A DNA stretch of 64,000 bases from Gimesia benthica. Its GTDB lineage: Bacteria; Planctomycetota; Planctomycetia; Planctomycetales; Planctomycetaceae. The position numbers and the translations under genes were made by a program. Under the pieces are notes generated by a model. That model did no database searches and was not told where the DNA came from. It saw nothing but the letters and a program-made list of their open reading frames with translations. Positions within the stretch are counted from its first letter, which is position 1. The number at the start of each line of letters is the position of its first letter. The stretch is from contig NZ_CP043930.1 of the NCBI RefSeq assembly GCF_009720525.1, positions 3,194,501-3,258,500 on the forward strand. The letters are read 5' to 3'. Below, one piece after another: positions 1 through 64,000 of the stretch.

Positions 1-7
1 GCAAGAG

Positions 8-877
8 ATGTTCAAAAATGAAGACTATGAGGAATTGATCGGATTCATCAAACAGCTTCAAGAGCAGCAGGTAAAAGATGTGAAACTCACCTCTCTGCTG
101 GGCTGGTGCTATTTTAAGACCGAACAACATCCGAAGGCGATTCAGGAATTCCAGCTCGCCCTGGGCATGCCCGGTCAGAAAATGATGCGCGGTGACCTGA
201 TCCGGGGAATTGAGCTGTCACATAAATATATGGCTAATCAGCAAGAACTCTCACCGGAGGAAGCAAATCTTAAAGCAGCGAAGAAATCGTTGCAGCTCGC
301 GCGAACCTGGTGGGAATACTCGCAGATCGACAAAGCGGAAACGGAGCTGCATCATGCCCTGCAGAGGGAATCTCTGGAATCTGAAACCCAGGCAAAAATG
401 CAGACCCTGCTGGCGAAAGTCTATCTGGCTCAAGGACGGGTGGCTAAGGCGACTGAGCAGTTAGAGCTCGCTCTGAAAACAGCCCCGACAACTGAAAAAA
501 GTGAAGCGCATACACTGTTGGAGATGATTCAGCGGGAGACTCTTGTCGAAAATTTCTTAAAAAGTCCGAGAAAATATCCTGTTGATAAAACAGGACACGA
601 CGACGTTCCGCTTAAGGAAGAGATCCTGCAACTCGCTCAGGAATACGAAGACTTTGGTGTTCCCGGAAAATCACTGGCTTTAATGGAACGTGTAAATACT
701 GCATTCCCCAAGCAGCTGGAAATTCTCAAGTTACTTCTTAAGTATCAGCTGCTGTATACTCTCACACCGGAAGCGGAAGAGACTATTGCACAGCTCAAAA
801 TCATCGCCCCCCAGGAGCAGGGGCTGTCAGAAGCAGCGAAAAAAATCGAAGCGCTGAAGCTGGTTCCCCGTTTCTGA
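8..877 (+). CDS. TPR-repeat protein, possibly 5'-truncated by window edge
   Basis: Encodes about 289 residues dominated by paired amphipathic helices typical of tetratricopeptide repeats; the clearest units are around residues 25-55 (LLGWCYFKTEQHPKAIQEF), 92-120 and 130-160 (LLAKVYLAQGRVAKATEQLELAL). No signal peptide is visible at the first ATG. The reading frame is open to base 2, so the true start may lie upstream of the window and the ATG at 8 may be internal. TPR proteins act as protein-protein scaffolds; nothing here identifies the partner. The gene is followed by about 120 bp of spacer before a small ORF. Confidence is high that it is coding, low on role. Confidence 0.8.
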   Translation: MFKNEDYEELIGFIKQLQEQQVKDVKLTSLLGWCYFKTEQHPKAIQEFQLALGMPGQKMMRGDLIRGIELSHKYMANQQELSPEEANLKAAKKSLQLARTWWEYSQIDKAETELHHALQRESLESETQAKMQTLLAKVYLAQGRVAKATEQLELALKTAPTTEKSEAHTLLEMIQRETLVENFLKSPRKYPVDKTGHDDVPLKEEILQLAQEYEDFGVPGKSLALMERVNTAFPKQLEILKLLLKYQLLYTLTPEAEETIAQLKIIAPQEQGLSEAAKKIEALKLVPRF

Positions 878-995
878 AAAACAACCATCAACAGCATTGC
901 ATATGTCCACCGGCTTTCATTCCGGCATGCGCGGCTGCAGAGGGTAGACTATTCATATCTCAATTCGTTGCGGGCCAGGAACGGGGGAACCTCTT

Positions 996-1136
996 ATGGA
1001 ACTCTGGATTGATGGCTGGCTGGATTATCTACTTGACGCCTGGCGGACTGCAACCACCGCCGAGTACCTGAAACTGATGGTCGGCGTTATTCTTATCGGA
1101 GGCTTTTACAGCATTCGCAGCAGCAAAGTGAGATGA
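996..1136 (+). CDS. Small 46-residue membrane protein (putative)
   Basis: A short ORF begins with ATG at 996, preceded by a GGGGGAA purine run about 6 nt upstream, and ends with TGA directly abutting the stop codon of the convergent S4 gene. The peptide has an acidic, tryptophan-rich N-terminus (MELWIDGWLDYLLDAW) and a hydrophobic stretch at about residues 25-38 (LKLMVGVILIGGFY) followed by basic residues, so a single membrane span with the C-terminus inside is plausible. It fits the gap between the TPR gene and the S4 gene exactly. No family was recognised; it could be chance. Confidence 0.5.
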   Translation: MELWIDGWLDYLLDAWRTATTAEYLKLMVGVILIGGFYSIRSSKVR

Positions 1137-1352
1137 CTAACTCTCCTGAGTGACTTCTACACGCCACTGCTCGCCGGCATACGCGACGACATCTCCCGGT
1201 GCAAGCTGTTTACGACGCCGTGTTTCTACAACGCCGTTCACAGTTACTTCACCTGCCTGGATGACAACCTTGGCATGTCCACCGGTGCCGACAGCGCCTT
1301 GCTGTTTCAGAAACTGATCCAGTCGGATCGGGGGACGTTCCTCATGTGACAT
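1137..1352 (-). CDS. S4-domain RNA-binding protein (YbcJ/RqcP-like)
   Basis: A 71-residue protein consisting of little more than one S4 fold: IRLDQFLKQQGAVGTGGHAKVVIQAGEVTVNGVVETRRRKQLAPGDVV. This is the size and pattern of the stand-alone YbcJ/YaaA S4 proteins, which bind structured RNA, in some cases on the ribosome or 50S-peptidyl-tRNA complexes. Its ATG overlaps the TAA of the upstream sulfatase gene by one base (TAATG), so translation is probably coupled and the two genes share a transcript although their functions seem unrelated. The precise RNA target cannot be read from sequence. Confidence 0.85.
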   Translation of the reverse strand: MSHEERPPIRLDQFLKQQGAVGTGGHAKVVIQAGEVTVNGVVETRRRKQLAPGDVVAYAGEQWRVEVTQES

Positions 1353-2782
1353 TACTTATCTCCCGTCTTGACTGCACGCTTTTTCTTCTTTTTGGGCTGC
1401 CAGCGCTGCAGTAGTTCCTTGAGCTCCTCGGCTGTCGGTGCCTTGAAAGTCGGATCCTGTGGATGGGTGGAAGAAAGTGCGTCGGTATCTCCCACCTCCT
1501 TCTGCCAGGTTTTCAAAGCCGTCAGTAGATGGTCTGCCTGCTGCTGGTAATCGGGATTGCCGAACAGGTTGCGGGTCTCTGCCGGATCGTCCTGCAAATC
1601 GAAGAGCTGTGTTTTGTTAATCTGCGGATAAGTAATCAGCTTCCAGCGACCATCGCGGGCCGAGCGCTGCACGTCTTTGTAAGCGGTGCATAGCGTTTCT
1701 CGAGTCCGCTTCTGCTCACCTGTGATCACTGGCCACATACTTTGGGAATCCAGTCCCTGTGGTACCTGAGTCCCGACCATTTCACAGACCGTCGGAAAAA
1801 TGTCATATAAGTAGACCAGCGCGTCGCTCTGCCCCTGCGGGATGCCGGGACCACTGAAAATCAGGGGAGATTTCATACTGTGTTCGTACAGACTTTGTTT
1901 CCCCATCAGGCCATGACTGCCTACCGCCAGACCATGATCGGATGAGAAGATAATGATGGTGTTGTCATACTCCCCACTCTCTTTGAGTGCAGTTAACAGT
2001 CGGCCGATGTGTCCATCCAGTCCGGTAATGTCTGCATAGTAATCGTGGAGGTGCTTTCGGATCTCTGATTTGGTACGGGGAAAGCCAGCCAGCAGTTCAT
2101 CCCGGACCACCTGCTCTCCATTATTGAAGGGATGCAGGGGGAGATAGTTTGCCGGCAGAGGCATAGATTCGCGCAGATAGAGGTCCATGTATTCCTGGTC
2201 TGCCACTCGCGGATCATGCGGACAGGCGAATGCCAGGTACATGAAGAACGGCTGATCGTCTTTCCGTGTCTTCAGAAACTGGATCGCATCGTTCACGATC
2301 TCCTGACCGGGCTGTCCCAGCAGACGGGCCTGTTGATCATTCACATATTTCGTCGTATCGAATTTTTTGTGAATCAATGCCGCAGTATTGCCCTGTTTGC
2401 CGTGATGGTAGGTGTAATACCCGGCTCCTTTCATGGAATCAGGGAAATTCGGTTTGTCAGCCGAGGCATAGCGGCCGGTCCAGCGAAAGTAAGTACGGCC
2501 ACTGAGCAGCATATTCCGACTGCAGACACAAACTGCCCCTGAGTTGCTACCCAGACAGTAGGCATTGTTGAAGACAAACCCGTTGCGCACCAGCTGGTCG
2601 AGATGGGGAGTCTTGATCAGAGGGTTACCCAGTGCATGTATCGTGTCCGCCCGTTGATCGTCCGTAAACAGGAACAGAATGTTGGGTTTTTCTTTCGTGG
2701 CGGCACTGAGACTGCTGCCGAACAGGGGAGAAAAACAGGCCATCAACAGTAAAGCGAAAGAAACTCGACAGCGAAAACTCAT
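1352..2782 (-). CDS. Secreted sulfatase with variant C-V-C-S-R maturation motif
   Basis: Type I (formylglycine-dependent) sulfatase of about 476 residues. The start at 2782 is chosen because GGAGG lies 5 nt before it and the protein then opens with a signal peptide (MSFRCRVSFALLLMACFSPLFG...A). Family marks are the N-terminal NILFLFTDDQRADT metal-binding segment, the FSSDHG motif and the KSPLIFSGPG stretch. Such enzymes cleave sulfate esters, often from algal polysaccharides, and planctomycetes carry many. The Cys that is converted to formylglycine sits in C-V-C-S-R (codons at 2516-2530), whereas the usual motif is C-x-P/A-S-R, so maturation needs checking. A divergent DapA-like gene starts about 100 bp away. 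Confidence 0.92.
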   Translation of the reverse strand: MSFRCRVSFALLLMACFSPLFGSSLSAATKEKPNILFLFTDDQRADTIHALGNPLIKTPHLDQLVRNGFVFNNAYCLGSNSGAVCVCSRNMLLSGRTYFRWTGRYASADKPNFPDSMKGAGYYTYHHGKQGNTAALIHKKFDTTKYVNDQQARLLGQPGQEIVNDAIQFLKTRKDDQPFFMYLAFACPHDPRVADQEYMDLYLRESMPLPANYLPLHPFNNGEQVVRDELLAGFPRTKSEIRKHLHDYYADITGLDGHIGRLLTALKESGEYDNTIIIFSSDHGLAVGSHGLMGKQSLYEHSMKSPLIFSGPGIPQGQSDALVYLYDIFPTVCEMVGTQVPQGLDSQSMWPVITGEQKRTRETLCTAYKDVQRSARDGRWKLITYPQINKTQLFDLQDDPAETRNLFGNPDYQQQADHLLTALKTWQKEVGDTDALSSTHPQDPTFKAPTAEELKELLQRWQPKKKKKRAVKTGDK

Positions 2783-2882
2783 GATTGCCTCCAAGATTGA
2801 GCGCCGATCTGGTATTCTGGCGGGAGCATGAAACACTGAAAATCAGTAATTCGAACGTCAATATATAGCAAGGACTAACCAA

Positions 2883-3851
2883 ATGCCAGAAGCAGCCCCC
2901 GCGGCCACATATGATCCCATTAAAATGATCAAACCCCGTCGAAAACTGACTGGGATTTCCGCTGTCCTGCTCCCCTATCTGGAGTCGGGTGAAATTGACC
3001 GTGAGTCGCTGAGCGCTCATGTCGCCCGTACGGCTGATCTGGGAATCACCCCCGCCGTGAATATGGACACCGGTTATGTGAATCTCATCGATGAACCTAC
3101 CTTCATCGAAGTTCTGAAAATCACCCGTGAAACTCTCAACGGGGGCTCTTTCGTCGCGGGTGCGTTTGTCGGCGATCAGACCGGGGCGGCCTTCGATGCT
3201 GATGGCTACCAGCACAAGATTGATCTGATCCAGGAGTATGGCGGCACGCCGGTCATTTTCCAGTCCTTTGGACTGGTAGAACAGACTCCGGAACAGATTA
3301 TCGAATCTTATCGAACAATTGCCGCCAACACAGACCGCTTCATCGGGTTTGAACTGACCCGTGACCTGGCTCCCTTCGGATCGGTCTACGATCTCGATAC
3401 GTATGCCGCCCTGATGGAGATCCCGCAGTGTATCGGCGCCAAACACTCATCCTTCCATCGCGAACCGGAGTGGGAGCGGCTGCAGCTACGCGATCAGAAA
3501 CGTCCCGATTTCAAAGTATTCACGGGAAATGATTTTGGGATCGATATGGTCCAGTACGGCAGCGATTACCTGCTCGGCCTAAGCACTTTCGCCCCCGACC
3601 TGTTCGCGAAACGGGATGCATACTGGGAAGCAGGCGATCCGGCGTTTTATGAATTGAACGACCTGCTGCAGTACCTGGGTTATTTCACCTTCCGCAGCCC
3701 TTCGCCGGCTTACAAGCATTCGGCGGCCCAGTTTCTGCACCTGCGAGGTTGGGTGAAGACGAATCAGACACATCCGAACAGCCCGACGCGCCCCGACAGC
3801 GATATTGAGATTCTGCGCGAACTGGGACAGCGACTCAATGTCATCGACTAA
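2883..3851 (+). CDS. Dihydrodipicolinate synthase/N-acetylneuraminate lyase family aldolase
   Basis: A 322-residue TIM-barrel protein of the DapA/NanA class I aldolase superfamily. The N-terminal part (KLTGISAVLLPYLESGEIDRESLSAHVARTADLGITPAVNMDTGY) matches the family, and the likely Schiff-base lysine is K187 in CIGAKHSSF. The segment that normally carries the YNxP tyrosine motif reads FIGFELTRDLAPFG, so the catalytic tyrosine of true DHDPS is absent and lysine biosynthesis is unlikely; an aldolase or dehydratase acting on a sugar acid is more plausible. AAGGA lies about 10 nt before the ATG. It is divergent from the sulfatase gene, which hints at sugar catabolism, and is followed by a strong terminator. 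Confidence 0.85.
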   Translation: MPEAAPAATYDPIKMIKPRRKLTGISAVLLPYLESGEIDRESLSAHVARTADLGITPAVNMDTGYVNLIDEPTFIEVLKITRETLNGGSFVAGAFVGDQTGAAFDADGYQHKIDLIQEYGGTPVIFQSFGLVEQTPEQIIESYRTIAANTDRFIGFELTRDLAPFGSVYDLDTYAALMEIPQCIGAKHSSFHREPEWERLQLRDQKRPDFKVFTGNDFGIDMVQYGSDYLLGLSTFAPDLFAKRDAYWEAGDPAFYELNDLLQYLGYFTFRSPSPAYKHSAAQFLHLRGWVKTNQTHPNSPTRPDSDIEILRELGQRLNVID

Positions 3852-3855
3852 GCAA

Positions 3856-3891
3856 AAACTCCCCATGACCAGGTTTGATCATGGGGAGTTT
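3856..3891. terminator. Bidirectional rho-independent terminator
   Basis: A perfect 13-bp stem, AAACTCCCCATGA at 3856-3868 and its complement at 3879-3891, with a 10-nt loop. It lies 5 nt after the stop of the DapA-like gene and about 30 nt beyond the stop of the convergent ferredoxin gene; A-rich and T-rich flanks on the two sides suit termination in both directions. Confidence 0.85.
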
Positions 3892-3919
3892 ATTGTTGTA
3901 TTCAGTCTGTCTTATCGAA

Positions 3920-4198
3920 TCACGAATCAGCCAGGGGCTCTTTCTTTTCGGTGATGACGGGCAGTTCCTGAGATTTTTCGGCATTGATCTGGATGTAATC
4001 CTGCCACTTATCAGGAAGATTGTCCTCGTGAAAAATCGCTTCTACCGGACATTCTGGCACGCAAGCTTCACAGTCGATGCACTCATCAGGATTGATGTAG
4101 ACCATGGATTCCCCTTCGTAGAAACATTCTACGGGGCAAACCACAACACAGTCTGTGTATTTGCAGTTGAAGCAAGCCTCTGTAACCACGTGTGCCAT
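3920..4198 (-). CDS. fdxA: Seven-iron ferredoxin ([3Fe-4S][4Fe-4S])
   Basis: A 92-residue ferredoxin closely matching Azotobacter-type FdI. Cysteines at 9, 12, 17, 21, 25, 40, 43, 46 and 50 reproduce the family spacing shifted by one (CFNCKYTDC...[14 protein letters not shown]), which is the arrangement for one [3Fe-4S] and one [4Fe-4S] cluster. The conserved CFYEG segment follows. The C-terminal third ([22 protein letters not shown]) is the family's usual extension, ending in an acidic/basic tail. It is a cytoplasmic low-potential electron carrier; the partner is not evident from neighbours. It is transcribed alone, convergent with the aldolase gene, and upstream of it lies a 594-bp spacer. 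Confidence 0.95.
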
Positions 4199-4792
4199 GA
4201 GTTTTCCTTTCTGGACGTTGCACTTCTAAATGTGATTAATCTACTCGAAGCGTTTAATGGTATTATAGACTTCGAAAATCAAAAAACTACCAGTCGCGCT
4301 CAATCAGACCTCGCTGTGGATGAGTCTGAATGGCAGTCATTTGTGATAGAACTCAAGTTGATCAACCCGCCTCCCAAAGAAACGGACGGTTCATCCTAGA
4401 ACGCTGAAAATCAGGTGTCAAGACTACATATTCCCGGCCCGGCTCAGCCCCTGTTTCTTCTATCGGCAATCTTCCTGATAATCATGCGTTGTTTGCCAAG
4501 GGTAGGGCGACAAAGAAGACCTGATGATCTGCTTAGCACTCTTTCTTCAGAGACCAGCCTGAGTCCTGTGTTTTTTCGGATTGACACATATTGACAGAAT
4601 CTGGTTCTCGACATAATCTACGCACGAAATTTCGATTCGCCCTTGAGTAACCCAGGATGGAGACCGCTCAGTTTGATCGAAATCTCTGCGACTTACTCGA
4701 AATTAAGCCGCATCAAATCTCTCAAAACATCCAAACTTACCTGTTTTTGAGCACGGAACTCCCCGGTTTTCCATAGCGAATGGAGTCGCTGA
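4199..4792. other. Gene-free 594-bp spacer upstream of fdxA and the aminotransferase
   Basis: Divergent intergenic region. Short ORFs here lack ribosome sites and family resemblance. It should hold the promoters of fdxA and of the aminotransferase gene; a candidate for the latter is given separately. A TTAGCACTC nonamer at 4533-4541 has no matching second arm. Confidence 0.6.
4591..4619 (+). promoter_or_regulatory. Candidate sigma-70-type promoter of the DegT aminotransferase gene
   Basis: TTGACA at 4591-4596, 17-nt spacer, TAATCT at 4614-4619. A second TTGACA lies 10 nt upstream at 4581. Use of this site would give a leader of roughly 165 nt before the ATG at 4793. Sequence match only. Confidence 0.4.
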
Positions 4793-5992
4793 ATGACAAA
4801 CAACACCCCCACACCTGTCCCCTTTATCAATCTCGTCGACCAGTATCAGAGAATCAAGACTGAGGTTCAGGATGCCGTCCTGAATGTGTTTGAAAATCAG
4901 TCTTTCGTTCTCGGCGATGAAGTCGCTGAATTTGAGTGTGATATTGCCGAATATTGCGACTCCCGGAATGCCATCGGAGTTGCTTCAGGCACCGATGCCC
5001 TCCTGCTGGCCCTGATGGCCCTGGAAATCGGCCCCGGCGATGAAGTCATTACCAGCCCGTTTACCTTCTTTGCAACAGGCAGCTCGATTGCCCGCGTGGG
5101 TGCGACTCCGGTATTTGCCGATATCGACCCCGTGAGCTTCAATCTCTGCCCTGAGTCAATCGAAGAAAAGATTACCGAACGCACCAAAGCCATTATGCCT
5201 GTCCATATTTTTGGACAATGTGCCGACATGGAACCAATCTGGCGTAATGCCGTCCGGAATGGGATTCCCGTCATCGAAGACGCAGCCCAGGCAATTGGAG
5301 CCGAATACCGGGGCCGGCGTGCTGGTGTTCTGGGAACCGTAGGCTGTTTCAGCTTCTTCCCAACCAAGAATCTGGGGGGCGCCGGAGATGGTGGACTGGT
5401 TACCACCGATGATCCGGACCTCGCTACCCGAATCCGTCGCCTGCGGGTTCACGGAGACCTGGGCGGTTATCAGCATGCTGAAGTCGGTATCAACAGTCGT
5501 CTGGATGCCCTGCAGGCAGCAGTACTGCGGGTCAAACTGAAACACCTGGATCAGTGGACCAGCGAACGACAGGAAAATGCTCGTCGGTATAATTCCCTGC
5601 TGCGTCACTACCAGCTGCTGGATTGCATCGAACCTCCTGCCGTGCTGCCGGACCGTCGTCACGTTTACAATCAGTACAGTCTCCGTGTCAAAGGCGGGCA
5701 GCGGGACAAGGTGCTGAACGACTTACGTGAAAAGCAGATTGGCTGTGCGATCTACTATCCACGTCCCCTGCATCTGCAACAGTGCTTCCAGTATCTGGGA
5801 TACCAGGAAGGGGATCTGCCTGTCACTGAACTGATCACCAGTGAGTGCCTGGCTCTGCCTATTTTCTCTGAATTAACAGCGACTCAGCAGGAAACTGTGA
5901 TTCGCGGAATTGCGGAAAGCCTGGGTCGGCTTTCTTCTCCTCACTTTCCGACCCTCTATTCAGAGACATCACAGGTCAGAAAGGTTGCTTAA
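4793..5992 (+). CDS. DegT/DnrJ/EryC1/StrS-family PLP aminotransferase
   Basis: A 399-residue sugar aminotransferase. Fold-type I features are all visible: GVASGTDALLLAL near residue 62, the PLP-contacting D163 and Q166 in VIEDAAQAIGAEY, and the Schiff-base K192 in FSFFPTKNLGGAGDGG. Family members transfer an amino group from glutamate to a nucleotide-linked keto-sugar, for use in lipopolysaccharide, exopolysaccharide or glycoprotein sugars. GGAG lies about 9 nt before the ATG. There are no other sugar-nucleotide genes next to it, so the product sugar cannot be named. A strong terminator follows 28 nt after the stop, so the gene is probably monocistronic. Confidence 0.92.
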   Translation: MTNNTPTPVPFINLVDQYQRIKTEVQDAVLNVFENQSFVLGDEVAEFECDIAEYCDSRNAIGVASGTDALLLALMALEIGPGDEVITSPFTFFATGSSIARVGATPVFADIDPVSFNLCPESIEEKITERTKAIMPVHIFGQCADMEPIWRNAVRNGIPVIEDAAQAIGAEYRGRRAGVLGTVGCFSFFPTKNLGGAGDGGLVTTDDPDLATRIRRLRVHGDLGGYQHAEVGINSRLDALQAAVLRVKLKHLDQWTSERQENARRYNSLLRHYQLLDCIEPPAVLPDRRHVYNQYSLRVKGGQRDKVLNDLREKQIGCAIYYPRPLHLQQCFQYLGYQEGDLPVTELITSECLALPIFSELTATQQETVIRGIAESLGRLSSPHFPTLYSETSQVRKVA

Positions 5993-6020
5993 TCAGCAAT
6001 CCGAACAATCTGAAATTTCA

Positions 6021-6054
6021 AAATCCCCTGATTGCTCCGGCAGTCAGGGGATTT
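6021..6054 (+). terminator. Rho-independent terminator after the DegT aminotransferase
   Basis: An 11-bp perfect stem, AAATCCCCTGA at 6021-6031 and its complement at 6044-6054, followed by further T residues (six T in total from 6052). It closes the aminotransferase unit; the rest of the 310-bp spacer up to 6302 shows nothing else I can name. Confidence 0.88.
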
Positions 6055-6302
6055 TTTGTTGCACGGTAGAGGCTCCTGAGGCAGCCACACACCAAAGTCA
6101 TCCCAGTTTACTCAACCGGACCTGACAGCATTTTGCAGTGGCGAAAAACCTACAAAAAATCAGGACGCGCCCACACGACTGCCTTTCGTAGGGTAAGCTT
6201 AGAGTGATGAAATTAATTTCCTGCATCGATGTGCAAAGCATCCAAAAACCAATCCCAATTCCTGCCAAAATAATGACGTTGATCGGCAGTTAAGGAGAGC
6301 CC

Positions 6303-8219
6303 ATGCCGACTCTTTTTCAAAAACCGATAATTCTGATCATACTGGCTTTTGTTTTCTGCGTTTCCGTTTCGGACTCCTCACATGCAGCAGAAACACCAGG
6401 GGAACCTGATTCCACGGCCAGCAAAACCGCCATTGCGCTCAACTACTGTCGCGCCGCGTTCTACCGCATCAGGAAGACCGGCTCGAAAGAGGTGATGTAT
6501 GAGGAACGGGAAAAGATCCTCAACAACCTGAACCTCAACGGCATCGGTGATGAGAAAGTCATCAAACTCTACTCATCAGTACTCGATGAAATCTCACAGG
6601 TCGAGATCGCGGACCAGGAACGCGAATACTTCAAGAACAAACATAATTACCAGGCTCGCCAGAAAGTGGCCATCAACGCGCTGGCACTCACGACCGATGT
6701 ACTCACACTGCAGTTTGGCAGTGCCGTCCGCACGGGTGCCAACAGCTGGTGGGACTATCGGAACGTCCAGGCGCAGAAAGACCTCGACCTCTGGAAAGTC
6801 GATAAACAACGTATGGAGACGGTGATCTCCAAATCGACCCTCTTCCTGGACACCTTCTGGAAACTGGCCCAGGAGAAAAAGATTCCGGATCAATGGCTGA
6901 TCCGGGATGTGGATCTCGATGCGCTGGATGAAGCCATGCAGGAGCAGAACCCGCGCGTGCGTTTGCGGATTCTGAAACGCATGGAACGCTTCATGAGCCA
7001 CTATCCTCCGTACTGGTATTACGTTGCCCGTACGCAGCAGGCCCAGGGGCAACTGTTCGCCGCCTCGCAGACCTATACCGAACTGGCGAGTATCGGTGAA
7101 GGCTATTTCCGGCGAGATGACATGCTGGCCTCGGGTACGGCCAACCTGGCCAGTATTCGCGACTACCTGGGACAACCGGGTGCCGCACAGATGGCGATGA
7201 AATCACAAACCTATTCCAGCGAAGTCTGGGAAGCCAACCTGCTCTGTTCGCAGATCCTGCAGAAGCATCAGCAGGCGGATGAAGCAGAAGAAGCCATCCT
7301 GCGGAATCTGGACGTCGATCTGGAAACCCGGCAAAGCTCGGTCGCCCTGCTTTCGCTTTATTACAAGACAAATAACAAGCAGAAAATGATGGCTCAACTG
7401 AATCAGCCCAAGGTCGTGAAATCCGTTCCCGTCCCTACGTTGATTCAATGTGCCATATTCCTGGGAGCAGACAAAATGCCTCCGGTTGCTACTGCACAGA
7501 TTGAATCCTCACTCTACGTCTATCCACAGCTCCATTTTGGTGCAGACGATATCGTCATTGCTTCCACTGGTAACTGGCATCTGCACATGTCTCAGGCGGA
7601 GCTGGTGATGGCAAACAAAACCTATTCCCGCCCCCGGCTTGCCACCGGACAAAATGAAGTTCATGCCCGTTTTGAACGGGTCGCCGAATTTGGAAATCCG
7701 TTTGCGAACTCAGGTCTGGCCACTGCGCAACCTAAACTGCGATTGAAATATCCGGACGGGTCCAGTTTGGAACTGATGCTGGCTTCAAACCCACAGGACC
7801 GCAAACAGATTGACGTCGGCAATGCTCTGAACACACTCAAAGCACCTCCCGGCCAGCACTACCGGATTGTTGGTGCAGAAATTCAGGGTCAGCGGATCGC
7901 CTTCAATGACAAAGCCATCGTTGACGACGGGCAACGCATTGTCAGACAGAAACCACAACCAGCCATGGATGCACCACGGCTGTCGCAGGACGAGCCTCGT
8001 CCGCAGCAGCCCGCCGTTGAGCAGACTCTCCAGGCCGAGACGAAGTCGAAACTTCCGATGCTGGATGTACCTGAGCTGGGCATCCCCCAGTCTCCTCCGC
8101 CAATCCCGGCCCTCTCCTTTGATCCGGGCACATTTGAGGAGGAGCAGGATATCCAGAAAGGGAAAAAAGGGACGGTAGTCAGCTTTCCAGCCCCTCCTGA
8201 AGAGACGAATGTACCGTAA
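6303..8219 (+). CDS. Secreted protein with TPR-like helical repeats, function unknown
   Basis: A 638-residue protein with a clear signal peptide (MPTLFQKPIILIILAFVFCVSVSDSSHA-AE) and GGAG 7 nt before the ATG. Residues about 40-330 are helical; YWYYVARTQQAQGQLFAASQTYTEL and the following WEANLLCSQILQKHQQADEAEEAIL look like TPR units. Residues about 400-530 look beta-rich, and the last 90 residues are a proline/glutamine-rich low-complexity tail (QPAMDAPRLSQDEPRPQQPAV...PPPIPALS). No catalytic motif was recognised. It is likely exported to the periplasm. The gene stands alone between a terminator upstream and a 205-bp gap before rlmN. Confidence 0.8.
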   Translation: MPTLFQKPIILIILAFVFCVSVSDSSHAAETPGEPDSTASKTAIALNYCRAAFYRIRKTGSKEVMYEEREKILNNLNLNGIGDEKVIKLYSSVLDEISQVEIADQEREYFKNKHNYQARQKVAINALALTTDVLTLQFGSAVRTGANSWWDYRNVQAQKDLDLWKVDKQRMETVISKSTLFLDTFWKLAQEKKIPDQWLIRDVDLDALDEAMQEQNPRVRLRILKRMERFMSHYPPYWYYVARTQQAQGQLFAASQTYTELASIGEGYFRRDDMLASGTANLASIRDYLGQPGAAQMAMKSQTYSSEVWEANLLCSQILQKHQQADEAEEAILRNLDVDLETRQSSVALLSLYYKTNNKQKMMAQLNQPKVVKSVPVPTLIQCAIFLGADKMPPVATAQIESSLYVYPQLHFGADDIVIASTGNWHLHMSQAELVMANKTYSRPRLATGQNEVHARFERVAEFGNPFANSGLATAQPKLRLKYPDGSSLELMLASNPQDRKQIDVGNALNTLKAPPGQHYRIVGAEIQGQRIAFNDKAIVDDGQRIVRQKPQPAMDAPRLSQDEPRPQQPAVEQTLQAETKSKLPMLDVPELGIPQSPPPIPALSFDPGTFEEEQDIQKGKKGTVVSFPAPPEETNVP

Positions 8220-8424
8220 ATCCGGCAGAAACGGGTTCTGACCAGGCCAGAATTAGAAATCTGGTCCGATAAATAGTAGTCATCTGCCCCGGTCCCCGAT
8301 ATGATGACAGCAACGTATCCCGGCCCTGCTTTTCCGGAGCCGGTGCAAATCGCGACTTTTATTATTTGCGAAATCGATTCGCCGCGTCCAGACCGACCGC
8401 GAACGCACGCTTGAGCCAGAAACC

Positions 8425-9531
8425 ATGCTTTCTTCCGAAAATGTTCCGTCCACCGCTTCTCCTGTTGAAGCAGGTCGACTCCCCCTGATTACCGATCTCA
8501 CCCGGGAACAACTTGCCCAGTGGTGCATCGATCACGGTTCGTCTTCTTATCGTGCAGACCAGATTCGTCGCTGGATCTTTACCAAACGCGTCAACGATTT
8601 TGACGAAATGCACGACATCTCCAAAAAGTTTCGCGAACTGCTGAAAGAGAACTTCCGGCTGTTTTCGACTACGATCGTCAAACGGCAGACCGCAAAGGAC
8701 CGCACGGAAAAGCTACTCCTGGAACTGGAAGACGGACACCACGTTGAATGCGTGCTGATGCGGGAACCCAAGCGGAATACCGTCTGTATCAGTACTCAGG
8801 TCGGTTGTGCAATGGGTTGCGTCTTCTGCGCCAGTGGACTGCTGGGACTGACCCGGAATCTGTCGATGGGCGAAATTCTGGAACAGATTCTCCGCCTGGA
8901 CCGCGTGATTGATGAAGACGAACGCATCTCCAACATTGTGGTCATGGGAATCGGCGAGCCTCTGGCCAATCTTTCGGCACTGATTCCTGCCCTGGATACA
9001 TTAAATCACAAGGGAGGCATGGGGATTGGCGCCCGTAAGATTACGGTCTCTACAGTCGGTCTTCCTGCAAAAATCCGGGAACTGGCGGATGTCAACAAAT
9101 CATATATCCTCGCTGTTTCCCTGCACGCCCCCAACGATGTCCTCCGCGATCAGATCGTTCCCACGAACAATAAAATCGGGATTCAGAAAATCCTGGATGC
9201 CACCGATTACTATTACGTCACTACCGGCAGACGAGTGACCTTTGAGTACATCCTGCTGTCCGGCGTCAATGACAGTCCAGCTCACGCCCGCGAGCTGGCA
9301 GACCTGCTCAAACACCGTAATGCACACGTGAACCTGATTCCGGCCAATGGCGTAGAAGAGACCGGCTACCAGTGCCCCACCACAGCCGATGTAGATCGCT
9401 TCTTTATGACGCTGGCGAAAGGGGGCGTGAATGTCACTGTCCGCAAGCGTAAAGGGGACGACATCGATGCCGCCTGCGGCCAGTTGCGTCTGAACCGGGA
9501 AAAAGAAAAGGAAATGGTTCAGATTCAATAG
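8425..9531 (+). CDS. rlmN: 23S rRNA (adenine-2503-C2)-methyltransferase RlmN
   Basis: A radical-SAM enzyme of 368 residues that methylates C2 of A2503 in 23S rRNA and, in many bacteria, A37 of some tRNAs. The cluster-binding motif is C128-A-M-G-C132-V-F-C135, and the second conserved catalytic cysteine is C351 in DAACGQLR. Other family signatures present are VVMGIGEPLANL, STVGLPAKIREL, LAVSLHAPND and RVTFEYILLSGVNDS. The N-terminal accessory domain (DQIRRWIFTKRVNDFDEMHDISKKFRE) is also typical. Methyl transfer to a cysteine distinguishes it from Cfr, and overall sequence fits RlmN. It appears monocistronic, with a convergent lipoprotein gene just downstream. Confidence 0.96.
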   Translation: MLSSENVPSTASPVEAGRLPLITDLTREQLAQWCIDHGSSSYRADQIRRWIFTKRVNDFDEMHDISKKFRELLKENFRLFSTTIVKRQTAKDRTEKLLLELEDGHHVECVLMREPKRNTVCISTQVGCAMGCVFCASGLLGLTRNLSMGEILEQILRLDRVIDEDERISNIVVMGIGEPLANLSALIPALDTLNHKGGMGIGARKITVSTVGLPAKIRELADVNKSYILAVSLHAPNDVLRDQIVPTNNKIGIQKILDATDYYYVTTGRRVTFEYILLSGVNDSPAHARELADLLKHRNAHVNLIPANGVEETGYQCPTTADVDRFFMTLAKGGVNVTVRKRKGDDIDAACGQLRLNREKEKEMVQIQ

Positions 9532-9555
9532 AATTCAGGATTCTGAATCAGTGGC

Positions 9556-9987
9556 TTAATCCAGATTAAAATCTTCGGGATGGAAATTAACCAGCACGTC
9601 GTCCCGGAACATCAGGTAGACGCTGCGACCGGTCTTATCCGGTCCCCATTTGTACGCGTCATCCGTCGTACGGAATGACCCACCGCTGGCTTTCAACCAT
9701 TTGGAGGATTCCTCGAATTCCCCTTCTTCACCGAGTTCTTTCTCAACGCTGGCGCGCGACATGCCGGATTGCAGCCGGTGTTTCAAGATCCAGTTCAACG
9801 CATCAGGATCACGATCGGTGAGGAATAACATCCGCTGATGCTCTGCTTTACTGACCCGCTTCTCTGCTCGATGTGTGCCACTCGCCATACCGCTGTCCCA
9901 GTCGGGCATGGTTTCACATCCCGAATTCAGCAGCAGCGTGACGACAATACATGTCATCCACGGCGCCATGGATCGTAGATTGGCCAT
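9556..9987 (-). CDS. Small lipoprotein, function unknown
   Basis: Starting at the ATG at 9987, the protein has 143 residues and a lipoprotein signal peptide ending in LLLNSGC, with the acylated cysteine at C24. An ATG at 9993 is in frame but lies directly against the GGAA ribosome site, whereas the one at 9987 is 6 nt from it. The mature part is hydrophilic (MSRASVEKELGEEGEFEESSKWLKASGGSFRTTDDAYKWGPDKTGRSVYLMFRDDVLV); its KELG...YKWG...VYLMFRDDVLV pattern is reminiscent of SmpA/OmlA-like small outer-membrane-associated lipoproteins, but the match is weak. Convergent with rlmN. Confidence 0.75.
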   Translation of the reverse strand: MANLRSMAPWMTCIVVTLLLNSGCETMPDWDSGMASGTHRAEKRVSKAEHQRMLFLTDRDPDALNWILKHRLQSGMSRASVEKELGEEGEFEESSKWLKASGGSFRTTDDAYKWGPDKTGRSVYLMFRDDVLVNFHPEDFNLD

Positions 9988-10331
9988 GATCATTTCCGTC
10001 TGATAAAAGGTCTTGAAGGTTGGGAGAGTGCGTCACTGGTGCGAAACAGAGTCAGTACCGAGGACTGGAGAGAAGTGAATTCGGAGACGAGACTGTCCCA
10101 TGAAATGTGGGCCGTTTTTTAGCAGAATATCCGTATCCTGCCAAGATCAGATTTCACCACGAACATGCCTCATTAAACGCTTAACTGACAGTAGCTTAAG
10201 GCCAAATTCCCCCTGCAAAACCAAAATCGGTTCTTTCGCTGGCTTGTCAGATTCTTGCCGCACGTCTATTCTGAATTTGAAGGACGCATTTGTTCCCCGT
10301 AGTTACTCCGTTCCGGAAGGTTTCGATCAAG
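9988..10331. other. Gene-free 344-bp divergent spacer
   Basis: Lies between the lipoprotein gene and the aldehyde dehydrogenase gene, which point away from each other, so it should contain both promoters. No convincing ORF, repeat or hairpin was seen. Confidence 0.5.
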
Positions 10332-11750
10332 ATGAAAATGTTTTGCGCTGGCCAGTGGCAGGATACCAAACAGTCAATCAATGTGACGAACCCCTTTGAC
10401 CAGTCGGTCATCGATACAGTTCCCCAAGGAAGCGGCGAGGACATCCAGAACGCCGTAAGTGTGCTGGAGCGGGGGGCACAGATCATGAAATCCATGACGG
10501 CCTATGATCGCAGCGTGATCTTACAAAAAGCAGCGGAACTGATGCTGGAACGTCAGGATGATCTGGCCCGCACCATCAGCCTGGAAGTCGGAAAGATCCT
10601 GGGTGAAGGTCAGGTCGAAGCCAGCCGCAGTGCTGAAGTGATTCGGCTCTCCGCAGAAGAAGCCCGACGCATGATCGGTGAAATGATTCCACTGGAAGGC
10701 AACGCGGGCGGAAAAAACAAACTCGGCTTCACCCTGCGGGTTCCCTGCGGCATCGTGGCTGCGATTACTCCGTTCAACTTCCCACTGAACCTGGTCTGCC
10801 ACAAAGTCGGCCCTGCCATTGCTGCGGGGAATGCGATCCTGATCAAACCGGCCAGCGACACGCCACTCTCTGCACTGAAGCTGACGGAGATCCTGCTCGA
10901 AGCCGGCCTGCCTCCCGAAGCGATCGCCTGCGTCACCGGTCCCGGGGGAGAAATCGGCCGCGCCATCTGCACCGACACCCGCATTCGCAAAATCAGCTTC
11001 ACAGGTTCTTACGAGGTCGGAACCAAAATCTGTGAAATGGCCGGCATGAAACGTGTGACAATGGAACTGGGCAGCAACAGTCCCGTGGTTATTATGGACG
11101 ATGCCGATCTGGAAAAAGCTGCGACTGCGATTACGATGGCCGGCTATGCCAATGCTGGTCAAGTCTGTATCTCGGCACAGCGGATTCTGACTTCTTCCAA
11201 AGTCAAAACAGATTTCGTCGATCTACTGAAATCCAAGGTCGATGTGCTGCAGACCGGTAATCAACTGGAAGAGAGTACCAAAATCGGCCCCATGGTGCGG
11301 GAAGCGGATGCCAGCCGGGTTGAGCAATGGGTCAACGAAGCCGTCAGCCAGGGAGCACGCCTGATTACCGGGGGCCAGCGAGAGGGAGCCATTTATGCCC
11401 CCACCATTCTGGATGATACTACGCCGGAAATGCAGGTCGTTAAAGACGAAATCTTTGGCCCCGCGGTCGCTCTGTCATACTTCGATGACATCGATGAAGC
11501 CGTACGGCTGGCCAATGACACCACCTACGGACTGTCGGCCGGTATCTTTACGCAGGATATTGATCGGGCCATGAAGTTTGCCCGGCAGGTCGAAAGCGGT
11601 AACATTCACATCAACTGGTCCAGCCAGTGGCGGGCCGATGCTATGCCTTACGGTGGCCTGAAACACAGCGGCACCGGTAAAGAAGGCCCCAAGTACGCCA
11701 TTCATGAAATGAGCGAAGAAAAGATGGTGGTAATGCATCTCGCGGACTGA
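10332..11750 (+). CDS. NAD(P)-dependent aldehyde dehydrogenase
   Basis: An ALDH-superfamily enzyme of 472 residues from the ATG at 10332; a TTG at 10290 in the same frame would add 14 residues but the family normally starts near MKMFCAGQW. The nucleophile is C279 in NAGQVCISAQR and the general base E245 in TMELGSNSP; the cofactor-binding segments ITPFNFPLN and KPASDTPLSALK are intact. It oxidises an aldehyde to the acid. The overall pattern is closest to lactaldehyde/glyceraldehyde-3-phosphate/succinate-semialdehyde-type members (AldA-GAPN-like); the substrate cannot be fixed from sequence. GGAAGG lies 10 nt before the ATG. Transcribed alone, convergent with a phosphatase gene. Confidence 0.93.
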   Translation: MKMFCAGQWQDTKQSINVTNPFDQSVIDTVPQGSGEDIQNAVSVLERGAQIMKSMTAYDRSVILQKAAELMLERQDDLARTISLEVGKILGEGQVEASRSAEVIRLSAEEARRMIGEMIPLEGNAGGKNKLGFTLRVPCGIVAAITPFNFPLNLVCHKVGPAIAAGNAILIKPASDTPLSALKLTEILLEAGLPPEAIACVTGPGGEIGRAICTDTRIRKISFTGSYEVGTKICEMAGMKRVTMELGSNSPVVIMDDADLEKAATAITMAGYANAGQVCISAQRILTSSKVKTDFVDLLKSKVDVLQTGNQLEESTKIGPMVREADASRVEQWVNEAVSQGARLITGGQREGAIYAPTILDDTTPEMQVVKDEIFGPAVALSYFDDIDEAVRLANDTTYGLSAGIFTQDIDRAMKFARQVESGNIHINWSSQWRADAMPYGGLKHSGTGKEGPKYAIHEMSEEKMVVMHLAD

Positions 11751-11759
11751 CCCCGCGAG
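11739..11759. terminator. Short stem-loop between convergent genes
   Basis: CTCGCGG at 11739-11745 pairs with CCGCGAG at 11753-11759 across a 7-nt loop; the left arm overlaps the end of the ALDH gene. TTATTT follows. A weak terminator candidate shared by the convergent ALDH and phosphatase genes. Confidence 0.4.
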
Positions 11760-11776
11760 TTATTTCCCGATGCGGA

Positions 11777-12472
11777 TTACTTCACCACATACTGTTCCAG
11801 GGTTTTGCCTTCACGGTATTTTCCGGACTGCTTGGCCTGAAACATTTCATTTGTCTTCACGTCAATCGCGGTGAGATAGTTGCCGCGATAGGCGGCTGTA
11901 TCGAGACAGACCCAGCCATCAAAGACCAGCGGCTTACCTGATTTTTGCGCGGTATGCCCACAGATAATCCGTCGTCCGGAAGGGTCGGCCTCTTCGGTCC
12001 CTTTGAGTCGATCCCAGCGGAGCTCCTGTGGAGTCAGATCTTCCAGCGGCACTCCCGGCACAGCTGTGGCATGCACGAAAATGTCGGTGTCCGTTTCGTA
12101 GTAATCCAGGGCGGTAGCCATGAAAATCCGGTGCTCTTCCGGGATGAGGTCATAGCGTCCCCCGTAGGAATCCAGGGCTTCCTTTCCACCATGCTGCAAC
12201 CAGGTAGACTCCCAGCGTCCTCCATGGAGTCCGTCCAGCATCATCTCTTCGTGATTCCCCTTGAGCATCACGAGCTTACAGGTGGACTTCAGATCCAGCA
12301 GCATTTCGATGACATGCTTCGTACCGGGACCACGGTCAACAGCATCCCCCAGACAGACGACGGTATCTTCGCGTTTGAGCTCCAGATGGTACAGAATCGT
12401 CCCCAGCGCAACATCACAACCGTGAATGTCACCGATCGCAATCGTACGTCCTTGCTGAGTCGTTTGATCCAT
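11777..12472 (-). CDS. PPP-family metallophosphoesterase (serine/threonine phosphatase or ApaH-like)
   Basis: A 231-residue protein with the full bacterial PPP signature: GDIHGC at residues 14-19, CLGDAVDRGPGTKHV and LKGNHEEMM, then CGHTAQ near the C-terminus, all supplying the dinuclear metal site. Such enzymes dephosphorylate phosphoserine/threonine proteins or hydrolyse diadenosine tetraphosphate, and the two cannot be separated by sequence here. The ATG at 12472 is preferred over an in-frame GTG one codon upstream. No kinase gene is adjacent; argG is 118 bp upstream on the same strand, probably as an independent unit. Confidence 0.9.
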   Translation of the reverse strand: MDQTTQQGRTIAIGDIHGCDVALGTILYHLELKREDTVVCLGDAVDRGPGTKHVIEMLLDLKSTCKLVMLKGNHEEMMLDGLHGGRWESTWLQHGGKEALDSYGGRYDLIPEEHRIFMATALDYYETDTDIFVHATAVPGVPLEDLTPQELRWDRLKGTEEADPSGRRIICGHTAQKSGKPLVFDGWVCLDTAAYRGNYLTAIDVKTNEMFQAKQSGKYREGKTLEQYVVK

Positions 12473-12589
12473 CACGCGACTATCCTGTTTGAAGTCAACC
12501 TGAAAACAGCCTGGGGAACCGGCTTCCGGAGTCAGCTGCGACAGTCAGAGCTGCGCAACTGAACCACGGATAATTACCGGTTGGTGTGA

Positions 12590-13846
12590 TCAGGATTTAT
12601 CGGATTGACTGGGGGGCATAATCCGGGTCGGTTTCGAACTCGGTTCCCCCTTCAACAACTGCTGGCGGGCTTGTGTCTGTTGTGCCAGTCCGTGAATACG
12701 AATGAAGCCCAGGGCAGTCTCGTGCGGGAACTGGTCGCCTTCTTCGTAGGTTGCCAGTTCGGGACTGTAAAGGCTGTGTTCGCTCTTCAGACCGGTTACG
12801 GTGTGATTTCCTTTATACAGCGAGACGCGGACTGTTCCGGAAACAAACCGCTGGTTCTTTTCAACAAATCCCATCAGGTCCTGATGGAAAGAGCTGTACC
12901 AGAGACCATCGTAAATAATATCGCTGCAAGTCTGACTGACGAACGTTTTGAATCGCAGTGACTGCCGACTGAGTGTCAGGTATTCCAGTTCACGGTGTGC
13001 GTTGTGCAAAATCACGGCAGCGGGTGCTTCGTAAATTTCACGACTCTTGATACCGACCAGACGATTCTCAACGTGGTCGATCCGGCCAATGCCGTGCTCA
13101 CCGCCGATTGTATTCAGGTGTGCGATCAGGTCAGCACCGTCCATCTCCTTACCATCGATGGCAATGGGACGTCCCTGCTCGAATTCGATCTCCAGTTCAA
13201 CAGGTTGATCGGGAGCATCCTGGGGAGCCACGGTCCACTTGTAAGCTTCTTTCGGAGGAGCTACCCAGGGATCTTCCAGCACACCTGCTTCCACGGAGCG
13301 TCCCCAGAGGTTCTGGTCGATACTGAAGATGCTTTCCTTGGTGGCTTCAACTTCGATTCCATGTTCTTTGGCGTACTGCAACTCTTCGGTGCGTGTCCAT
13401 TTCCACTCGCGAACGGGAGCAATGATTTTCAGCTGCGGTGCCAGGGTCTGGAAGGAGACATCGAAGCGGACCTGGTCATTACCTTTACCAGTACAGCCAT
13501 GAGCGACAGCGGTTGCCCCGTGCTCCTTCGCGACTTCCACCATCCGGTGGGCGATCAGCGGGCGGCCCAGAGCAGTCGCCAGGGGGTACTTACCTTCGTA
13601 CATGGTGCCTGCCATCAGAGAAGGCCAGACGAAGAAGTCGACGAACATGTTTCTCACATCTTCGACCACGGCTTCCACGGCACCGGTTTTGATCGCTTTT
13701 TCCTTGATTCCATCCACGTCGCGACCCTGGCCGAGATCACAGGTATAAGTGATCACGTCCATGTCATATTTTTCATTGATCCACTTAACGGCGACGGAAG
13801 TATCCAGACCACCACTGTATGCCAGAACTACTTTTTCTCTTGCCAC
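12590..13846 (-). CDS. argG: Argininosuccinate synthase
   Basis: A 418-residue enzyme catalysing ATP-dependent condensation of citrulline and aspartate, the penultimate step of arginine synthesis. It shows the N-type ATP pyrophosphatase loop AYSGGLDTSVA, YTCDLGQG, ATALGRPLIAHRMVEVA, the HGCTGKGNDQVRF motif and EGRSVEAG-like EFEQGRPIAIDG. Translation starts at GTG (13846). The C-terminal 20 residues (LLKGEPSSKPTRIMPPSQSDKS) are a polar tail not needed for catalysis. No other arg genes are nearby. Confidence 0.97.
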   Translation of the reverse strand: MAREKVVLAYSGGLDTSVAVKWINEKYDMDVITYTCDLGQGRDVDGIKEKAIKTGAVEAVVEDVRNMFVDFFVWPSLMAGTMYEGKYPLATALGRPLIAHRMVEVAKEHGATAVAHGCTGKGNDQVRFDVSFQTLAPQLKIIAPVREWKWTRTEELQYAKEHGIEVEATKESIFSIDQNLWGRSVEAGVLEDPWVAPPKEAYKWTVAPQDAPDQPVELEIEFEQGRPIAIDGKEMDGADLIAHLNTIGGEHGIGRIDHVENRLVGIKSREIYEAPAAVILHNAHRELEYLTLSRQSLRFKTFVSQTCSDIIYDGLWYSSFHQDLMGFVEKNQRFVSGTVRVSLYKGNHTVTGLKSEHSLYSPELATYEEGDQFPHETALGFIRIHGLAQQTQARQQLLKGEPSSKPTRIMPPSQSDKS

Positions 13847-14049
13847 GAAATTCTACCAATCTTCTGGAATTGAAGGAGTAAATAAACGAATTCGACGGAA
13901 TCTGCGAACGATGCAAATGGTACTATGATCGAAACGCATCCGCAATGCGCAGATTCTAACATTCTGAGCCGCAAAATACGAAATCTGCTGCCTGAAAGAC
14001 AGATTCCTTCCACAACCGTTCAGCCACCACAGTCGCGACAGATACGATA

Positions 14050-14082
14050 AAAGCACCCGACAGAACTACTGTCGGGTGCTTT
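14050..14082 (-). terminator. Rho-independent terminator of the groES-groEL operon
   Basis: A 14-bp perfect stem (14050-14063 with 14069-14082) around a 5-nt loop, lying 34 nt beyond the groEL stop. On the minus strand the stem is followed by TTTTATC. It separates groEL from argG. Confidence 0.88.
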
Positions 14083-14115
14083 CGCATCTATTAAAAAACG
14101 GGACGTAACCTGCGT

Positions 14116-15717
14116 TTAGTGCAGGTCGTCGTCGCCATGGTCATCCTTGCCTTTTTCAGCGATCAGAGCATCGCTGGTCAGCAGCAGGGTTGAAACACTG
14201 GCGGAATTCTGCAGAGCGGACCGGGTCACGCGGGTCGGGTCAATGATCCCGGTTTTGACCAGATCTTCGTACTTGGAAGTCGCGGCATTGTAGCCCATGT
14301 TGCCTTCCATTTCCGAAACCTTTTCGCAAACCACGCTACCATCGTCGCCGGCATTGTTGGCGATCGAAGTCAGTGGTGCACGGCAGGCACGCAGAATGAT
14401 TTCGTAACCCACTTTTTCTTCTTCAGACAGACCGGTTGGTTTGCAGGCAGAAGAGCTTCGCAGCAGAGCAACGCCACCGCCGGGAAGGATCCCTTCAGCA
14501 ACAGCAGCCCGAACGGCGTGCAGAGCGTCTTCGACGCGTGCTTTCTTTTCTTTCATTTCGCTTTCTGTAGCGGCACCCACGTTGATCTGGGCAACACCAC
14601 CGGACAGCTTGGCGATCCGTTCTTCCAGTTTTTCTTTGTCGTAGTCGCTGGTGGAGTTTTCCAGTTCGCGACGAATCTGGTCGATACGGGCTTTGATTTC
14701 GCCTGGCTTTCCGCCACCTTCGATAATGGTGGTATTGTCTTTGTCGACGGTCACTTTCTTGGCGACGCCCAGGTCAGACAACTGCAGGTTTTCCAGCTGA
14801 ATACCGAGGTCTTCGAAAATGGCCTGACCACCAACCATGATGGCGATATCCTGCAGCATGGCTTTACGACGGTCACCGTAACCGGGGGCTTTGACTGCAC
14901 TGCAGCGGAAGGTACCACGCAGCTTGTTGATCACGAGAGTCGAGAGGGCTTCGCCTTCGATGTCTTCAGCGATGATCAGCAGCGGCTTGCCGGCGTTAAC
15001 CACTTTTTCCAGAACAGGAACCAGGTCCTTGATGTTGGAAATCTTCTTTTCGTGTACCAGTACGTAGCAGTCTTCCAGTTCGCAAGACATGCTCTGAGGA
15101 TCGGTCACGAAGTAAGGTGAGAGGTAACCACGATCGAACTGCATCCCTTCGACGACTTCGAAGCTGGTGTGCAGGCTCTGGCCTTCTTCAACGGTGATCA
15201 CACCATCTTTACCGACCTGTTCCATGGCATCAGCCAGGATCTTGCCGATTTCTTCATCGCCGTTAGAAGCGACTTTACCAACCTGAGAGATGGCCTTTTT
15301 GTTTTTGCACTCGATGGACATCTTGTGAAGTTTGTCGACGATGTCTTCGACAGCTTTATCCATGCCACGTTTCATGGCAATCGGGCTGACGCCGGCAACA
15401 ACAGACTTCAAGCCTTCGTTGTAGATCGCTTCAGCCATGATGGTTGCAGTTGTGGTTCCGTCACCCGCAATGTCAGATGTTTTGCTGGCAACTTCACGCA
15501 CCATGCGGGCACCCATGTCTTCGAACTTGTCAGACAGTTCGATTTCGCGGGCAACAGATACACCGTCTTTGGTTACAGTTGGAGAACCAAAGCTTTTCTC
15601 GAGAATGACGTTACGACCTTTCGGCCCCAGAGTCACACGAACCGCTCTTGCCAGCTTGCTGATGCCGCGTCGCATCGCTTCCTGAGCTTCCTGATCGAAG
15701 GCAATCATCTTTGCCAT
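14116..15717 (-). CDS. groEL: Chaperonin GroEL (Hsp60), variant C-terminus
   Basis: A 533-residue group I chaperonin subunit. ATP-site elements [30 protein letters not shown] and AGGGVALL-like [11 protein letters not shown] are intact, as is the apical-domain [17 protein letters not shown]. The protein refolds substrates with GroES in an ATP-driven cycle in the cytoplasm. The usual flexible GGM repeat tail is absent; the protein ends in [12 protein letters not shown], acidic and with histidines. This suggests one of several paralogues, as is common in planctomycetes (family knowledge). groES lies 98 nt upstream on the same strand with a stem-loop between them. Confidence 0.97.
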
Positions 15718-15762
15718 TTCACTATATCTCCATGTACGCAGTATGAAATATGAAGGGAAGAG

Positions 15763-15792
15763 TCATCGCTGCACCCTGCCGGGGAGCGATGA
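15763..15792 (-). promoter_or_regulatory. Intercistronic stem-loop between groES and groEL
   Basis: TCATCGCT at 15763-15770 pairs perfectly with AGCGATGA at 15785-15792, loop 14 nt. It has no T-run, so is not a full terminator; it may be a processing or mRNA-stability element setting the GroES:GroEL ratio (inference). Confidence 0.4.
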
Positions 15793-15815
15793 TCCGGTAA
15801 TACAACAATGACAGC

Positions 15816-16133
15816 CTAGTAAGTTGCCAGAATGTCACTTTCGCGGAGCAGCAGGTATTCTTCTCCGCCGATTTTGATTTCATCTCCGCCATAAGGGCTG
15901 AAAATGACACGGTCGCCCTCTTTTACCGTCAATGGCAGCTTGGTTCCGTCAGATTTGACGTGTCCATCTCCCACGGCGACCACTTCACCACGCTGTGGTT
16001 TATTCTGGGCACTGTCTGGTAAAACAATCCCACCTGCGGTGGTTGATTCTGCAACTTCTCTTTTCAGAACGACTTTGTCACCAAGAGGGACAATACGGGC
16101 GCCTTTGCTTGCTTTGGCAGCCTTCTTCGCCAT
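15816..16133 (-). CDS. groES: Co-chaperonin GroES
   Basis: A 105-residue co-chaperonin. The core matches the family: [27 protein letters not shown] (mobile loop), [49 protein letters not shown] basic N-terminal extension of about 10 residues ([13 protein letters not shown]) precedes it. AGGAG is 6 nt before the ATG. First gene of the groES-groEL operon. Confidence 0.97.
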
Positions 16134-16398
16134 TGGGATCTCCTAGTTTGCTTTGATTTCGACTCAAATGTCTTCACATCGGTGTGATTTATGATCTGTG
16201 GTGGCTGTAGGCCAGACCACAACAACACATTTCTCAGCTCAGATCTGATGGCAGACCTCAGCGTACCGGAACCAGATGCGAACGCCGTGCCTATTTGCCG
16301 ATTAATCCCTAAGAGCAAAATATATCTACACTTAAGAAATTACACCAAAATCACAACATGTCAGGCTTGCTGCCGGACAGTCGTGTGTGATTCAAATT

Positions 16399-16417
16399 CG
16401 CTGCCATATTGGCAGCG
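16399..16417. promoter_or_regulatory. Operator-like dyad upstream of groES
   Basis: CGCTGCCA at 16399-16406, 3-nt spacer, then its exact complement TGGCAGCG at 16410-16417. It sits about 270 bp from both flanking genes. A 19-bp palindrome of this kind suits a dimeric repressor or regulator; identity unknown. Confidence 0.35.
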
Positions 16418-16492
16418 CCAACACATTCATGCTCCGAGGTATCCGATCCTGAGGCAGTCTGAATAATCTGAGAGAAAACCAGGGAATTCAAA

Positions 16493-16520
16493 TTGACACA
16501 GATGTTAAAATAGGTAATAT
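16493..16520 (+). promoter_or_regulatory. Candidate sigma-70-type promoter of the TPR gene at 16674
   Basis: TTGACA at 16493-16498, 16-nt spacer, TAATAT at 16515-16520. Close to consensus; predicted leader about 145 nt. Confidence 0.5.
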
Positions 16521-16673
16521 CACTACAAACCCAACCCATAAACTTCCCTGAACTCTCAATCAGGGGCTGATCCTCTCAAATCAGCGGCGGTTCACACCGC
16601 TCTACTCTTATTCAAGAACCTCGCACACTCTCTCTCTGTTTCAATCAAGATCCATAACAGGAGACCGAGAGAC

Positions 16674-17537
16674 GTGCCTGAGCCTTATTCTTCTACATCT
16701 GACAACAACAGTCCCTACCTGAACCTGAATACCCTGATCCAGCATGCACGTGAACTGGCATCACAGGGAAAGTTCGGCCAGGCCCGTGCACTTTTTTATG
16801 CAGACGAATTTGAGGGACCAGACTGGCAACGCCAGCTGGGACTGGGGGAATTTCTCCTGTCGACGGGCCAGACTGCTGATGCGATCGAACCCTTCTCGCT
16901 GGTCTTGGATTATGCACACCAGACCGACGAAAAATCGCTTCGCTCAGTCGCCTGCCACAATCTGGCGATCGCTTATCGTGAACTGGGGTATTCGCAACTA
17001 GCCGCCCAGTTTCAGCAATATTCGATCGCCTGGGGAGATCTTCGCTCCGCTGATCATCAGACTCTCGAATCAGAAATTCATCAATTGTCCGAACATGCAG
17101 CCTGTGATCTGACAGGCAGGGCAAACGACGCGATCATGCAGCAGGACTATCAGCTTGCCGAACAACTACTGAACATTTCACTTGGCCGAGAGATACTTGA
17201 CGGCGATGCGGATGCCCAGGCCGCTGACTGGGGCAACCTTGGTATCTTACAGGGTTTACAAGGGAACCATCTCCGCGCTATCGTCTACCTGCGTAAGGCA
17301 TATCAACTCCATCAACAGACGCAAAACCATTCCGCCCTGGGACAGGACCTGATCCATCTTGCGGAAGTTTTCAAGTTAACCGGTCGCCTGAAACGCGCCG
17401 CGCGATGCCTACAGCGGGCAATCAACTGTTTCTCGCAATGCAACAGCCAGGGAAATGCGGATCAAGAGGCATGCGTCCGTTTACATGAGTTGCAACGATT
17501 ACTCGCCGTCCAGCAGCATGATCCTCTGCTGAATTGA
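16674..17537 (+). CDS. TPR-repeat protein
   Basis: A 287-residue cytoplasmic-looking protein beginning with GTG at 16674, AGGAG about 10 nt before it. TPR units are visible through most of the length: LIQHARELASQGKFGQARALF, VACHNLAIAYRELGYSQLAAQF, ANDAIMQQDYQLAEQLLNISL, WGNLGILQGLQGNHLRAIVYLRKAY and IHLAEVFKLTGRLKRAARCLQRAI. Such arrays bind protein partners. No enzymatic domain or signal peptide is present. The gene has its own promoter candidate and is followed by about 210 bp before a membrane-protein gene on the same strand. Confidence 0.85.
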   Translation: MPEPYSSTSDNNSPYLNLNTLIQHARELASQGKFGQARALFYADEFEGPDWQRQLGLGEFLLSTGQTADAIEPFSLVLDYAHQTDEKSLRSVACHNLAIAYRELGYSQLAAQFQQYSIAWGDLRSADHQTLESEIHQLSEHAACDLTGRANDAIMQQDYQLAEQLLNISLGREILDGDADAQAADWGNLGILQGLQGNHLRAIVYLRKAYQLHQQTQNHSALGQDLIHLAEVFKLTGRLKRAARCLQRAINCFSQCNSQGNADQEACVRLHELQRLLAVQQHDPLLN

Positions 17538-17745
17538 CCCGTCAGATCTGTCAGTAAGAAATTGAGTGAGCTTGAATTTCCATGACTGTCCACTTGCGAA
17601 CCGCCCCTGTCTCTGTTGATAATTAGAAAAATGCGCAAGTCCATCCTGTGATTACCCATCCCGGTCCCTGGCTGGATCTGTTTAACAGGTTGACTCTGCT
17701 CAGTTTCACCAAGAGCGATATCTCTCAACATCTCGAAGGTCATTC

Positions 17746-19539
17746 ATGCCCATCAAGGTTCATTGCAAAGAATGTGATACCACCTTTTCTGTCAAAGATG
17801 AAGCGGCTGGAAAGCGGGTACGCTGCAAAGGATGCGGCTCACCGGTTAAGGTCCCCTCTGGCGAGAAGCGGAAGAAACGGGCCGCCACTGCCAGCAAGTC
17901 AGCGGACACGGATGATTTTCTGGCCAGTTTTGATATCGATAAGATTGAGGACAAGGAAGCCCGGATCTGCCCCCGTTGCGGACACGATGCGGATGAAGAA
18001 GATATTGAATGCTCCAATTGTGGCGTGAACCTGACCACCGGCCGTCTGAGCGAAAAGACCCGTAAAAAACGGAGACGAAAAGGCCCGGCGATCGAAGAGT
18101 TCTACTCGAAATCCTGGGGCGATGCTTATACGTTTCTGGGAAACCATAAGGGGCTGGCAACCAAAACTTTTCTGTATTCGTTTATCGCCAGCACACTCTT
18201 CTTCTGTGCCATCTTCATGATGTTCTGGTGCCATCGCACTCCGCCGAGAGCTTTCTGGGGATTCATTGCCTTTGTCTCTATCATGGCAGTTCCTGGCTGG
18301 ATCTGGTTTATTCAGACCGAAGTCGTTCGCTACGCCTTGCAGAAGAAAGATAAACTCAAACGGATCAACTTTGACTTCTTCCTCTGTTCGGCTCTGGGAA
18401 TGAAGTTCATTTTCTGGATCGTGCTGTTCAGCCTGCCTGCCCAGGCCGTGTTTGGCACTATCGGCTATTACTATATCTCCAACGGATCGATTCCCATCGG
18501 TGCCGCACTGATTGCCGTTGGTTTTATCCCGACATTTCTGATGTTTCCCCTGGCTATGCCTCATATGACTGTGGCCGATTCCACACCGGGCTGGCTGGTC
18601 CATAAACTGGGCAGAGTGTTTTTAACACTCGCGAAACCAGCCTTGTTCTGGTGCTTTGTCTTCTTTGTCACAACATTGCCAGCCCTCGGTTGTCTGGCTG
18701 CCATCGGAGCCATTTCCGGTAGTGACCTGGATACATTTTTCTCCAACGTCCGCTATAACTCGGCCGTCGCTGCCGATAATGATGCCAAAGAATGGGCCGA
18801 TGAAAACAAGATCGAAGATTTTGTTGAAGGCCCCATGGTTGGCAAAAAGCCAGTCGAATTACAGCCCAAAGTGCTGATCTTGCCTTCGATTCTCTGGCTG
18901 TTCGCCTGTGTGTTTTATGCCCCGACTCTGATTTACAATGCCCGGGTGAATGGCTTGCTGGCCGTCCATTGCAAACCGGATTTACAGTTGGTCACCAAGC
19001 TCGAAGAAGTCAAATACGTTTCAAAAGCAGAACGGGAGAAAACGGGTCCCCCGACTCCCCGCTGGCAGCTCTCGCTGGTCGGAATCGGGATTGGTGTGGT
19101 CGTCGGAATTGCGATGTTCTTCCTGATTCCCCTCATGCCCTTGCTTCTGCTGCGTGTTCTGCTCATCATCATGGGGGTCGCTCAGATCGGCTGTCTGTTC
19201 AATGTGCTTGCCCAGATCAAGCAGAAAGAAGGGCTGGGCTTTGCAATTCTGGGTTTCTTTGTCTCAATTTACGCATATGTCATGGGCTGGATCTATGCCA
19301 AAAAGGACAAGGAAATCGGTGGCACGATGATGCTCTGGACCCTGTTTTTCATAGCCAGTACGCTCACTCAAATTGGACTCGTCTACCATGCGGTCAGCAT
19401 GATGTTCACTGAATTGAACAATAATGCGAACGCTCAGGCCCCGGAAGATCCGGCTGCAGAGCCCGCTGCTGTTGAAGCTGGTGAGGGCCCTGCCGATCCT
19501 GCAGTTGATGCAGCACCAGCCGAACCAGCGGTCCCATAA
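17746..19539 (+). CDS. Membrane protein with two N-terminal zinc ribbons
   Basis: A 597-residue protein. The N-terminus has an MJ0042-like zinc ribbon (C7, C10, C27, C30; HCKECDTTFSVKDEAAGKRVRCKGCG) followed by a second ribbon (C75, C78, C89, C92; CPRCGHDADEEDIECSNCG) and a strongly basic linker. Residues about 140-530 form roughly ten hydrophobic segments, for example FLYSFIASTLFFCAIFMMFW, FWGFIAFVSIMAVPGWIWF and LVGIGIGVVVGIAMFFLIP. The C-terminus is an Ala/Pro/Glu-rich tail. The ribbon-plus-membrane layout is common in planctomycetes, but the function is unknown to me. tatC follows 289 bp later on the same strand. Confidence 0.85.
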   Translation: MPIKVHCKECDTTFSVKDEAAGKRVRCKGCGSPVKVPSGEKRKKRAATASKSADTDDFLASFDIDKIEDKEARICPRCGHDADEEDIECSNCGVNLTTGRLSEKTRKKRRRKGPAIEEFYSKSWGDAYTFLGNHKGLATKTFLYSFIASTLFFCAIFMMFWCHRTPPRAFWGFIAFVSIMAVPGWIWFIQTEVVRYALQKKDKLKRINFDFFLCSALGMKFIFWIVLFSLPAQAVFGTIGYYYISNGSIPIGAALIAVGFIPTFLMFPLAMPHMTVADSTPGWLVHKLGRVFLTLAKPALFWCFVFFVTTLPALGCLAAIGAISGSDLDTFFSNVRYNSAVAADNDAKEWADENKIEDFVEGPMVGKKPVELQPKVLILPSILWLFACVFYAPTLIYNARVNGLLAVHCKPDLQLVTKLEEVKYVSKAEREKTGPPTPRWQLSLVGIGIGVVVGIAMFFLIPLMPLLLLRVLLIIMGVAQIGCLFNVLAQIKQKEGLGFAILGFFVSIYAYVMGWIYAKKDKEIGGTMMLWTLFFIASTLTQIGLVYHAVSMMFTELNNNANAQAPEDPAAEPAAVEAGEGPADPAVDAAPAEPAVP

Positions 19540-19828
19540 TCACGGAAATCGGCCTCAGTCGGTAGTGGCTGGTTGACAGCCCTGTCTGGTTGTTTACAAT
19601 AAAGTCAGTATTGACCGCTCTTCCCTCCTGCTCATCCAGCGGGCAACCAGAGTGGGTACTCCTGATTCAGTTCCTGAAGCGAGCTGGATTGCCGGGAGCC
19701 AGTGACAGTATCCCAATTGTTCTGAACCATACCCACTCATCTCATCGATGCCATGGCCGTTCACCTTACAATCAAGCTGTTGATCGTGGTACCGCCGGGC
19801 ATTGGTCACTCCAGAATGACATAGTTTG

Positions 19829-20773
19829 ATGAAACCACAGTCTCACGATCTATTTGACGAATCGACGATGAGCTTCGGAGATCACCTCGAAGCCCTGAGA
19901 ATCCACCTCTGGAAGGCATTAATTGGACTGGCGATCTGTGTGGTCCTGGCCCTGTTTATCGGACATAAAATCGTTGCAGTGGTGCGGGCTCCCATCGATT
20001 CTGCTCTGAAAGAGTACAATCTGGACAAGCTCCCCGAAGAAGAGTCGCCAGAACAGCAGAAAAGCATTGAAGACCTGATCGCAAGCCTGAGTGCCCAGGA
20101 GAACCCCACTGCTGAAAACAAGGCACTGCAGAAGATTCTCCAGGACTATCAGCACCGGATCAACAACATCGAAGACACGATGGCAGAGCCGGTAACGCTG
20201 GCAGTTCAGGAAGCGTTTACCACGATTTACCTCAAGGTTTCTTTTGTCGCCGGTCTGGTATTGGCCAGTCCCTGGGTGATCTATCAGATCTGGCTGTTTG
20301 TGGCTGCGGGGCTCTACCCTCATGAACGCAAGTATGTCTATATCTACCTCCCGATCAGTATCTTTCTGTTTCTCGGTGGTGCCCTGTTCTGTTTCTATGC
20401 AGTCTTTCCGTTTGTCCTCAACTTCCTGCTTGGGTTCAATAAACTGCTGGGTGTGAATCCACAGATCCGGCTTTCGGAGTGGATCAGCTTTGCGATTACA
20501 CTCCCCCTGATGTTCGGTCTGAGCTTCCAGTTACCACTGATCATGCTCTTCCTGGAACGCATCTCCGTCTTCGAAGTCAAAGATTACATCGAAAAAACCC
20601 GCATGGCCATCCTCGTGATTTCCATCATCTCGATGCTGATGACCCCCGCGGATCCGATGAGTATGCTGCTGATGATGCTGCCATTATTACTGCTTTATGG
20701 ACTGGGAATCGCGATGTGCAAATATTTCCCCAGCGCCAACGCCAGCCCCTTTGAATCGCCAGATACCCCCTGA
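19829..20773 (+). CDS. tatC: Twin-arginine translocase subunit TatC with enlarged first loop
   Basis: A 314-residue polytopic inner-membrane protein. Signatures: MSFGDHLEALRIHLWKAL at the N-terminus, SPWVIYQIWLFVAAGLYPHERKYV, FLFLGGALFCFYAVFPFVLNFL, FGLSFQLPLIMLFLE and MLMTPADPMSMLLMMLPLLLLY. TatC forms the receptor for twin-arginine signal peptides of folded cargo. About 60 extra charged residues (around 60-120, LPEEESPEQQKSIEDLIASLSAQ) lie in the first periplasmic loop, and the usual E of HLxELR is Ala. The start is the ATG at 19829; a TTG one codon upstream is less likely. No tatA gene is adjacent. A plausible cargo is encoded at 52495. Confidence 0.95.
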   Translation: MKPQSHDLFDESTMSFGDHLEALRIHLWKALIGLAICVVLALFIGHKIVAVVRAPIDSALKEYNLDKLPEEESPEQQKSIEDLIASLSAQENPTAENKALQKILQDYQHRINNIEDTMAEPVTLAVQEAFTTIYLKVSFVAGLVLASPWVIYQIWLFVAAGLYPHERKYVYIYLPISIFLFLGGALFCFYAVFPFVLNFLLGFNKLLGVNPQIRLSEWISFAITLPLMFGLSFQLPLIMLFLERISVFEVKDYIEKTRMAILVISIISMLMTPADPMSMLLMMLPLLLLYGLGIAMCKYFPSANASPFESPDTP

Positions 20774-20889
20774 AACAGAGGCTGAATTTCCCCTGTTCAG
20801 ACGGCGCGAGGTTGGACTACAATGCCTTCAGCCCGGGGTGAGGATTCCCCGAAAAACGCGATACTGTACTCGAATCAATGAGGAAGACC

Positions 20890-21567
20890 ATGAGTACCAG
20901 CACTGAGCAGGATGCGCCTGTGCAACCCGCCGAGAAACCAGATCGGCGGCATAAACTGATTAAATTCTCCCTTCTGGTGTGCGCACTGATTGGTGGCGGA
21001 GTCCTGCTCTGGGAGGGCCTGCTCGAAGACCGTCTGGTTGCGAAACGCTTTGGCGTGGTGGAACCGGGTAAAATCTACCGCAGCGGCCAGATCTCCAGTC
21101 ACCTGATTGAGCCCGTGCTGCGTGAAAATAAAATCGAAAAGGTCATCGCGCTCAACGGCAGCGACTTACAGAAGCCTTACCTGAAAACTGAAGTCGAAAC
21201 GGCGAAGAAATTACACATCGACCACCAGGTGCTGCATCTGATTGGCGACGGAACAGGCGATGTTGACGATTACGCGGAAGCGGTCGCTGAACTCATGCGT
21301 TGTGAAAAAGCAGGCAAACCGGTTCTGGTCCATTGTGCCGCTGGTGCACAGCGAACCGGTGGTGTTGTCGCCGCTTATCGCATGCTGGTCCAGAAAAAGT
21401 CTCCTGAAGAAGCGTATCAGGAACTGCTGCTCTACGACTGGAAACCACACAAAGACCAGGCACTCATCAATTACCTGAACCAGAATCTGGCAGAGCTTTC
21501 CAAACGGCTCGAACAGAAAGTCGACTGGTATGAGCCGCCAGCCGAGATTCCTGTGATTGGGAAGTAA
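20890..21567 (+). CDS. Membrane-anchored PTP-loop (dual-specificity type) phosphatase
   Basis: Start at 20890 chosen because GAGGA lies about 6 nt before it; an ATG at 20878 has no ribosome site. The 225-residue product has a polar N-terminus, one membrane span at about 24-42 (IKFSLLVCALIGGGVLLWEGLL) and then a catalytic domain: FGVVEPGKIYRSGQISSHLIEPVLRENKIEKVIALNG and the P-loop VHCAAGAQRTGG with nucleophile C149 and R155. An aspartate in GDGTGDVDD could be the general acid. The family includes protein-tyrosine and other phosphoester phosphatases; the orientation suggests the domain is periplasmic. 104 nt after tatC, same strand, possibly cotranscribed. Confidence 0.88.
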   Translation: MSTSTEQDAPVQPAEKPDRRHKLIKFSLLVCALIGGGVLLWEGLLEDRLVAKRFGVVEPGKIYRSGQISSHLIEPVLRENKIEKVIALNGSDLQKPYLKTEVETAKKLHIDHQVLHLIGDGTGDVDDYAEAVAELMRCEKAGKPVLVHCAAGAQRTGGVVAAYRMLVQKKSPEEAYQELLLYDWKPHKDQALINYLNQNLAELSKRLEQKVDWYEPPAEIPVIGK

Positions 21568-21587
21568 CGCTGTGAAAATCAGCTCTA

Positions 21588-22409
21588 TTACTTCCGCAGA
21601 TTCGCAAACTGATTGCGGAGATATTCCTGCAGAGTGATGGAGCTTACATCTTTGTTCTTCCGCAGGGTTTCCCAGTGATGGATCAGGCCACGATCCTTGT
21701 GGTCCAGCTTCCAGTGAATTTTATGCTCGGCACGCAGGTGAAGCGGGTCTTCCATGCGAGTCTGCAGTTCCACTTCGATGGGCAGCTTCTTGCGGCTCCG
21801 CAGCTCTTCGTTCAGCGTAATCCGAGAAGTGGGATGCAGCGTGTAAGGATGCAGCACGTAATTCAGGCGTGCCATCCAGTCTGCAAAACGCAGGTAGGTT
21901 TCCACAGCGTCCTGTTGATCAGGCGTGACACACTGCACACGGTAGGTAATCAGCTTGCTGTCCAGTGTCAGCAGATTTTTATTGTTCTCAAACTGGATAT
22001 TGAACTGCGGTTCCAGTTGAAACTGCAGTTCGGAGGCGATCTTTTTTCCCTGGCTTCCCTGAACTTTGAGCTGATCGTGAATGTATTCCTGTGTCTGATG
22101 CTGGGCAACGTTGAGCACATTCTTGATTTCATCAAAGTTGATCACGGTTTTAATCATCCGGGATTCGTTCAGAATCATCAGACGTTTCCGTGCAGGCTCG
22201 AAAATGGTGACTTCTCCGAGTCCGTCGACATGATCGTAAACCTTCTCAGCATGAAAGATGGAAACACTCCGCGAGACGATTGTCGGATCGACCTGCGGCT
22301 GATGGTGATATACCGTCGTCCGGATGCGAAATTCCTGGGCGATACCGGTATTGCTTCCCGCAAGCTGCACAACAGCCAGAATGCCTGTGATGAGAAGTGG
22401 TCTCCACAT
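21588..22409 (-). CDS. Exported protein of unknown function
   Basis: A 273-residue protein with a signal peptide (MWRPLLITGILAVVQLAGSNTGIAQ-EF). The mature part contains no motif I recognise; it is mixed alpha/beta, with segments IFHAEKVYDHVDGLGEVTIFEPARKRLMILNESRMIKT and LRFADWMARLNYVLHPYTLHPTSRITLNEELRSRKKLPIEVEL. These read like a domain handling a small outer-membrane or lipid-associated ligand, but that is speculation. Convergent with the phosphatase gene, 20 nt between stops. Confidence 0.72.
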   Translation of the reverse strand: MWRPLLITGILAVVQLAGSNTGIAQEFRIRTTVYHHQPQVDPTIVSRSVSIFHAEKVYDHVDGLGEVTIFEPARKRLMILNESRMIKTVINFDEIKNVLNVAQHQTQEYIHDQLKVQGSQGKKIASELQFQLEPQFNIQFENNKNLLTLDSKLITYRVQCVTPDQQDAVETYLRFADWMARLNYVLHPYTLHPTSRITLNEELRSRKKLPIEVELQTRMEDPLHLRAEHKIHWKLDHKDRGLIHHWETLRKNKDVSSITLQEYLRNQFANLRK

Positions 22410-22812
22410 ATCAGATATACTTTCCTGATTTGAAACAGATTGACGGAGTGTTACCGTCGGCAGCAGAAAAGCTGCAACGTTTCAGTCTGTTCAGAGTGAG
22501 TGTTTTTGAATGTACTTCGGGTAAGAAATTGAGAGATGAGAGCGGGAGCGTAAAAAAAAACACGTTTTACTGCAAGAGGAAGTTGGTGATCATGGGCCCC
22601 GTTCTATCGTGACAATTTCACAAATCGACCAGAAGTACCGAAGCCCTTATCTCTAGAAATAAAAGAGACTTACATAACAAAAAACAGCCCTTTTGCTTCA
22701 AACCCGGTTCACGACCCGAAATCCGGTTCCACTTTTCTCACAGGATCTTCATAATAAAGTTTACTGTTCATTTCTTTACAGCCGGTATCACTTCAGCAGA
22801 ACAGGTAGCAGC
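22410..22812. other. 403-bp divergent spacer
   Basis: Lies between the exported protein gene and ppk2. A-rich stretches (a run of nine A near 22553) but no repeat, hairpin or convincing ORF. A TTG-started extension of the ppk2 frame to 22693 looks non-coding. Confidence 0.5.
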
Positions 22813-23730
22813 ATGGGCTCGTCTAAAACAGACAAACAGGAACAGGAAGCGGCGCTCATGCCGGTCACCTGGCAGCGGAAACTTCCCCAGGATGTCGTAC
22901 CGGAAGAAATCCAGAAGAAGGTAAAGGCAGCGCATAAACGCGATATCCTCTGCGAGAAATACCCCTATCGCCAGAAACTAAAACGACCGGAATACGAAGA
23001 ACAGTTAGTGCCACTGCAGATTGAACTGTTAAAACTGCAGCGCTGGGTCGAACTGAATGGCGAACGGATAGTGTTACTGTTCGAAGGAAGGGATGCCGCC
23101 GGCAAGGGGGGCACGATAAAACGCTTCACCGAACACCTCAATCCCCGGGGTGCCCGGGTTGTCGCCTTGCCCAAACCGAGCGATACCCAGCAAGGCCAAT
23201 GGTATTTCCAGCGATATATCGAGCATTTACCCACCGAAGGAGAAATCGTCTTCTTTGACCGTTCCTGGTATAACCGGGGCGTCGTCGAACCGGTGATGGG
23301 GTTTTGCCGCCCGACCGAGCACCACACCTTTCTCCGTGAGGTACCACAGCTGGAAAACATGCTGGTCAATTCGGGCATTCACCTGTTCAAGCTCTGGTTC
23401 TCTGTCAGCCGCGAAGAACAGTACCGCCGCTTCAAGTCACGGGAAACCGATCAACTGAAGCAGTGGAAACTCAGCCCCATCGACGTCAAGAGCCTGGGCA
23501 TGTGGGACGAATACACCAATGCCCAGAATGCGATGTTCATGGCGACGGATACCAAAGCCTGTCCGTGGACAGTCATTCGTTCCGACGACAAAAAGCGAGC
23601 CCGGCTGAACTGCATTCGATATGTGTTGAACGCGCTTAGCTATCCACACAAGGATGAAAGCCTGGTGTCGGACTTCGATTCTGCCATCATTGGGCCCAAG
23701 GAAGTCATCTACGACACCAGTGAGTGGTAG
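22813..23730 (+). CDS. ppk2: Polyphosphate kinase 2
   Basis: A PPK2-family P-loop kinase of 305 residues from the ATG at 22813. Walker A is EGRDAAGKGGTIKRF at 91-105, and the Walker B/lid-adjacent motif FFDRSWYNRGVVEPVMGF gives D149; WKLSPIDVKSLGMWDEYTNA and ACPWTVIRSDDKKRARLNCIRYVL are also typical. PPK2 uses polyphosphate to phosphorylate nucleoside di- or monophosphates. The single-domain form and sequence suggest class I (NDP to NTP), though class cannot be fixed without alignment. A residue run upstream of the chosen start is in frame but begins with TTG and lacks family similarity. Convergent with the fusion-enzyme gene. Confidence 0.93.
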   Translation: MGSSKTDKQEQEAALMPVTWQRKLPQDVVPEEIQKKVKAAHKRDILCEKYPYRQKLKRPEYEEQLVPLQIELLKLQRWVELNGERIVLLFEGRDAAGKGGTIKRFTEHLNPRGARVVALPKPSDTQQGQWYFQRYIEHLPTEGEIVFFDRSWYNRGVVEPVMGFCRPTEHHTFLREVPQLENMLVNSGIHLFKLWFSVSREEQYRRFKSRETDQLKQWKLSPIDVKSLGMWDEYTNAQNAMFMATDTKACPWTVIRSDDKKRARLNCIRYVLNALSYPHKDESLVSDFDSAIIGPKEVIYDTSEW

Positions 23731-23755
23731 ACGGCTTTGATCCTCGGTCAGACAT

Positions 23756-26101
23756 TTAATACATGAGAAATCTGGCCCGCCGGACGCCGAACTCTGCCAG
23801 ATCCTGCTGGTAGCCAGAGCGGATCTGCATCAGAGACTCTCCCTGCAGCACAGCATCAAAGACACGCTGATTTCCCAGCAGTCGATTGAAATTCCGTGTC
23901 TCCCACTCCTGAGGGAAATGTTTCCTTAACTGGATGGCAATCTCCAGGCCGGTCTGCACGGGTTGAAACTGCTCCCGGTCGGTGACAATAAAATTCACAC
24001 CACCACACAGTTCCCCGGAAAATTTACTCGATTCCGGAGTGAACTCAACCGGCACAAATCGTACGCCCGGCAATCCCGACCGATTCAACGCTTCAGCCAG
24101 CTGCATGCCTTTCAGCCAGGGAGCCCCGATCCATTCGAAGGGTGTATCGGTTCCACGTCCGACTGACAGATTCGTCGTCTCCAGTAAACCGATACCGGGA
24201 TACAGGACGGCCTGATTCAAACTCCGCATATTGGGCGACGGGTTGACCCAGGTCAGCCCGGTCTCGTCGTAATACATGTCCCGCTTCCAGTTTTGCAGCT
24301 TGATGACCTGCAGGTCGGCGCCGATCTGCATTTCCGTATTGAACATCCGGGCCAGTTCGCCCGCAGTCATGCCATGACGCACGGGTATGCGGTGGTAACC
24401 TACAAACGATTGAGCTCCTTCGTCCAGCACGGGTCCTGCGTAATCGACGCCATTAATCGGGTTCGGCCGATCCAGTACAATAAATTTGATGCCCTGCTGT
24501 TTCGCAGCCCGCATCGCATTTCCCATGGTAGAGATATACGTATAAAACCGCGCCCCGATATCCTGGATGTCGAACACCAGTGCATCCAGATCCTGCAGAC
24601 TTTCCGGCGTAGGCGTTCGCGTTTTGCCGTACAGACTGAAGATTTTCAGTCCTGTGCTCGCGTCAGTAGAATCGCCGATTTTCGACACGTCCAGTTTACC
24701 GGCAAAGCCATGTTCGGGACTGAAGAGGGTTTTCAACTGCACCTGTGGTGCGTCATTGAGAACCTGCACCGTACTCTCCCCTTCGCGGGTGAGCCCGGTA
24801 TGATTCGTGATCAGGCCAATGCGTTTTCCATTTAATGACTTGAACTGCTCCCGCTTCAGGACATCAATTCCGGTCAGCACATCCAGTCTGGCTTTTGACG
24901 CAACTTTGACTTCCGCTGTCGCTGCCGATTGTCCGGTAATCGCCGCAGCGGCAATCGTGCCAATCCGTCCCGCCAGAGAATTGACGGAGCCTTTCCCGTC
25001 GGGGTGAACTCGGTTGCTGAGAAAAATCACGAACAGGTCCTGGGCGGGATCCATCCAGATTGCAGTCCCCGTGAATCCGCCATGCCCGAACGCACGTGGG
25101 GAAAACAGGTCTCCCCGGTTCGAAGAATAACGCGACAGGCTGTCCCAGCCCAGGCCTCGAATGTCATCGACGACAGGATAGCCCCGCGTCATGAGATCGA
25201 TCGTTTCTGGTTTCAGAACGCGGGTACCATCAAGGCTCCCCTGATTCAACATCATCTGGGCGTAAACCGCCAGATCTTCGGCAGTCGAAAACAGGCCCGC
25301 ATGCCCGGCAACGCCTCCGAGTCGATAAGCACGCGGATCATGAACTTCACCCTGCATCCAGTGTCCGTCCCGTTCCTGCGTTGTCGCGGCCCGCTGTTTC
25401 AGGTCGTCTGCCGGCAGGTACCCGGTTTCCTGCATCCCCAGCGGCTGGAATACGTTTTTCTGAGAAAACTCATGCACCGAATCTCCGCTGATTCGTTTCA
25501 CAATATCTCCCAGGAGGATGAAGCCGACATCGGTGTAGGCAAACCGTGTTCCCGGTTCGTAGTAGAGATTGAGATCATAGATCTTCTGCATCGCAGTCTC
25601 AGGACCATCCAGATAATCTTTGATGGAGTTATCCGGGATCAGGCCTCCCTGATGGGTCAGCAGCTGATAGATGGTGATATCCTGCTTGCCATTGGCGGCA
25701 AACTCCGGGATGTATTTCGATACTGGATCACTGAGCTTCAGCTTCCCCTGCTCGACCAGCTTCATCACGCTGGTCGCGGTTGCGATCGGTTTCGTCAGGG
25801 AGGCCAGGTCAAAGACGGTATCGGTCGTCATAGCCCGTTTTTCAGGTTTCACCTGACGATAGCCGTAAGCTTTAAGGAAAACAATTTTGGCCTTGTACCC
25901 CACGAGTACCACGGCTCCGGGCATCGAATCTCGCGCCAGACCACGCTCGACGACAAAGTCAATCTCAGACAACCTTTGGGGGTTCATCCCCACTGCTGCT
26001 GCCTGAGCGTGCGGCAGTCGGGTTGGTTCAGCCGAGCGGACCTCGGGAAGACTTGCTGACAGAAACAGGAGACAGGTGATAAACAGGATAAAATGTTTCA
26101 T
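23756..26101 (-). CDS. Fused serine hydrolase (AmiE/beta-lactamase-like) and NamZ exo-muramidase (DUF1343)
   Basis: A 781-residue exported protein (signal MKHFILFITCLLFLSASLPEVRSA) with two catalytic halves. Residues about 30-390 are a class C beta-lactamase-type serine hydrolase: S101-L-T-K104, Y189-T-D, and HGG at 340-342. Residues about 405-781 are DUF1343, shown in Bacillus to be NamZ, an exo-beta-N-acetylmuramidase; key stretches are GKRIGLITNHTG, LFSPEHGFAG, FDIQDIGARFYTYISTM and LDRPNPING. In Bacillus amiE and namZ are separate adjacent genes, so this is a fusion. The enzyme would strip peptide and MurNAc from muropeptides. SD GGAG before ATG. nadE lies 51 nt upstream. Confidence 0.93.
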   Translation of the reverse strand: MKHFILFITCLLFLSASLPEVRSAEPTRLPHAQAAAVGMNPQRLSEIDFVVERGLARDSMPGAVVLVGYKAKIVFLKAYGYRQVKPEKRAMTTDTVFDLASLTKPIATATSVMKLVEQGKLKLSDPVSKYIPEFAANGKQDITIYQLLTHQGGLIPDNSIKDYLDGPETAMQKIYDLNLYYEPGTRFAYTDVGFILLGDIVKRISGDSVHEFSQKNVFQPLGMQETGYLPADDLKQRAATTQERDGHWMQGEVHDPRAYRLGGVAGHAGLFSTAEDLAVYAQMMLNQGSLDGTRVLKPETIDLMTRGYPVVDDIRGLGWDSLSRYSSNRGDLFSPRAFGHGGFTGTAIWMDPAQDLFVIFLSNRVHPDGKGSVNSLAGRIGTIAAAAITGQSAATAEVKVASKARLDVLTGIDVLKREQFKSLNGKRIGLITNHTGLTREGESTVQVLNDAPQVQLKTLFSPEHGFAGKLDVSKIGDSTDASTGLKIFSLYGKTRTPTPESLQDLDALVFDIQDIGARFYTYISTMGNAMRAAKQQGIKFIVLDRPNPINGVDYAGPVLDEGAQSFVGYHRIPVRHGMTAGELARMFNTEMQIGADLQVIKLQNWKRDMYYDETGLTWVNPSPNMRSLNQAVLYPGIGLLETTNLSVGRGTDTPFEWIGAPWLKGMQLAEALNRSGLPGVRFVPVEFTPESSKFSGELCGGVNFIVTDREQFQPVQTGLEIAIQLRKHFPQEWETRNFNRLLGNQRVFDAVLQGESLMQIRSGYQQDLAEFGVRRARFLMY

Positions 26102-26152
26102 AGAGAACTCCCCAACTAACCAGCGAATTGAAATCCATTGATGCTTCAGTAC

Positions 26153-27826
26153 TTACTCTTCATCCCAGTGAAAGCGAGCCGCCATCGGCATGCGACGACC
26201 TGATCCGAATGCCCGGGCTGACAGTTTGATGCCGGGTGGCATCTGTCGACGTTTAAATTCATTCCGATCCAGGCGGTTGGCAACCCATTGAACGGTCTCA
26301 CGTGGATACTGCTCCGACAGGCTCCGCACGGAACGTTCGTCTTCGATCAAACCTTTCAGAATCCCGTCCAGAACATCATAAGGTGGTAGTGAATCCTGAT
26401 CGACCTGATTCGGTGCCAGCTCTGCACTGGGTGCCTTATCCAGAATGTTCTCCGGAATCACAATGCGGCCGGCACGCTGGTTAACATAACGCGAAACCAG
26501 GTAGACATCGCATTTCAGCACATCACAGAGTACGGCGAAACCTCCGGCCATGTCGCCATACAGCGTGCAGTATCCCATGGCCAGTTCGCTCTTGTTACCG
26601 GTCGCTAAAGCCATCCAGCCATGTTGATTGCTGCGAACCATCACATTGGCTCCGCGGATACGCGCCTGCAGATTCTGATCTGCCAGCCCTGCAGGTGCTT
26701 CGCGTAAATCATCACCGATAACAGGCAGATTCTCAAATGCCTGATGCACTGAATCAATGGGAACGGTTTCATAATCGATGCCCAGGTTCTCTGCCAGTGC
26801 CAGTGAATCCACCACACTGTGATCGCTACTGTATCGACTGGGGAGCAGCAGACCATGCACGTGCTGCGGGCCGATGGCCTCGGCTGCGACCGCTGCGGCC
26901 AGGGCGCTGTCGATACCTCCCGAAAGGCCGAGAACGCAATCGGTGAATCCACACTTCTGCATATAATCCCGCAGACCCAGCACCAGGGCATCGAACAACT
27001 GCTCTTCACGGGACAGGGGTGAAATTTCGAGAGGCGATTCAACGGCCGCCTCAGTATCAAACAGCTGCAGATCTTCTTTGAAGCCGGCCATCTGTAACTG
27101 AAGCTGACTGTTCTGATCGAGGACGAAGCTGTGCCCGTCAAAGACCAGATCATCGTTGCCCCCCACCTGGTTGACGAACAGGTAAGGGATTGAGTAACGA
27201 TCCACATGCGACTGAATGATTTGCTGCCGTCGTTTTCGTTTGTCGATTTCAAAGGGACTGGCAGAGATGTTGATCAGCAGATCGGAACCGGCTTCGGCGA
27301 GGATTCGAACCGGATCGGGGAGTTGCACCGGCTGATCATGATAAAAGGTATCGGGTTGCCCCCACCAGGCATCTTCGCAGATATGCAGACCCAATTTGAG
27401 TCCACGAAAAGTGACGGGGCAGATCTGCTCCAGCTCGGCATGGCGGAAATAGCGCTGTTCATCAAAGACATCATAATTGGGCAGCAGCAGCTTGTGCACG
27501 CGTTCCACGACAGCTCCCTGATAGAGCAGGCTGGCCGCGTTTGCCATGCGTCTGCCGGGAAGACCTCGTCCGGTCGGATGACCTACAATCACTCCGATAT
27601 TGACGGGGATTTCCTGTGCCAGTTTTTCTACTGCCCGGTCACAGGCTGCGATGAAACCTTCTCTCAGCAGGATGTCTTTGGGGGGATATCCACAGACAAC
27701 CAGTTCCGAAAACAGGACCAGTTCAGCGCCGGCCTGTTCAGCTCGTTGCACTGCTTCCAAGATTCGCTGACAGTTTCCGCGCAGGTCACCTACCGTCGGG
27801 TTCAGCTGGGCCAAAGCAATTTTCAC
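26153..27826 (-). CDS. nadE: Glutamine-dependent NAD+ synthetase
   Basis: A 557-residue two-domain enzyme making NAD from deamido-NAD. The N-terminal nitrilase-type glutaminase has E41 ([11 protein letters not shown]), K112 ([17 protein letters not shown]) and C150 (HICEDAWW), the Glu-Lys-Cys triad. The C-terminal synthetase carries the ATP pyrophosphatase loop [13 protein letters not shown] at 300-312, plus [25 protein letters not shown] and [24 protein letters not shown]. Start is GTG at 27826. Length fits the glutamine-dependent class. It is followed after 51 nt by the serine hydrolase/NamZ gene, likely on the same transcript. Confidence 0.96.
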
Positions 27827-28094
27827 GGACGCTCTTCACTCCTGCAACAAATGCATCAGATGTTCGGATTCTAAGGACCTGAACGCCAGGGAACCCATAC
27901 TTGCTGTAATTCAGACAGCAGACAAAGGAATTTCCTGATTTTGGGCTAAATCCAGGACTTTTTTTTGACCACCGCGGACACGCGACCTAAGTTTAGATGA
28001 GCAGAACTACATCTCTCAAGGGAACAGGGCCATTTGTTGAGGCTCATTATAGATTGATTCCCCTTTACAAAGTATCCCGGGACAGAGATCTCTT

Positions 28095-28481
28095 ATGACA
28101 CATTCTAGAAAAAGAGCTTCATCACAGGCAAATGGGCGACCATTGTTAAGCCATACCTCGATCCTGATTATCAGTATCTTCATCCTGGGTATGGCTACGG
28201 GAAATATTTCGTCCGTACCTGCTAACAGTTCGTTCCTGATGATGGGCGTCTTCGGCGTCATCTCATACTTTGGACTGGGTGCGCTGGCCGATTCCCGCGA
28301 GCGGAAACGTCGGCAGCAGATCCTGGAACAGAAAGAAGAAGCACTCGAAGGCCGTCTGGAACGCCATCTGACCACGAATCCGCAATGCCACCCGCCTCAG
28401 CGCGTGGCCAGTGCAGGTAGCCTGCATAACGCTGACCGTCAGGCTGAGATGCCTCAACTGACCACATGCCAGAATCGCTGA
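28095..28481 (+). CDS. Small membrane protein of unknown function
   Basis: A 128-residue protein with two hydrophobic spans (SILIISIFILGMATGNI and SSFLMMGVFGVISYFGLGALA) followed by a highly charged helix (DSRERKRRQQILEQKEEALEGRLERHL), probably a cytoplasmic coiled coil, and a polar tail. No family recognised. It points away from nadE and converges on the TPR/HEAT gene. The start has a weak ribosome site (GAGATCTCTT), so confidence is moderate. Confidence 0.6.
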   Translation: MTHSRKRASSQANGRPLLSHTSILIISIFILGMATGNISSVPANSSFLMMGVFGVISYFGLGALADSRERKRRQQILEQKEEALEGRLERHLTTNPQCHPPQRVASAGSLHNADRQAEMPQLTTCQNR

Positions 28482-28507
28482 ACTCTGGTTTCAGACGAGC
28501 ATAAAAA

Positions 28508-28546
28508 AAACGGTTCCAGATTGCTTTCGCGAATCTGAAACCGTTT
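28508..28546 (-). terminator. Rho-independent terminator of the TPR/HEAT lipoprotein gene
   Basis: Arms at 28508-28522 and 28532-28546 pair over 15 bp with a single mismatch; on the minus strand the stem is followed by a run of eight T. It lies 24 nt beyond the stop of the 28570 gene. Confidence 0.85.
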
Positions 28547-28569
28547 GGAGCTTTTTAGTACATACTCAA

Positions 28570-31011
28570 TCAGTTGGCTGAAGGAGCATTGATCCGATGG
28601 CTTACCCGGGTCAAGGCATTACGGGCTGCGGTCCGTACGTCTGAGTTCGTATCAAACCGTGCTTTCTGCAGTTCTGGAATTGATTTGTGAGCGAAGGGCC
28701 CAATCTCTCCCAGTGCATAAGCGGCTCCCGCACGCACCTGACTTGCTTTATCCTGCAGAGCCAGTGAGAGGGCCGCTACGACACGGTCATCTTCCGGTTG
28801 CAGATCAGCCAGGCTGTAGCAGGCCAGCCAACGGATGTTGACATCTTTAGACATCAGGCAGTCTGACAGTGTCTTATGAGCCTGATATTTCCAGTCCGGA
28901 CTCCGGGCCAGCAGTTCAGCTGTATGCAGGCGAACGTAAGGATTGCTGTCCGAGAGTGAGCGAACCAGAATCGGTGTCAGTTCCTGTGACTGATGACCAA
29001 TCTGTGACAGCACCGCTGCCGCAAACGAACGATCACTTTCCACCTGGGAATTCATGGCTTCAATCAAAGTCGGCACGGAATCATCCGTATTCCCTTCGAT
29101 TCTCCATAATGCGAATGCGCTTTGAATCCGCACGCCCATATTCTCATGCAGTGACAGAGAACGCAGAGCAGGAACCGAAGCGATTGCTTCTGCTTCCATC
29201 GCCCCCAGTCGCTGGACTGCCTGTTTCAGTTCGGGCACATCGCTGGAATCCAACTGTTTGACCAGGTACAGGACTTCACCGCTGGCATTGGGACAGAGCG
29301 CGGCTGCCGAATTGGGAGGTACGATTTCCCGCTTAGGCTGGCTGAGGCTCACGTTCTGTACCATCGGCTTCTGGCTGGGCTGTACCGGCTCAACTTCGAT
29401 CTGCCGGGAAACCGTACTGATTTTTCCCTGTTCCGATTTTGATTTCGGATCGACGGGATTCCAGGTTCCGATCTGAGCCACTTCAGCATCCTCAAAAGGC
29501 GAATTGCTGACAGCTCCACGCTGCTGATGCTCAAAAGGATTCTGTGTGTCCCGTGGCATTTCGCTTTGTGCGACCTGTCGGAAATCTGGTGTAACCTGTA
29601 CCCGTTGCTCATCAGCCGGTGTGAAATCAGCGATTAACTCTGTCTGCAGGTCCCGCATCAGCTCGTAAGCGGAACGTTTCTGCGCGGGCTCAGTTTTAGC
29701 CGGTTTTTCAGTCGCACGGGCGACCTGTGTTTCCCGGACTTCAGGTTTACGAACCGGTTGCCGTTCTGCTTGACTCGCGGATTCCATCTGGGCGACCGCT
29801 TCGTCAGTCAGTCTTCTGAAGGAGACTTCCTCTTCGGGCTGGGAACGATTTTCAGCCTGGGCCAGAATCTCATTCAGTCTGGAACCTGCCTGTTCCCGTT
29901 TTTGTACTGAGTCGTCTACCTGAGATTTCATCGGTGTCTTTTCCGATTTCACCTCGGCGACTTCCATTGATTCCTGCTCAAATGCAGGCTCGCTCAGACT
30001 CGGGTCGGTCAGGAACGGGTTTTCAACTTTCTGTTTAGCAGATCCTTTACCGATGCGATCACGAATCTTCCGGAAAGGAGAATCATTGGTCGCAGCCACT
30101 TCGGTTTTGGGCTCGAAATCTTCTCTGGTCGGTTCCGCTTTCGGAGCCGGCTTCTGTTTTGGTGTTGTTTTTTGAGCGACTTCAACTTTACGAAACGTGT
30201 TCTGTTCTGCACTCGCGGTTTCCAGTTTGGATTTGGCAGTATCAGATCGCGAATGCTGAGCCATCTGCACATCCGGTTTAGCCGACTTCAATGCAGGGTC
30301 TGCAGACAACTGTGCAATATTCATCTGCACGCGTTTCAGCAGTTTTTCATTCTGTTTGAATTCAGCAGAACCCGGTTTCAGGCCGCCGCTTTCACCAGCC
30401 GCCATCCGGCTCATAGCCAGTGATCGCTGATAGCGTTCCAGGGCTTCACGTTTTTCACCACGCTGAGCGTGCAGATGAGCGACGATCTCGTGGGCTTCGG
30501 CGGGGGTGCTGATTTTACACAGCTGTGTATAGCTCTCGTGCATTTTCCCCTGGGTTCCCAGAACCGTGGCCAGACGCGTCACGGCGCGTTCGTTGTCCGG
30601 CTCCAGCTTGACGGATCTCTGCAGAACCTTTTCGGCTTCGTTCAGCTTTTTCATCTTGTACAGAGCATAGCCGTAGTCACTCAACAGTTCCGGATTCTCC
30701 GGTGTCAGTGCTTCTGCCTTTTTGAAGTATTCCAGGGCTTCTTCCCGCTCACCCACGCGATAACTTACGATCGCAAGGCGGTGACACGCCAATGCCCGTT
30801 TGGGATCCGCCTCGAAGATGTCTTCGTAGGTTTCCTTCGCCTTTTTTAATTCTTTTTTGTTTTCCAGATTCTGAGCGACCTCCATCTTGCTGTCCAGGAC
30901 CTTGGCCTTCGCGGAGGCTGGGAGCATGGCTGTGGGCATATGAGTACAACCGGCAAATGGAACAGCAACAGACGCTGAAAGAACTGCGGCCCAAATACTG
31001 CAGCGCTTCAT
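28570..31011 (-). CDS. Lipoprotein with N-terminal TPRs, long linker and C-terminal HEAT repeats
   Basis: An 813-residue protein. A lipoprotein signal ends with PFAGC (C22). Residues about 35-230 contain TPRs (KKELKKAKETYEDIFEADP, LACHRLAIVSYRVGEREEALEYFKKAEALTPENPELLSDYGYALYKMKKLNEAEKVLQRSVKLEPDNERA). A charged, Gln/Glu/Lys-rich, probably disordered segment covers 231-590. Residues about 595-805 have HEAT repeats (ALRSLSLHENMGVRIQSAFALWRIEG, LVRSLSDSNPYVRLHTAELLARSP, LALQDKASQVRAGAAYALGEIGP). Two scaffold domains joined by a flexible spacer suggest an envelope assembly platform. No enzyme domain found. Monocistronic, with a strong terminator. Confidence 0.88.
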   Translation of the reverse strand: MKRCSIWAAVLSASVAVPFAGCTHMPTAMLPASAKAKVLDSKMEVAQNLENKKELKKAKETYEDIFEADPKRALACHRLAIVSYRVGEREEALEYFKKAEALTPENPELLSDYGYALYKMKKLNEAEKVLQRSVKLEPDNERAVTRLATVLGTQGKMHESYTQLCKISTPAEAHEIVAHLHAQRGEKREALERYQRSLAMSRMAAGESGGLKPGSAEFKQNEKLLKRVQMNIAQLSADPALKSAKPDVQMAQHSRSDTAKSKLETASAEQNTFRKVEVAQKTTPKQKPAPKAEPTREDFEPKTEVAATNDSPFRKIRDRIGKGSAKQKVENPFLTDPSLSEPAFEQESMEVAEVKSEKTPMKSQVDDSVQKREQAGSRLNEILAQAENRSQPEEEVSFRRLTDEAVAQMESASQAERQPVRKPEVRETQVARATEKPAKTEPAQKRSAYELMRDLQTELIADFTPADEQRVQVTPDFRQVAQSEMPRDTQNPFEHQQRGAVSNSPFEDAEVAQIGTWNPVDPKSKSEQGKISTVSRQIEVEPVQPSQKPMVQNVSLSQPKREIVPPNSAAALCPNASGEVLYLVKQLDSSDVPELKQAVQRLGAMEAEAIASVPALRSLSLHENMGVRIQSAFALWRIEGNTDDSVPTLIEAMNSQVESDRSFAAAVLSQIGHQSQELTPILVRSLSDSNPYVRLHTAELLARSPDWKYQAHKTLSDCLMSKDVNIRWLACYSLADLQPEDDRVVAALSLALQDKASQVRAGAAYALGEIGPFAHKSIPELQKARFDTNSDVRTAARNALTRVSHRINAPSAN

Positions 31012-31371
31012 GTTGAAATCCTCGAATAAATAGAGTCGAGAGCGATTAGTTCAGGTTAGCCGTCTCGTGAGCACGAATGACTGAGATATTTTGAGAGTCA
31101 GTTCAAGCTGTCGCTGGGATTCCTGTCCGGTTCTCGCTCGTAGCGAATGTAACAGGTAAGCCACCTGCAACGACAACTCACGGCTTTATGAATAGTTCGG
31201 TTATTCACGTTGCACCGGTGTAAAGGGAAGTACAGAATATCGCACCTGTCATGAAGATCGTGACGGAAGTGCCGGCTGTAACGCGTGACCAAACCGGGGC
31301 AAGATTTCCGAAGAGTTAAACCTTGACGATTATTCCGAATCTGCCGACAGGCACTCCATCAGGCTTATCCT
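31012..31371. other. 360-bp spacer between two minus-strand genes
   Basis: Should hold the promoter of the TPR/HEAT gene. No ORF with a ribosome site, hairpin with T-run, or repeat was noticed. Confidence 0.5.
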
Positions 31372-31932
31372 TCAGCTTTCCAGTGCTTTGGCGATCAGTT
31401 TCAGCATCTGATCGGCGGCTGCCAGCTGACGGCGTTGACGTAATGTGAGCCCGTCTGCGGGATGATTCTGCACCGGTCCACTCGCGATCAGCGCATCACT
31501 TTGCAACGCCTCGACAGACACCAGTTCCGGCGGCACCGCAAGATCACTGGAAGTCCGTCGGGCGATACCAATACAGACAAGCCCATCCTGAGACTCCGGG
31601 GCACCAGGTCCCAGATGCCCCGTGATCGCTGCGGAGAGACTCGCTTCGGGAGTTTCCTGCAGGACACCCAAAGCCATTTCCCGGGCCGTCTCGCGACTGA
31701 CATCGGTAAACTGGTTCAGCGTCTCCGCCTGTACTCCCAGCCACTTCATTTTGGTATCCCAGCGATAGACCACGGCTGAGCCACAGAAATAGTCAGAAAT
31801 CCCCGGCAGGCTGGTCATCAGCGTGGCCACCAGTCCGCCGGTACAACTCTCTGCCAGGACGAGTTTTCGGTCGTAACGGGAGAGAGCTGATTTAACTTCC
31901 TCAGCAGACTGGATCAAAAACTCGGGAAACAT
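31372..31932 (-). CDS. pncC: CinA C-terminal domain protein (nicotinamide-nucleotide amidase, PncC-like)
   Basis: A 186-residue stand-alone CinA C-terminal domain: KLVLAESCTGGLVATLMTSLPGISDYFCGSAVVYRWDTKMKWLGV, VSRETAREMALGV and SLSAAITGHLGPGAPESQDGLVCIGIA. Family members deamidate nicotinamide mononucleotide to nicotinic acid mononucleotide, recycling pyridine nucleotide; the Ser of AESCTGG and a conserved Lys/Tyr pair are typical of the active site. It lacks the N-terminal MoaB-like half found in full CinA. nadE, also NAD metabolism, is 4 kb away but not in the same operon. Confidence 0.88.
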   Translation of the reverse strand: MFPEFLIQSAEEVKSALSRYDRKLVLAESCTGGLVATLMTSLPGISDYFCGSAVVYRWDTKMKWLGVQAETLNQFTDVSRETAREMALGVLQETPEASLSAAITGHLGPGAPESQDGLVCIGIARRTSSDLAVPPELVSVEALQSDALIASGPVQNHPADGLTLRQRRQLAAADQMLKLIAKALES

Positions 31933-32055
31933 GCAGATCTCTCCAAAAACAGCGTTTGCGGCTCTGCTGATAATTTACACAACATGCCATCTATTCTACA
32001 GTGTGCAAACCAGAAATAATTTCCCTTACTTCACCTGCGATAGCACAACGAATCC

Positions 32056-32688
32056 ATGATGACGCGTTCGAAACCGACCAAAGACCTCAAACCCTATTTT
32101 CAGACTCTTGAAGACCTGGAAGGCCCTTTCGACTGGGCTGCTTTTTTTGGCAATGATAATCCGGTAGTTCTGGACGTAGGTGCCGGCCGCGGTCTGTTTC
32201 TGTTCAATTCCAGCGGTGAGCACCCGGAGAAAAACTTTCTGGGAATGGAGATCGACTACCGCGAGGGGCGCCGCGCTGCAACCCGGTTACTGAAATCCGA
32301 GCGTCCCAATGCTCGTGTGCTGGGGGGAGATGCGAGGGTTGCTTTCGACAAGTTCATCCCCGACTCTTCTATTTCCGAAGTACATGTTTACTTTCCCGAT
32401 CCCTGGTGGAAGAAGCGCCACCACAAACGCCGGATTTTTACCGACGTGTTTGTGGAACGGGTCACCAAAGCATTAAAGAATGGCGGAGAGTTGCACTTCT
32501 GGACGGACGTCGAAGAATACTACGAACGGGTCGTTAACCTGATGGATCACGCACCCCAGTTCATCAAACGGGAAGCTCCCGAGGAAAAACTCCCGGAACA
32601 CGATATGGATTTCCAGACCAGCTTCGAACGAAAAAAACGCAAGGAAGGCTGGATCATTCACCGTGGTCTCTGGGAACTCAGCAAGTAA
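32056..32688 (+). CDS. trmB: tRNA (guanine-N7-)-methyltransferase TrmB
   Basis: A 210-residue SAM-dependent enzyme that methylates G46 of tRNA. Rossmann motif I is VVLDVGAGRGLFL, followed by NFLGMEIDYREGRRAA (acid D/E contact) and the family hallmark HVYFPDPWWKKRHHKRRIF; LHFWTDVEEYYERV and the C-terminal TSFERKKRKEGWIIHRGLWEL also fit. Two consecutive ATG codons at 32056 and 32059 leave a one-codon ambiguity in the start. The gene is divergent from pncC-like and convergent with the following membrane-protein gene, 12 nt between stops. Confidence 0.95.
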   Translation: MMTRSKPTKDLKPYFQTLEDLEGPFDWAAFFGNDNPVVLDVGAGRGLFLFNSSGEHPEKNFLGMEIDYREGRRAATRLLKSERPNARVLGGDARVAFDKFIPDSSISEVHVYFPDPWWKKRHHKRRIFTDVFVERVTKALKNGGELHFWTDVEEYYERVVNLMDHAPQFIKREAPEEKLPEHDMDFQTSFERKKRKEGWIIHRGLWELSK

Positions 32689-32700
32689 TTCACAACGACT

Positions 32701-33375
32701 TCAGTTGTCCAGCACCGCCTGCTGCAGATCGATGGGACGGTTAAACCGAGACCGCCGATCGATGTGATACCACCAGATTCCGCGCACCGGATAAAACATC
32801 ACTGACCGCACGTGCTCGTGCTGGCGCTGCATGCTCGCCAGATAGGATTCTTCAAACTCCGGAAACTCGTGAGACAGTTCCAGATGTTTGATCCGGATCA
32901 GATCTTCAACCGCTGACGAATGCTTCTCATACAGGGGCTCGATCTGTTCGATGCCGAATGACTGCACGAAACGGCGGGGCGGCGCGGGAAAAATCAGTGA
33001 CTCCCGGTCATTGGCAGTCAGCAGTGAATAGTCATCCACAAACAGGGTTGTGAAATTGTGGAACCGCCCGTAAGGAGAGAGAGTCACCTGAAAATAGGTG
33101 GCACTCTCGACGTGTTCCCACACCAGAATAAAATTCTGCTGCCAGCGATAAACGCCGGCTTCCCGAAACTGGCGGGAGCGGGCCCACTCCGATTCCGAGC
33201 CGCATTTACCGGTATAGTAATCGCAGGCTTCCTCTTCGGGCATCAGGATCAGCTGGGGAGACCGCATGTGCTGAATCGCGTAATAGATCAGAATCGGGAT
33301 CAACACAAACAGGTAGCCGACGAACATGACCGCCAGCATGAGTAACACATTAATCAGGTTGGCATTAGCCGGCAT
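32701..33375 (-). CDS. Membrane-anchored protein of unknown function
   Basis: A 224-residue protein with one N-terminal hydrophobic segment (LINVLLMLAVMFVGYLFVLIPILIYYAI) and a soluble remainder rich in aromatic and charged residues (WQQNFILVWEHVESATYFQVTLSPYGRFHNFTTLFVDDYSLLTAND). No conserved family was recognised. It follows the TAXI-type gene after 50 nt on the same strand and is probably cotranscribed, so it may act in the same membrane process. Confidence 0.75.
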   Translation of the reverse strand: MPANANLINVLLMLAVMFVGYLFVLIPILIYYAIQHMRSPQLILMPEEEACDYYTGKCGSESEWARSRQFREAGVYRWQQNFILVWEHVESATYFQVTLSPYGRFHNFTTLFVDDYSLLTANDRESLIFPAPPRRFVQSFGIEQIEPLYEKHSSAVEDLIRIKHLELSHEFPEFEESYLASMQRQHEHVRSVMFYPVRGIWWYHIDRRSRFNRPIDLQQAVLDN

Positions 33376-33425
33376 AGTCTACTTCCGGGCGGGTAGCCTT
33401 GTATAAATGGCATCAGAGAAAGAGT

Positions 33426-34820
33426 TCAATCGTCCTTTATCTTCTCACCCAGCCGGTCAATTTTCCAGCCTAAAAGTTTGGCGTTAATTTTGTCACTCAA
33501 TGCGTGACACATTTCCAGAAAGACATCTGTCGCCCGATCCTCATTCAACTCGTGGGCAGAAAACTGTTTCAGCGTATGCTGCCTCAGGCTGGTTACGTCA
33601 TCCAGCAACGCGATGAGTGCCGGACCATCCTGCGGTTTATTGCCATCGAATTTCATCTGCTGATTCTCGATCTCAACCAGTTGCCTGATATAGCTGTCCA
33701 GCCGGTGTTCTTTCGATTTCTCGCGGCGTTTTCGGAACCAGTGGAACAGCAGGTAACCGGCAATCAGAATGGATACGATGAAGGAACGCATCCCTTCGGT
33801 CGCCTCGACGAATTCGGAATTCATAAACGGTTTGAGCTCCGGGTTGTAAACATGATCTGCCCCGTCGTGCATCGGAAACCCCTGGTTCTCGCGGGCGAAA
33901 GTCTGCCCCTTGGCGGACAGCTCATTCAGATGCACCTGCCGGGAAAAATTCTGATGCAGTACCTGTGTTGTTACCTCGGTAATCAGATCGTCCGAAACCG
34001 ATTCCCTGGTCAACAGCAGCGCACCACAGGCGACCGTGGGCAGATTCCGCTCGGGGATGACGCTTTGTTTTCGGGAATACATGCCTGCCGGGATCTCATA
34101 CGGATAGAACTGGGTTTCCCTCCGCGTCAGGGCACCGATATAAGGAATTTCGAGCAGACGATACTGACTGGTCTGCAGCAGTTTCTGTAAGAGCGGCGCT
34201 TCTACACCAACCGTCACGATAGCGGCATCCAGCTTGTTCTCACCGAACTCCTCTTCGATCTCGAGGTACGACAGATAGGCAGGCTTGATTTCATCCAGGG
34301 CCAGTTGGAGATGCTCCAGCAAAGGCAAACTGGCAGCCAGATCGCCTGAGCCCGGCTGCCCGATCGCAACCCGTTTGCCTTTCAGATCATTCACATTTCT
34401 GACTTCGGAATCGAGGGGTACAATCACATGCACGGCCTGGGAAAACAGATTGGCGATGAAACAGATTTCGTCCGTCTCAACCGGCCCAGCCTGCCTGGGA
34501 GCCGCGGGCCCGGGCTTGCGTTCGATCAGTACATACTCAGCCCCCGGCTGGTAAAATCCCAGATCGGCTTTGCCTGATCTCAGCAACTTCATATTCTCCA
34601 GCGAACCCTCTGTCTGCAGGATTTCGACTTCAATCGGTAACTGTTCCTGCAACCTTGCTTTGAGCTGTTCTGCGACCCCGTAATAACGCCCTTCCGGGTG
34701 ACCGGCGGCGATGGTAATACGATCGGGTAAGGCGGTCATCCAGCGGTAGGTCTGATGCAAAATTACCGGCAGGGAGATCAGGAGAACGACAACGAGGATC
34801 TTGAGGATAGTACGTCTCAT
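33426..34820 (-). CDS. TAXI-family solute-binding protein with C-terminal membrane anchor and cytoplasmic domain
   Basis: A 464-residue protein. An N-terminal span (ILKILVVVLLISLPVIL) is followed at about 33-330 by a TRAP-associated extracytoplasmic immunogenic (TAXI/NMT1-like) domain: ITIAAGHPEGRYYGVAEQLKARLQ, LLRSGKADLGFYQPGAEYVL, LKGKRVAIGQPGSGD and LDAAIVTVGVEAPLLQKLL. A second span at about 345-361 is followed by a charged helical tail of 100 residues (RKRREKSKEHRLDSYIRQLVEIENQQ). Ordinary TAXI proteins are free or lipid-anchored and feed a TRAP permease; no permease genes are near. The layout looks like a membrane sensor (inference). Upstream in an operon with the 32701 gene. Confidence 0.85.
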   Translation of the reverse strand: MRRTILKILVVVLLISLPVILHQTYRWMTALPDRITIAAGHPEGRYYGVAEQLKARLQEQLPIEVEILQTEGSLENMKLLRSGKADLGFYQPGAEYVLIERKPGPAAPRQAGPVETDEICFIANLFSQAVHVIVPLDSEVRNVNDLKGKRVAIGQPGSGDLAASLPLLEHLQLALDEIKPAYLSYLEIEEEFGENKLDAAIVTVGVEAPLLQKLLQTSQYRLLEIPYIGALTRRETQFYPYEIPAGMYSRKQSVIPERNLPTVACGALLLTRESVSDDLITEVTTQVLHQNFSRQVHLNELSAKGQTFARENQGFPMHDGADHVYNPELKPFMNSEFVEATEGMRSFIVSILIAGYLLFHWFRKRREKSKEHRLDSYIRQLVEIENQQMKFDGNKPQDGPALIALLDDVTSLRQHTLKQFSAHELNEDRATDVFLEMCHALSDKINAKLLGWKIDRLGEKIKDD

Positions 34821-35131
34821 ATGTCACTTCTTCGATGTATTCTCAAAAATAGTAATTCGGATAACCAACGGTAAAATGTGCACAGAATATCATACCCGTT
34901 TTGAAGCCGGTTATCTGCTTTTCAGCAGGAAATTGCAGCTTCAGTTACAGAGAAACGGATCAGACGCCCGGGGTGCTGAAACTGTTTGCTGAATTCCCCA
35001 GTTTGCAGTGTCATTTGCCTTGGCGCTATTTTTTGGCGAACTATGCTAAGGGACGATACCTCTGTATCATGAGGGGATTATTGTAACTCCCCTGCCCTGT
35101 ATCCCTTATTTTGAATAAGTGAGTGAATTCC
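34821..35131. other. 311-bp divergent spacer between the TAXI gene and serA
   Basis: Should carry promoters for both genes. A weak candidate for serA is TTGGCG at 35020-35025 and TATGCT at 35042-35047, spacer 16 nt. No ORF or hairpin of note. Confidence 0.4.
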
Positions 35132-36757
35132 ATGTACCGAGTCCTGATCACGGACAATCTTTCGCCAGCTGGTCTCAAAATCCTCGAAGACAACCCGGAA
35201 ATCGAAGTTGACGTTCGTTCCGGCCTCTCGCCGGAAGAAGTACGGGAAGCACTCAAGTCCGCTGATGGTATCATCATTCGCAGTGCCACCAAGCTGACTG
35301 AAGAGATTCTCCAGGGGCAGCCCCGTCTGAAAGCCATCGTCCGGGCCGGCGTCGGTGTCGATAACATCGACCGCGTCGCTGCGACTCGCGAGGGCATCAT
35401 CGTCATGAATACCCCCGCCGGAAACACCACCAGTACCGCCGAGCAGACCATCGCCCTGATGATGGCCCTCGCCCGGAACATCGGTCCCGCTTATGCCACC
35501 ATGAAAGAAGGCAAGTGGGAACGTAAAAAACTGACTGGAACCCAGGTCGCCGGCAAGACTCTGGCCGTCATCGGTCTGGGTCGCATCGGTCTCTCTGTCG
35601 CCCAGCGGGCCCAGGGACTGGAAATGAAAGTCATCGGCTACGATCCGTTTATGTCAGCCGAACGTGCTGCCGAGTACGGCATCGAGCTTTACAAGGAAGT
35701 CGATGAAATCGTCAAACACTGTGACTTCCTGACCGTGCACACTCCGCTGACTGACGAAACCCGTGACCTGATCAACGCCGAGCGGATCGCCACGATGCGT
35801 CCCGGAGTGAGAATCATCAACTGTGCCCGCGGTGGAATCATCAACGAAGACGATCTGGCAGATGCTCTGGAATCCGGCAAAGTTGCCGGCGCTGCCTGCG
35901 ACGTATTCACCCAGGAGCCGCCGGAAAACCGTCGCCTGATCGACGCTCCCAACATGCTGGCCACACCTCACCTGGGTGCTTCGACAGACGAAGCTCAGGA
36001 GATGGTTGCCCTGGAAGCAGCCGAGATCATCACCGACTTCCTGACGAAGAACGAAATCCGGCACGCCATCAACATGATTCCAGTCTCCGGTGCAGAAATG
36101 GCGGACCTCAAGCCGCACATCGAACTGGGACATCGCCTGGGAATGTTCCTGTCACAGCAGACCTCAGGCAGCCTCAAAAAGGTACAGCTTCAGTACCGGG
36201 GCGAAGTCGCCGAGAAGCAGACCAAGCTGATCACATCCAGCTTTACTGCCGGCCTGCTCTCACATTCATTCGAAGCCGAAATCAACATCGTGAATGCCAC
36301 CGTCTTCGCCAAAGATCGGGGCATCGACATTTCCGAGGACAAGTCTACCGAAGTCGGCACGCTTTCCACCCTGATCTCTGCTACCGTTGAGACTGAGGAT
36401 GGCAAGTTTTCCGCCGCCGGTACTATCTTCGGCCAGGACTTCCTGCGTCTCACCAAGCTGGACGAGTTCTACCTCGATGGCTATCTCGATGGTAATCTGT
36501 TGATCTACCGTCACAATGACGTACCCGGCCTGATCGGATACATCGGCACCGTGCTCGGTAACCACAAAGTCAACATCGCCCACATGGCTCTGGGACGCCT
36601 TCAGAATCAGCCCGGTGGTGAAGCGATCGCTGTGCTGAACGTGGACGGCGATGTTCCTGACGAAGCCATTGCGGAAGTCTCCAGCCACAAAGATGTTTCC
36701 TGCGTAAAACTCATCAAAATGCCACCAGCCACTGCTCCTCTTTCCTGGTTGCAGTAA
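35132..36757 (+). CDS. serA: D-3-phosphoglycerate dehydrogenase, long (ASB plus ACT) type
   Basis: A 541-residue enzyme catalysing NAD-dependent oxidation of 3-phosphoglycerate, the first step of serine synthesis. Residues 1-300 are the substrate/NAD domains (AIVRAGVGVDNID, VIGLGRIGLSVAQ, INCARGGIINEDDL, TPHLGASTDEAQ with the catalytic His). The allosteric substrate-binding (ASB) domain follows at about 320-450, and an ACT domain ends the protein (IYRHNDVPGLIGYIGTVLGNHKVNIAHMALGR), consistent with serine feedback. The ATG at 35132 is preferred over a GTG three codons upstream. A hairpin follows. Confidence 0.96.
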   Translation: MYRVLITDNLSPAGLKILEDNPEIEVDVRSGLSPEEVREALKSADGIIIRSATKLTEEILQGQPRLKAIVRAGVGVDNIDRVAATREGIIVMNTPAGNTTSTAEQTIALMMALARNIGPAYATMKEGKWERKKLTGTQVAGKTLAVIGLGRIGLSVAQRAQGLEMKVIGYDPFMSAERAAEYGIELYKEVDEIVKHCDFLTVHTPLTDETRDLINAERIATMRPGVRIINCARGGIINEDDLADALESGKVAGAACDVFTQEPPENRRLIDAPNMLATPHLGASTDEAQEMVALEAAEIITDFLTKNEIRHAINMIPVSGAEMADLKPHIELGHRLGMFLSQQTSGSLKKVQLQYRGEVAEKQTKLITSSFTAGLLSHSFEAEINIVNATVFAKDRGIDISEDKSTEVGTLSTLISATVETEDGKFSAAGTIFGQDFLRLTKLDEFYLDGYLDGNLLIYRHNDVPGLIGYIGTVLGNHKVNIAHMALGRLQNQPGGEAIAVLNVDGDVPDEAIAEVSSHKDVSCVKLIKMPPATAPLSWLQ

Positions 36758-36774
36758 GCTCGTACAGGCTTAAT

Positions 36775-36814
36775 AGCCGCTTCATCAGTTCGTTTTTAAG
36801 CCGATGAAGCGGCT
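36775..36814 (+). terminator. Stem-loop after serA
   Basis: A 12-bp perfect stem (36775-36786 with 36803-36814) around a T-rich 16-nt loop, 18 nt after the serA stop. No T-run follows, so it may act as an mRNA 3' barrier or a rho-assisted site rather than a full intrinsic terminator. Confidence 0.55.
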
Positions 36815-36939
36815 TAGCCATTTCAGCGAAAAATTCGCCCAGTCCCGGGAAAGTATTTGAACCCCAGGGTCCCTCCTGCATAAAATATCTGCGATAGAGG
36901 TACGTACCTGCCTAATTGAGTTTATTCCTCAAATTCCAA

Positions 36940-36967
36940 TTGACTGCGGAATCTGTTAGGTTATCAT
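36940..36967 (+). promoter_or_regulatory. Candidate promoter of the HNH endonuclease gene
   Basis: TTGACT at 36940-36945, 16-nt spacer, TATCAT at 36962-36967; predicted leader of about 100 nt to the ATG at 37071. Sequence match only. The remaining spacer between serA and this gene (36815-37070) shows nothing else. Confidence 0.45.
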
Positions 36968-37070
36968 TCCCGACAATTCGAATAGTTGAATCTACTTAAG
37001 TCGCTTCGGTTCTTATAGTACCTTAAAGTTTGCCATAACCTTGCTCAGAGATCTGGAGGGTGGGCGGCGT

Positions 37071-37721
37071 ATGATTTCAGCAACTTCCGGGAAGGCGCTC
37101 TCGAGTGCCATGCAGGCGAGCGTACTGGCGCTCAATAAGACTTATTCGCCAGTGCACGTGATCTCTGCCAAGCGGGCATTCTGCCTGCTCAGCAAAGATA
37201 TCGCTGAGGTCATCAGTGTCGAAGACGGCACCTTCATGAACTACGACTTCAGCTCCTGGATCGAAATCAGCGAATTACGTTCGGAGTTCAACGAACGCAG
37301 CGAACTTGAAGACTGGATCCTCACCGTCAATTACGAAATCCAGGTCCCCCGCGTCGTCCGGTTACTCCGCTATGACCGCATCCCCAACAATACCATCAAG
37401 TTCAATCGACGAAACATTTTTATCCGCGACAGTTATCGCTGTCAGTACTGCCAGAAGAAATTCAACGTCAAACAGCTCAGCCTGGATCACGTCGTCCCCC
37501 GCTCGCATGGCGGCGGCATGAGCTGGGAAAACATTGTCAGTGCCTGTCGTCGCTGTAACACCAAAAAGGGGGGCCGCACCCCGACCCAGGCCGGTATGAA
37601 ACTTCTGCAGAAACCGGCCAAGCCCAGCCGGAATCCGGTACTCCTGCAGCAGGTGAAACAGGCGAAATATGAATGCTGGAAAAATTTTGTCGGCACCAAA
37701 GAACTCATCAACTGTGACTGA
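37071..37721 (+). CDS. HNH endonuclease
   Basis: Start at ATG 37071 with GGAGGG 10 nt before it. The 216-residue protein has an N-terminal domain (LALNKTYSPVHVISAKRAFCLLSKDIAEVISVEDG) common to this widespread HNH family, then the nuclease core FNRRNIFIRDSYRCQYCQKKFNVKQLSLDHVVPRSHGGGMSWENIVSACRRCNTKKGGRTP, with two zinc-binding CxxC pairs (CQYC and CRRC), the catalytic DH of LDHVVPRSHGG and N of ENIV. The substrate is DNA. Members of this family are usually chromosomal housekeeping-like genes, and no restriction or mobile-element genes are adjacent, so its role is uncertain. Confidence 0.92.
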   Translation: MISATSGKALSSAMQASVLALNKTYSPVHVISAKRAFCLLSKDIAEVISVEDGTFMNYDFSSWIEISELRSEFNERSELEDWILTVNYEIQVPRVVRLLRYDRIPNNTIKFNRRNIFIRDSYRCQYCQKKFNVKQLSLDHVVPRSHGGGMSWENIVSACRRCNTKKGGRTPTQAGMKLLQKPAKPSRNPVLLQQVKQAKYECWKNFVGTKELINCD

Positions 37722-37949
37722 TCATTCTGCTCCAGCCCCTTAGCCTGCCCCTGCTTTTCCAGCCTCTCCCGCACTCAAATCCTGTCACCAGTTCCCTCAT
37801 AATCGACATATCCCCTCTGTTCCTCTGCTCGATTTGTGCTGAATTTACGGGCCATGGTTCCACTGGCTCTCTCAACCGTCTATATTACGAGACGAATAAT
37901 CAACATCCCCGCTGAAAGTCTACGCACCAGAAAGCCTCAGGAATCAGGA

Positions 37950-39263
37950 ATGTCGTCTTCTCCGTTAAACGTCGCCATTATTGGCATGGGAACCGTTGGT
38001 AGCGGTGTCGCAAAAATTCTTCTGGATCGAGCCGAGCAGATGACCACCCGTGCCGGGCGGCCGATTCATCTGAAACGGGCCGTCGTTCGCGATCTTTCCC
38101 GTCCTCGCGATATTGAGCTTGCCGAGGGTGTCCTGACCGACGATATTGACTCCGTCCTGAATGACGATTCCATCGATGTCATCATCCAACTGGTGGGGGG
38201 AATTGATCCCGCTTACGACATCATGCTGCGTGCCCTGGAAAGCGGTAAAGATGTCGTCACGGCGAACAAAGCCCTGCTCTGCGAAAAAGGGGAAAGCCTT
38301 TATCAGCGCGCCCGGGAACTCGGACGTTGCATCTGCTTTGAAGCAGCCGTCGCCGGCGGTGTTCCTCTGATTGAAACAGTCACCCAGGCGATGTCCGCCA
38401 ATCAAATCACTTCCATCGAAGCGATTCTGAACGGTACCAGCAACTACATCCTGACACAGATGTTTTCCCACGATGTCAGCTACGATGACGCCGTCAAAAG
38501 TGCCCAGGAAATCGGCTATGCAGAAGCCGATCCTGCGATGGACGTCGATGGCACCGATGCAGCCCAGAAACTGGGGATCCTCGTCCAACTCTCACTGGGG
38601 ATCAAGGTCAGCCTGGATCAGTTCCTGCGACAGGGAATCGATACGCTGTCCCTGGCAGACCTGAAATACGCCGACGAACTCGGCTACACCGTCAAACTGC
38701 TGGCGGTCGCCAATCTGATCGACGGTCAACTGGAAATGCATGCCCAGCCGACTCTGATCCGCAACGACAATCCACTGGCCCATGTCGAAGACGCCTACAA
38801 CAAAATCGCCCTCGAAGGCGATGCGGTCGGCAAGATCTGGCTCTCCGGGATGGGAGCCGGACAGATGGCAACAGCCTCCGCAGTGGTCGCGAATCTGATC
38901 GATGTCGCCGTCGGACGGGCTGCACTCACATTCCCCAGGCTCGACTTGTGGAATCCCCGGCACGATATCAAGATCATGCCGCGTGAAGAGATTTCACGTC
39001 GCTACTTCCTGCGGCTGAATGTAGAAGACCGCCCGCACGTTCTGGCAGATATTACGAACGTGCTGGGCGATCATGAAATCAGCATCGCCAGCCTGGTCCA
39101 GCATGAGGCACCGGAAGTCGATCCAAATGAAAGCTATCCGATTGTGCCTCTGGTCATCATGACTCACCAGACCACCGAAGGTCGTTTCCAGGCAGCCAGC
39201 CGGGAGCTGGAACAGCTTACCTGTATCCGCTCTCCCTTTGTCCGGATGCCGGTCAACGACTGA
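37950..39263 (+). CDS. hom: Homoserine dehydrogenase
   Basis: A 437-residue enzyme reducing aspartate semialdehyde to homoserine. The start is the ATG at 37950 with AGGA upstream; an in-frame extension to 37836 lacks family character. NAD(P)-binding GMGTVGSGVAKIL at the N-terminus, then the catalytic-domain stretches TANKALLCEKG, FEAAVAGGVPLIETV, ILNGTSNYILTQM, EIGYAEADPAMDVDGTDAAQKLGIL, which are diagnostic. The last 80 residues are an ACT domain (VEDRPHVLADITNVLGDHEISIASLVQ), probably for threonine feedback. Single-function form, not fused to aspartokinase. Confidence 0.96.
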   Translation: MSSSPLNVAIIGMGTVGSGVAKILLDRAEQMTTRAGRPIHLKRAVVRDLSRPRDIELAEGVLTDDIDSVLNDDSIDVIIQLVGGIDPAYDIMLRALESGKDVVTANKALLCEKGESLYQRARELGRCICFEAAVAGGVPLIETVTQAMSANQITSIEAILNGTSNYILTQMFSHDVSYDDAVKSAQEIGYAEADPAMDVDGTDAAQKLGILVQLSLGIKVSLDQFLRQGIDTLSLADLKYADELGYTVKLLAVANLIDGQLEMHAQPTLIRNDNPLAHVEDAYNKIALEGDAVGKIWLSGMGAGQMATASAVVANLIDVAVGRAALTFPRLDLWNPRHDIKIMPREEISRRYFLRLNVEDRPHVLADITNVLGDHEISIASLVQHEAPEVDPNESYPIVPLVIMTHQTTEGRFQAASRELEQLTCIRSPFVRMPVND

Positions 39264-39275
39264 GCCGTCGGAACA

Positions 39276-40109
39276 CTATTCTTTCTTTTCAGCAGCCTCT
39301 TTCTCCGGTTTGGCTGCTGCTTCTTTTTTCTCCGCGGGCTTTTCCTCAGCCTTTGTTTCAGGCTGTTTTTCTGCCGCTTCTTTCTCGGCTGGTTTTTCAG
39401 CTTCCGCTTTCTCAGCTTCGGGCTTCGCTTCTCCCTCAGCCCGCTTCTCGCCGACAACGGTCGCCTTTTTGATGTAGTCCAGCATCGGGTATTCCTGTTT
39501 CAGGTATGCATTTCCCTGAGCACGAAGCCGCATCTGATCGGGACCTGCTCCTCCGGGAGCCCCTTCACCGTATCCATTGTAAAGTGAATCGACGACATCC
39601 ATGCCTTTGACCACCTTCGCGAAAGGAGAAAAGCCCATGTTGTCCAGATTGGAGTTATCACCAAAGTTGATGAAGAACTGGGTGGAACGGGAATCCGGCA
39701 GTCCGGTTTTCGCAAACGAGACATACCCGCGTTTGTTCGACTCAATCACGGGATCATCCGGAATATTGTTATCGGCCCACTTCGCATGCACGGCGGGATC
39801 ACCCTGAATCCCCACCTGGGCCATGAAGCCGTCGATCACGCGAAAGAAAGCCACATCGTTGTAAAAGCCTTCTTCGACCAGCTTCTTGAACCGCTCTGCC
39901 CCACGAGGTGACCAGGCGGGATGTACTTCCAGCAGGATGTCACCTTTGGTGGTGTTTAAGAGAACCTGAAAGTTTTCGGCATCCGAGGTTACCGGCTTTT
40001 CGCCAGCTGCTTCGGGAACTTCGGCATCGCCGGCCGTGGGAGTTTCACTGGTACATCCCACCAGACAGGGCAGCAACAGGCATAACGCGAAGAGGGTGAT
40101 ACGTAACAT
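39276..40109 (-). CDS. Lipoprotein cyclophilin-type peptidyl-prolyl isomerase with Lys/Glu/Ala tail
   Basis: Start at the ATG at 40109 (AAGGAAA 7 nt before); the codon before is TTG. Lipoprotein signal with C19 (LLLPCLVGC). Residues about 45-200 are a cyclophilin domain: VLLNTTKGDILLEVHPAWSPRGAERFKKLVEEGFYNDVAFFRVIDGFMAQVG, STQFFINFGDNSNLDNMGFSPFAKVVKGMDVVDSL; the bacterial type without all eukaryotic cyclosporin contacts. The last 70 residues are a highly charged Glu/Lys/Ala repeat (KPEAEKAEAEKPAEKEAAEKQ). It should catalyse proline isomerisation on periplasmic proteins. Convergent with hom, 12 nt between stops. Confidence 0.9.
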   Translation of the reverse strand: MLRITLFALCLLLPCLVGCTSETPTAGDAEVPEAAGEKPVTSDAENFQVLLNTTKGDILLEVHPAWSPRGAERFKKLVEEGFYNDVAFFRVIDGFMAQVGIQGDPAVHAKWADNNIPDDPVIESNKRGYVSFAKTGLPDSRSTQFFINFGDNSNLDNMGFSPFAKVVKGMDVVDSLYNGYGEGAPGGAGPDQMRLRAQGNAYLKQEYPMLDYIKKATVVGEKRAEGEAKPEAEKAEAEKPAEKEAAEKQPETKAEEKPAEKKEAAAKPEKEAAEKKE

Positions 40110-40168
40110 CAAATCTTTCCTTAAGTTTATCTGACTGAATTCAACAAAATGAAACTGATTAAGCTCTC

Positions 40169-41086
40169 TTAACTGTTTTTGATTTCTCGGCTGAGTTGCT
40201 CGAACTCATCCCGCAACACCGGCATCGCCCCGGATTGACTGGCCACCAGGCCTCCCACACGATTGGCAAACAATGCTGCCCGATCCCAGGGCCAGCCCAG
40301 CAGGCGTCGCGAAATCAGAGCAGCGGTAAATGCATCGCCGGCTCCCACCGCATCAGCCACTTCAACCGGTGTCCCCGGAATATCATAGACTTCGCCTCCC
40401 GCGTAGATCAGGCATCCCTGTGAGCCACGGGTAATACAGATCGCCTCGACTCCGTAATCTGCCTGCAGCTGATCCGCGAACTTCTGCAGGTCGTCTTGAG
40501 AGACTCCCAATAATTCTGACAGAACCTCGACCTCATCCTGGTTTAGCTTGACGACGCGGGCCGCTTTGAGTGATCGCTCGATCCAGTCCCGGTCGTAATA
40601 CTTCTGCCTGAGATTGATATCATAGACCACCAGGCAGTCATCGCTGGTCGCTGCCAGGCACTGATGAATCGCCTCTCGCGAGTCGGCTTCGCGCTGTGCC
40701 AGTGTTCCGAAGCAGACGGCGCGGGCGTTGCCCATCAGTGTCGCCAGCGGAGCGGTAAAGTCAAGATGATCCCAGGCGACCTGTTCGTGAATCGTATACT
40801 GCGGATCGTTGGCGTCGGTAAACTCCACCGTCACCGTGCCGGTCGGGTAGTTCTCATCGACCTGCACGTAATCCGTGGAGAGCTGTTGTTTTTTGAGAAA
40901 ATCGAGCAGTTCCCGCCCCAGATCATCCTGGCCGACGCGCGTGACCACGGTCCCCCTGCATCCCAGTTGATTAGCCTGAAATGCGACATTCGCAGGAGCC
41001 CCGCCCGGACGGCGGTCATCACCAAAACAATCCCAGAGTAATTCACCTAAACCAATTACCAGCGGGAGTGACGCAGAATTATTCAT
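40169..41086 (-). CDS. PfkB-family carbohydrate kinase (fructokinase-like)
   Basis: A 305-residue ribokinase-fold sugar kinase: VIGLGELLWDCF...RRPGGAPANVAFQANQLG at the substrate-binding N-terminus, VVTRVGQDDLGRELLDFL, VVYDINLRQKYYDRDWIERSL, VKLNQDEVEVLSELL and the catalytic VADAVGAGDAFTAALISR with the general-base Asp. The best guess is fructokinase, since the N-terminal arrangement resembles FrcK-like members, but ribo-, gluco- and other sugars are possible. GGAG lies 7 nt before the ATG. No transporter adjacent; it lies between the cyclophilin and thioesterase genes. Confidence 0.9.
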   Translation of the reverse strand: MNNSASLPLVIGLGELLWDCFGDDRRPGGAPANVAFQANQLGCRGTVVTRVGQDDLGRELLDFLKKQQLSTDYVQVDENYPTGTVTVEFTDANDPQYTIHEQVAWDHLDFTAPLATLMGNARAVCFGTLAQREADSREAIHQCLAATSDDCLVVYDINLRQKYYDRDWIERSLKAARVVKLNQDEVEVLSELLGVSQDDLQKFADQLQADYGVEAICITRGSQGCLIYAGGEVYDIPGTPVEVADAVGAGDAFTAALISRRLLGWPWDRAALFANRVGGLVASQSGAMPVLRDEFEQLSREIKNS

Positions 41087-41209
41087 GGAACTCCGATTCC
41101 ATTCTTGTTGATTTCAATTACACTGTTGATCAGTATTTCGATAAACCCGTCCAACAGCATTTCAGTTCATCTCTGCTGATACCATACCATATTCCGGGAT
41201 AGAAATTCC

Positions 41210-41674
41210 ATGCATCGTATTTATGAATACCATCATTTGGTGACCAATGATGAAATCGACGGACTGGGCCACGTCAACAATGTCGTTTACCTCAAATGGC
41301 TGCAGGACGCCGCTGTCGCCCACTCTGGAGCCAACGGCTGGCCCGCCCGACGCTACCGCGAACAGGGAATCGGCTGGGTCGCCCGCAGTCACTTCATCGA
41401 ATACCTGCAGCCCGCGTTCGTCGATCAGGAAATTGTCGTGCAAACCTGGATTTCTAATCTGCAGAAAGTCAAATCCCTGCGCAAATATCGCATCATCCGT
41501 CCCGCTGATTCCGAACTGCTCGTCCGGGCCGAGACCAACTGGGCCTTCGTGAATTACCAGTCCCTCTCCCCCTGCCGCATCCCCACAGAGGTCTCGGAAT
41601 GTTTCTCTGTCGTCTCCGATGAAGAAGCACCCGAGCAGGCTGCATTTTCTGAGAAGTTCACGGACAAAACGTGA
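41210..41674 (+). CDS. Hotdog-fold acyl-CoA thioesterase (4HBT family)
   Basis: A 154-residue hotdog-fold protein. The YbgC/FadM-type motif EIDGLGHVNNVVYLKWLQDA with the catalytic Asp and the following helix is clear, then HFIEYLQPAFVDQEIVVQTWI and RAETNWAFVNYQSLSPCRIP. Members hydrolyse acyl-CoA thioesters. Substrate length is unknown. The gene lies 96 nt upstream of the ATPase gene on the same strand. Confidence 0.9.
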   Translation: MHRIYEYHHLVTNDEIDGLGHVNNVVYLKWLQDAAVAHSGANGWPARRYREQGIGWVARSHFIEYLQPAFVDQEIVVQTWISNLQKVKSLRKYRIIRPADSELLVRAETNWAFVNYQSLSPCRIPTEVSECFSVVSDEEAPEQAAFSEKFTDKT

Positions 41675-41770
41675 TTTCTCGATCGCTGCCTGCTACCCTA
41701 TTAACAATCAGAGCTCCCTGGAACAGCGAGCCTTCCCGATTTCACTTCCCGTTGCCCATCACGGTGTGCC

Positions 41771-43438
41771 ATGACTGACCAACCCTATGAGAAACTAGGC
41801 GCCTTCTACCTCGGTAAAGAATACGATCTCCCCACCGGGTCGCTCACCGACAACCTCGTCCTCTACGACAGCAAAGACCTCACGACCCACGCGGTCTGTG
41901 TTGGCATGACGGGCAGTGGTAAGACGGGCCTCTGTCTCTCGCTGCTCGAAGAAGCCGCCATCGATGACATCCCCGTGATCGCCATCGACCCCAAGGGGGA
42001 CCTCGGCAACCTGCTGCTCAACTTCCCCGATCTGAAACCAGCCGACTTCCGTCCCTGGATCGAAGAAAGCGAAGCGGTCCGCAAAGGAAAGACACCCGAT
42101 GAATACGCCCGCGCAACCGCAGACCTCTGGAAGAAAGGCCTCGCCGACTGGCAGCAGGACGCCGATCGCATCGCTCGGCTCCGTGACGCCGTCGACATGG
42201 CCATCTACACCCCGGGCAGCAGCGCCGGCCTCCCCATCTCGGTCCTCAAATCGTTCGACGCGCCCAGCGATGCGGTCCTGAACGACAGCGACGCCCTGCG
42301 GGATCGGATCCTCTCCGCCGTCTCCGGACTGCTGGCCCTGCTCAAAATCGATGCCGACCCGATCAACAGCCGCGAACATATTCTGATCTCCAATCTGCTC
42401 AACCAGGCCTGGAAAGAGAAACGCAACCTCTCGGTCGCCAGCCTGATTCAGGAAATCCAGGCGCCCCCCTTCGACAAGATCGGCTTCCTCGACCTGGAAA
42501 CCTTCTACCCGGCTAAAGACCGGATGGCTCTCTCCCTGCAGTTGAACAACCTGCTCGCCTCCCCCGGCTTCGAAGCCTGGATGCAGGGCGAAGCACTCAA
42601 CATCGCCAACCTGCTGACGACCCGCGCAGGCAAGCCACGCATCTCGATCCTCTCCATCGCCCACCTCTCGGACTCAGAGCGGATGTTCTTCGTCACCGTC
42701 CTGCTCAACGAAGTTCTGGCCTGGGTCCGCAGCCAGTCGGGAACGTCCAGCCTCCGCGCCATCCTCTACATGGACGAAGTCTACGGCTACTTCCCCCCGA
42801 CCGCCAATCCTCCTTCCAAAACGCCCATGCTGACCCTGCTCAAACAGGCCCGCGCCTTCGGACTGGGCGTCGTCCTCTCCACCCAGAACCCGGTCGACCT
42901 CGACTACAAAGGGCTCTCCAATACAGGTACCTGGTTCATCGGTCGCCTGCAGACCGAGCGGGACAAGGCCCGCGTCCTGGACGGACTGGAAAGCGCCTCG
43001 GGAACCGCAGGCAGCCAGTTCCACCGTCAGCAGATGGAAGCCATCCTCTCCGACCTCGGTAGCCGCGTCTTCCTGCTGCACAACGTTCATGAAGATGCCC
43101 CCGTCGTCTTCCACACCCGCTGGGCCCTCTCGTACCTCCGTGGCCCCCTGACACGCACACAGATCCAGACCCTCATGGATCCCCGCAAGCAGGCGCTCGC
43201 CGACGAAACGTTAACCACGGTCACCAGCGCCCCGCGCGCCACCGAACCCACAGTAGCCGCCGAGCCCGATCAGCCACCGTTGATCCCCCCGACATCAAAC
43301 AACGCGTCTTCCGGGCCTCCAGCATGCTCCCCCAGGGGAGCAGACTGGTCTACCGGCCCGGCGTACTCGGCCTGGCGAAGCTCCGCTATGCGGATGCCAA
43401 ATCGAAAGTCGATCTCTGGCAGGATGTCGCTCTGTTGA
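41771..43438 (+). CDS. HerA/FtsK-superfamily ATPase, N-terminal part, frame-broken at C-run
   Basis: A large P-loop ATPase of the HerA/DUF87 kind. Walker A is GMTGSGKT at 45-52, then [15 protein letters not shown]; Walker B is [15 protein letters not shown], and [48 protein letters not shown] is the sensor/arginine-finger region. The residues encoded after 43285 no longer resemble the family, while the -1 frame (next feature) continues it, so one base seems missing from a run of six C; joined, the product would be about 821 residues. It may be a real indel, a sequencing error, or a programmed shift. The DNA is visibly richer in C/G with C-ending codons than its neighbours. Confidence 0.88.
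43285..43291 (+). other. C-CCC-CCG heptamer at the frame break (possible -1 slippage site)
   Basis: In the first reading frame the run reads atC-CCC-CCG, which has the X-XXY-YYZ form of a slippery heptamer. A -1 shift here continues [26 protein letters not shown] without a gap. The nearest strong stem-loop is at 43325-43342 (7-bp stem), about 33 nt on, farther than usual for a stimulator, so a simple deletion is equally likely. Confidence 0.6.
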
Positions 43439-44235
43439 TCTCCCTCACCGGCGATGTCCCCGAGAGCCTCTGGGAAGAGGCTACCCCCATCCCCGTCGGC
43501 GATCTCGACTACCAGGACCAGCCCGCAGATCAGGCCCGTTTCGCCGGCGTCGACACCGCCCTGACTCGCAACAAGCAATACGGCACCTGGGAAAAAGATC
43601 TGAAAAACTACCTCTACCAGGAACGACCGCTGAAACTCTGGTTCAGCGGCGATCCCAAACTCTACTCCGATCCGGACGAAACCGAAGCCGACTTCCGCGC
43701 CCGGCTCAAATTGCTCCTGCGCGAAGAACGCGATCTGCAGATCGAAAAACTCCGCGCGAAATACGCTTCCAAACTCGAGACCATCCAGAACCGCATTCGC
43801 ACAGCCGAAGAACGCGTTGCCCGCGAAGAGTCCCAGTACAGCGACAAAAAAATGAGCTCCTTCCTCTCCATCGGCACCACCATCTTCGGAGCCATCATGG
43901 GTCGTAAAATCGCCAGCGCGACGAACGTCCGCAAAGCCTCCACCGCGGCCCGCAGCGTCGGTCGCGCCGCGAAGGAATACGACGACATCGAACGCGCCCA
44001 GGAAGCCCTCAAAGTCCAGCAGCAGAAATACGAGGAACTCGAGGCCGAGTTCCAGCAGGAACTGGATGAGCTCGAAGCCCCCATCCGTCCCGAGGACCTC
44101 GAAATCGAAGAGTACCTCGTCCGCCCCCGCAAATCCGACCTGATGATCAACGAAGTCGCCTTCACCTGGCTCCCCTGGTCCGTCGACGAAGCCACCGGCA
44201 TCAGCGAACCCCTCTACCAAAGGGACGTCCGTTAG
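43324..44235 (+). CDS. HerA/FtsK-superfamily ATPase, C-terminal part (out of frame)
   Basis: This frame continues the ATPase above; it is open upstream to about 43285 and the ATG at 43324 has no ribosome site, so it is probably not an independent gene. The 303 residues include a beta-rich region ([33 protein letters not shown]), a short segment with possible membrane contact ([23 protein letters not shown]), and a coiled coil ([30 protein letters not shown]). The final residues ([15 protein letters not shown]) are a conserved end of the family as I recall it. Function of the C-terminal part is unknown. Confidence 0.8.
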
Positions 44236-44714
44236 GCGTCCCCGTCAGTCGGCTTGAGAACAACCTCACGATTTCCAGTTCCCTTCTGTTCCATTTCCCT
44301 GAACAGTTTGACCTTGATCGGCTCTTCCCGAACCGTAATTTATCGCAATTGTGCTTCGCGCGCGAGGCGGACGATGCGAGCACTGGAACACGACGCACCA
44401 GTGACTCAGATTCACCTGAATCGGCGTCGATTTTTCCAGTTTTTCACCAGCACAAACGGAACCGGTTCCCGATGTCTCGTAGATTTTCAAATCATTTCGG
44501 AGCACTTTCAGAGCATTTCGCGCGACACTCACCAGCAACTCCCCCCCTTTCAAATCAGAATCAAAGCACAATTCCCCTTGACCCCCACACGCCCTTCAGC
44601 AAGATCACACAACATATCAACAAACAGCAAGCACTGTTTCTCGCCAAACCGGAAATGAACAGCAGCCGAAGCAATCCTGCCCTCCGTCTTGTCAGGAACC
44701 CGGACTGCAATAAA

Positions 44715-44746
44715 AACCAATTAGCCGCAGGGCGTTAGCCCCGGTT
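44715..44746. repeat. Candidate dispersed palindromic (REP-like) element
   Basis: AACC-AATTA-GCCG-CA-GGGC-GTTA-GCCC-CGGTT: nested complementary arms (AACC/GGTT, CCG/CGG, GGGC/GCCC) around GTTA. From memory, near-identical GGGCGTTAGCCCCGGTT strings recur between genes in planctomycete genomes, but only one copy occurs in this window, so the repeat status rests on outside knowledge. Confidence 0.4.
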
Positions 44747-45060
44747 GAAACGATGATCGCCAGCACGCACCCAAATCCAGAATCGGCTCACCCCGAATGA
44801 AACCCGGGCCGAGCGCAGCGAGCAGGAAGTCGCAGCTCAATCGATCAATCCACAACCGGCCACCCACCCCAAACCGTAGGGTGCGGCCCCATGTGTCCGC
44901 CCGCCTGGCGACTGTGACTGCAATACAGACTCCCAAGGGAATCCCAGCCAGCACCAAAAATCAAAAGAACCATTTTACAAAAAAGAAACTCTCGCCTGTA
45001 GCTGAATATTGCTAAGCTGAAGGGAGATAGATTGCGAAAGCAATGTTCGAAAGCCCGATC

Positions 45061-45110
45061 TGGTTCCTGTCACATTTTCTGTCCAGAGAATGGGTATGCG
45101 TCAGGAACCT
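45061..45110. repeat. CAGGAACC inverted repeat, copy A
   Basis: GGTTCCTG at 45062-45069 and CAGGAACC at 45102-45109, spacer 32 nt. The left arm as read on the minus strand (GTGACAGGAACCA) matches 12 of 13 bases of the arm in copy B at 48702. Confidence 0.45.
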
Positions 45111-45321
45111 CATTGAGCATTGCGCACCAACAAGGAATGGATCTCAATCTGGTGCTTCGTCAAGTTTGAAATTAAGGGCTGGGAGTGTGGTTATGTGCTC
45201 TGTTGTCGCACTCCCGTGATCGCCATCACCCCAAAATTCATCAATAGAGCAGCGGATATAAATTGTCATATGAGATTTCAAGCTCGACATGGCACTACAT
45301 TTATTTTTCATGGAGTGTGAG

Positions 45322-48066
45322 ATGCTTTCCTGGAATCGTACTCTGGAAATCAGCTTAATTTTGTTCATCGCCACTTTTACAAGGAATTCTTGCGCTGAGG
45401 AACAGGAACTCTTCATTCAGCAATGGGGCCTTACATCTGCCGATCGTGTTGACGACTATGACCCTGAATCAGGACATCTGCTGACGAGACATCAGGCAAG
45501 TGCTGTTTTGTGGGATGTCAAAACGGGACTGGCGTTGCGGCAGTATCCGTTCAATACAAGAAATTTCTCTGCAAGGTTCTTGCAAAACGGTCGCTTGTTA
45601 TTGAAGTCATCAGAGATGGTGAGGCTGTTGAATAAGCAGAATGGAGAAGTCATTCGCGATATCGACCTCACCAGGTATAAATTCTCAAATTATTCCAACA
45701 TCCTGTTGATCAACGACGGGCAGCCAGTTTTCGTCGCTTCCTGCGGACCAGAAACGATTCGTGTCTGGAATCTGGAAACAGGCGAAATTCTCAACGAATT
45801 TCCGACAGAGGGAGAAATCAGCACAGCGAAGATCTCACCTGATCAACAATTTTTGTTAGCAGGTTCTGGTAACATTGGAATTCTCTGGAATTTAAGAACA
45901 GGGAAAGTACAACAACGGTTCTGTTCTCCCAATAGAATTCACACCGTTGAGTTCAACGACGATGGCAGCAAATTTCTCACCATCGGATCAGGCGAATTCT
46001 GGTACACACCGCGCGTGATCGTCTGGGAGACAGCGTCCGTATTTCCCTTGCTCTCTATTCCACGAACTGCACTTGATGCATCCTTTGTGAATGATGAGAT
46101 TTTGCTGAATTACCCCCAGGGAAAAGTTGAACTCTGGCCCTTGGATCGACATGAAAAAGCCCCTCCCAAAGAGAAATGGCCGACCTATCAGTCATCAACA
46201 GACAATCGCTGGTGGGTCACAAGGAATCATTGGCGGTTGCACGTTGATTCGAAGCAGAAAACCATAAGCCTGCACGGACCGTTACCGGATTCTCCTACGA
46301 TTGAGATCCCCACCCAGACGTCGTTGTTTGCGGCAGCATACCATCTTCCCCTGGCATTCTCGCCCTCAGGTCGCTGGCTGCTGACAGGCAAATCAGGCTG
46401 GGGGGATCCCGGGCAACCGAGTGCAATCTGGGATCTGAAACAGGGGGAGTTGAAATATCATTTGAAGAATATCGACTATGGCTCTTTTCATCCAACTGAA
46501 GACAAAGTACTTCTTCAGGATAATGAATTAAGAATCATGGACCTGACCTCAGGCGAGGTCCTGCAATCACTGCAAAGAAAAAAAGGAGACTCTTACTTTG
46601 AAGGGGCATTCACGTCTGCTCAGTTTTCGAAAGAGGGGAAACACGTGCTCATCTCAACGGGAGACTGGTATGACGGAAACGGAGGAGGGATCCTCATCTG
46701 GAATCTTCAGACTGGTAAAATTGAACGAGACTATGCCAGATCGAGTAAAGCAGTCATCTACGCCGGTTGGAACTCAGATGAATCGAAAATCGTCGCTGCA
46801 CTGACACCAGGAAACGATGGAAGTGCCGGCATTGACGAGATCAGAGTAATCGATGCCATGACTGGAGGGTCGCTGCAAACGAGGATGTTTCCTGATTCGG
46901 GGATCGGAGTCGGCGACGTTAATCCGTCAGGGAATTTGATTTCAGCAACTTCCTGCAAGTGGATCAGAAACAAATTGCCAGCCAACGGTTCGACTATGCA
47001 ATACACGACTTCTTTACTGGCAATTGACGATCTCGAACAAAACCGCGCCGACTTACCCGGGCAACATCTCTTATGGAACAGGAATGGCAGCATTGCCGGA
47101 TACCTTCCGAGTCGCGGCAAGCTGAGCTTCTTCGATCTGGAAGAAAATGAGACCCTTTGCTCGCGCGCGACTTCGTTGAGCCAGTGGTCGAAAATTCTCT
47201 TTCACCCCGGTCAACTTCTCATCGCAGGTTCACCAGGACCTCCACGTCAATCGGTGGAGACTGTCAGTGATTCTGTCGGCTTTGAACAGACCCTGACTGG
47301 TGATCTGGAGGCAGAATTGTTCCTCTTTTACGGCTCTGAAGATTGGCTGATTAAAACGAAATCCGGATTCGTGAACGGATCGCCCGGTGGATTACGCCGC
47401 GCAACAAGTCGAGTCCCGGGAACGCCACAAGTCAGTTACGAAGCCGACTTCACTGATTCGATCACCAGGCCGAAGGCGGTCGGCAAAGCACTCACTCAAT
47501 CGCTTGCGGACGACTTGAACCTGAAAGCAGAACTACAAAAGTTACCACAGCGCGACATCCCCAATCTCGCCCCAACCCCCAAGGCAAAACCGCAAAAGTA
47601 TCACGACCCCACAAAACGGCTCAAAGAGATTTCCGAGCAACTGAAAGCCGCAGGAGCGAAAATCAAACAGGCTCAATTCAGCGGGATCACCTACGTGCAT
47701 CTCGAAGGTCATCCCGTCACCGACGACCTCATCAAACAACTTCGCTGGGCTGGAAATATTGATCGACTCTATCTGGCAGAGACCGGAATCACTGATCAAC
47801 AACTCGATGAAATTGGGATTCTGAAGGATATCAAAAGAATGTCACTGTGGGGAAATCCAATTACCGACGCCGGTCTCTCAGAACTGACTGCCATGTGGAG
47901 TCTGGAAGTCCTGGACATTCATGATACCAAAATCACCGCAGCGGGTTTGAATCAGTTGCGAATGCTTCCGGATCTGAAAACGCTCATCATCCCAGCGAGC
48001 ATCAATGTAAACGAACTTGCTCCATTAAAAACTCAGCGACCTGATTTGGAACTTCTTCTGCGATAA
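45322..48066 (+). CDS. Secreted WD40-like repeat protein with C-terminal leucine-rich repeats
   Basis: A 914-residue protein from the ATG at 45322 (GGAG 6-7 nt before; an upstream ATG at 45289 lacks one). Signal peptide MLSWNRTLEISLILFIATFTRNSCA. Residues about 35-700 contain WD40/beta-propeller-like units with the recurring W(D/N)LxTG core (LWDVKTGLALRQY, VWNLETGEILNEF, LWNLRTGKVQQRF, IWDLKQGELKYHL, IMDLTSGEVLQSL, IWNLQTGKIERDY). A Lys/Pro-rich linker near 760 leads to LRRs (IDRLYLAETGITDQQLDEIG, MSLWGNPITDAGLSELTAMWSLEVLDIHDTKITAAGLNQL). Domains of this kind bind ligands outside the cell. No catalytic domain. Base composition is more A/T-rich than neighbours. Confidence 0.87.
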   Translation: MLSWNRTLEISLILFIATFTRNSCAEEQELFIQQWGLTSADRVDDYDPESGHLLTRHQASAVLWDVKTGLALRQYPFNTRNFSARFLQNGRLLLKSSEMVRLLNKQNGEVIRDIDLTRYKFSNYSNILLINDGQPVFVASCGPETIRVWNLETGEILNEFPTEGEISTAKISPDQQFLLAGSGNIGILWNLRTGKVQQRFCSPNRIHTVEFNDDGSKFLTIGSGEFWYTPRVIVWETASVFPLLSIPRTALDASFVNDEILLNYPQGKVELWPLDRHEKAPPKEKWPTYQSSTDNRWWVTRNHWRLHVDSKQKTISLHGPLPDSPTIEIPTQTSLFAAAYHLPLAFSPSGRWLLTGKSGWGDPGQPSAIWDLKQGELKYHLKNIDYGSFHPTEDKVLLQDNELRIMDLTSGEVLQSLQRKKGDSYFEGAFTSAQFSKEGKHVLISTGDWYDGNGGGILIWNLQTGKIERDYARSSKAVIYAGWNSDESKIVAALTPGNDGSAGIDEIRVIDAMTGGSLQTRMFPDSGIGVGDVNPSGNLISATSCKWIRNKLPANGSTMQYTTSLLAIDDLEQNRADLPGQHLLWNRNGSIAGYLPSRGKLSFFDLEENETLCSRATSLSQWSKILFHPGQLLIAGSPGPPRQSVETVSDSVGFEQTLTGDLEAELFLFYGSEDWLIKTKSGFVNGSPGGLRRATSRVPGTPQVSYEADFTDSITRPKAVGKALTQSLADDLNLKAELQKLPQRDIPNLAPTPKAKPQKYHDPTKRLKEISEQLKAAGAKIKQAQFSGITYVHLEGHPVTDDLIKQLRWAGNIDRLYLAETGITDQQLDEIGILKDIKRMSLWGNPITDAGLSELTAMWSLEVLDIHDTKITAAGLNQLRMLPDLKTLIIPASINVNELAPLKTQRPDLELLLR

Positions 48067-48227
48067 ACAGATCGATCTTGAGCCACTTCCCTGACGGTTT
48101 CACAGAGTATAACCATCAAGTTAATTGTCATCGGACGATGTAACTCGGCAGAACGGATGTCGGGCCGCGGTGAAGACTTACTGGGCTAATGCCATTGACC
48201 TCATTATCACGCCGAAAACCAATATCC

Positions 48228-48572
48228 CTAGTCGTCGATCCCGGTGTCTTGATTGCCGACACCGAAGCCGTGGGGGTGGGACGACGGCACTTCCAATACG
48301 TGCTTCCAATGTTGGATGAAGGTTTCCCCGTGCTCCGTTTCCAGGCGTTCCTTCTCCTCCTCCACACGCTTCAGCACCTCCGGCCACCAGGTGGAATTGA
48401 GATAGGCCACGCGGCGGTCGTGCTCTTCGACAGAGATCCCCTCCTCATCAGGATCCAGCCCTTCCTGCTCAAAATTCATATCCCGCCAATGATCGCCGGG
48501 ATGGGGAACAAACCCTTGTGTGTCATGAGGAAACTGGTGGTTAAATGAATCCATATGAGACTTGTGAAACAT
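48228..48572 (-). CDS. Conserved hypothetical protein, histidine/acidic-rich
   Basis: The ATG at 48572 is chosen because AGGAGAGG lies 5 nt before it; an ATG at 48623 has no such site. The 114-residue product is hydrophilic (MFHKSHMDSFNHQFPHDTQGFVPHPGDHWRDMNFEQEGLDPDEEGISVEEHDRRVAYLNSTWWPEVLKRVEEEKERLETEHG), with many His, Asp and Trp and a short helix. No family or membrane segment was recognised. It lies downstream of the 48764 gene on the same strand. Confidence 0.6.
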   Translation of the reverse strand: MFHKSHMDSFNHQFPHDTQGFVPHPGDHWRDMNFEQEGLDPDEEGISVEEHDRRVAYLNSTWWPEVLKRVEEEKERLETEHGETFIQHWKHVLEVPSSHPHGFGVGNQDTGIDD

Positions 48573-48701
48573 CGGAACCTCTCCTGTGCAATCCAGAATG
48601 CGAATCGAAGTAAAGTGCCTCACTCTATTGGAATCTTCAGCTCCAAAGTCTTCAATACCGAATGCCGGGTAGATCGAAAGAAATTCCGATGGAGATGAAA
48701 G

Positions 48702-48744
48702 GTGTCAGGAACCATTTTTGGAACTCGTATTTGGTTCCTGAAAC
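48702..48744. repeat. CAGGAACC inverted repeat, copy B
   Basis: TCAGGAACCA at 48705-48714 and its perfect complement TGGTTCCTGA at 48732-48741, spacer 17 nt, followed by AAC and seven T. It could double as a + strand terminator, but no + strand gene ends here. Same core octamer as copy A, 3.6 kb away. Confidence 0.5.
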
Positions 48745-48763
48745 TTTTTTTAGCTATCACCCT

Positions 48764-49141
48764 CTAGTAGTCAACTGTCTCAATTAGAATTACTTCATGC
48801 CCTAATTGAATAAAGATGTCATGCAGTTTTTTAACGAAATTGATACCTTCATCCCCTCCTTCTAAAAAATCCATCAGCTTGATTACTTCATGAGAATTTC
48901 GAACTTTTAGCATATGGTCTGTCGAAAAAGCCCCCATAAAGTACCGTTTGCTTAGTTCTTCCTTTCCTGTTTCAGGATTGAATTCATAGATCGGCTCTAA
49001 AACGAATTCGTCTAAATCATCATCTTCATCGACTAAAGGTATTTCTCCAATTGCAATCCAAATACGCTTAGGTACAGGCTTTTTAGATGAAAATAAAGCA
49101 ACTTCGGAGAGCCTCATTTCATAGATAATATGGACTTTCAT
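48764..49141 (-). CDS. Hypothetical protein, A/T-rich orphan
   Basis: A 125-residue ORF (MKVHIIYEMRLSEVALFSSKKPVPKRIWIAIGEIPLVDEDDDLDEFVLEPIYEFNPETGKEELSKRYFMGAFSTDHMLKVRNSHEVIKLMDFLEGGDEGINFVKKLHDIFIQLGHEV). It has no signal peptide or membrane span and was not recognised. Codon use is strikingly A/T-rich compared with leuS next door, suggesting recent acquisition. It could be a small immunity-type or orphan protein, but there is no toxin gene adjacent. Confidence 0.6.
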   Translation of the reverse strand: MKVHIIYEMRLSEVALFSSKKPVPKRIWIAIGEIPLVDEDDDLDEFVLEPIYEFNPETGKEELSKRYFMGAFSTDHMLKVRNSHEVIKLMDFLEGGDEGINFVKKLHDIFIQLGHEVILIETVDY

Positions 49142-49272
49142 TTTTGCAATTCTGGGTTAAGGACAACATCATAGTGGCAGATCTTTTTCACATCCCAACA
49201 GACGCAAAAACAGCGCAGCAGGTCCCGCTGCGCTGCAAGCCTGCCTCTGACTGCTCCCCGGATGAACGCCGC

Positions 49273-52197
49273 TTACTTCACAACGAAGTTGATCAACCGG
49301 CCGGGAATGACGACCGCTTTGACAATCGTCTTGCCTTCCAGGTATTTGGCGATGGTCTCGTCCTGCTCCGCGGCCTGCTGCATCGCTGCCTGGTCCGCAT
49401 CGGCGGCTACTGAGATCTTGGAACGCAATTTTCCATTCACCTGCACCGGCACTTCGACCACCGATTCCTGCAGCAACGCTTCGTCATACTGCGGCCAGTC
49501 GGCGTAAGCCAGCGACTCGGTATGACCGAGGATGCTCCAGAGTTCCTCGGCGATGTGCGGTGCGAACGGGGAGAGCAACAGGAGGAAATCAGAAAGCACC
49601 GAACGCGAACGCGTCTTCTGCTGCCCCATCGCATTTACGAATTCCATCATGCGGCTGATGGCCGTATTGAACGAGAGCTTCTCGATATCTGCGGACACCG
49701 CTTTGATGGTCTTGTGCAGAATCCGCAACTGTTCTTCCGAAGGATCTGCGTCGGTCACGCTCTCGTTCAACTGCAACTCTTCGGCACGTTCATCGATGAT
49801 CAATCGCCAGACGCGACCGAGGAAACGACAGACGCCGTCCACGCCACTCATGCTCCAGGGCTTGGTTGCTTCGAGCGGTCCCATAAACATTTCGTACATC
49901 CGCAAGGAGTCGGCACCGTACTCGTCCACCACAAAGTCGGGATTGACCACGTTGCCCCGCGACTTCGACATCTTATGCGCGCGGCTGTTGACGAAGATCT
50001 CCGGTTCACCCACGAGCACGAAATCTTCGCCCGCTTTTTCTACCTGCTCCGATTCGAGTTTGATCGGCGTGGCTGGTTCACCTGAGTTCTTAATGGCCCA
50101 TTTTGTGTCGGACTCATCCGATTCTTCCACGTCTTTCGCGGAGATCCAGGAGCCGTCGGCTTTCTGGAAGCCGGTCAACTCGACGTCGCCGAGAATCATC
50201 CCCTGGTTCACAAGCTTCTGGAACGGTTCGGGGCAGGTCACATAACCGCGGTCGAACAACACCTGATGCCAGAAGCGGGCATAGAGCAGGTGCAACACCG
50301 CGTGCTCACCACCGCCGATATAGAGGTCAACGGGCAACCACTGTTTTTCAATCTCGGGATCGATAAACCGCTCCCCGTTTTTCGGATCGGCATACCGCAA
50401 GTAGTACCAGCAGGATCCCGCCCATTGCGGCATGCTGTTGACCTCCCGCATCAAACGGGTGCCGTCCGCGTCGGTTTTGTACAACCACTCTTCAGGGGCG
50501 ACAGACAACGGCGGTTCCGGAGTTCCTGTCGGCTTGAATTCCTTCAACTCGGGAAGTTCAACGGGCAAATTATCTTCTGCCTCGGCCCGCATCAAACCGG
50601 TGATGTTGCCTTCCGCGTCGAGTTCATGCCAGATCGGGAACGGCTCGCCCCAGAAGTGCTGACGACTGAAGAGCCAGTCCCGCAACCGGTAATTGACGGC
50701 CCCTTTCCCCACGCCCTGACTGACGAGGTCCGCGGTAATCTGTTTCTTGAAGTCAGCCGTCGGCGTGCCGTCAAAGTCACCTGAGTTAATCGCGGTTCCG
50801 AACCCGGAAAACGGGGTACGTTTCTGACCGTCAATCTCGGCTTCGAGCGCCTGTTCGTCTTTGGACGGTGTGTAGTCCGCGGGCGGTTCGACAACGGCGA
50901 TGATCGGCAAATCGAATTCCACCGCGAATTCCCAGTCGCGCAAGTCGTGCGCGGGAACCGCCATGATGGCACCGGTGCCGTAACTGCTCAAGACGTAGTC
51001 CGCAATCCAGACCGGCACCCGCGCCCCGTTGACCGGGTTGACTGCGTAGCTGCCGGTAAAGACGCCCGTCTTCTCCTTGGCGAGATCGGTTCGGTCGAGA
51101 TCGCTCTTGAGGGCCGCCTGTTTGCGATAAGTGTCGACAGCTGCTTTCTGTTCGTCGGAGGTCAAACGATCCACGAACGGATGCTCGGGCGCCAACACCA
51201 TGTAGGTGGCTCCGTACAACGTGTCCGGTCGGGTCGTGTAAACCCGCAACACGTCGGCTTCCTGATCTTCCGGGAATCCCTCGCCACTGCGTCGGGTCTT
51301 CCAGGCAGAGAACGCGGCATCGAGATCGTCGCTGTCTTCTCCCGAGCCGATAAAGAAATCGACCTCGGCCCCTTCACTGCGGCCAATCCAGTTGGTCTGA
51401 AGCGACTTGATCGAATCGGACCAGTCGAGACCTTCGAGGCCGTCCACGAGACGATCGCCGTATTTGGTGATCCGCAACATCCACTGCCGCAAGGGAACCC
51501 GCTCGACCGGATGGCCGCCCCGTTCACTCTTGCCGTCGATGATCTCTTCATTCGCCAATACGGTTCCCAACTTCGGGCACCAGTTGACCGGCGCTTCATG
51601 CTGGTAAGCGAGACGCTGACGATCCTGGTAGCGGCGGACCGCTTCTGCTCCCGCGGCCTGCACTTTTTCAGGAATCGGCAATTCGCTGATCGGGCGAGCC
51701 CGCCCCGTGCGTTCTTTCCCGTCCGGCCCGGTCCACTTGCATTCATTGTCGAACCAGGAATCGAACAACTGGAGGAAGATCCACTGCGTCCAGCGGAAGT
51801 AATCGGGATCGGTCGTGGAGAATTCACGACTCCAGTCGTAACTGAAGCCGAGCATCTTCAACTGGCGGCGGAACGTATCAATGTTTTTCTGCGTCGTAAT
51901 CCGCGGCGGGGTACCGGTTTTGATCGCGTGCTGTTCCGCGGGCAAGCCGAAGGCGTCCCAGCCCATCGGGTGCAAGACCTGCTTCCCCTGCATGCGGGCA
52001 TGACGACAGACAATATCGGTGGCGGTGTAACCTTCCGGATGCCCCACGTGCAGACCATCGCCCGACGGATAGGGAAACATATCGAGAACATACAGCTTGT
52101 CTTTCCCTTCAACAAAGTCTCCCGTTTTGAAGGTTTCGTGCTGGTCCCAATAGGCTTGCCATTTGGTTTCAATCCGCTTGGCGTCATAGCGAGGCAT
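49273..52197 (-). CDS. leuS: Leucyl-tRNA synthetase
   Basis: A class Ia aminoacyl-tRNA synthetase of 974 residues starting at ATG 52197 ([17 protein letters not shown]); a GTG at 52227 would add 10 residues. The HIGH-type motif is [15 protein letters not shown], the KMSKS motif is [13 protein letters not shown], and the CP1 editing domain (DFIGSG..., [38 protein letters not shown]) is complete. It charges tRNA-Leu and edits misactivated residues. It is transcribed alone toward the orphan gene. Confidence 0.97.
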
Positions 52198-52494
52198 GGT
52201 ATCCGGTCTTCCTGATTCGTTGGGCACACGGGCCCGGTCAAAGATTTAAAATTCAACAGCCTGGAAACGTTTTCCCGGTCGTACAGGGTAACAGACAGAC
52301 AGGTTGGCTGTCAGTGATATCTACAAGAATAGAGTAAGTTTAGCTATCCTCGGAAACTTTGCAATTCTGCCTGTTTTTGAGATCGAGGGTTTCTTTACAG
52401 TCCTCGATTTGTCAAAATGGACGGGCTTAGAATCCGCCCCAGAACAATCCGATTTTTGACACTTAAAATACGGCTCAGACCGGGAGTAAACATA

Positions 52495-53460
52495 ATGGCA
52501 GTTCCTTCAGAGACCCAATTCAACCAGGAAACCAGCAGACGCGAATTTCTGAAATCAGCCTCACTGGCCGGTTTCGGTGCCCTCGCAGCAGGTTCTTTGT
52601 TCACAGACACCGTTTTGTCCGCCGGTGTTCAGAAAAAAACGGCCCCCGAACATCTGAAACTGAGTCTGGCCGCCTATTCTTTCAATCGGGATCTGCAGAA
52701 ATACTGGCCCACGCCCCGCAAACGCAAAACTCCCGCCACCATGGATATCATGGATTTCGTTCGCTACTGCGGCGAGCTGAAACTGGATGGCTGCGAGCTG
52801 ACCAGCTACTACTTCCCCAACCCGGTCAGTGAAGACTACCTGAAAGAGACCAAGGATCTCGTCGGCTCTCTGGGTCTGGAAGTCTCCGGCACCGCCATCG
52901 GCAACGACTTCTGTCTGCCCAAAGGCGATGCCCGCGACGCACAGCTGGAAATGACCCGCAAGTGGATCGACTACGCCGCCATCCTGGGTGCGCCCGTCAT
53001 CCGGATTTTCGCCGGCCGGGTTCCCAAGGGAGGCAACGAAGCAGAAGCCATCAAGATGTGCCAGGAAGGGATTAACGAATCACTGAAGTACGCGGAACAG
53101 AAAGGTGTCAGCCTCGCGCTGGAAAATCATGGCGGCATTACTTCCACCCCGGAACAGATGATGCGGATTATCGATGGCATCAACAAATCACCCAACTTTG
53201 GCGTGAACTTCGACAGCGGTAACTTCCGCACCGAACATCCCTACGCAGACCTGGAAAAGATCGCCCCCCTGGCGATCAATGCCCAGATCAAAGTCGAGAT
53301 GGGTGCCCGCGGAGAAGAAAAACCGGCCGACATTCCCCGGATCGTAAAAATTCTCAAGGACGCAAACTACAAGAACTTCATCGTCCTGGAGTATGAAGCC
53401 GATGAACCACCCAAAGAAGCAATTCCCGGCTACATCAAACAGCTGCGCAAGCTGATTTGA
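52495..53460 (+). CDS. Tat-exported sugar phosphate isomerase/epimerase-type TIM-barrel protein
   Basis: Start at ATG 52495 (GGGAG 8 nt before). The 321-residue product has a textbook twin-arginine signal (TSRREFLKSASLAGFGALAAGSLF, motif at 14-20), then a xylose-isomerase-like/AP-endonuclease-2 TIM barrel (KLDGCELTSYYFPNP, ALENHGGITSTPEQMMRIIDG, NFGVNFDSGNFR, NAQIKVEMGARGEEKP, FIVLEYEADEPPKEAIPGYI). Metal-binding E, D and H residues are in the expected segments. Planctomycetes have dozens of such periplasmic proteins, presumed sugar isomerases. It is an expected client of the TatC at 19829. Confidence 0.92.
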   Translation: MAVPSETQFNQETSRREFLKSASLAGFGALAAGSLFTDTVLSAGVQKKTAPEHLKLSLAAYSFNRDLQKYWPTPRKRKTPATMDIMDFVRYCGELKLDGCELTSYYFPNPVSEDYLKETKDLVGSLGLEVSGTAIGNDFCLPKGDARDAQLEMTRKWIDYAAILGAPVIRIFAGRVPKGGNEAEAIKMCQEGINESLKYAEQKGVSLALENHGGITSTPEQMMRIIDGINKSPNFGVNFDSGNFRTEHPYADLEKIAPLAINAQIKVEMGARGEEKPADIPRIVKILKDANYKNFIVLEYEADEPPKEAIPGYIKQLRKLI

Positions 53461-53506
53461 AGGTACTCGTTCCGCCATACCCCATCAGGTCGCATGAGAC
53501 GCCATC

Positions 53507-53884
53507 ATGGATGAAACCGATCCGCCCAATGAAAAAAAGACAGGCCGCTCGTTCCTGGGGAATCAACTTCCTCTCGAACGGGAGACCTGCATCTTTATCC
53601 TGGTCAACGCACTGGATGTGTTTATGACCTACCTGCTGCTGGTCACCGGAAGTTTCCGCGAGTCCAACCAGCTGGCCAACTACTTCATCGCCCACTGGGG
53701 CATCCGGGGGATGGTCTACTTCAAGTTCTCCCTGGTGGCGGTGGTGACAGTGATTGCCCAGATCGTGGCCCGCAAAAAAATGGAGACCGGCCGCAAGCTG
53801 TTGAACTTCGGCTCATTGATCGTCGCAGGCGTCGTCATCTACAGCTTCGTACTGCTGATGCGCTCGGGTTACCTGTTTAAATAA
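53507..53884 (+). CDS. DUF5658-like membrane protein
   Basis: A 125-residue protein with three hydrophobic segments (CIFILVNALDVFMTYLLLV, GMVYFKFSLVAVVTVIAQIVA, LNFGSLIVAGVVIYSFVLLMRSG). The pattern NALDVFMTYLLL...ESNQLANYFI matches what I recall of DUF5658. Function unknown. 46 nt after the Tat-exported protein gene on the same strand, possibly an operon. The gene converges with rsmE. Confidence 0.8.
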   Translation: MDETDPPNEKKTGRSFLGNQLPLERETCIFILVNALDVFMTYLLLVTGSFRESNQLANYFIAHWGIRGMVYFKFSLVAVVTVIAQIVARKKMETGRKLLNFGSLIVAGVVIYSFVLLMRSGYLFK

Positions 53885-53891
53885 CGAGGCT

Positions 53892-54608
53892 CTAAGGCAA
53901 GCGAACCAGGCCCGCCATCAGGAGGGCCGCCGTCTCGATCCGCAGGATTCCCGCGTTGATTTGAACCGCCTGCGCCCCCGCATCTTCAGCTGCCTGAACT
54001 TCCTCAGCAGAAAAGCCCCCTTCGGGTCCGATCAGAATCACAACACCGGCTGCGGACGCCTCCGATCCGGCCAGATTCAGTTCCGTCCACGCGGCTCCCT
54101 GTGGATCGGCGATCAGCAGTTGCTGCTCTGCCGGGTCGATCTCCTTGAGGAAGTCGCTCAACGGCTGTAACGGGGCCAGCTCCATCAGTCGAATCTGCCC
54201 CGACTGTTTCGCGGCGGACACTATCGTCTGTTGTAATTTTTTCAATCGGTTCTCACCCGGATCGACGCTGCTCCGTTCCGTGGTCAGGGGCACGAGCCTG
54301 GTGACGCCCAGCTCGGCTGCTTTTTCGACCAGCCAGCGAAAGCGATCTCCCTTGGGAACCGCGGTCGCCAGAATCAGGGGAACCTGTGTCTCAGCCTCGC
54401 TTTCGTGACGACGCACAACCTTGATATCGACCGTTTTCCGACCTGTTTTCTCAATCTGCCCCTCGGCTTCGATGCCGGTGCCGTTAAACAGCAGAACCTC
54501 ATCCCCCACCTTCATCCGTAACACGTGCAGCAGATGATGGGCCTCGCTCCCGTCCAGTTGGAGGAGCGCGTCGTCCAAAGAACCTTCATAAAAAAAACGA
54601 TGCGTCAT
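53892..54608 (-). CDS. rsmE: 16S rRNA (uracil-1498-N3)-methyltransferase RsmE
   Basis: A 238-residue SPOUT-class methyltransferase. Characteristic stretches: MTHRFFYEGSLDDALLQLDGSEAHHLLHVLRMKVGDEVLLFNGTG (N-terminal PUA-like domain), ATAVPKGDRFRWLVEKAAELGVTRLVPLTTERS, and the knotted SAM-binding C-terminus LIGPEGGFSAEEVQAAEDAGAQAVQINAGILRIETAAL. It methylates U1498 in the decoding-region helix 44. It is convergent with the DUF5658-like gene, 7 nt between stops. Confidence 0.95.
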   Translation of the reverse strand: MTHRFFYEGSLDDALLQLDGSEAHHLLHVLRMKVGDEVLLFNGTGIEAEGQIEKTGRKTVDIKVVRRHESEAETQVPLILATAVPKGDRFRWLVEKAAELGVTRLVPLTTERSSVDPGENRLKKLQQTIVSAAKQSGQIRLMELAPLQPLSDFLKEIDPAEQQLLIADPQGAAWTELNLAGSEASAAGVVILIGPEGGFSAEEVQAAEDAGAQAVQINAGILRIETAALLMAGLVRLP

Positions 54609-54818
54609 GAATGTTTCTCAAGAAATCACTGATCGAGGAAGAGACTGTGCGGCTTTAATTTACGCAAGTTGAGGAAAATGAACTCAGCAGCCACGGTTCG
54701 GTCATGCCGATAGTAGCCATTGGCCGATTTTAACAATAAGGCAGGATTCCGTAACAGCGGGACCAGAGAATCTGAGCAAATCTGTTCAAACATCATTTTC
54801 ATCGGGTCAACTTCAATC

Positions 54819-55655
54819 ATGTACTACGACTTCTGGAATTTGTCACAAGCACCCTTTTCTCAACAACAGGATCTGGCGCTGTTCTTTGAAAGTGAACTCC
54901 ATGAAGAGGCCCTGGCCCGTCTGCTGTTCGTGGCAGAGGAACAGAAAAAATGCAGTCTGTTTAGCGGCCCTTCCGGCACCGGAAAGTCACTCACGTTAAA
55001 AGCCTGCCAGCAGATTCTGACCCGCAGTTCCTGTCAGTGCGAATACCTGGACCTGCTGGGACTCGGAGAAGAAGAGTTTCTCTGGCAGCTCTGTGCTCAA
55101 CTGCGTCTCGGCCCCGCCCATGAGACCCCACTGCCACAGCTCTGGAGACAGCTCACCGACTGTCTGACCGGCATGCAACTCACCCAGGGTCGACTCCTGC
55201 TGCTGCTGGATCACGTTGATCTGAGCCGCCTGGAAGCACTGCACGCCGTCGAGCGTCTGTTGCACACCGGCAATCAGCAGTTCCCCAGTCTCTCTCTGGT
55301 GCTGACGATGGACGAAGCCAGCTCGCCCCAGGCCGAGCGTGCCGCACAGATTTCCGATCTGTCGATCGAACTGACGGCATTGGATTCGGAAATGACCGAA
55401 AATTATATTCAGCATCGCCTGAGCCTCTCCGGTTGTGCCGACTCGGTCTTCACCACAGATGCGATTAAAGAAATTCACCGGTCCACACACGGATTCCCGA
55501 CCCGGATCAATCAAATCTGCGATCTGGCACTGCTCGCCGGATATGAACAGAATCTGAACGAAATCGACGCCGAAGTGATCCGCAGGGCACAACGTGAAAT
55601 TAATGGTGCACCTGCACACGTCAACCGCATTTCCGAAGCCATCCAGGGTGTATAG
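54819..55655 (+). CDS. ExeA/GspA-type AAA ATPase
   Basis: Start at ATG 54819 (MYYDFWNLSQAPF, the usual family opening); an in-frame TTG at 54720 would add unrelated residues. The 278-residue product has Walker A GPSGTGKS at 50-57, Walker B LLLLLDHVD with D131, and a sensor region ending in IHRSTHGFPTRINQICDLALLAG. Members include type II secretion-associated ExeA, MshM-like and transposon TniB/TnsC-type ATPases. The residual peptidoglycan-binding domain of ExeA is absent. No transposase is adjacent, so a secretion/pilus role or a housekeeping role is more likely. Confidence 0.88.
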   Translation: MYYDFWNLSQAPFSQQQDLALFFESELHEEALARLLFVAEEQKKCSLFSGPSGTGKSLTLKACQQILTRSSCQCEYLDLLGLGEEEFLWQLCAQLRLGPAHETPLPQLWRQLTDCLTGMQLTQGRLLLLLDHVDLSRLEALHAVERLLHTGNQQFPSLSLVLTMDEASSPQAERAAQISDLSIELTALDSEMTENYIQHRLSLSGCADSVFTTDAIKEIHRSTHGFPTRINQICDLALLAGYEQNLNEIDAEVIRRAQREINGAPAHVNRISEAIQGV

Positions 55656-55708
55656 AATAAGGGCAGACAAAACAGCCCGTTATTCTTTCACAGAAACCCT
55701 GACGCATC

Positions 55709-56404
55709 ATGCACATCTGCCTGTTTGACATTGATGGTACGCTCATTGACTCCGGCGGCGCCGGTCAGCATTCAATTCTGCACATGCTGGAAGACGAATT
55801 CCAGGTAGCCGCCCCCATCGAGGGTATCCCGACGGCCGGCCGCACCGATCACTCGATCATGGTCGATCTGTTTGAATACTTTAAGATCGAAAACACCAGC
55901 GCCAACCGCAAGCGTTTCGAAGCCGGTTATCTCAGGCTGCTCGCGTCCAATCTGAAGACCCACCAGGGACGCGTGCTGCCGGGCATCCGTGACATTCTGG
56001 ATACCCTGGCCGAACACGAGCATGTCGACCTGGGTCTCTTGACCGGAAATTTTGAGCAGGGCGCGCATCAGAAACTGACACATTACGATCTACACCACTT
56101 TTTCGAATTTGGTGCTTACGGAGATCATCATGCTGATCGCAACGATGTCGCCCATGAAGCGATTCGGCAGATTCAACTGCGCCACGCTCCCGAACTGCTG
56201 ACGCAGGCGACCATCTGGGTCATCGGCGATACCCCCAGTGACATCACCTGTGCCCGGGCCATCGGCGCCCAGGTCATTGCGGTCGCCACCGGCGTCTATC
56301 CCCTGGAAGAACTGGAAAAGTGCAAACCCGACTACCTGTTCGCACACTTCGAAGAGATCCAGCCGGTCCTCTCGCTGTTCGCGCCTCCTCCGGTAACGTT
56401 TTAG
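55709..56404 (+). CDS. HAD-superfamily hydrolase (phosphoglycolate phosphatase-like)
   Basis: A 231-residue HAD phosphatase: motif I LFDIDGTLIDSGGAGQ (nucleophile D7, acid D9), motif II LGLLTGNF, the Lys/Arg of motif III in the KLTH segment or RNDVAH, and motif IV VIGDTPSDITCARAIGAQVIAVATG. The helical cap is of C1 type. Phosphoglycolate or a similar small phosphomonoester is the likely substrate. Its TAG overlaps the TAA of the convergent SRAP gene by 2 bases. Confidence 0.9.
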   Translation: MHICLFDIDGTLIDSGGAGQHSILHMLEDEFQVAAPIEGIPTAGRTDHSIMVDLFEYFKIENTSANRKRFEAGYLRLLASNLKTHQGRVLPGIRDILDTLAEHEHVDLGLLTGNFEQGAHQKLTHYDLHHFFEFGAYGDHHADRNDVAHEAIRQIQLRHAPELLTQATIWVIGDTPSDITCARAIGAQVIAVATGVYPLEELEKCKPDYLFAHFEEIQPVLSLFAPPPVTF

Positions 56405-57087
56405 AACAGCGTTTTCTGTTCGCGGATCGGTTCGATGCATTCGGGGGAATCGTTGGCCACTCGATTCACGAAGGAACTGACCGGGTAAGCCTGCATCTCG
56501 TCTGCAGGATAGGTCTGCAGCAGAGTTTCCAGCTGCGGAATCGGCGTGGTGTCGGCACTCAGCCATTTGCGGTACTGTTCCGGTCTCAGGATCACCGGCA
56601 TCCGCGGATGAATGCCTTCCAGCAATGAATTGGCAGCGGTCGTCAACACACTGCAGGTTTCCAGTTCGCTGCCGTCCAGACTGCTCCACTGTTCCCACAA
56701 TCCCGCCATCGCGAACAGGGGTTCCTCACCCAGACGCACACACATCGCCTGCTTCGAACGATTGCCGGCACTCTTCCATTCATAAAACCCATTTGCAGGA
56801 ATCAGGCAGCGACGATAACGGAATGCGTTTTTAAACGAAGGTTTTGAAGCTGCGGTTTCCGAACGGGCGTTGATCATCGCCTGTCCCGGCTGCGGATCTT
56901 TGGACCACGCGGGAATAAAACCCCATTGAAAATGCCGGACCTCGAGCTCCGCACCAGCATTCGTAATCGCCAGCACGGGCTGGGAAGGAGCGATGTTGTA
57001 ACGCGGGGAAACCCGCGGAAATGACACCATCTGAAACAGCCGCTTGATTTCTTCGTCAGGCGAAAACAGGAAAAAACGGGCACACAT
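56401..57087 (-). CDS. SRAP-family DNA abasic-site protein (YedK/HMCES-like)
   Basis: Start at 57087 gives the invariant Met-Cys N-terminus; the next upstream ATG would hide it, and the Cys must become the amino-terminal residue. The 228-residue protein has C2, N73 (INARSE), E103 (NGFYEW) and H160 (IHPRMP), at positions equal or close to E. coli YedK. SRAP proteins form a covalent thiazolidine link to abasic sites in single-stranded DNA, shielding them. The other typical segment MCGR-like reads MCARFFLF. Confidence 0.95.
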   Translation of the reverse strand: MCARFFLFSPDEEIKRLFQMVSFPRVSPRYNIAPSQPVLAITNAGAELEVRHFQWGFIPAWSKDPQPGQAMINARSETAASKPSFKNAFRYRRCLIPANGFYEWKSAGNRSKQAMCVRLGEEPLFAMAGLWEQWSSLDGSELETCSVLTTAANSLLEGIHPRMPVILRPEQYRKWLSADTTPIPQLETLLQTYPADEMQAYPVSSFVNRVANDSPECIEPIREQKTLF

Positions 57088-57233
57088 GCTGGATACGCTC
57101 TTCACTCTTTTGAAACAGGAAAGGCGGTACAATGGTTGACACCAGAGCCTGTTATCTTAAATGATGAGGACCACAAGTGCCATTCAGAACCCGGGCACAG
57201 CAGAAACTCACACACGCGGAAGGATCAAACAGC

Positions 57234-58187
57234 ATGAGCCAGTTACGCACCATCGGCAAAACAGACATCCAGATCACCCCCATCGCCATGGGCTGCTGGC
57301 CCATCTCCGGGGTTACCAGCGTGGATGTCACCGAAGAGGCCAGCCTGGCTACGCTCCAGGCCGCGTTTGATGCAGGCATCAACTTCTTTGACACCGCTTA
57401 CTGCTACGGATATGACGGCGAGAGTGAAAAACTGATTGCCAAAGCCCTGGGAGAGAAGCGGGATGAGATTGTCATCGCTTCCAAAGGAGGCATTCACTGG
57501 AAAGACCGGAAACAGGTCCGCGACGCCTCCCCCGCCCGCATCATACAGGAATGCGATGAGAGTCTGCAGCGACTGAACACCGACCGCATCGATCTGCACT
57601 ATCTGCACGGCCCCGATCCGGAAATCCCGGTCGGTGAATCTGCAGCCGCGTTCAACGAGTTGCGGGAAGCGGGCAAGATTCGCTCCGTCGGCGTTTCCAA
57701 CTTCACGCTGGAACAGCTGCAGGAATTTCACGCGGTCTGCCCGATCTCAGCCTATCAACCCCGCTATAACATGCTGCAGCGGGACATCGAACTGGATCGC
57801 CTCCCCTGGTGCAGAGACAACGAGATTTCGGTGATGGCGTACTGGCCTTTGATGAAAGGTCTGCTGGCCGGCAAACTCGCGCGGGATCATCAGTTCGACC
57901 CGCAGGATGGCAGACAGAAATATCCCATGTTTCATGGAGCGGAATGGGAAAAGAACCAGGACTTCCTGGATGAACTCCGCACGCTTTCCACGGAATGGGA
58001 ACACTCGATTGCAGAGATCGTCATCCGCTGGACAATCCAGCAGCCCGGCATCACATGTGCCTTATGTGGTGCCAAACGTCCGGAGCAGATTCAGGAAAAT
58101 GCGGAGGTGATGAATTTTGAACTCTCCGAATCACAACTGGAGACCCTTGATCGCCTGATTGCAGAGCGAGGGCCAATCCAATCCTGA
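57234..58187 (+). CDS. Aldo/keto reductase
   Basis: A 317-residue AKR. Start at ATG 57234 with GGAAGGA about 10 nt before; an in-frame GTG at 57177 lies too far upstream. Catalytic tetrad: D53, Y58 (FDTAYCYGYDGESE), K84 (IASKGG) and H125 (LHYLHGPDP). NADPH-binding segments VSNFTLEQLQEF and WTIQQPGITCALCGAKRPEQ are present. It reduces carbonyls, substrate not determinable. Genes nearby do not reveal a pathway. Confidence 0.92.
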   Translation: MSQLRTIGKTDIQITPIAMGCWPISGVTSVDVTEEASLATLQAAFDAGINFFDTAYCYGYDGESEKLIAKALGEKRDEIVIASKGGIHWKDRKQVRDASPARIIQECDESLQRLNTDRIDLHYLHGPDPEIPVGESAAAFNELREAGKIRSVGVSNFTLEQLQEFHAVCPISAYQPRYNMLQRDIELDRLPWCRDNEISVMAYWPLMKGLLAGKLARDHQFDPQDGRQKYPMFHGAEWEKNQDFLDELRTLSTEWEHSIAEIVIRWTIQQPGITCALCGAKRPEQIQENAEVMNFELSESQLETLDRLIAERGPIQS

Positions 58188-58210
58188 TCGGGAGTTCCCG
58201 TCAGGAGACA

Positions 58211-58876
58211 CTAAGGGAGTGTCAATCCTTCGCGAATGGAATAGCGGGCCAACTCGACACGGTCGTGAATGCCCAGCTTGTGCATGATTCGATACTTGTG
58301 ACTGTCGATCGATTTCTCCGACAGGTGCATCGACCGGGCCACCTCTTTCACACTCTTTCCGCGTGCCAGATGCCGCAGTACTTCAATCTGACGCGAGGTC
58401 AATGAAGTCAGCATGCTCTGTGACTGAATCGAGTAGCGGTTCCTTTTCTGGTCGTAAACCAGACGTTCCTGGACCGATTGAGAGAAACAGTATTCGCCAC
58501 GGGCAGCCTTCTTGATCGCATGGATCAGCGATTCAATCGGTTCTCCTTTGAGCAGGTAGCCGACAGCATTCACTCGTAATGCCAGCTCAATGAAGATGTC
58601 TGACAGATAACCTGTCAGGAAAATCATTTTGGTATTCTTGAGTCGGGAGGTGATTTCCTCAGCAATGTCAAACGAGCCACGTCCCGGCAGTTCGACATCC
58701 AGAATGACGACGTCTGGTTCTGTTTCCAGAATCAGTGACAACCCTTCATCCGCATTAGTCGCTGTCCCCACGACTTCGATCTGAGTATCTCTGTGAAAGC
58801 GTGAGACTAGTGAATCAACCAGCATCAAGTGATCGTCCACCAGGACAATTCGAATTAGATCAGTGGAAGTTAACAT
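58211..58876 (-). CDS. LuxR/NarL-type response regulator
   Basis: A 221-residue two-domain regulator. The receiver has acidic D14/D15, phospho-acceptor D60 (VVILDVELPGRG), T88 and K110. A linker leads to a LuxR-type helix-turn-helix, residues about 158-215 (LTSRQIEVLRHLARGKSVKEVARSMHLSEKSIDSHKYRIMHKLGIHDRVELARYSIREG). Phosphorylation should promote DNA binding. The DHp-like gene lies 48 nt upstream on the same strand, so they are likely cotranscribed. No complete histidine kinase is visible in the window. Confidence 0.93.
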   Translation of the reverse strand: MLTSTDLIRIVLVDDHLMLVDSLVSRFHRDTQIEVVGTATNADEGLSLILETEPDVVILDVELPGRGSFDIAEEITSRLKNTKMIFLTGYLSDIFIELALRVNAVGYLLKGEPIESLIHAIKKAARGEYCFSQSVQERLVYDQKRNRYSIQSQSMLTSLTSRQIEVLRHLARGKSVKEVARSMHLSEKSIDSHKYRIMHKLGIHDRVELARYSIREGLTLP

Positions 58877-58924
58877 TCTGGCCCCCGAGAAAAGAAATGA
58901 TTAGATATCAATAAACTGAACGGT

Positions 58925-59200
58925 TCAATCTAATTTCTGACTTGTATCTGGATGTGTAACTCCTTCCAGAAAATCTCTACATTGTTTGGATAGTTCCAGT
59001 ACGTCGTTAGCCGCAGTATCAACCAGAGGCTCCAGATCCTGCAGAACGACTGCCAGTTCCGGTTCCAGCTGGCTGGAGGGTAATCCCGCCAGGTGCTCGT
59101 GTTGACACTGTAAAATGGTCAGGAAGTTATTTAAGCGATGGCAAGTTGTTCGAACATGCTGCGCAAAATCGACTTGCTCTTGATTGATAGAATGAGACAT
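58925..59200 (-). CDS. Small protein with histidine-kinase H-box-like motif (DHp-like)
   Basis: A 91-residue protein, helical throughout. Residues 21-30 read HRLNNFLTIL, matching the H-box of histidine-kinase dimerisation domains (H-x-L-N-N-x-L), with H21 as the candidate phospho-acceptor; a second helix (LAVVLQDLEPLVDTAANDVLELSKQCRDFL) could complete a four-helix bundle as a dimer. No ATP-binding domain follows. Together with the response-regulator gene downstream, it may act as a phosphotransfer intermediate fed by a kinase elsewhere. This is inference from motif and context. Confidence 0.65.
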   Translation of the reverse strand: MSHSINQEQVDFAQHVRTTCHRLNNFLTILQCQHEHLAGLPSSQLEPELAVVLQDLEPLVDTAANDVLELSKQCRDFLEGVTHPDTSQKLD

Positions 59201-59736
59201 TAGATTCGAACACTTTGAAAGTGGGTATCTAGATATTTATATCAGCACCAAAGTAAACTGTACTGCACTTCTTTCTGTTTTTGAATACTGAAAAAATCAA
59301 GTTCAGTGAACGAGATGTGAAAACCAAACTTTTCAGCTAGAAATGAGCTTGTTTAGTAGGTGAAAACCACTACTTCTGATACCTGCGAACACATCGTAAA
59401 CGATTTATGTTTGGTGACTCAATAACAATATTTTTGTTTTTGGTGATACCGCACGTTCGGGTGTGCTGATTCAGACAATTCTTGCCTTGCATGCCTGAAA
59501 ACAGGTGTTTTCTTCCTTTTATTAAGGAATGGCGCTTCGCAGTCACGTTTCTGCCTGATGCGTAAGGGCTTCTTTGAATTTCCTGCTGCCCTGGACAGGG
59601 AAATCAGGGATCTCCCTCCCTCTGCATTCTACCAATAAGGAGGGATTTCACTGCATTTGTCAGGGGGGGGTTGCGAGATATTCGTTACAGCCGGCAAACT
59701 CGGAAATGTTGCCTGCGGGTCGAGTTTTTTCTCATG

Positions 59737-59768
59737 AATCAGATGTTGATATTTTAGCACATCTGATT
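59737..59768 (+). promoter_or_regulatory. Stem-loop in the cheX upstream region
   Basis: AATCAGATGT at 59737-59746 pairs perfectly with ACATCTGATT at 59759-59768, loop 12 nt; only two further T follow, then CC. Could be a weak terminator of a small RNA or an operator. Confidence 0.4.
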
Positions 59769-59819
59769 TTCCGTGATCTATGTTCTAAATGCATACTCAC
59801 ATGACAGTCTCAGTCCCCC

Positions 59820-59851
59820 GATTGACCGATGTGGAAGCGACATGGTCAATC
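59820..59851. promoter_or_regulatory. Near-perfect 12-bp dyad about 100 bp upstream of cheX
   Basis: GATTGACC-g-ATGT / ACAT-GGTCAATC: two arms at 59820-59832 and 59840-59851 pair over 12 bp with one bulged G, loop 7 nt. No T-run follows. Fits a dimeric regulator site or a leader RNA hairpin controlling cheX and the genes after it. Confidence 0.45.
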
Positions 59852-59949
59852 ACGACAGGGGTACTGATTTTAAGAGAATAATATTTCGTACCACATCGCA
59901 ACGGAATCGGGCCCTCTGTGATCGATTCTGAAGAAGCAGGAATTCGAGA

Positions 59950-60441
59950 ATGACATCATCTTCAACTCTCAGTAAATCTGAACTCACTGCCGAATTTGTG
60001 AACCCGATCATCAGTTCCACGATTTCCGTTTTTGAAATGATGCTGGGTTGCACCCCCAAACGGACCGGTCTGAGTTTAAAACAGGACGTGATCCCACAAC
60101 ACGAATTGAGTGCCGTCATCGGTATCTCCGGAAAGGCAGCCGGCACGCTGGTTTTGAGCCTGTCCGAAAGCGTTGGTAAAGGCGTGCTGGACCGCATGCT
60201 GGGAATCACGGCTGAAGAAATCAACGACGAAGTCTGTGATGCTGTATGTGAACTCGCCAACATGATTGCCGGTTCTGCGAAGGCACAACTGGAACACCTG
60301 GAAGCTTCCATCAGTATTCCGAACATCATCACCGGGAAAGGTCATACCGTCCATTACCCATCCAATGTGTCGCCGATCTGTATCTCCTTTGAATCAGAAA
60401 TCGGAGCGTTCTCTATCGAAGCAGGCTTCTCTGATCGATAG
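59950..60441 (+). CDS. cheX: CheX-family phosphatase
   Basis: A 163-residue CheC/CheX-type protein. The active-site helix carries the single E-x2-N of CheX (CDAVCELANMIAGSAKAQLE, E101 and N104). These proteins dephosphorylate CheY-P and form homodimers. The N-terminal half (VNPIISSTISVFEMMLGC) and the core VIGISGKAAGTLVLSLSESVGKGVLDRMLG fit the family. AGGA precedes the ATG. It is 65 nt upstream of the cheY-like gene, which it presumably acts on, with no cheA nearby. Confidence 0.92.
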   Translation: MTSSSTLSKSELTAEFVNPIISSTISVFEMMLGCTPKRTGLSLKQDVIPQHELSAVIGISGKAAGTLVLSLSESVGKGVLDRMLGITAEEINDEVCDAVCELANMIAGSAKAQLEHLEASISIPNIITGKGHTVHYPSNVSPICISFESEIGAFSIEAGFSDR

Positions 60442-60506
60442 ATCCACCACTGATTAAACTCTGTTTTAACTCGCCAAAAAAACTTTAAATATAAGAGGCC
60501 AGTCCG

Positions 60507-60872
60507 ATGAAAGTTTTACTCGTAGACGACTCAGGAACAATGAGAACTATCCAGAAGCGCTGTCTGTCGAAACTGGGTATTGAAGACGTTACCGAAGCAG
60601 AAGATGGGGTTCAGGCCCTGGAGCACTTTATCAACAACCAGTTCGATATCGTACTCAGCGACTGGAACATGCCCAACATGGATGGCTTACAGCTGCTGAA
60701 AGAAATCCGTCAGCGGAACAAAGACATTCCTGTCATCATGATTACCACCGAAGCTGAACGGGCACGTGTTGTGACTGCCATCCAGGCTGGTGTTTCAGAT
60801 TACCTGGTGAAGCCGTTTACTCCCGACAGCCTGAAAAGCAAGCTGGAACGTTGGGTCACCTCGCACGCCTGA
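60507..60872 (+). CDS. cheY: Single-domain response regulator (CheY-like)
   Basis: A 121-residue receiver domain with no output domain: D7/D8 (LLVDDSGTMR), phospho-acceptor D52 (VLSDWNMPNMDG), T80/T81 (MITT) and K102 (YLVKPF). MxxNxPxMDG and the overall length match CheY. Placed between cheX and the HDOD-GGDEF gene; its phosphorylation state would be reset by CheX and it could act on the GGDEF protein (inference from gene order). 136 nt to the next gene. Confidence 0.94.
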   Translation: MKVLLVDDSGTMRTIQKRCLSKLGIEDVTEAEDGVQALEHFINNQFDIVLSDWNMPNMDGLQLLKEIRQRNKDIPVIMITTEAERARVVTAIQAGVSDYLVKPFTPDSLKSKLERWVTSHA

Positions 60873-61008
60873 GGCTCGTTGAGCCGTCAGGCTGACAGGC
60901 TGAATAAGTATCGGTTCACTGAATATTGCCCAGGCAGGCAGGGCAATCTCTGTTTTATAAGAATGGCTGCAGCCAGGCTGAGTAAAAATTCCTTGAAGGT
61001 CATCACAC

Positions 61009-62982
61009 ATGATTTCTCCTGAAAAAATCTGGTCGTCGGATCAATTACCTACCCTACCCGCCGTCGCAGTAAAGTTGCTGGACCTGTCTAAGGATCCGGA
61101 CACTGATATCAAGGATGTCATTGACACCATCAAGGCAGATCCCGCGATCACAGCCAAAATCCTGAAGGCCAGTAACTCATCCTTCTTCGGGCTGCGATCC
61201 GAGTGTAAGGGTATCGAACGGGCCGTCCCTCTGCTGGGAACCATGGTGGTTACTTCGCTGGCGCTGAGCTTCTCGCTCTCCGAAGCAGCAATCACACAGG
61301 GTCCTCTGAAATCACGCTACGATTCGTACTGGAAACAATCGATCATCCAGTCTGCCGCCGCCGAGTTACTAGCCACCCGACTGGGTAACGAACTCAAATA
61401 CGACAGCTTCCTCATCGGACTCCTGCAGGATATCGGGCACCTGGCCATGCTCCGCTCGATCCCCAATGACCTGTTGCCCGTACTCGAACAGGCTGAAAAG
61501 CAGCAGCGTGACATGTCTGAAGTCGAAACCGAAGTCCTGGGAATCAACCATACTGAAGTCGGCGTGAAAATGATGGAACGCTGGCAGATGTCCGAACAGT
61601 TCCAGATCGCCATCGAACATCATCACGACACATTCGAACAATTAAAGGCCCTCCAGTCCGATCCCAACTTTAACCTGATCATCATCATCTCTGCCTCGGC
61701 CGCCATTGGTGATTACTTCTGCTCCCCCAACAGCGGTCTCGCATTACAACGACTGCAGCAGTTGATGGCAGAGTTCTACAACATGCCCATTGATGATCTG
61801 CACGGGTTCCTGGAAGAGGTCAAGTACCGTTTTGAAGAGGCTGCCCAGATCTTCCAGGTCAACATGGATGACATCGAATCGCCTTATGAAATCATGGCCA
61901 AAGCCAACGAACAACTGGTGCAGTTGACCATGAAAGCCCAGGTCGATTCCACGCAGGCTTTCGCCCGCCAGGCTGCCATCGAAGAGCAGAAGGTAAAACT
62001 GGAATCCGAAAACAAACAGCTGCAGAGCAAAGCAATTCACGACCCGCTGACCAAAACCTACAATCGCAGCTACTTCAACGAATACTTCGAAAAAGAACTG
62101 CATCGCTGTGCCCGCTCTGCCCAGCCGATCGGAATCATTTTCTCCGACATCGACCGCTTCAAAAGTCTGAACGACACCTACGGCCACCAGTTCGGTGACC
62201 TGGTCCTGCAGCGTGTTGCCAAAGTCGCCAGTGAATCCACACGACGCTCCGACATCTTCTGCCGCTACGGCGGTGAGGAATTCGTCATCATGGTCAACAA
62301 TCCCTCTGAAAACGGGATCCATGAACTCGCGGAACGTCTGCGGAAACTGATCGAAAACGAAGTGATTGAATTCGAAGGCAAACGCGTACCCGTTACCGCC
62401 AGCCTGGGTGCGGTAGTGGGTATCCCGCCTCGCGACATGACCGGCTTCGGAGAACGCCTGATCGCAGAAGCGGATGAAGCCATGTATAATTCAAAAGAGA
62501 ATGGCCGCAACCAGGTTCACGTACGCTCGATCATCAGCCAGGAAGACAACGAACTGCAGAAGCTGGTCAAACGCAGCCGCTTCAGTCGCTGGCTGGTTAC
62601 CAAGAAAATTTTTGATATCCCGACCATTTCCAAAGCACTCTTGAAGTGCCCTCAACAGGAAACACAGACGAAAATCGGTGAACTGGCAGTCAATGAAAAA
62701 CTGCTGACCAGTAACCAGGTCACAGAGATACTCGAAGCACAGCAGAAAAATGGACAGCGATTCGGGGAAATCGCCATCCAGAGGCAACTGCTTACCCGTG
62801 AGCAGGTGGCTTATCTGCTCGCAATACAGATCGAACCGCCGATCGTTCTGGGGAAAACGCTGATCTCGCTGGAGATGCTGCAAAGTGCAGAGACAGCGGA
62901 GCTGGTAAAGCTGTATCTGTCGGAATTCAAAGCCAGTGCGGCTCCGATGGAAGAACGCCGCAGTGAATTCGCAAATTCATAA
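61009..62982 (+). CDS. HDOD-GGDEF protein (diguanylate cyclase) with C-terminal MshEN-like tandem repeat
   Basis: A 657-residue cytoplasmic protein. Residues about 10-205 are an HDOD domain (LPTLPAVAVKLLDLSKDP...IKADPAITAKILKASNSSFFGL...FLIGLLQDIGHLAML...NHTEVGVKMMERW). A coiled segment precedes the GGDEF domain: HDPLTKTYNRSYFNEYFEKEL, IIFSDIDRFKSLNDTYGHQFGD, and active-site GGEEF at 421-425 with the RRSD inhibitory site at 412-415 exactly five residues before it. So cyclic-di-GMP synthesis with product inhibition is likely. Residues about 555-625 hold two MshEN-like units (IGELAVNEKLLTSNQVTEILEAQ and FGEIAIQRQLLTREQVAYLLAIQ). Last gene of the CheX-CheY run. Confidence 0.92.
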   Translation: MISPEKIWSSDQLPTLPAVAVKLLDLSKDPDTDIKDVIDTIKADPAITAKILKASNSSFFGLRSECKGIERAVPLLGTMVVTSLALSFSLSEAAITQGPLKSRYDSYWKQSIIQSAAAELLATRLGNELKYDSFLIGLLQDIGHLAMLRSIPNDLLPVLEQAEKQQRDMSEVETEVLGINHTEVGVKMMERWQMSEQFQIAIEHHHDTFEQLKALQSDPNFNLIIIISASAAIGDYFCSPNSGLALQRLQQLMAEFYNMPIDDLHGFLEEVKYRFEEAAQIFQVNMDDIESPYEIMAKANEQLVQLTMKAQVDSTQAFARQAAIEEQKVKLESENKQLQSKAIHDPLTKTYNRSYFNEYFEKELHRCARSAQPIGIIFSDIDRFKSLNDTYGHQFGDLVLQRVAKVASESTRRSDIFCRYGGEEFVIMVNNPSENGIHELAERLRKLIENEVIEFEGKRVPVTASLGAVVGIPPRDMTGFGERLIAEADEAMYNSKENGRNQVHVRSIISQEDNELQKLVKRSRFSRWLVTKKIFDIPTISKALLKCPQQETQTKIGELAVNEKLLTSNQVTEILEAQQKNGQRFGEIAIQRQLLTREQVAYLLAIQIEPPIVLGKTLISLEMLQSAETAELVKLYLSEFKASAAPMEERRSEFANS

Positions 62983-63164
62983 ATTCAATTTGTGAAATCC
63001 TGCCGACGTGGAAGTTGTACACAGGGTCGGTTCCTGCCATAATCCCGAGTTGACCACACGCCAGTTAGCAAGCTGAGCTCTTGTTATCACCGTTCTACAT
63101 GAAAACGGATTTTCGCGCTTTAACCCATTTTTTCATAATCCCCAAGTAACGGAGGGCGATTGAG

Positions 63165-64000
63165 ATGAACTTAATCGCTGATACATACGCGCAACTGGAA
63201 GCAACCTCATTTGTGGCCACGACTGAACAACCGCACGAGGAACATCATGGCCATGCCGAACCTCCCGCCTTTTATAGTGTAATTCCGTTCGCCGCGCTTT
63301 TGCTGTGTATCGCTTTTCTACCCCTGATTCATAAAACGGAAGAGTGGTGGGAACATAACAAAAACCGGTTTCTGGTCGCAGTCAGCCTGGGTCTGGTGAC
63401 CCTGCTCTATTACACATTCCTATACGGACACGGCGTCGTCGATCATGGCACACACGAGCTGTCAGCTCCCGGGTTCCCTGCCGCTGTCGTCGTCCTCAAG
63501 AATGCGATTCTCGGGGAATACATCCCCTTCATCGCCCTCTTGTTTTCCCTGTATGTCATCAGCGGCGGAATCGCGTTCAACGGCCATCTGGTGGGACGAC
63601 CGATTCTGAATACGGGCATCATTGCCATCGGTGGCGCGATCGCCAGCTTCATCGGAACCACAGGCGCCGCCATGCTCCTGATCCGTCCTTTGCTGAAAGC
63701 GAATGCCAAACGTGACTATGTGGCACACACGGTTATCTTTTTCATCTTTGTCGTCTGTAACACCGGCGGCTGTCTGCTCCCCATTGGTGACCCCCCCCTG
63801 TTCCTGGGCTTTTTAAGAGGCGTCCCCTTTACCTGGACGCTGACGCTCTGGCCTGAGTGGCTCGCCATGAATGGCATGCTGCTGGCCGTTTATTTTGCCT
63901 TCGATACCGTCCGCTATCGCAAAGAAAACAAAGCCAAGGTGGAAGCCGTTCCGGAAGACCCTGAACCTTTCGCACTCAAAGGGGGCATTAACTTCCTCTG
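63165..64000 (+). CDS. Sodium:proton antiporter/citrate-transporter-like ion transporter, 3'-truncated by window edge
   Basis: From the ATG at 63165 (GGAGGG about 9 nt before), 278 codons run off the right edge. After a His-rich N-terminus (QPHEEHHGHAEPPAFYS), successive spans appear: SVIPFAALLLCIAFLPLIH, NRFLVAVSLGLVTLLYYTFLYG, YIPFIALLFSLYVISGGIAF, NTGIIAIGGAIASFIGTTGAAMLLIRPLL, VAHTVIFFIFVVCNTGGCLLPIGDPPLFLGFLRGVPF. The NTGGCLLPIGDPPLFLG hairpin is typical of the ion-transporter superfamily (NhaD/CitMHS-type). Probably exchanges Na+/H+ or a carboxylate; not resolvable on the part seen. Confidence 0.88.
   Translation, partial: MNLIADTYAQLEATSFVATTEQPHEEHHGHAEPPAFYSVIPFAALLLCIAFLPLIHKTEEWWEHNKNRFLVAVSLGLVTLLYYTFLYGHGVVDHGTHELSAPGFPAAVVVLKNAILGEYIPFIALLFSLYVISGGIAFNGHLVGRPILNTGIIAIGGAIASFIGTTGAAMLLIRPLLKANAKRDYVAHTVIFFIFVVCNTGGCLLPIGDPPLFLGFLRGVPFTWTLTLWPEWLAMNGMLLAVYFAFDTVRYRKENKAKVEAVPEDPEPFALKGGINFL

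Follow-up and report, generated by a model that had tools for sequence, protein, structure and literature searches.

A single gene of Gimesia benthica appears to encode both a serine hydrolase and an exo-muramidase, raising the questions of whether the join is real and intact and what the two halves do together. In Bacillus subtilis, AmiE and NamZ carry out peptide removal and release of N-acetylmuramic acid (MurNAc) as separate proteins. The gene is in a window of 64,000 nucleotides (NZ_CP043930.1, positions 3,194,501 to 3,258,500), which is the whole stretch of DNA that was analyzed. A sequence-only reading of this window proposed that one exported polypeptide carries an AmiE-type hydrolase and an intact NamZ (DUF1343) and trims peptidoglycan fragments in two steps.

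The presence of both enzymes in one polypeptide is borne out by the open reading frame, by Pfam, and by the sampled genomes of the genus, in which the fusion is present in 10 of 10. The gene (23756..26101, stop codon included; this and all features below are on the minus strand) is uninterrupted, starts with ATG, and encodes a 781-aa PF00144 serine hydrolase–NamZ exo-muramidase fusion. Its N-terminus (MKHFILFITCLLFLSASLPEVRSAEP...) is hydrophobic and signal-like when read by eye (aa 1–24, 26030..26101) and unstructured in the predicted model (pLDDT <50 across aa 1–22), and the protein is predicted to be exported. The Beta-lactamase domain PF00144, with a class C/family VIII fold, spans aa 50–371 (24989..25954) and matches far above the cut-off (E 7e-75). 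A flexible linker (aa 392–404, 24890..24928; pLDDT <50) separates it from NamZ. NamZ_N (PF07075), the Rossmann-like half, spans aa 428–628 (24218..24820) and covers profile positions 1–202 of 203 (E 1.9e-87; 292 bits against a cut-off of 26.9). NamZ_C (PF20732) spans aa 632–781 (23759..24208) and covers profile positions 1–152 of 152 (E 1.1e-48; 166 bits against a cut-off of 25). These three domain assignments are based on Pfam, AlphaFold2, and structure comparison. With both NamZ domains at full or near-full length and core residues kept, DUF1343 is intact. A frame error or misassembly was ruled out because all 10 sampled genus genomes, and ∼100 loci in total, have both domains in a single frame.

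Residues of both active sites are conserved without exception in an alignment of 80 fusion proteins that are 45–80% identical to that of G. benthica. The motifs expected of an AmiE-type enzyme with the PF00144 fold, S-x-x-K, Y-x-(N/D/S), and (K/H)-x-G, are all present in the N-terminal half. The catalytic motif S101-L-T-K104 (25790..25801) is at the position first reported for it, and its S and K are invariant across the 80 proteins. So are Y189 and D191 of the second class C motif, Y189-T-D191 in the Y-x-D form (25529..25537), and H340 and G342 of the third, H340-G-G342 in the H-x-G form (25076..25084), in which residue 341 is variable. In the NamZ half, the invariant residues are E463, H464, R518, D544, R545, N547, W618, and E641, the first two within the motif S461-P-E463-H464-G465 (24707..24721). 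Residues E463, H464, R518, D544, R545, N547, and E641 align to the same residues in two solved structures, 4k05 and 4jja; the SPEHG motif is also in 4jja, and 4k05 has P-E-H-G.

The predicted structure is consistent with two folded enzymes. The AlphaFold2 model has a mean pLDDT of 91, with disorder only in the signal region and linker. The NamZ half superimposes on 4k05 with a TM score of 0.91 on target length (rmsd 2.1) and on 4jja with 0.87 on target length. These structures are BF0371 and BF0379 of Bacteroides fragilis, respectively, which have the same NamZ fold and the PEHG and DRPNP motifs but are stand-alone proteins, whereas the NamZ of G. benthica is fused. The hydrolase half matches EstG (7uda; TM 0.76) and AmpC (TM ∼0.8), and family VIII esterases also match. 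A structure prediction in which either half lacks its pocket would have told against the fusion being bifunctional; in the model, both halves are predicted to fold, the motifs are present, and neither pocket appears lost. The pTM of 0.58 leaves it uncertain how the two halves sit relative to each other, so substrate channeling between them is only a possibility.

Gene context is the new contribution of this analysis and the strongest new evidence for function. In G. benthica, murK, murQ, and a symporter gene adjoin one another ∼50 kb from the fusion. In nine of ten genus members, the fusion and murQ are on one contig, about 46–60 kb apart, and in the tenth they are on separate draft contigs. 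The G. benthica MurQ scores about 404.5–404.9 bits against an equivalog cut-off of 302. The kinase encoded next to it is BadF-type (PF01869), and its best solved relative is 8zo3 (E 5e-43), an N-acetylmuramic acid/N-acetylglucosamine kinase. The adjacent transporter is of the sodium symporter family (PF00474, TIGR00813), with MurNAc as its putative substrate. Closer to the fusion, its neighbors in the window, named by eye, are polyphosphate kinase 2-like, NAD synthetase-like, and TatC-like, and no pathway link to them was seen.

Outside the genus, 62 fusion loci have at least 2.5 kb of upstream sequence. Among these, a symporter is encoded in 29, MurQ in 29, MurK in 26, and all three in 22; in 25 of 62, the sodium:solute symporter gene is directly upstream of the fusion on the same strand. 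A common arrangement in Planctomycetota has murK and murQ divergent from the symporter gene and the fusion, often with a second namZ following. Symporter, MurQ, and kinase families also top an unsupervised clustering of fusion neighbors. Verrucomicrobial and most acidobacterial fusion loci in the survey are without a murTKQ cluster. Across the class, 19 genomes have both NamZ and MurQ, one has MurQ only, none has NamZ only, and 20 have neither (Fisher p 3e-10, which ignores kinship and is a guide only). At the sequence level, genes of the symporter, kinase, and MurQ families are present in G. benthica, and in related lineages they adjoin the fusion; their substrates are predicted. In one genome of the same family (G105), MurK and MurQ matches are in a single 648-aa frame (L114:5394-7337), suggestive of a fused kinase–etherase, and several other MurQ frames are also ∼600–770 aa long.

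Two-step trimming, in the setting of MurNAc salvage, holds as the best reading because both halves are complete and because of the position of the hydrolase half in the PF00144 tree and the MurNAc kinase, MurQ, and symporter that neighbor fusions. One part of the sequence-only reading that is not supported is the identity of the N-terminal half as an amidase, which had been assumed. We consider it probable that the fusion is an exported bifunctional MurNAc salvage enzyme that feeds uptake and MurT–MurK–MurQ catabolism. Outside the inner membrane, the N-terminal hydrolase, acting through acylation of S101, would be an AmiE-like MurNAc-L-Ala amidase that removes the stem peptide carried by a terminal MurNAc. 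The NamZ domain, going by its family and conserved core, would then cut the β-1,4 bond and free the terminal MurNAc from the next N-acetylglucosamine (GlcNAc). Free MurNAc could enter by the MurT-like sodium:solute symporter and be phosphorylated by the BadF-type, MurK-like kinase, and MurQ would yield GlcNAc-6P and lactate. Against this proposal, the fusion in the genus is not beside murTKQ.

The proposed pathway resembles known systems in part. The amiE-nagZ-namZ genes of B. subtilis (ybbE-ybbD-ybbC), with murQRP, provide the two activities proposed for the fusion, which trim muropeptides one after the other starting at the non-reducing end, but as separate genes with the PTS transporter MurP and NagZ, whereas G. 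benthica has a fusion, a sodium symporter, and no GH3 found. In Tannerella forsythia, ybbC, a member of the NamZ family described there as a "conserved hypothetical protein," is directly upstream of murTKQ, and MurT belongs to the sodium symporter superfamily (PMC5388701, PMC5790795). That operon, namZ(ybbC)-murT-murK-murQ, clusters a NamZ family gene with a sodium-symporter-type MurNAc transporter, a kinase, and MurQ, as in the loci related to that of G. benthica. The operon's gene list names no PF00144 hydrolase, which in G. benthica is fused to NamZ.

The resemblance to T. forsythia bears on whose peptidoglycan is digested. That the enzyme scavenges the peptidoglycan of other bacteria as food, as opposed to recycling the cell's own wall, has a nearly even chance of being correct. 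The catabolic cluster of symporter, kinase, and etherase is like the MurNAc-scavenging cluster of T. forsythia. AnmK was not found in the G. benthica genome, and anhydro-MurNAc, the usual product of lytic transglycosylases acting on a cell's own wall, would not enter the route. NamZ is also patchy in the family, present in 13 of 28 genomes, but patchiness is compatible with both uses and sequence does not distinguish self from foreign peptidoglycan. Scavenging is compatible with the MurNAc salvage proposal and the two are not exclusive.

The weakest step of the salvage proposal is that the N-terminal half is a MurNAc-L-Ala amidase, because its superfamily covers several functions and the curated model nearest to it, PBP4B, scores below cut-off. 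Esterases, D,D-peptidases, acyltransferases, and amidases all belong to this superfamily, and sequence and fold do not separate them. The half could instead be a D,D-carboxypeptidase/endopeptidase of the PBP4B kind, or some other enzyme that trims peptides or removes esters, with only NamZ releasing MurNAc; the fusion would then join peptide editing and sugar release in no strict order. PBP4B (NF002968) is the best curated NCBIfam match at 203 bits, though below the cut-off of 385, and class C beta-lactamase (NF033085) was rejected with 76 bits, far below its cut-off of 415. In a PF00144 tree whose rows do not include B. subtilis AmiE, the fused halves are nearest to PBP4B of Salmonella and Priestia and to the hydrolase domain of a Parabacteroides protein in which PF00144 is fused to NagZ, and the other PF00144 proteins of G. 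benthica are far from the fusion half. The Salmonella and Priestia proteins also have motifs in common with the fusion (Y-S-D, G-V-x-G-H-A-G-L-F-S, and G-H-x-G-x-T-G-T). Three observations argue against a PBP4B-like role, which we regard as unlikely. The genes associated with the fusion point to MurNAc catabolism, and this requires that the peptide be removed from the lactyl group of MurNAc. B. subtilis AmiE, of the same superfamily, works at the MurNAc–peptide step. Lastly, in Bacteroidota, a PF00144-type domain is also joined to a peptidoglycan-type exo-hexosaminidase, as would suit an exo-amidase partner, in the RmNag3-type GH3 N-acetylglucosaminidase of Rhodothermus; there the partner is NagZ and the hydrolase is C-terminal, whereas in G. 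benthica the partner is NamZ and the hydrolase is N-terminal (PMC6987092). The amidase–muramidase reading predicts that MurNAc release from muropeptides requires both active sites.

The architecture had been implied to be rare, but it is widespread across phyla and had been recorded before. A scan with one genome per species recovered 80 loci, nearly all with full-length matches, in Planctomycetota, Acidobacteriota, Verrucomicrobiota, Myxococcota, and Pseudomonadota bins; fusion loci in all number ∼100 in several phyla and also occur on plasmids of Burkholderia and Cupriavidus. Public annotation labels the proteins by either one domain or the other. The accessible part of a 2008 survey of serine proteases lists PF00144-DUF1343 (DDPept-DUF1343) for one protein, YP_439122.1, with both domain families in one chain and in the same order as printed; the survey predates the function of DUF1343, and in that part we found no role, gene context, or analysis of spread (PMC2605481). 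The fusion is real, intact, and functionally sensible, and its architecture was already known.

Phylogenies of the two halves are consistent with a shared origin. In the PF00144 tree, the halves from 48 fused rows all fall on the same side of a single branch (support 92/88). In the NamZ tree, the 48 fused rows are in one clade (98/91) with seven stand-alone NamZ copies, whose "alone" status was set by a phmmer cut-off that a very degenerate hydrolase half could escape. The fusion is not peculiar to the G. benthica genome and is probably inherited across the phylum. As the trees are most simply read, the two domains joined once, long ago; some lineages later lost the hydrolase, and some copies moved from one phylum to another. 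Stand-alone NamZ nested in the fused clade without a hydrolase implies that coupling is dispensable. This loss is what could be expected of a chance join of functionally uncoupled halves, one of them vestigial, yet such a join is very improbable given that both active sites are invariant across 80 diverse fusions and that the fusion is kept across phyla, with a single clade (92/88) uniting its PF00144 halves.

Other forms of NamZ proteins were observed among the fusion loci. A second, stand-alone paralog is often downstream of the fusion (L032, L035, L036, L038, L043, L051, L055, L063, L102, and L114) and forms a separate clade in the NamZ tree (100/99); a search of the G. benthica genome found no second NamZ. 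Two fusions (L111:2615-6781 and L112:8434-12156) are extended at the N-terminus by several hundred residues that carry FG-GAP-like repeats. A triple fusion with NagZ was considered and rejected, as long frames (943–1389 aa) bear only FG-GAP repeats or no extra N-terminal Pfam domain. On plasmids of Burkholderia savannae (L143:5844-10217) and Cupriavidus metallidurans (L144:5755-10193), the fusion is 3′ of genes for a polysaccharide deacetylase and a DUF4015 protein, and the latter, a putative glycosyl hydrolase on both plasmids, is a possible partner enzyme.

Since the combination of domains is not new, interest lies in its function and in a missing NagZ. The gene had been likened to the Bacillus triad of amiE, nagZ, and namZ, but the triad is incomplete in G. 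benthica. A profile search for GH3 NagZ (PF00933) was positive in 10 of 14 control genomes and found none in the G. benthica genome, nor did the GH3 matches include any of the class's 19 genomes that carry NamZ. GH20, GH73, and AnmK were likewise not found in the G. benthica genome, with control genomes positive for each. With no GH3, GH20, or GH73 found, an exo-enzyme working inward from the non-reducing end would halt at GlcNAc once it had removed one MurNAc. Either a hexosaminidase of another family acts, or MurNAc-ended fragments are made otherwise, or one sugar is taken per end. Tentatively, planctomycetes may have a NagZ-independent route in which the fused exo-enzyme removes MurNAc at the ends of peptidoglycan to supply the symporter, kinase, and etherase, with MurNAc ends coming from an unrecognized glucosaminidase or from none. 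The prediction is that a NagZ-like step is supplied by another enzyme or is unnecessary, and how digestion continues without NagZ is the question of most interest.

Through the fusion, the NamZ family would be physically linked to the enzyme of the step before its own, and both would be connected with the uptake and catabolism of MurNAc in Planctomycetota. We found no recycling route described for this phylum in the literature searched. The fusion had also been set against a long dispute over planctomycete peptidoglycan; that dispute was settled in 2015 (PMC4432640), so the fusion gene does not bear on it.

Separate genes for similar enzymes were observed together in haloarchaea. A plasmid of Halorussus limi has a cluster encoding AnmK, Amidase_2, a PF00144 hydrolase, a stand-alone NamZ, and a GH3 NagZ (L142:4625-13188). 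Archaea make no peptidoglycan, and the cluster is apparently a peptidoglycan-salvage set. Similar plasmids occur in other Halorussus and in Haladaptatus.
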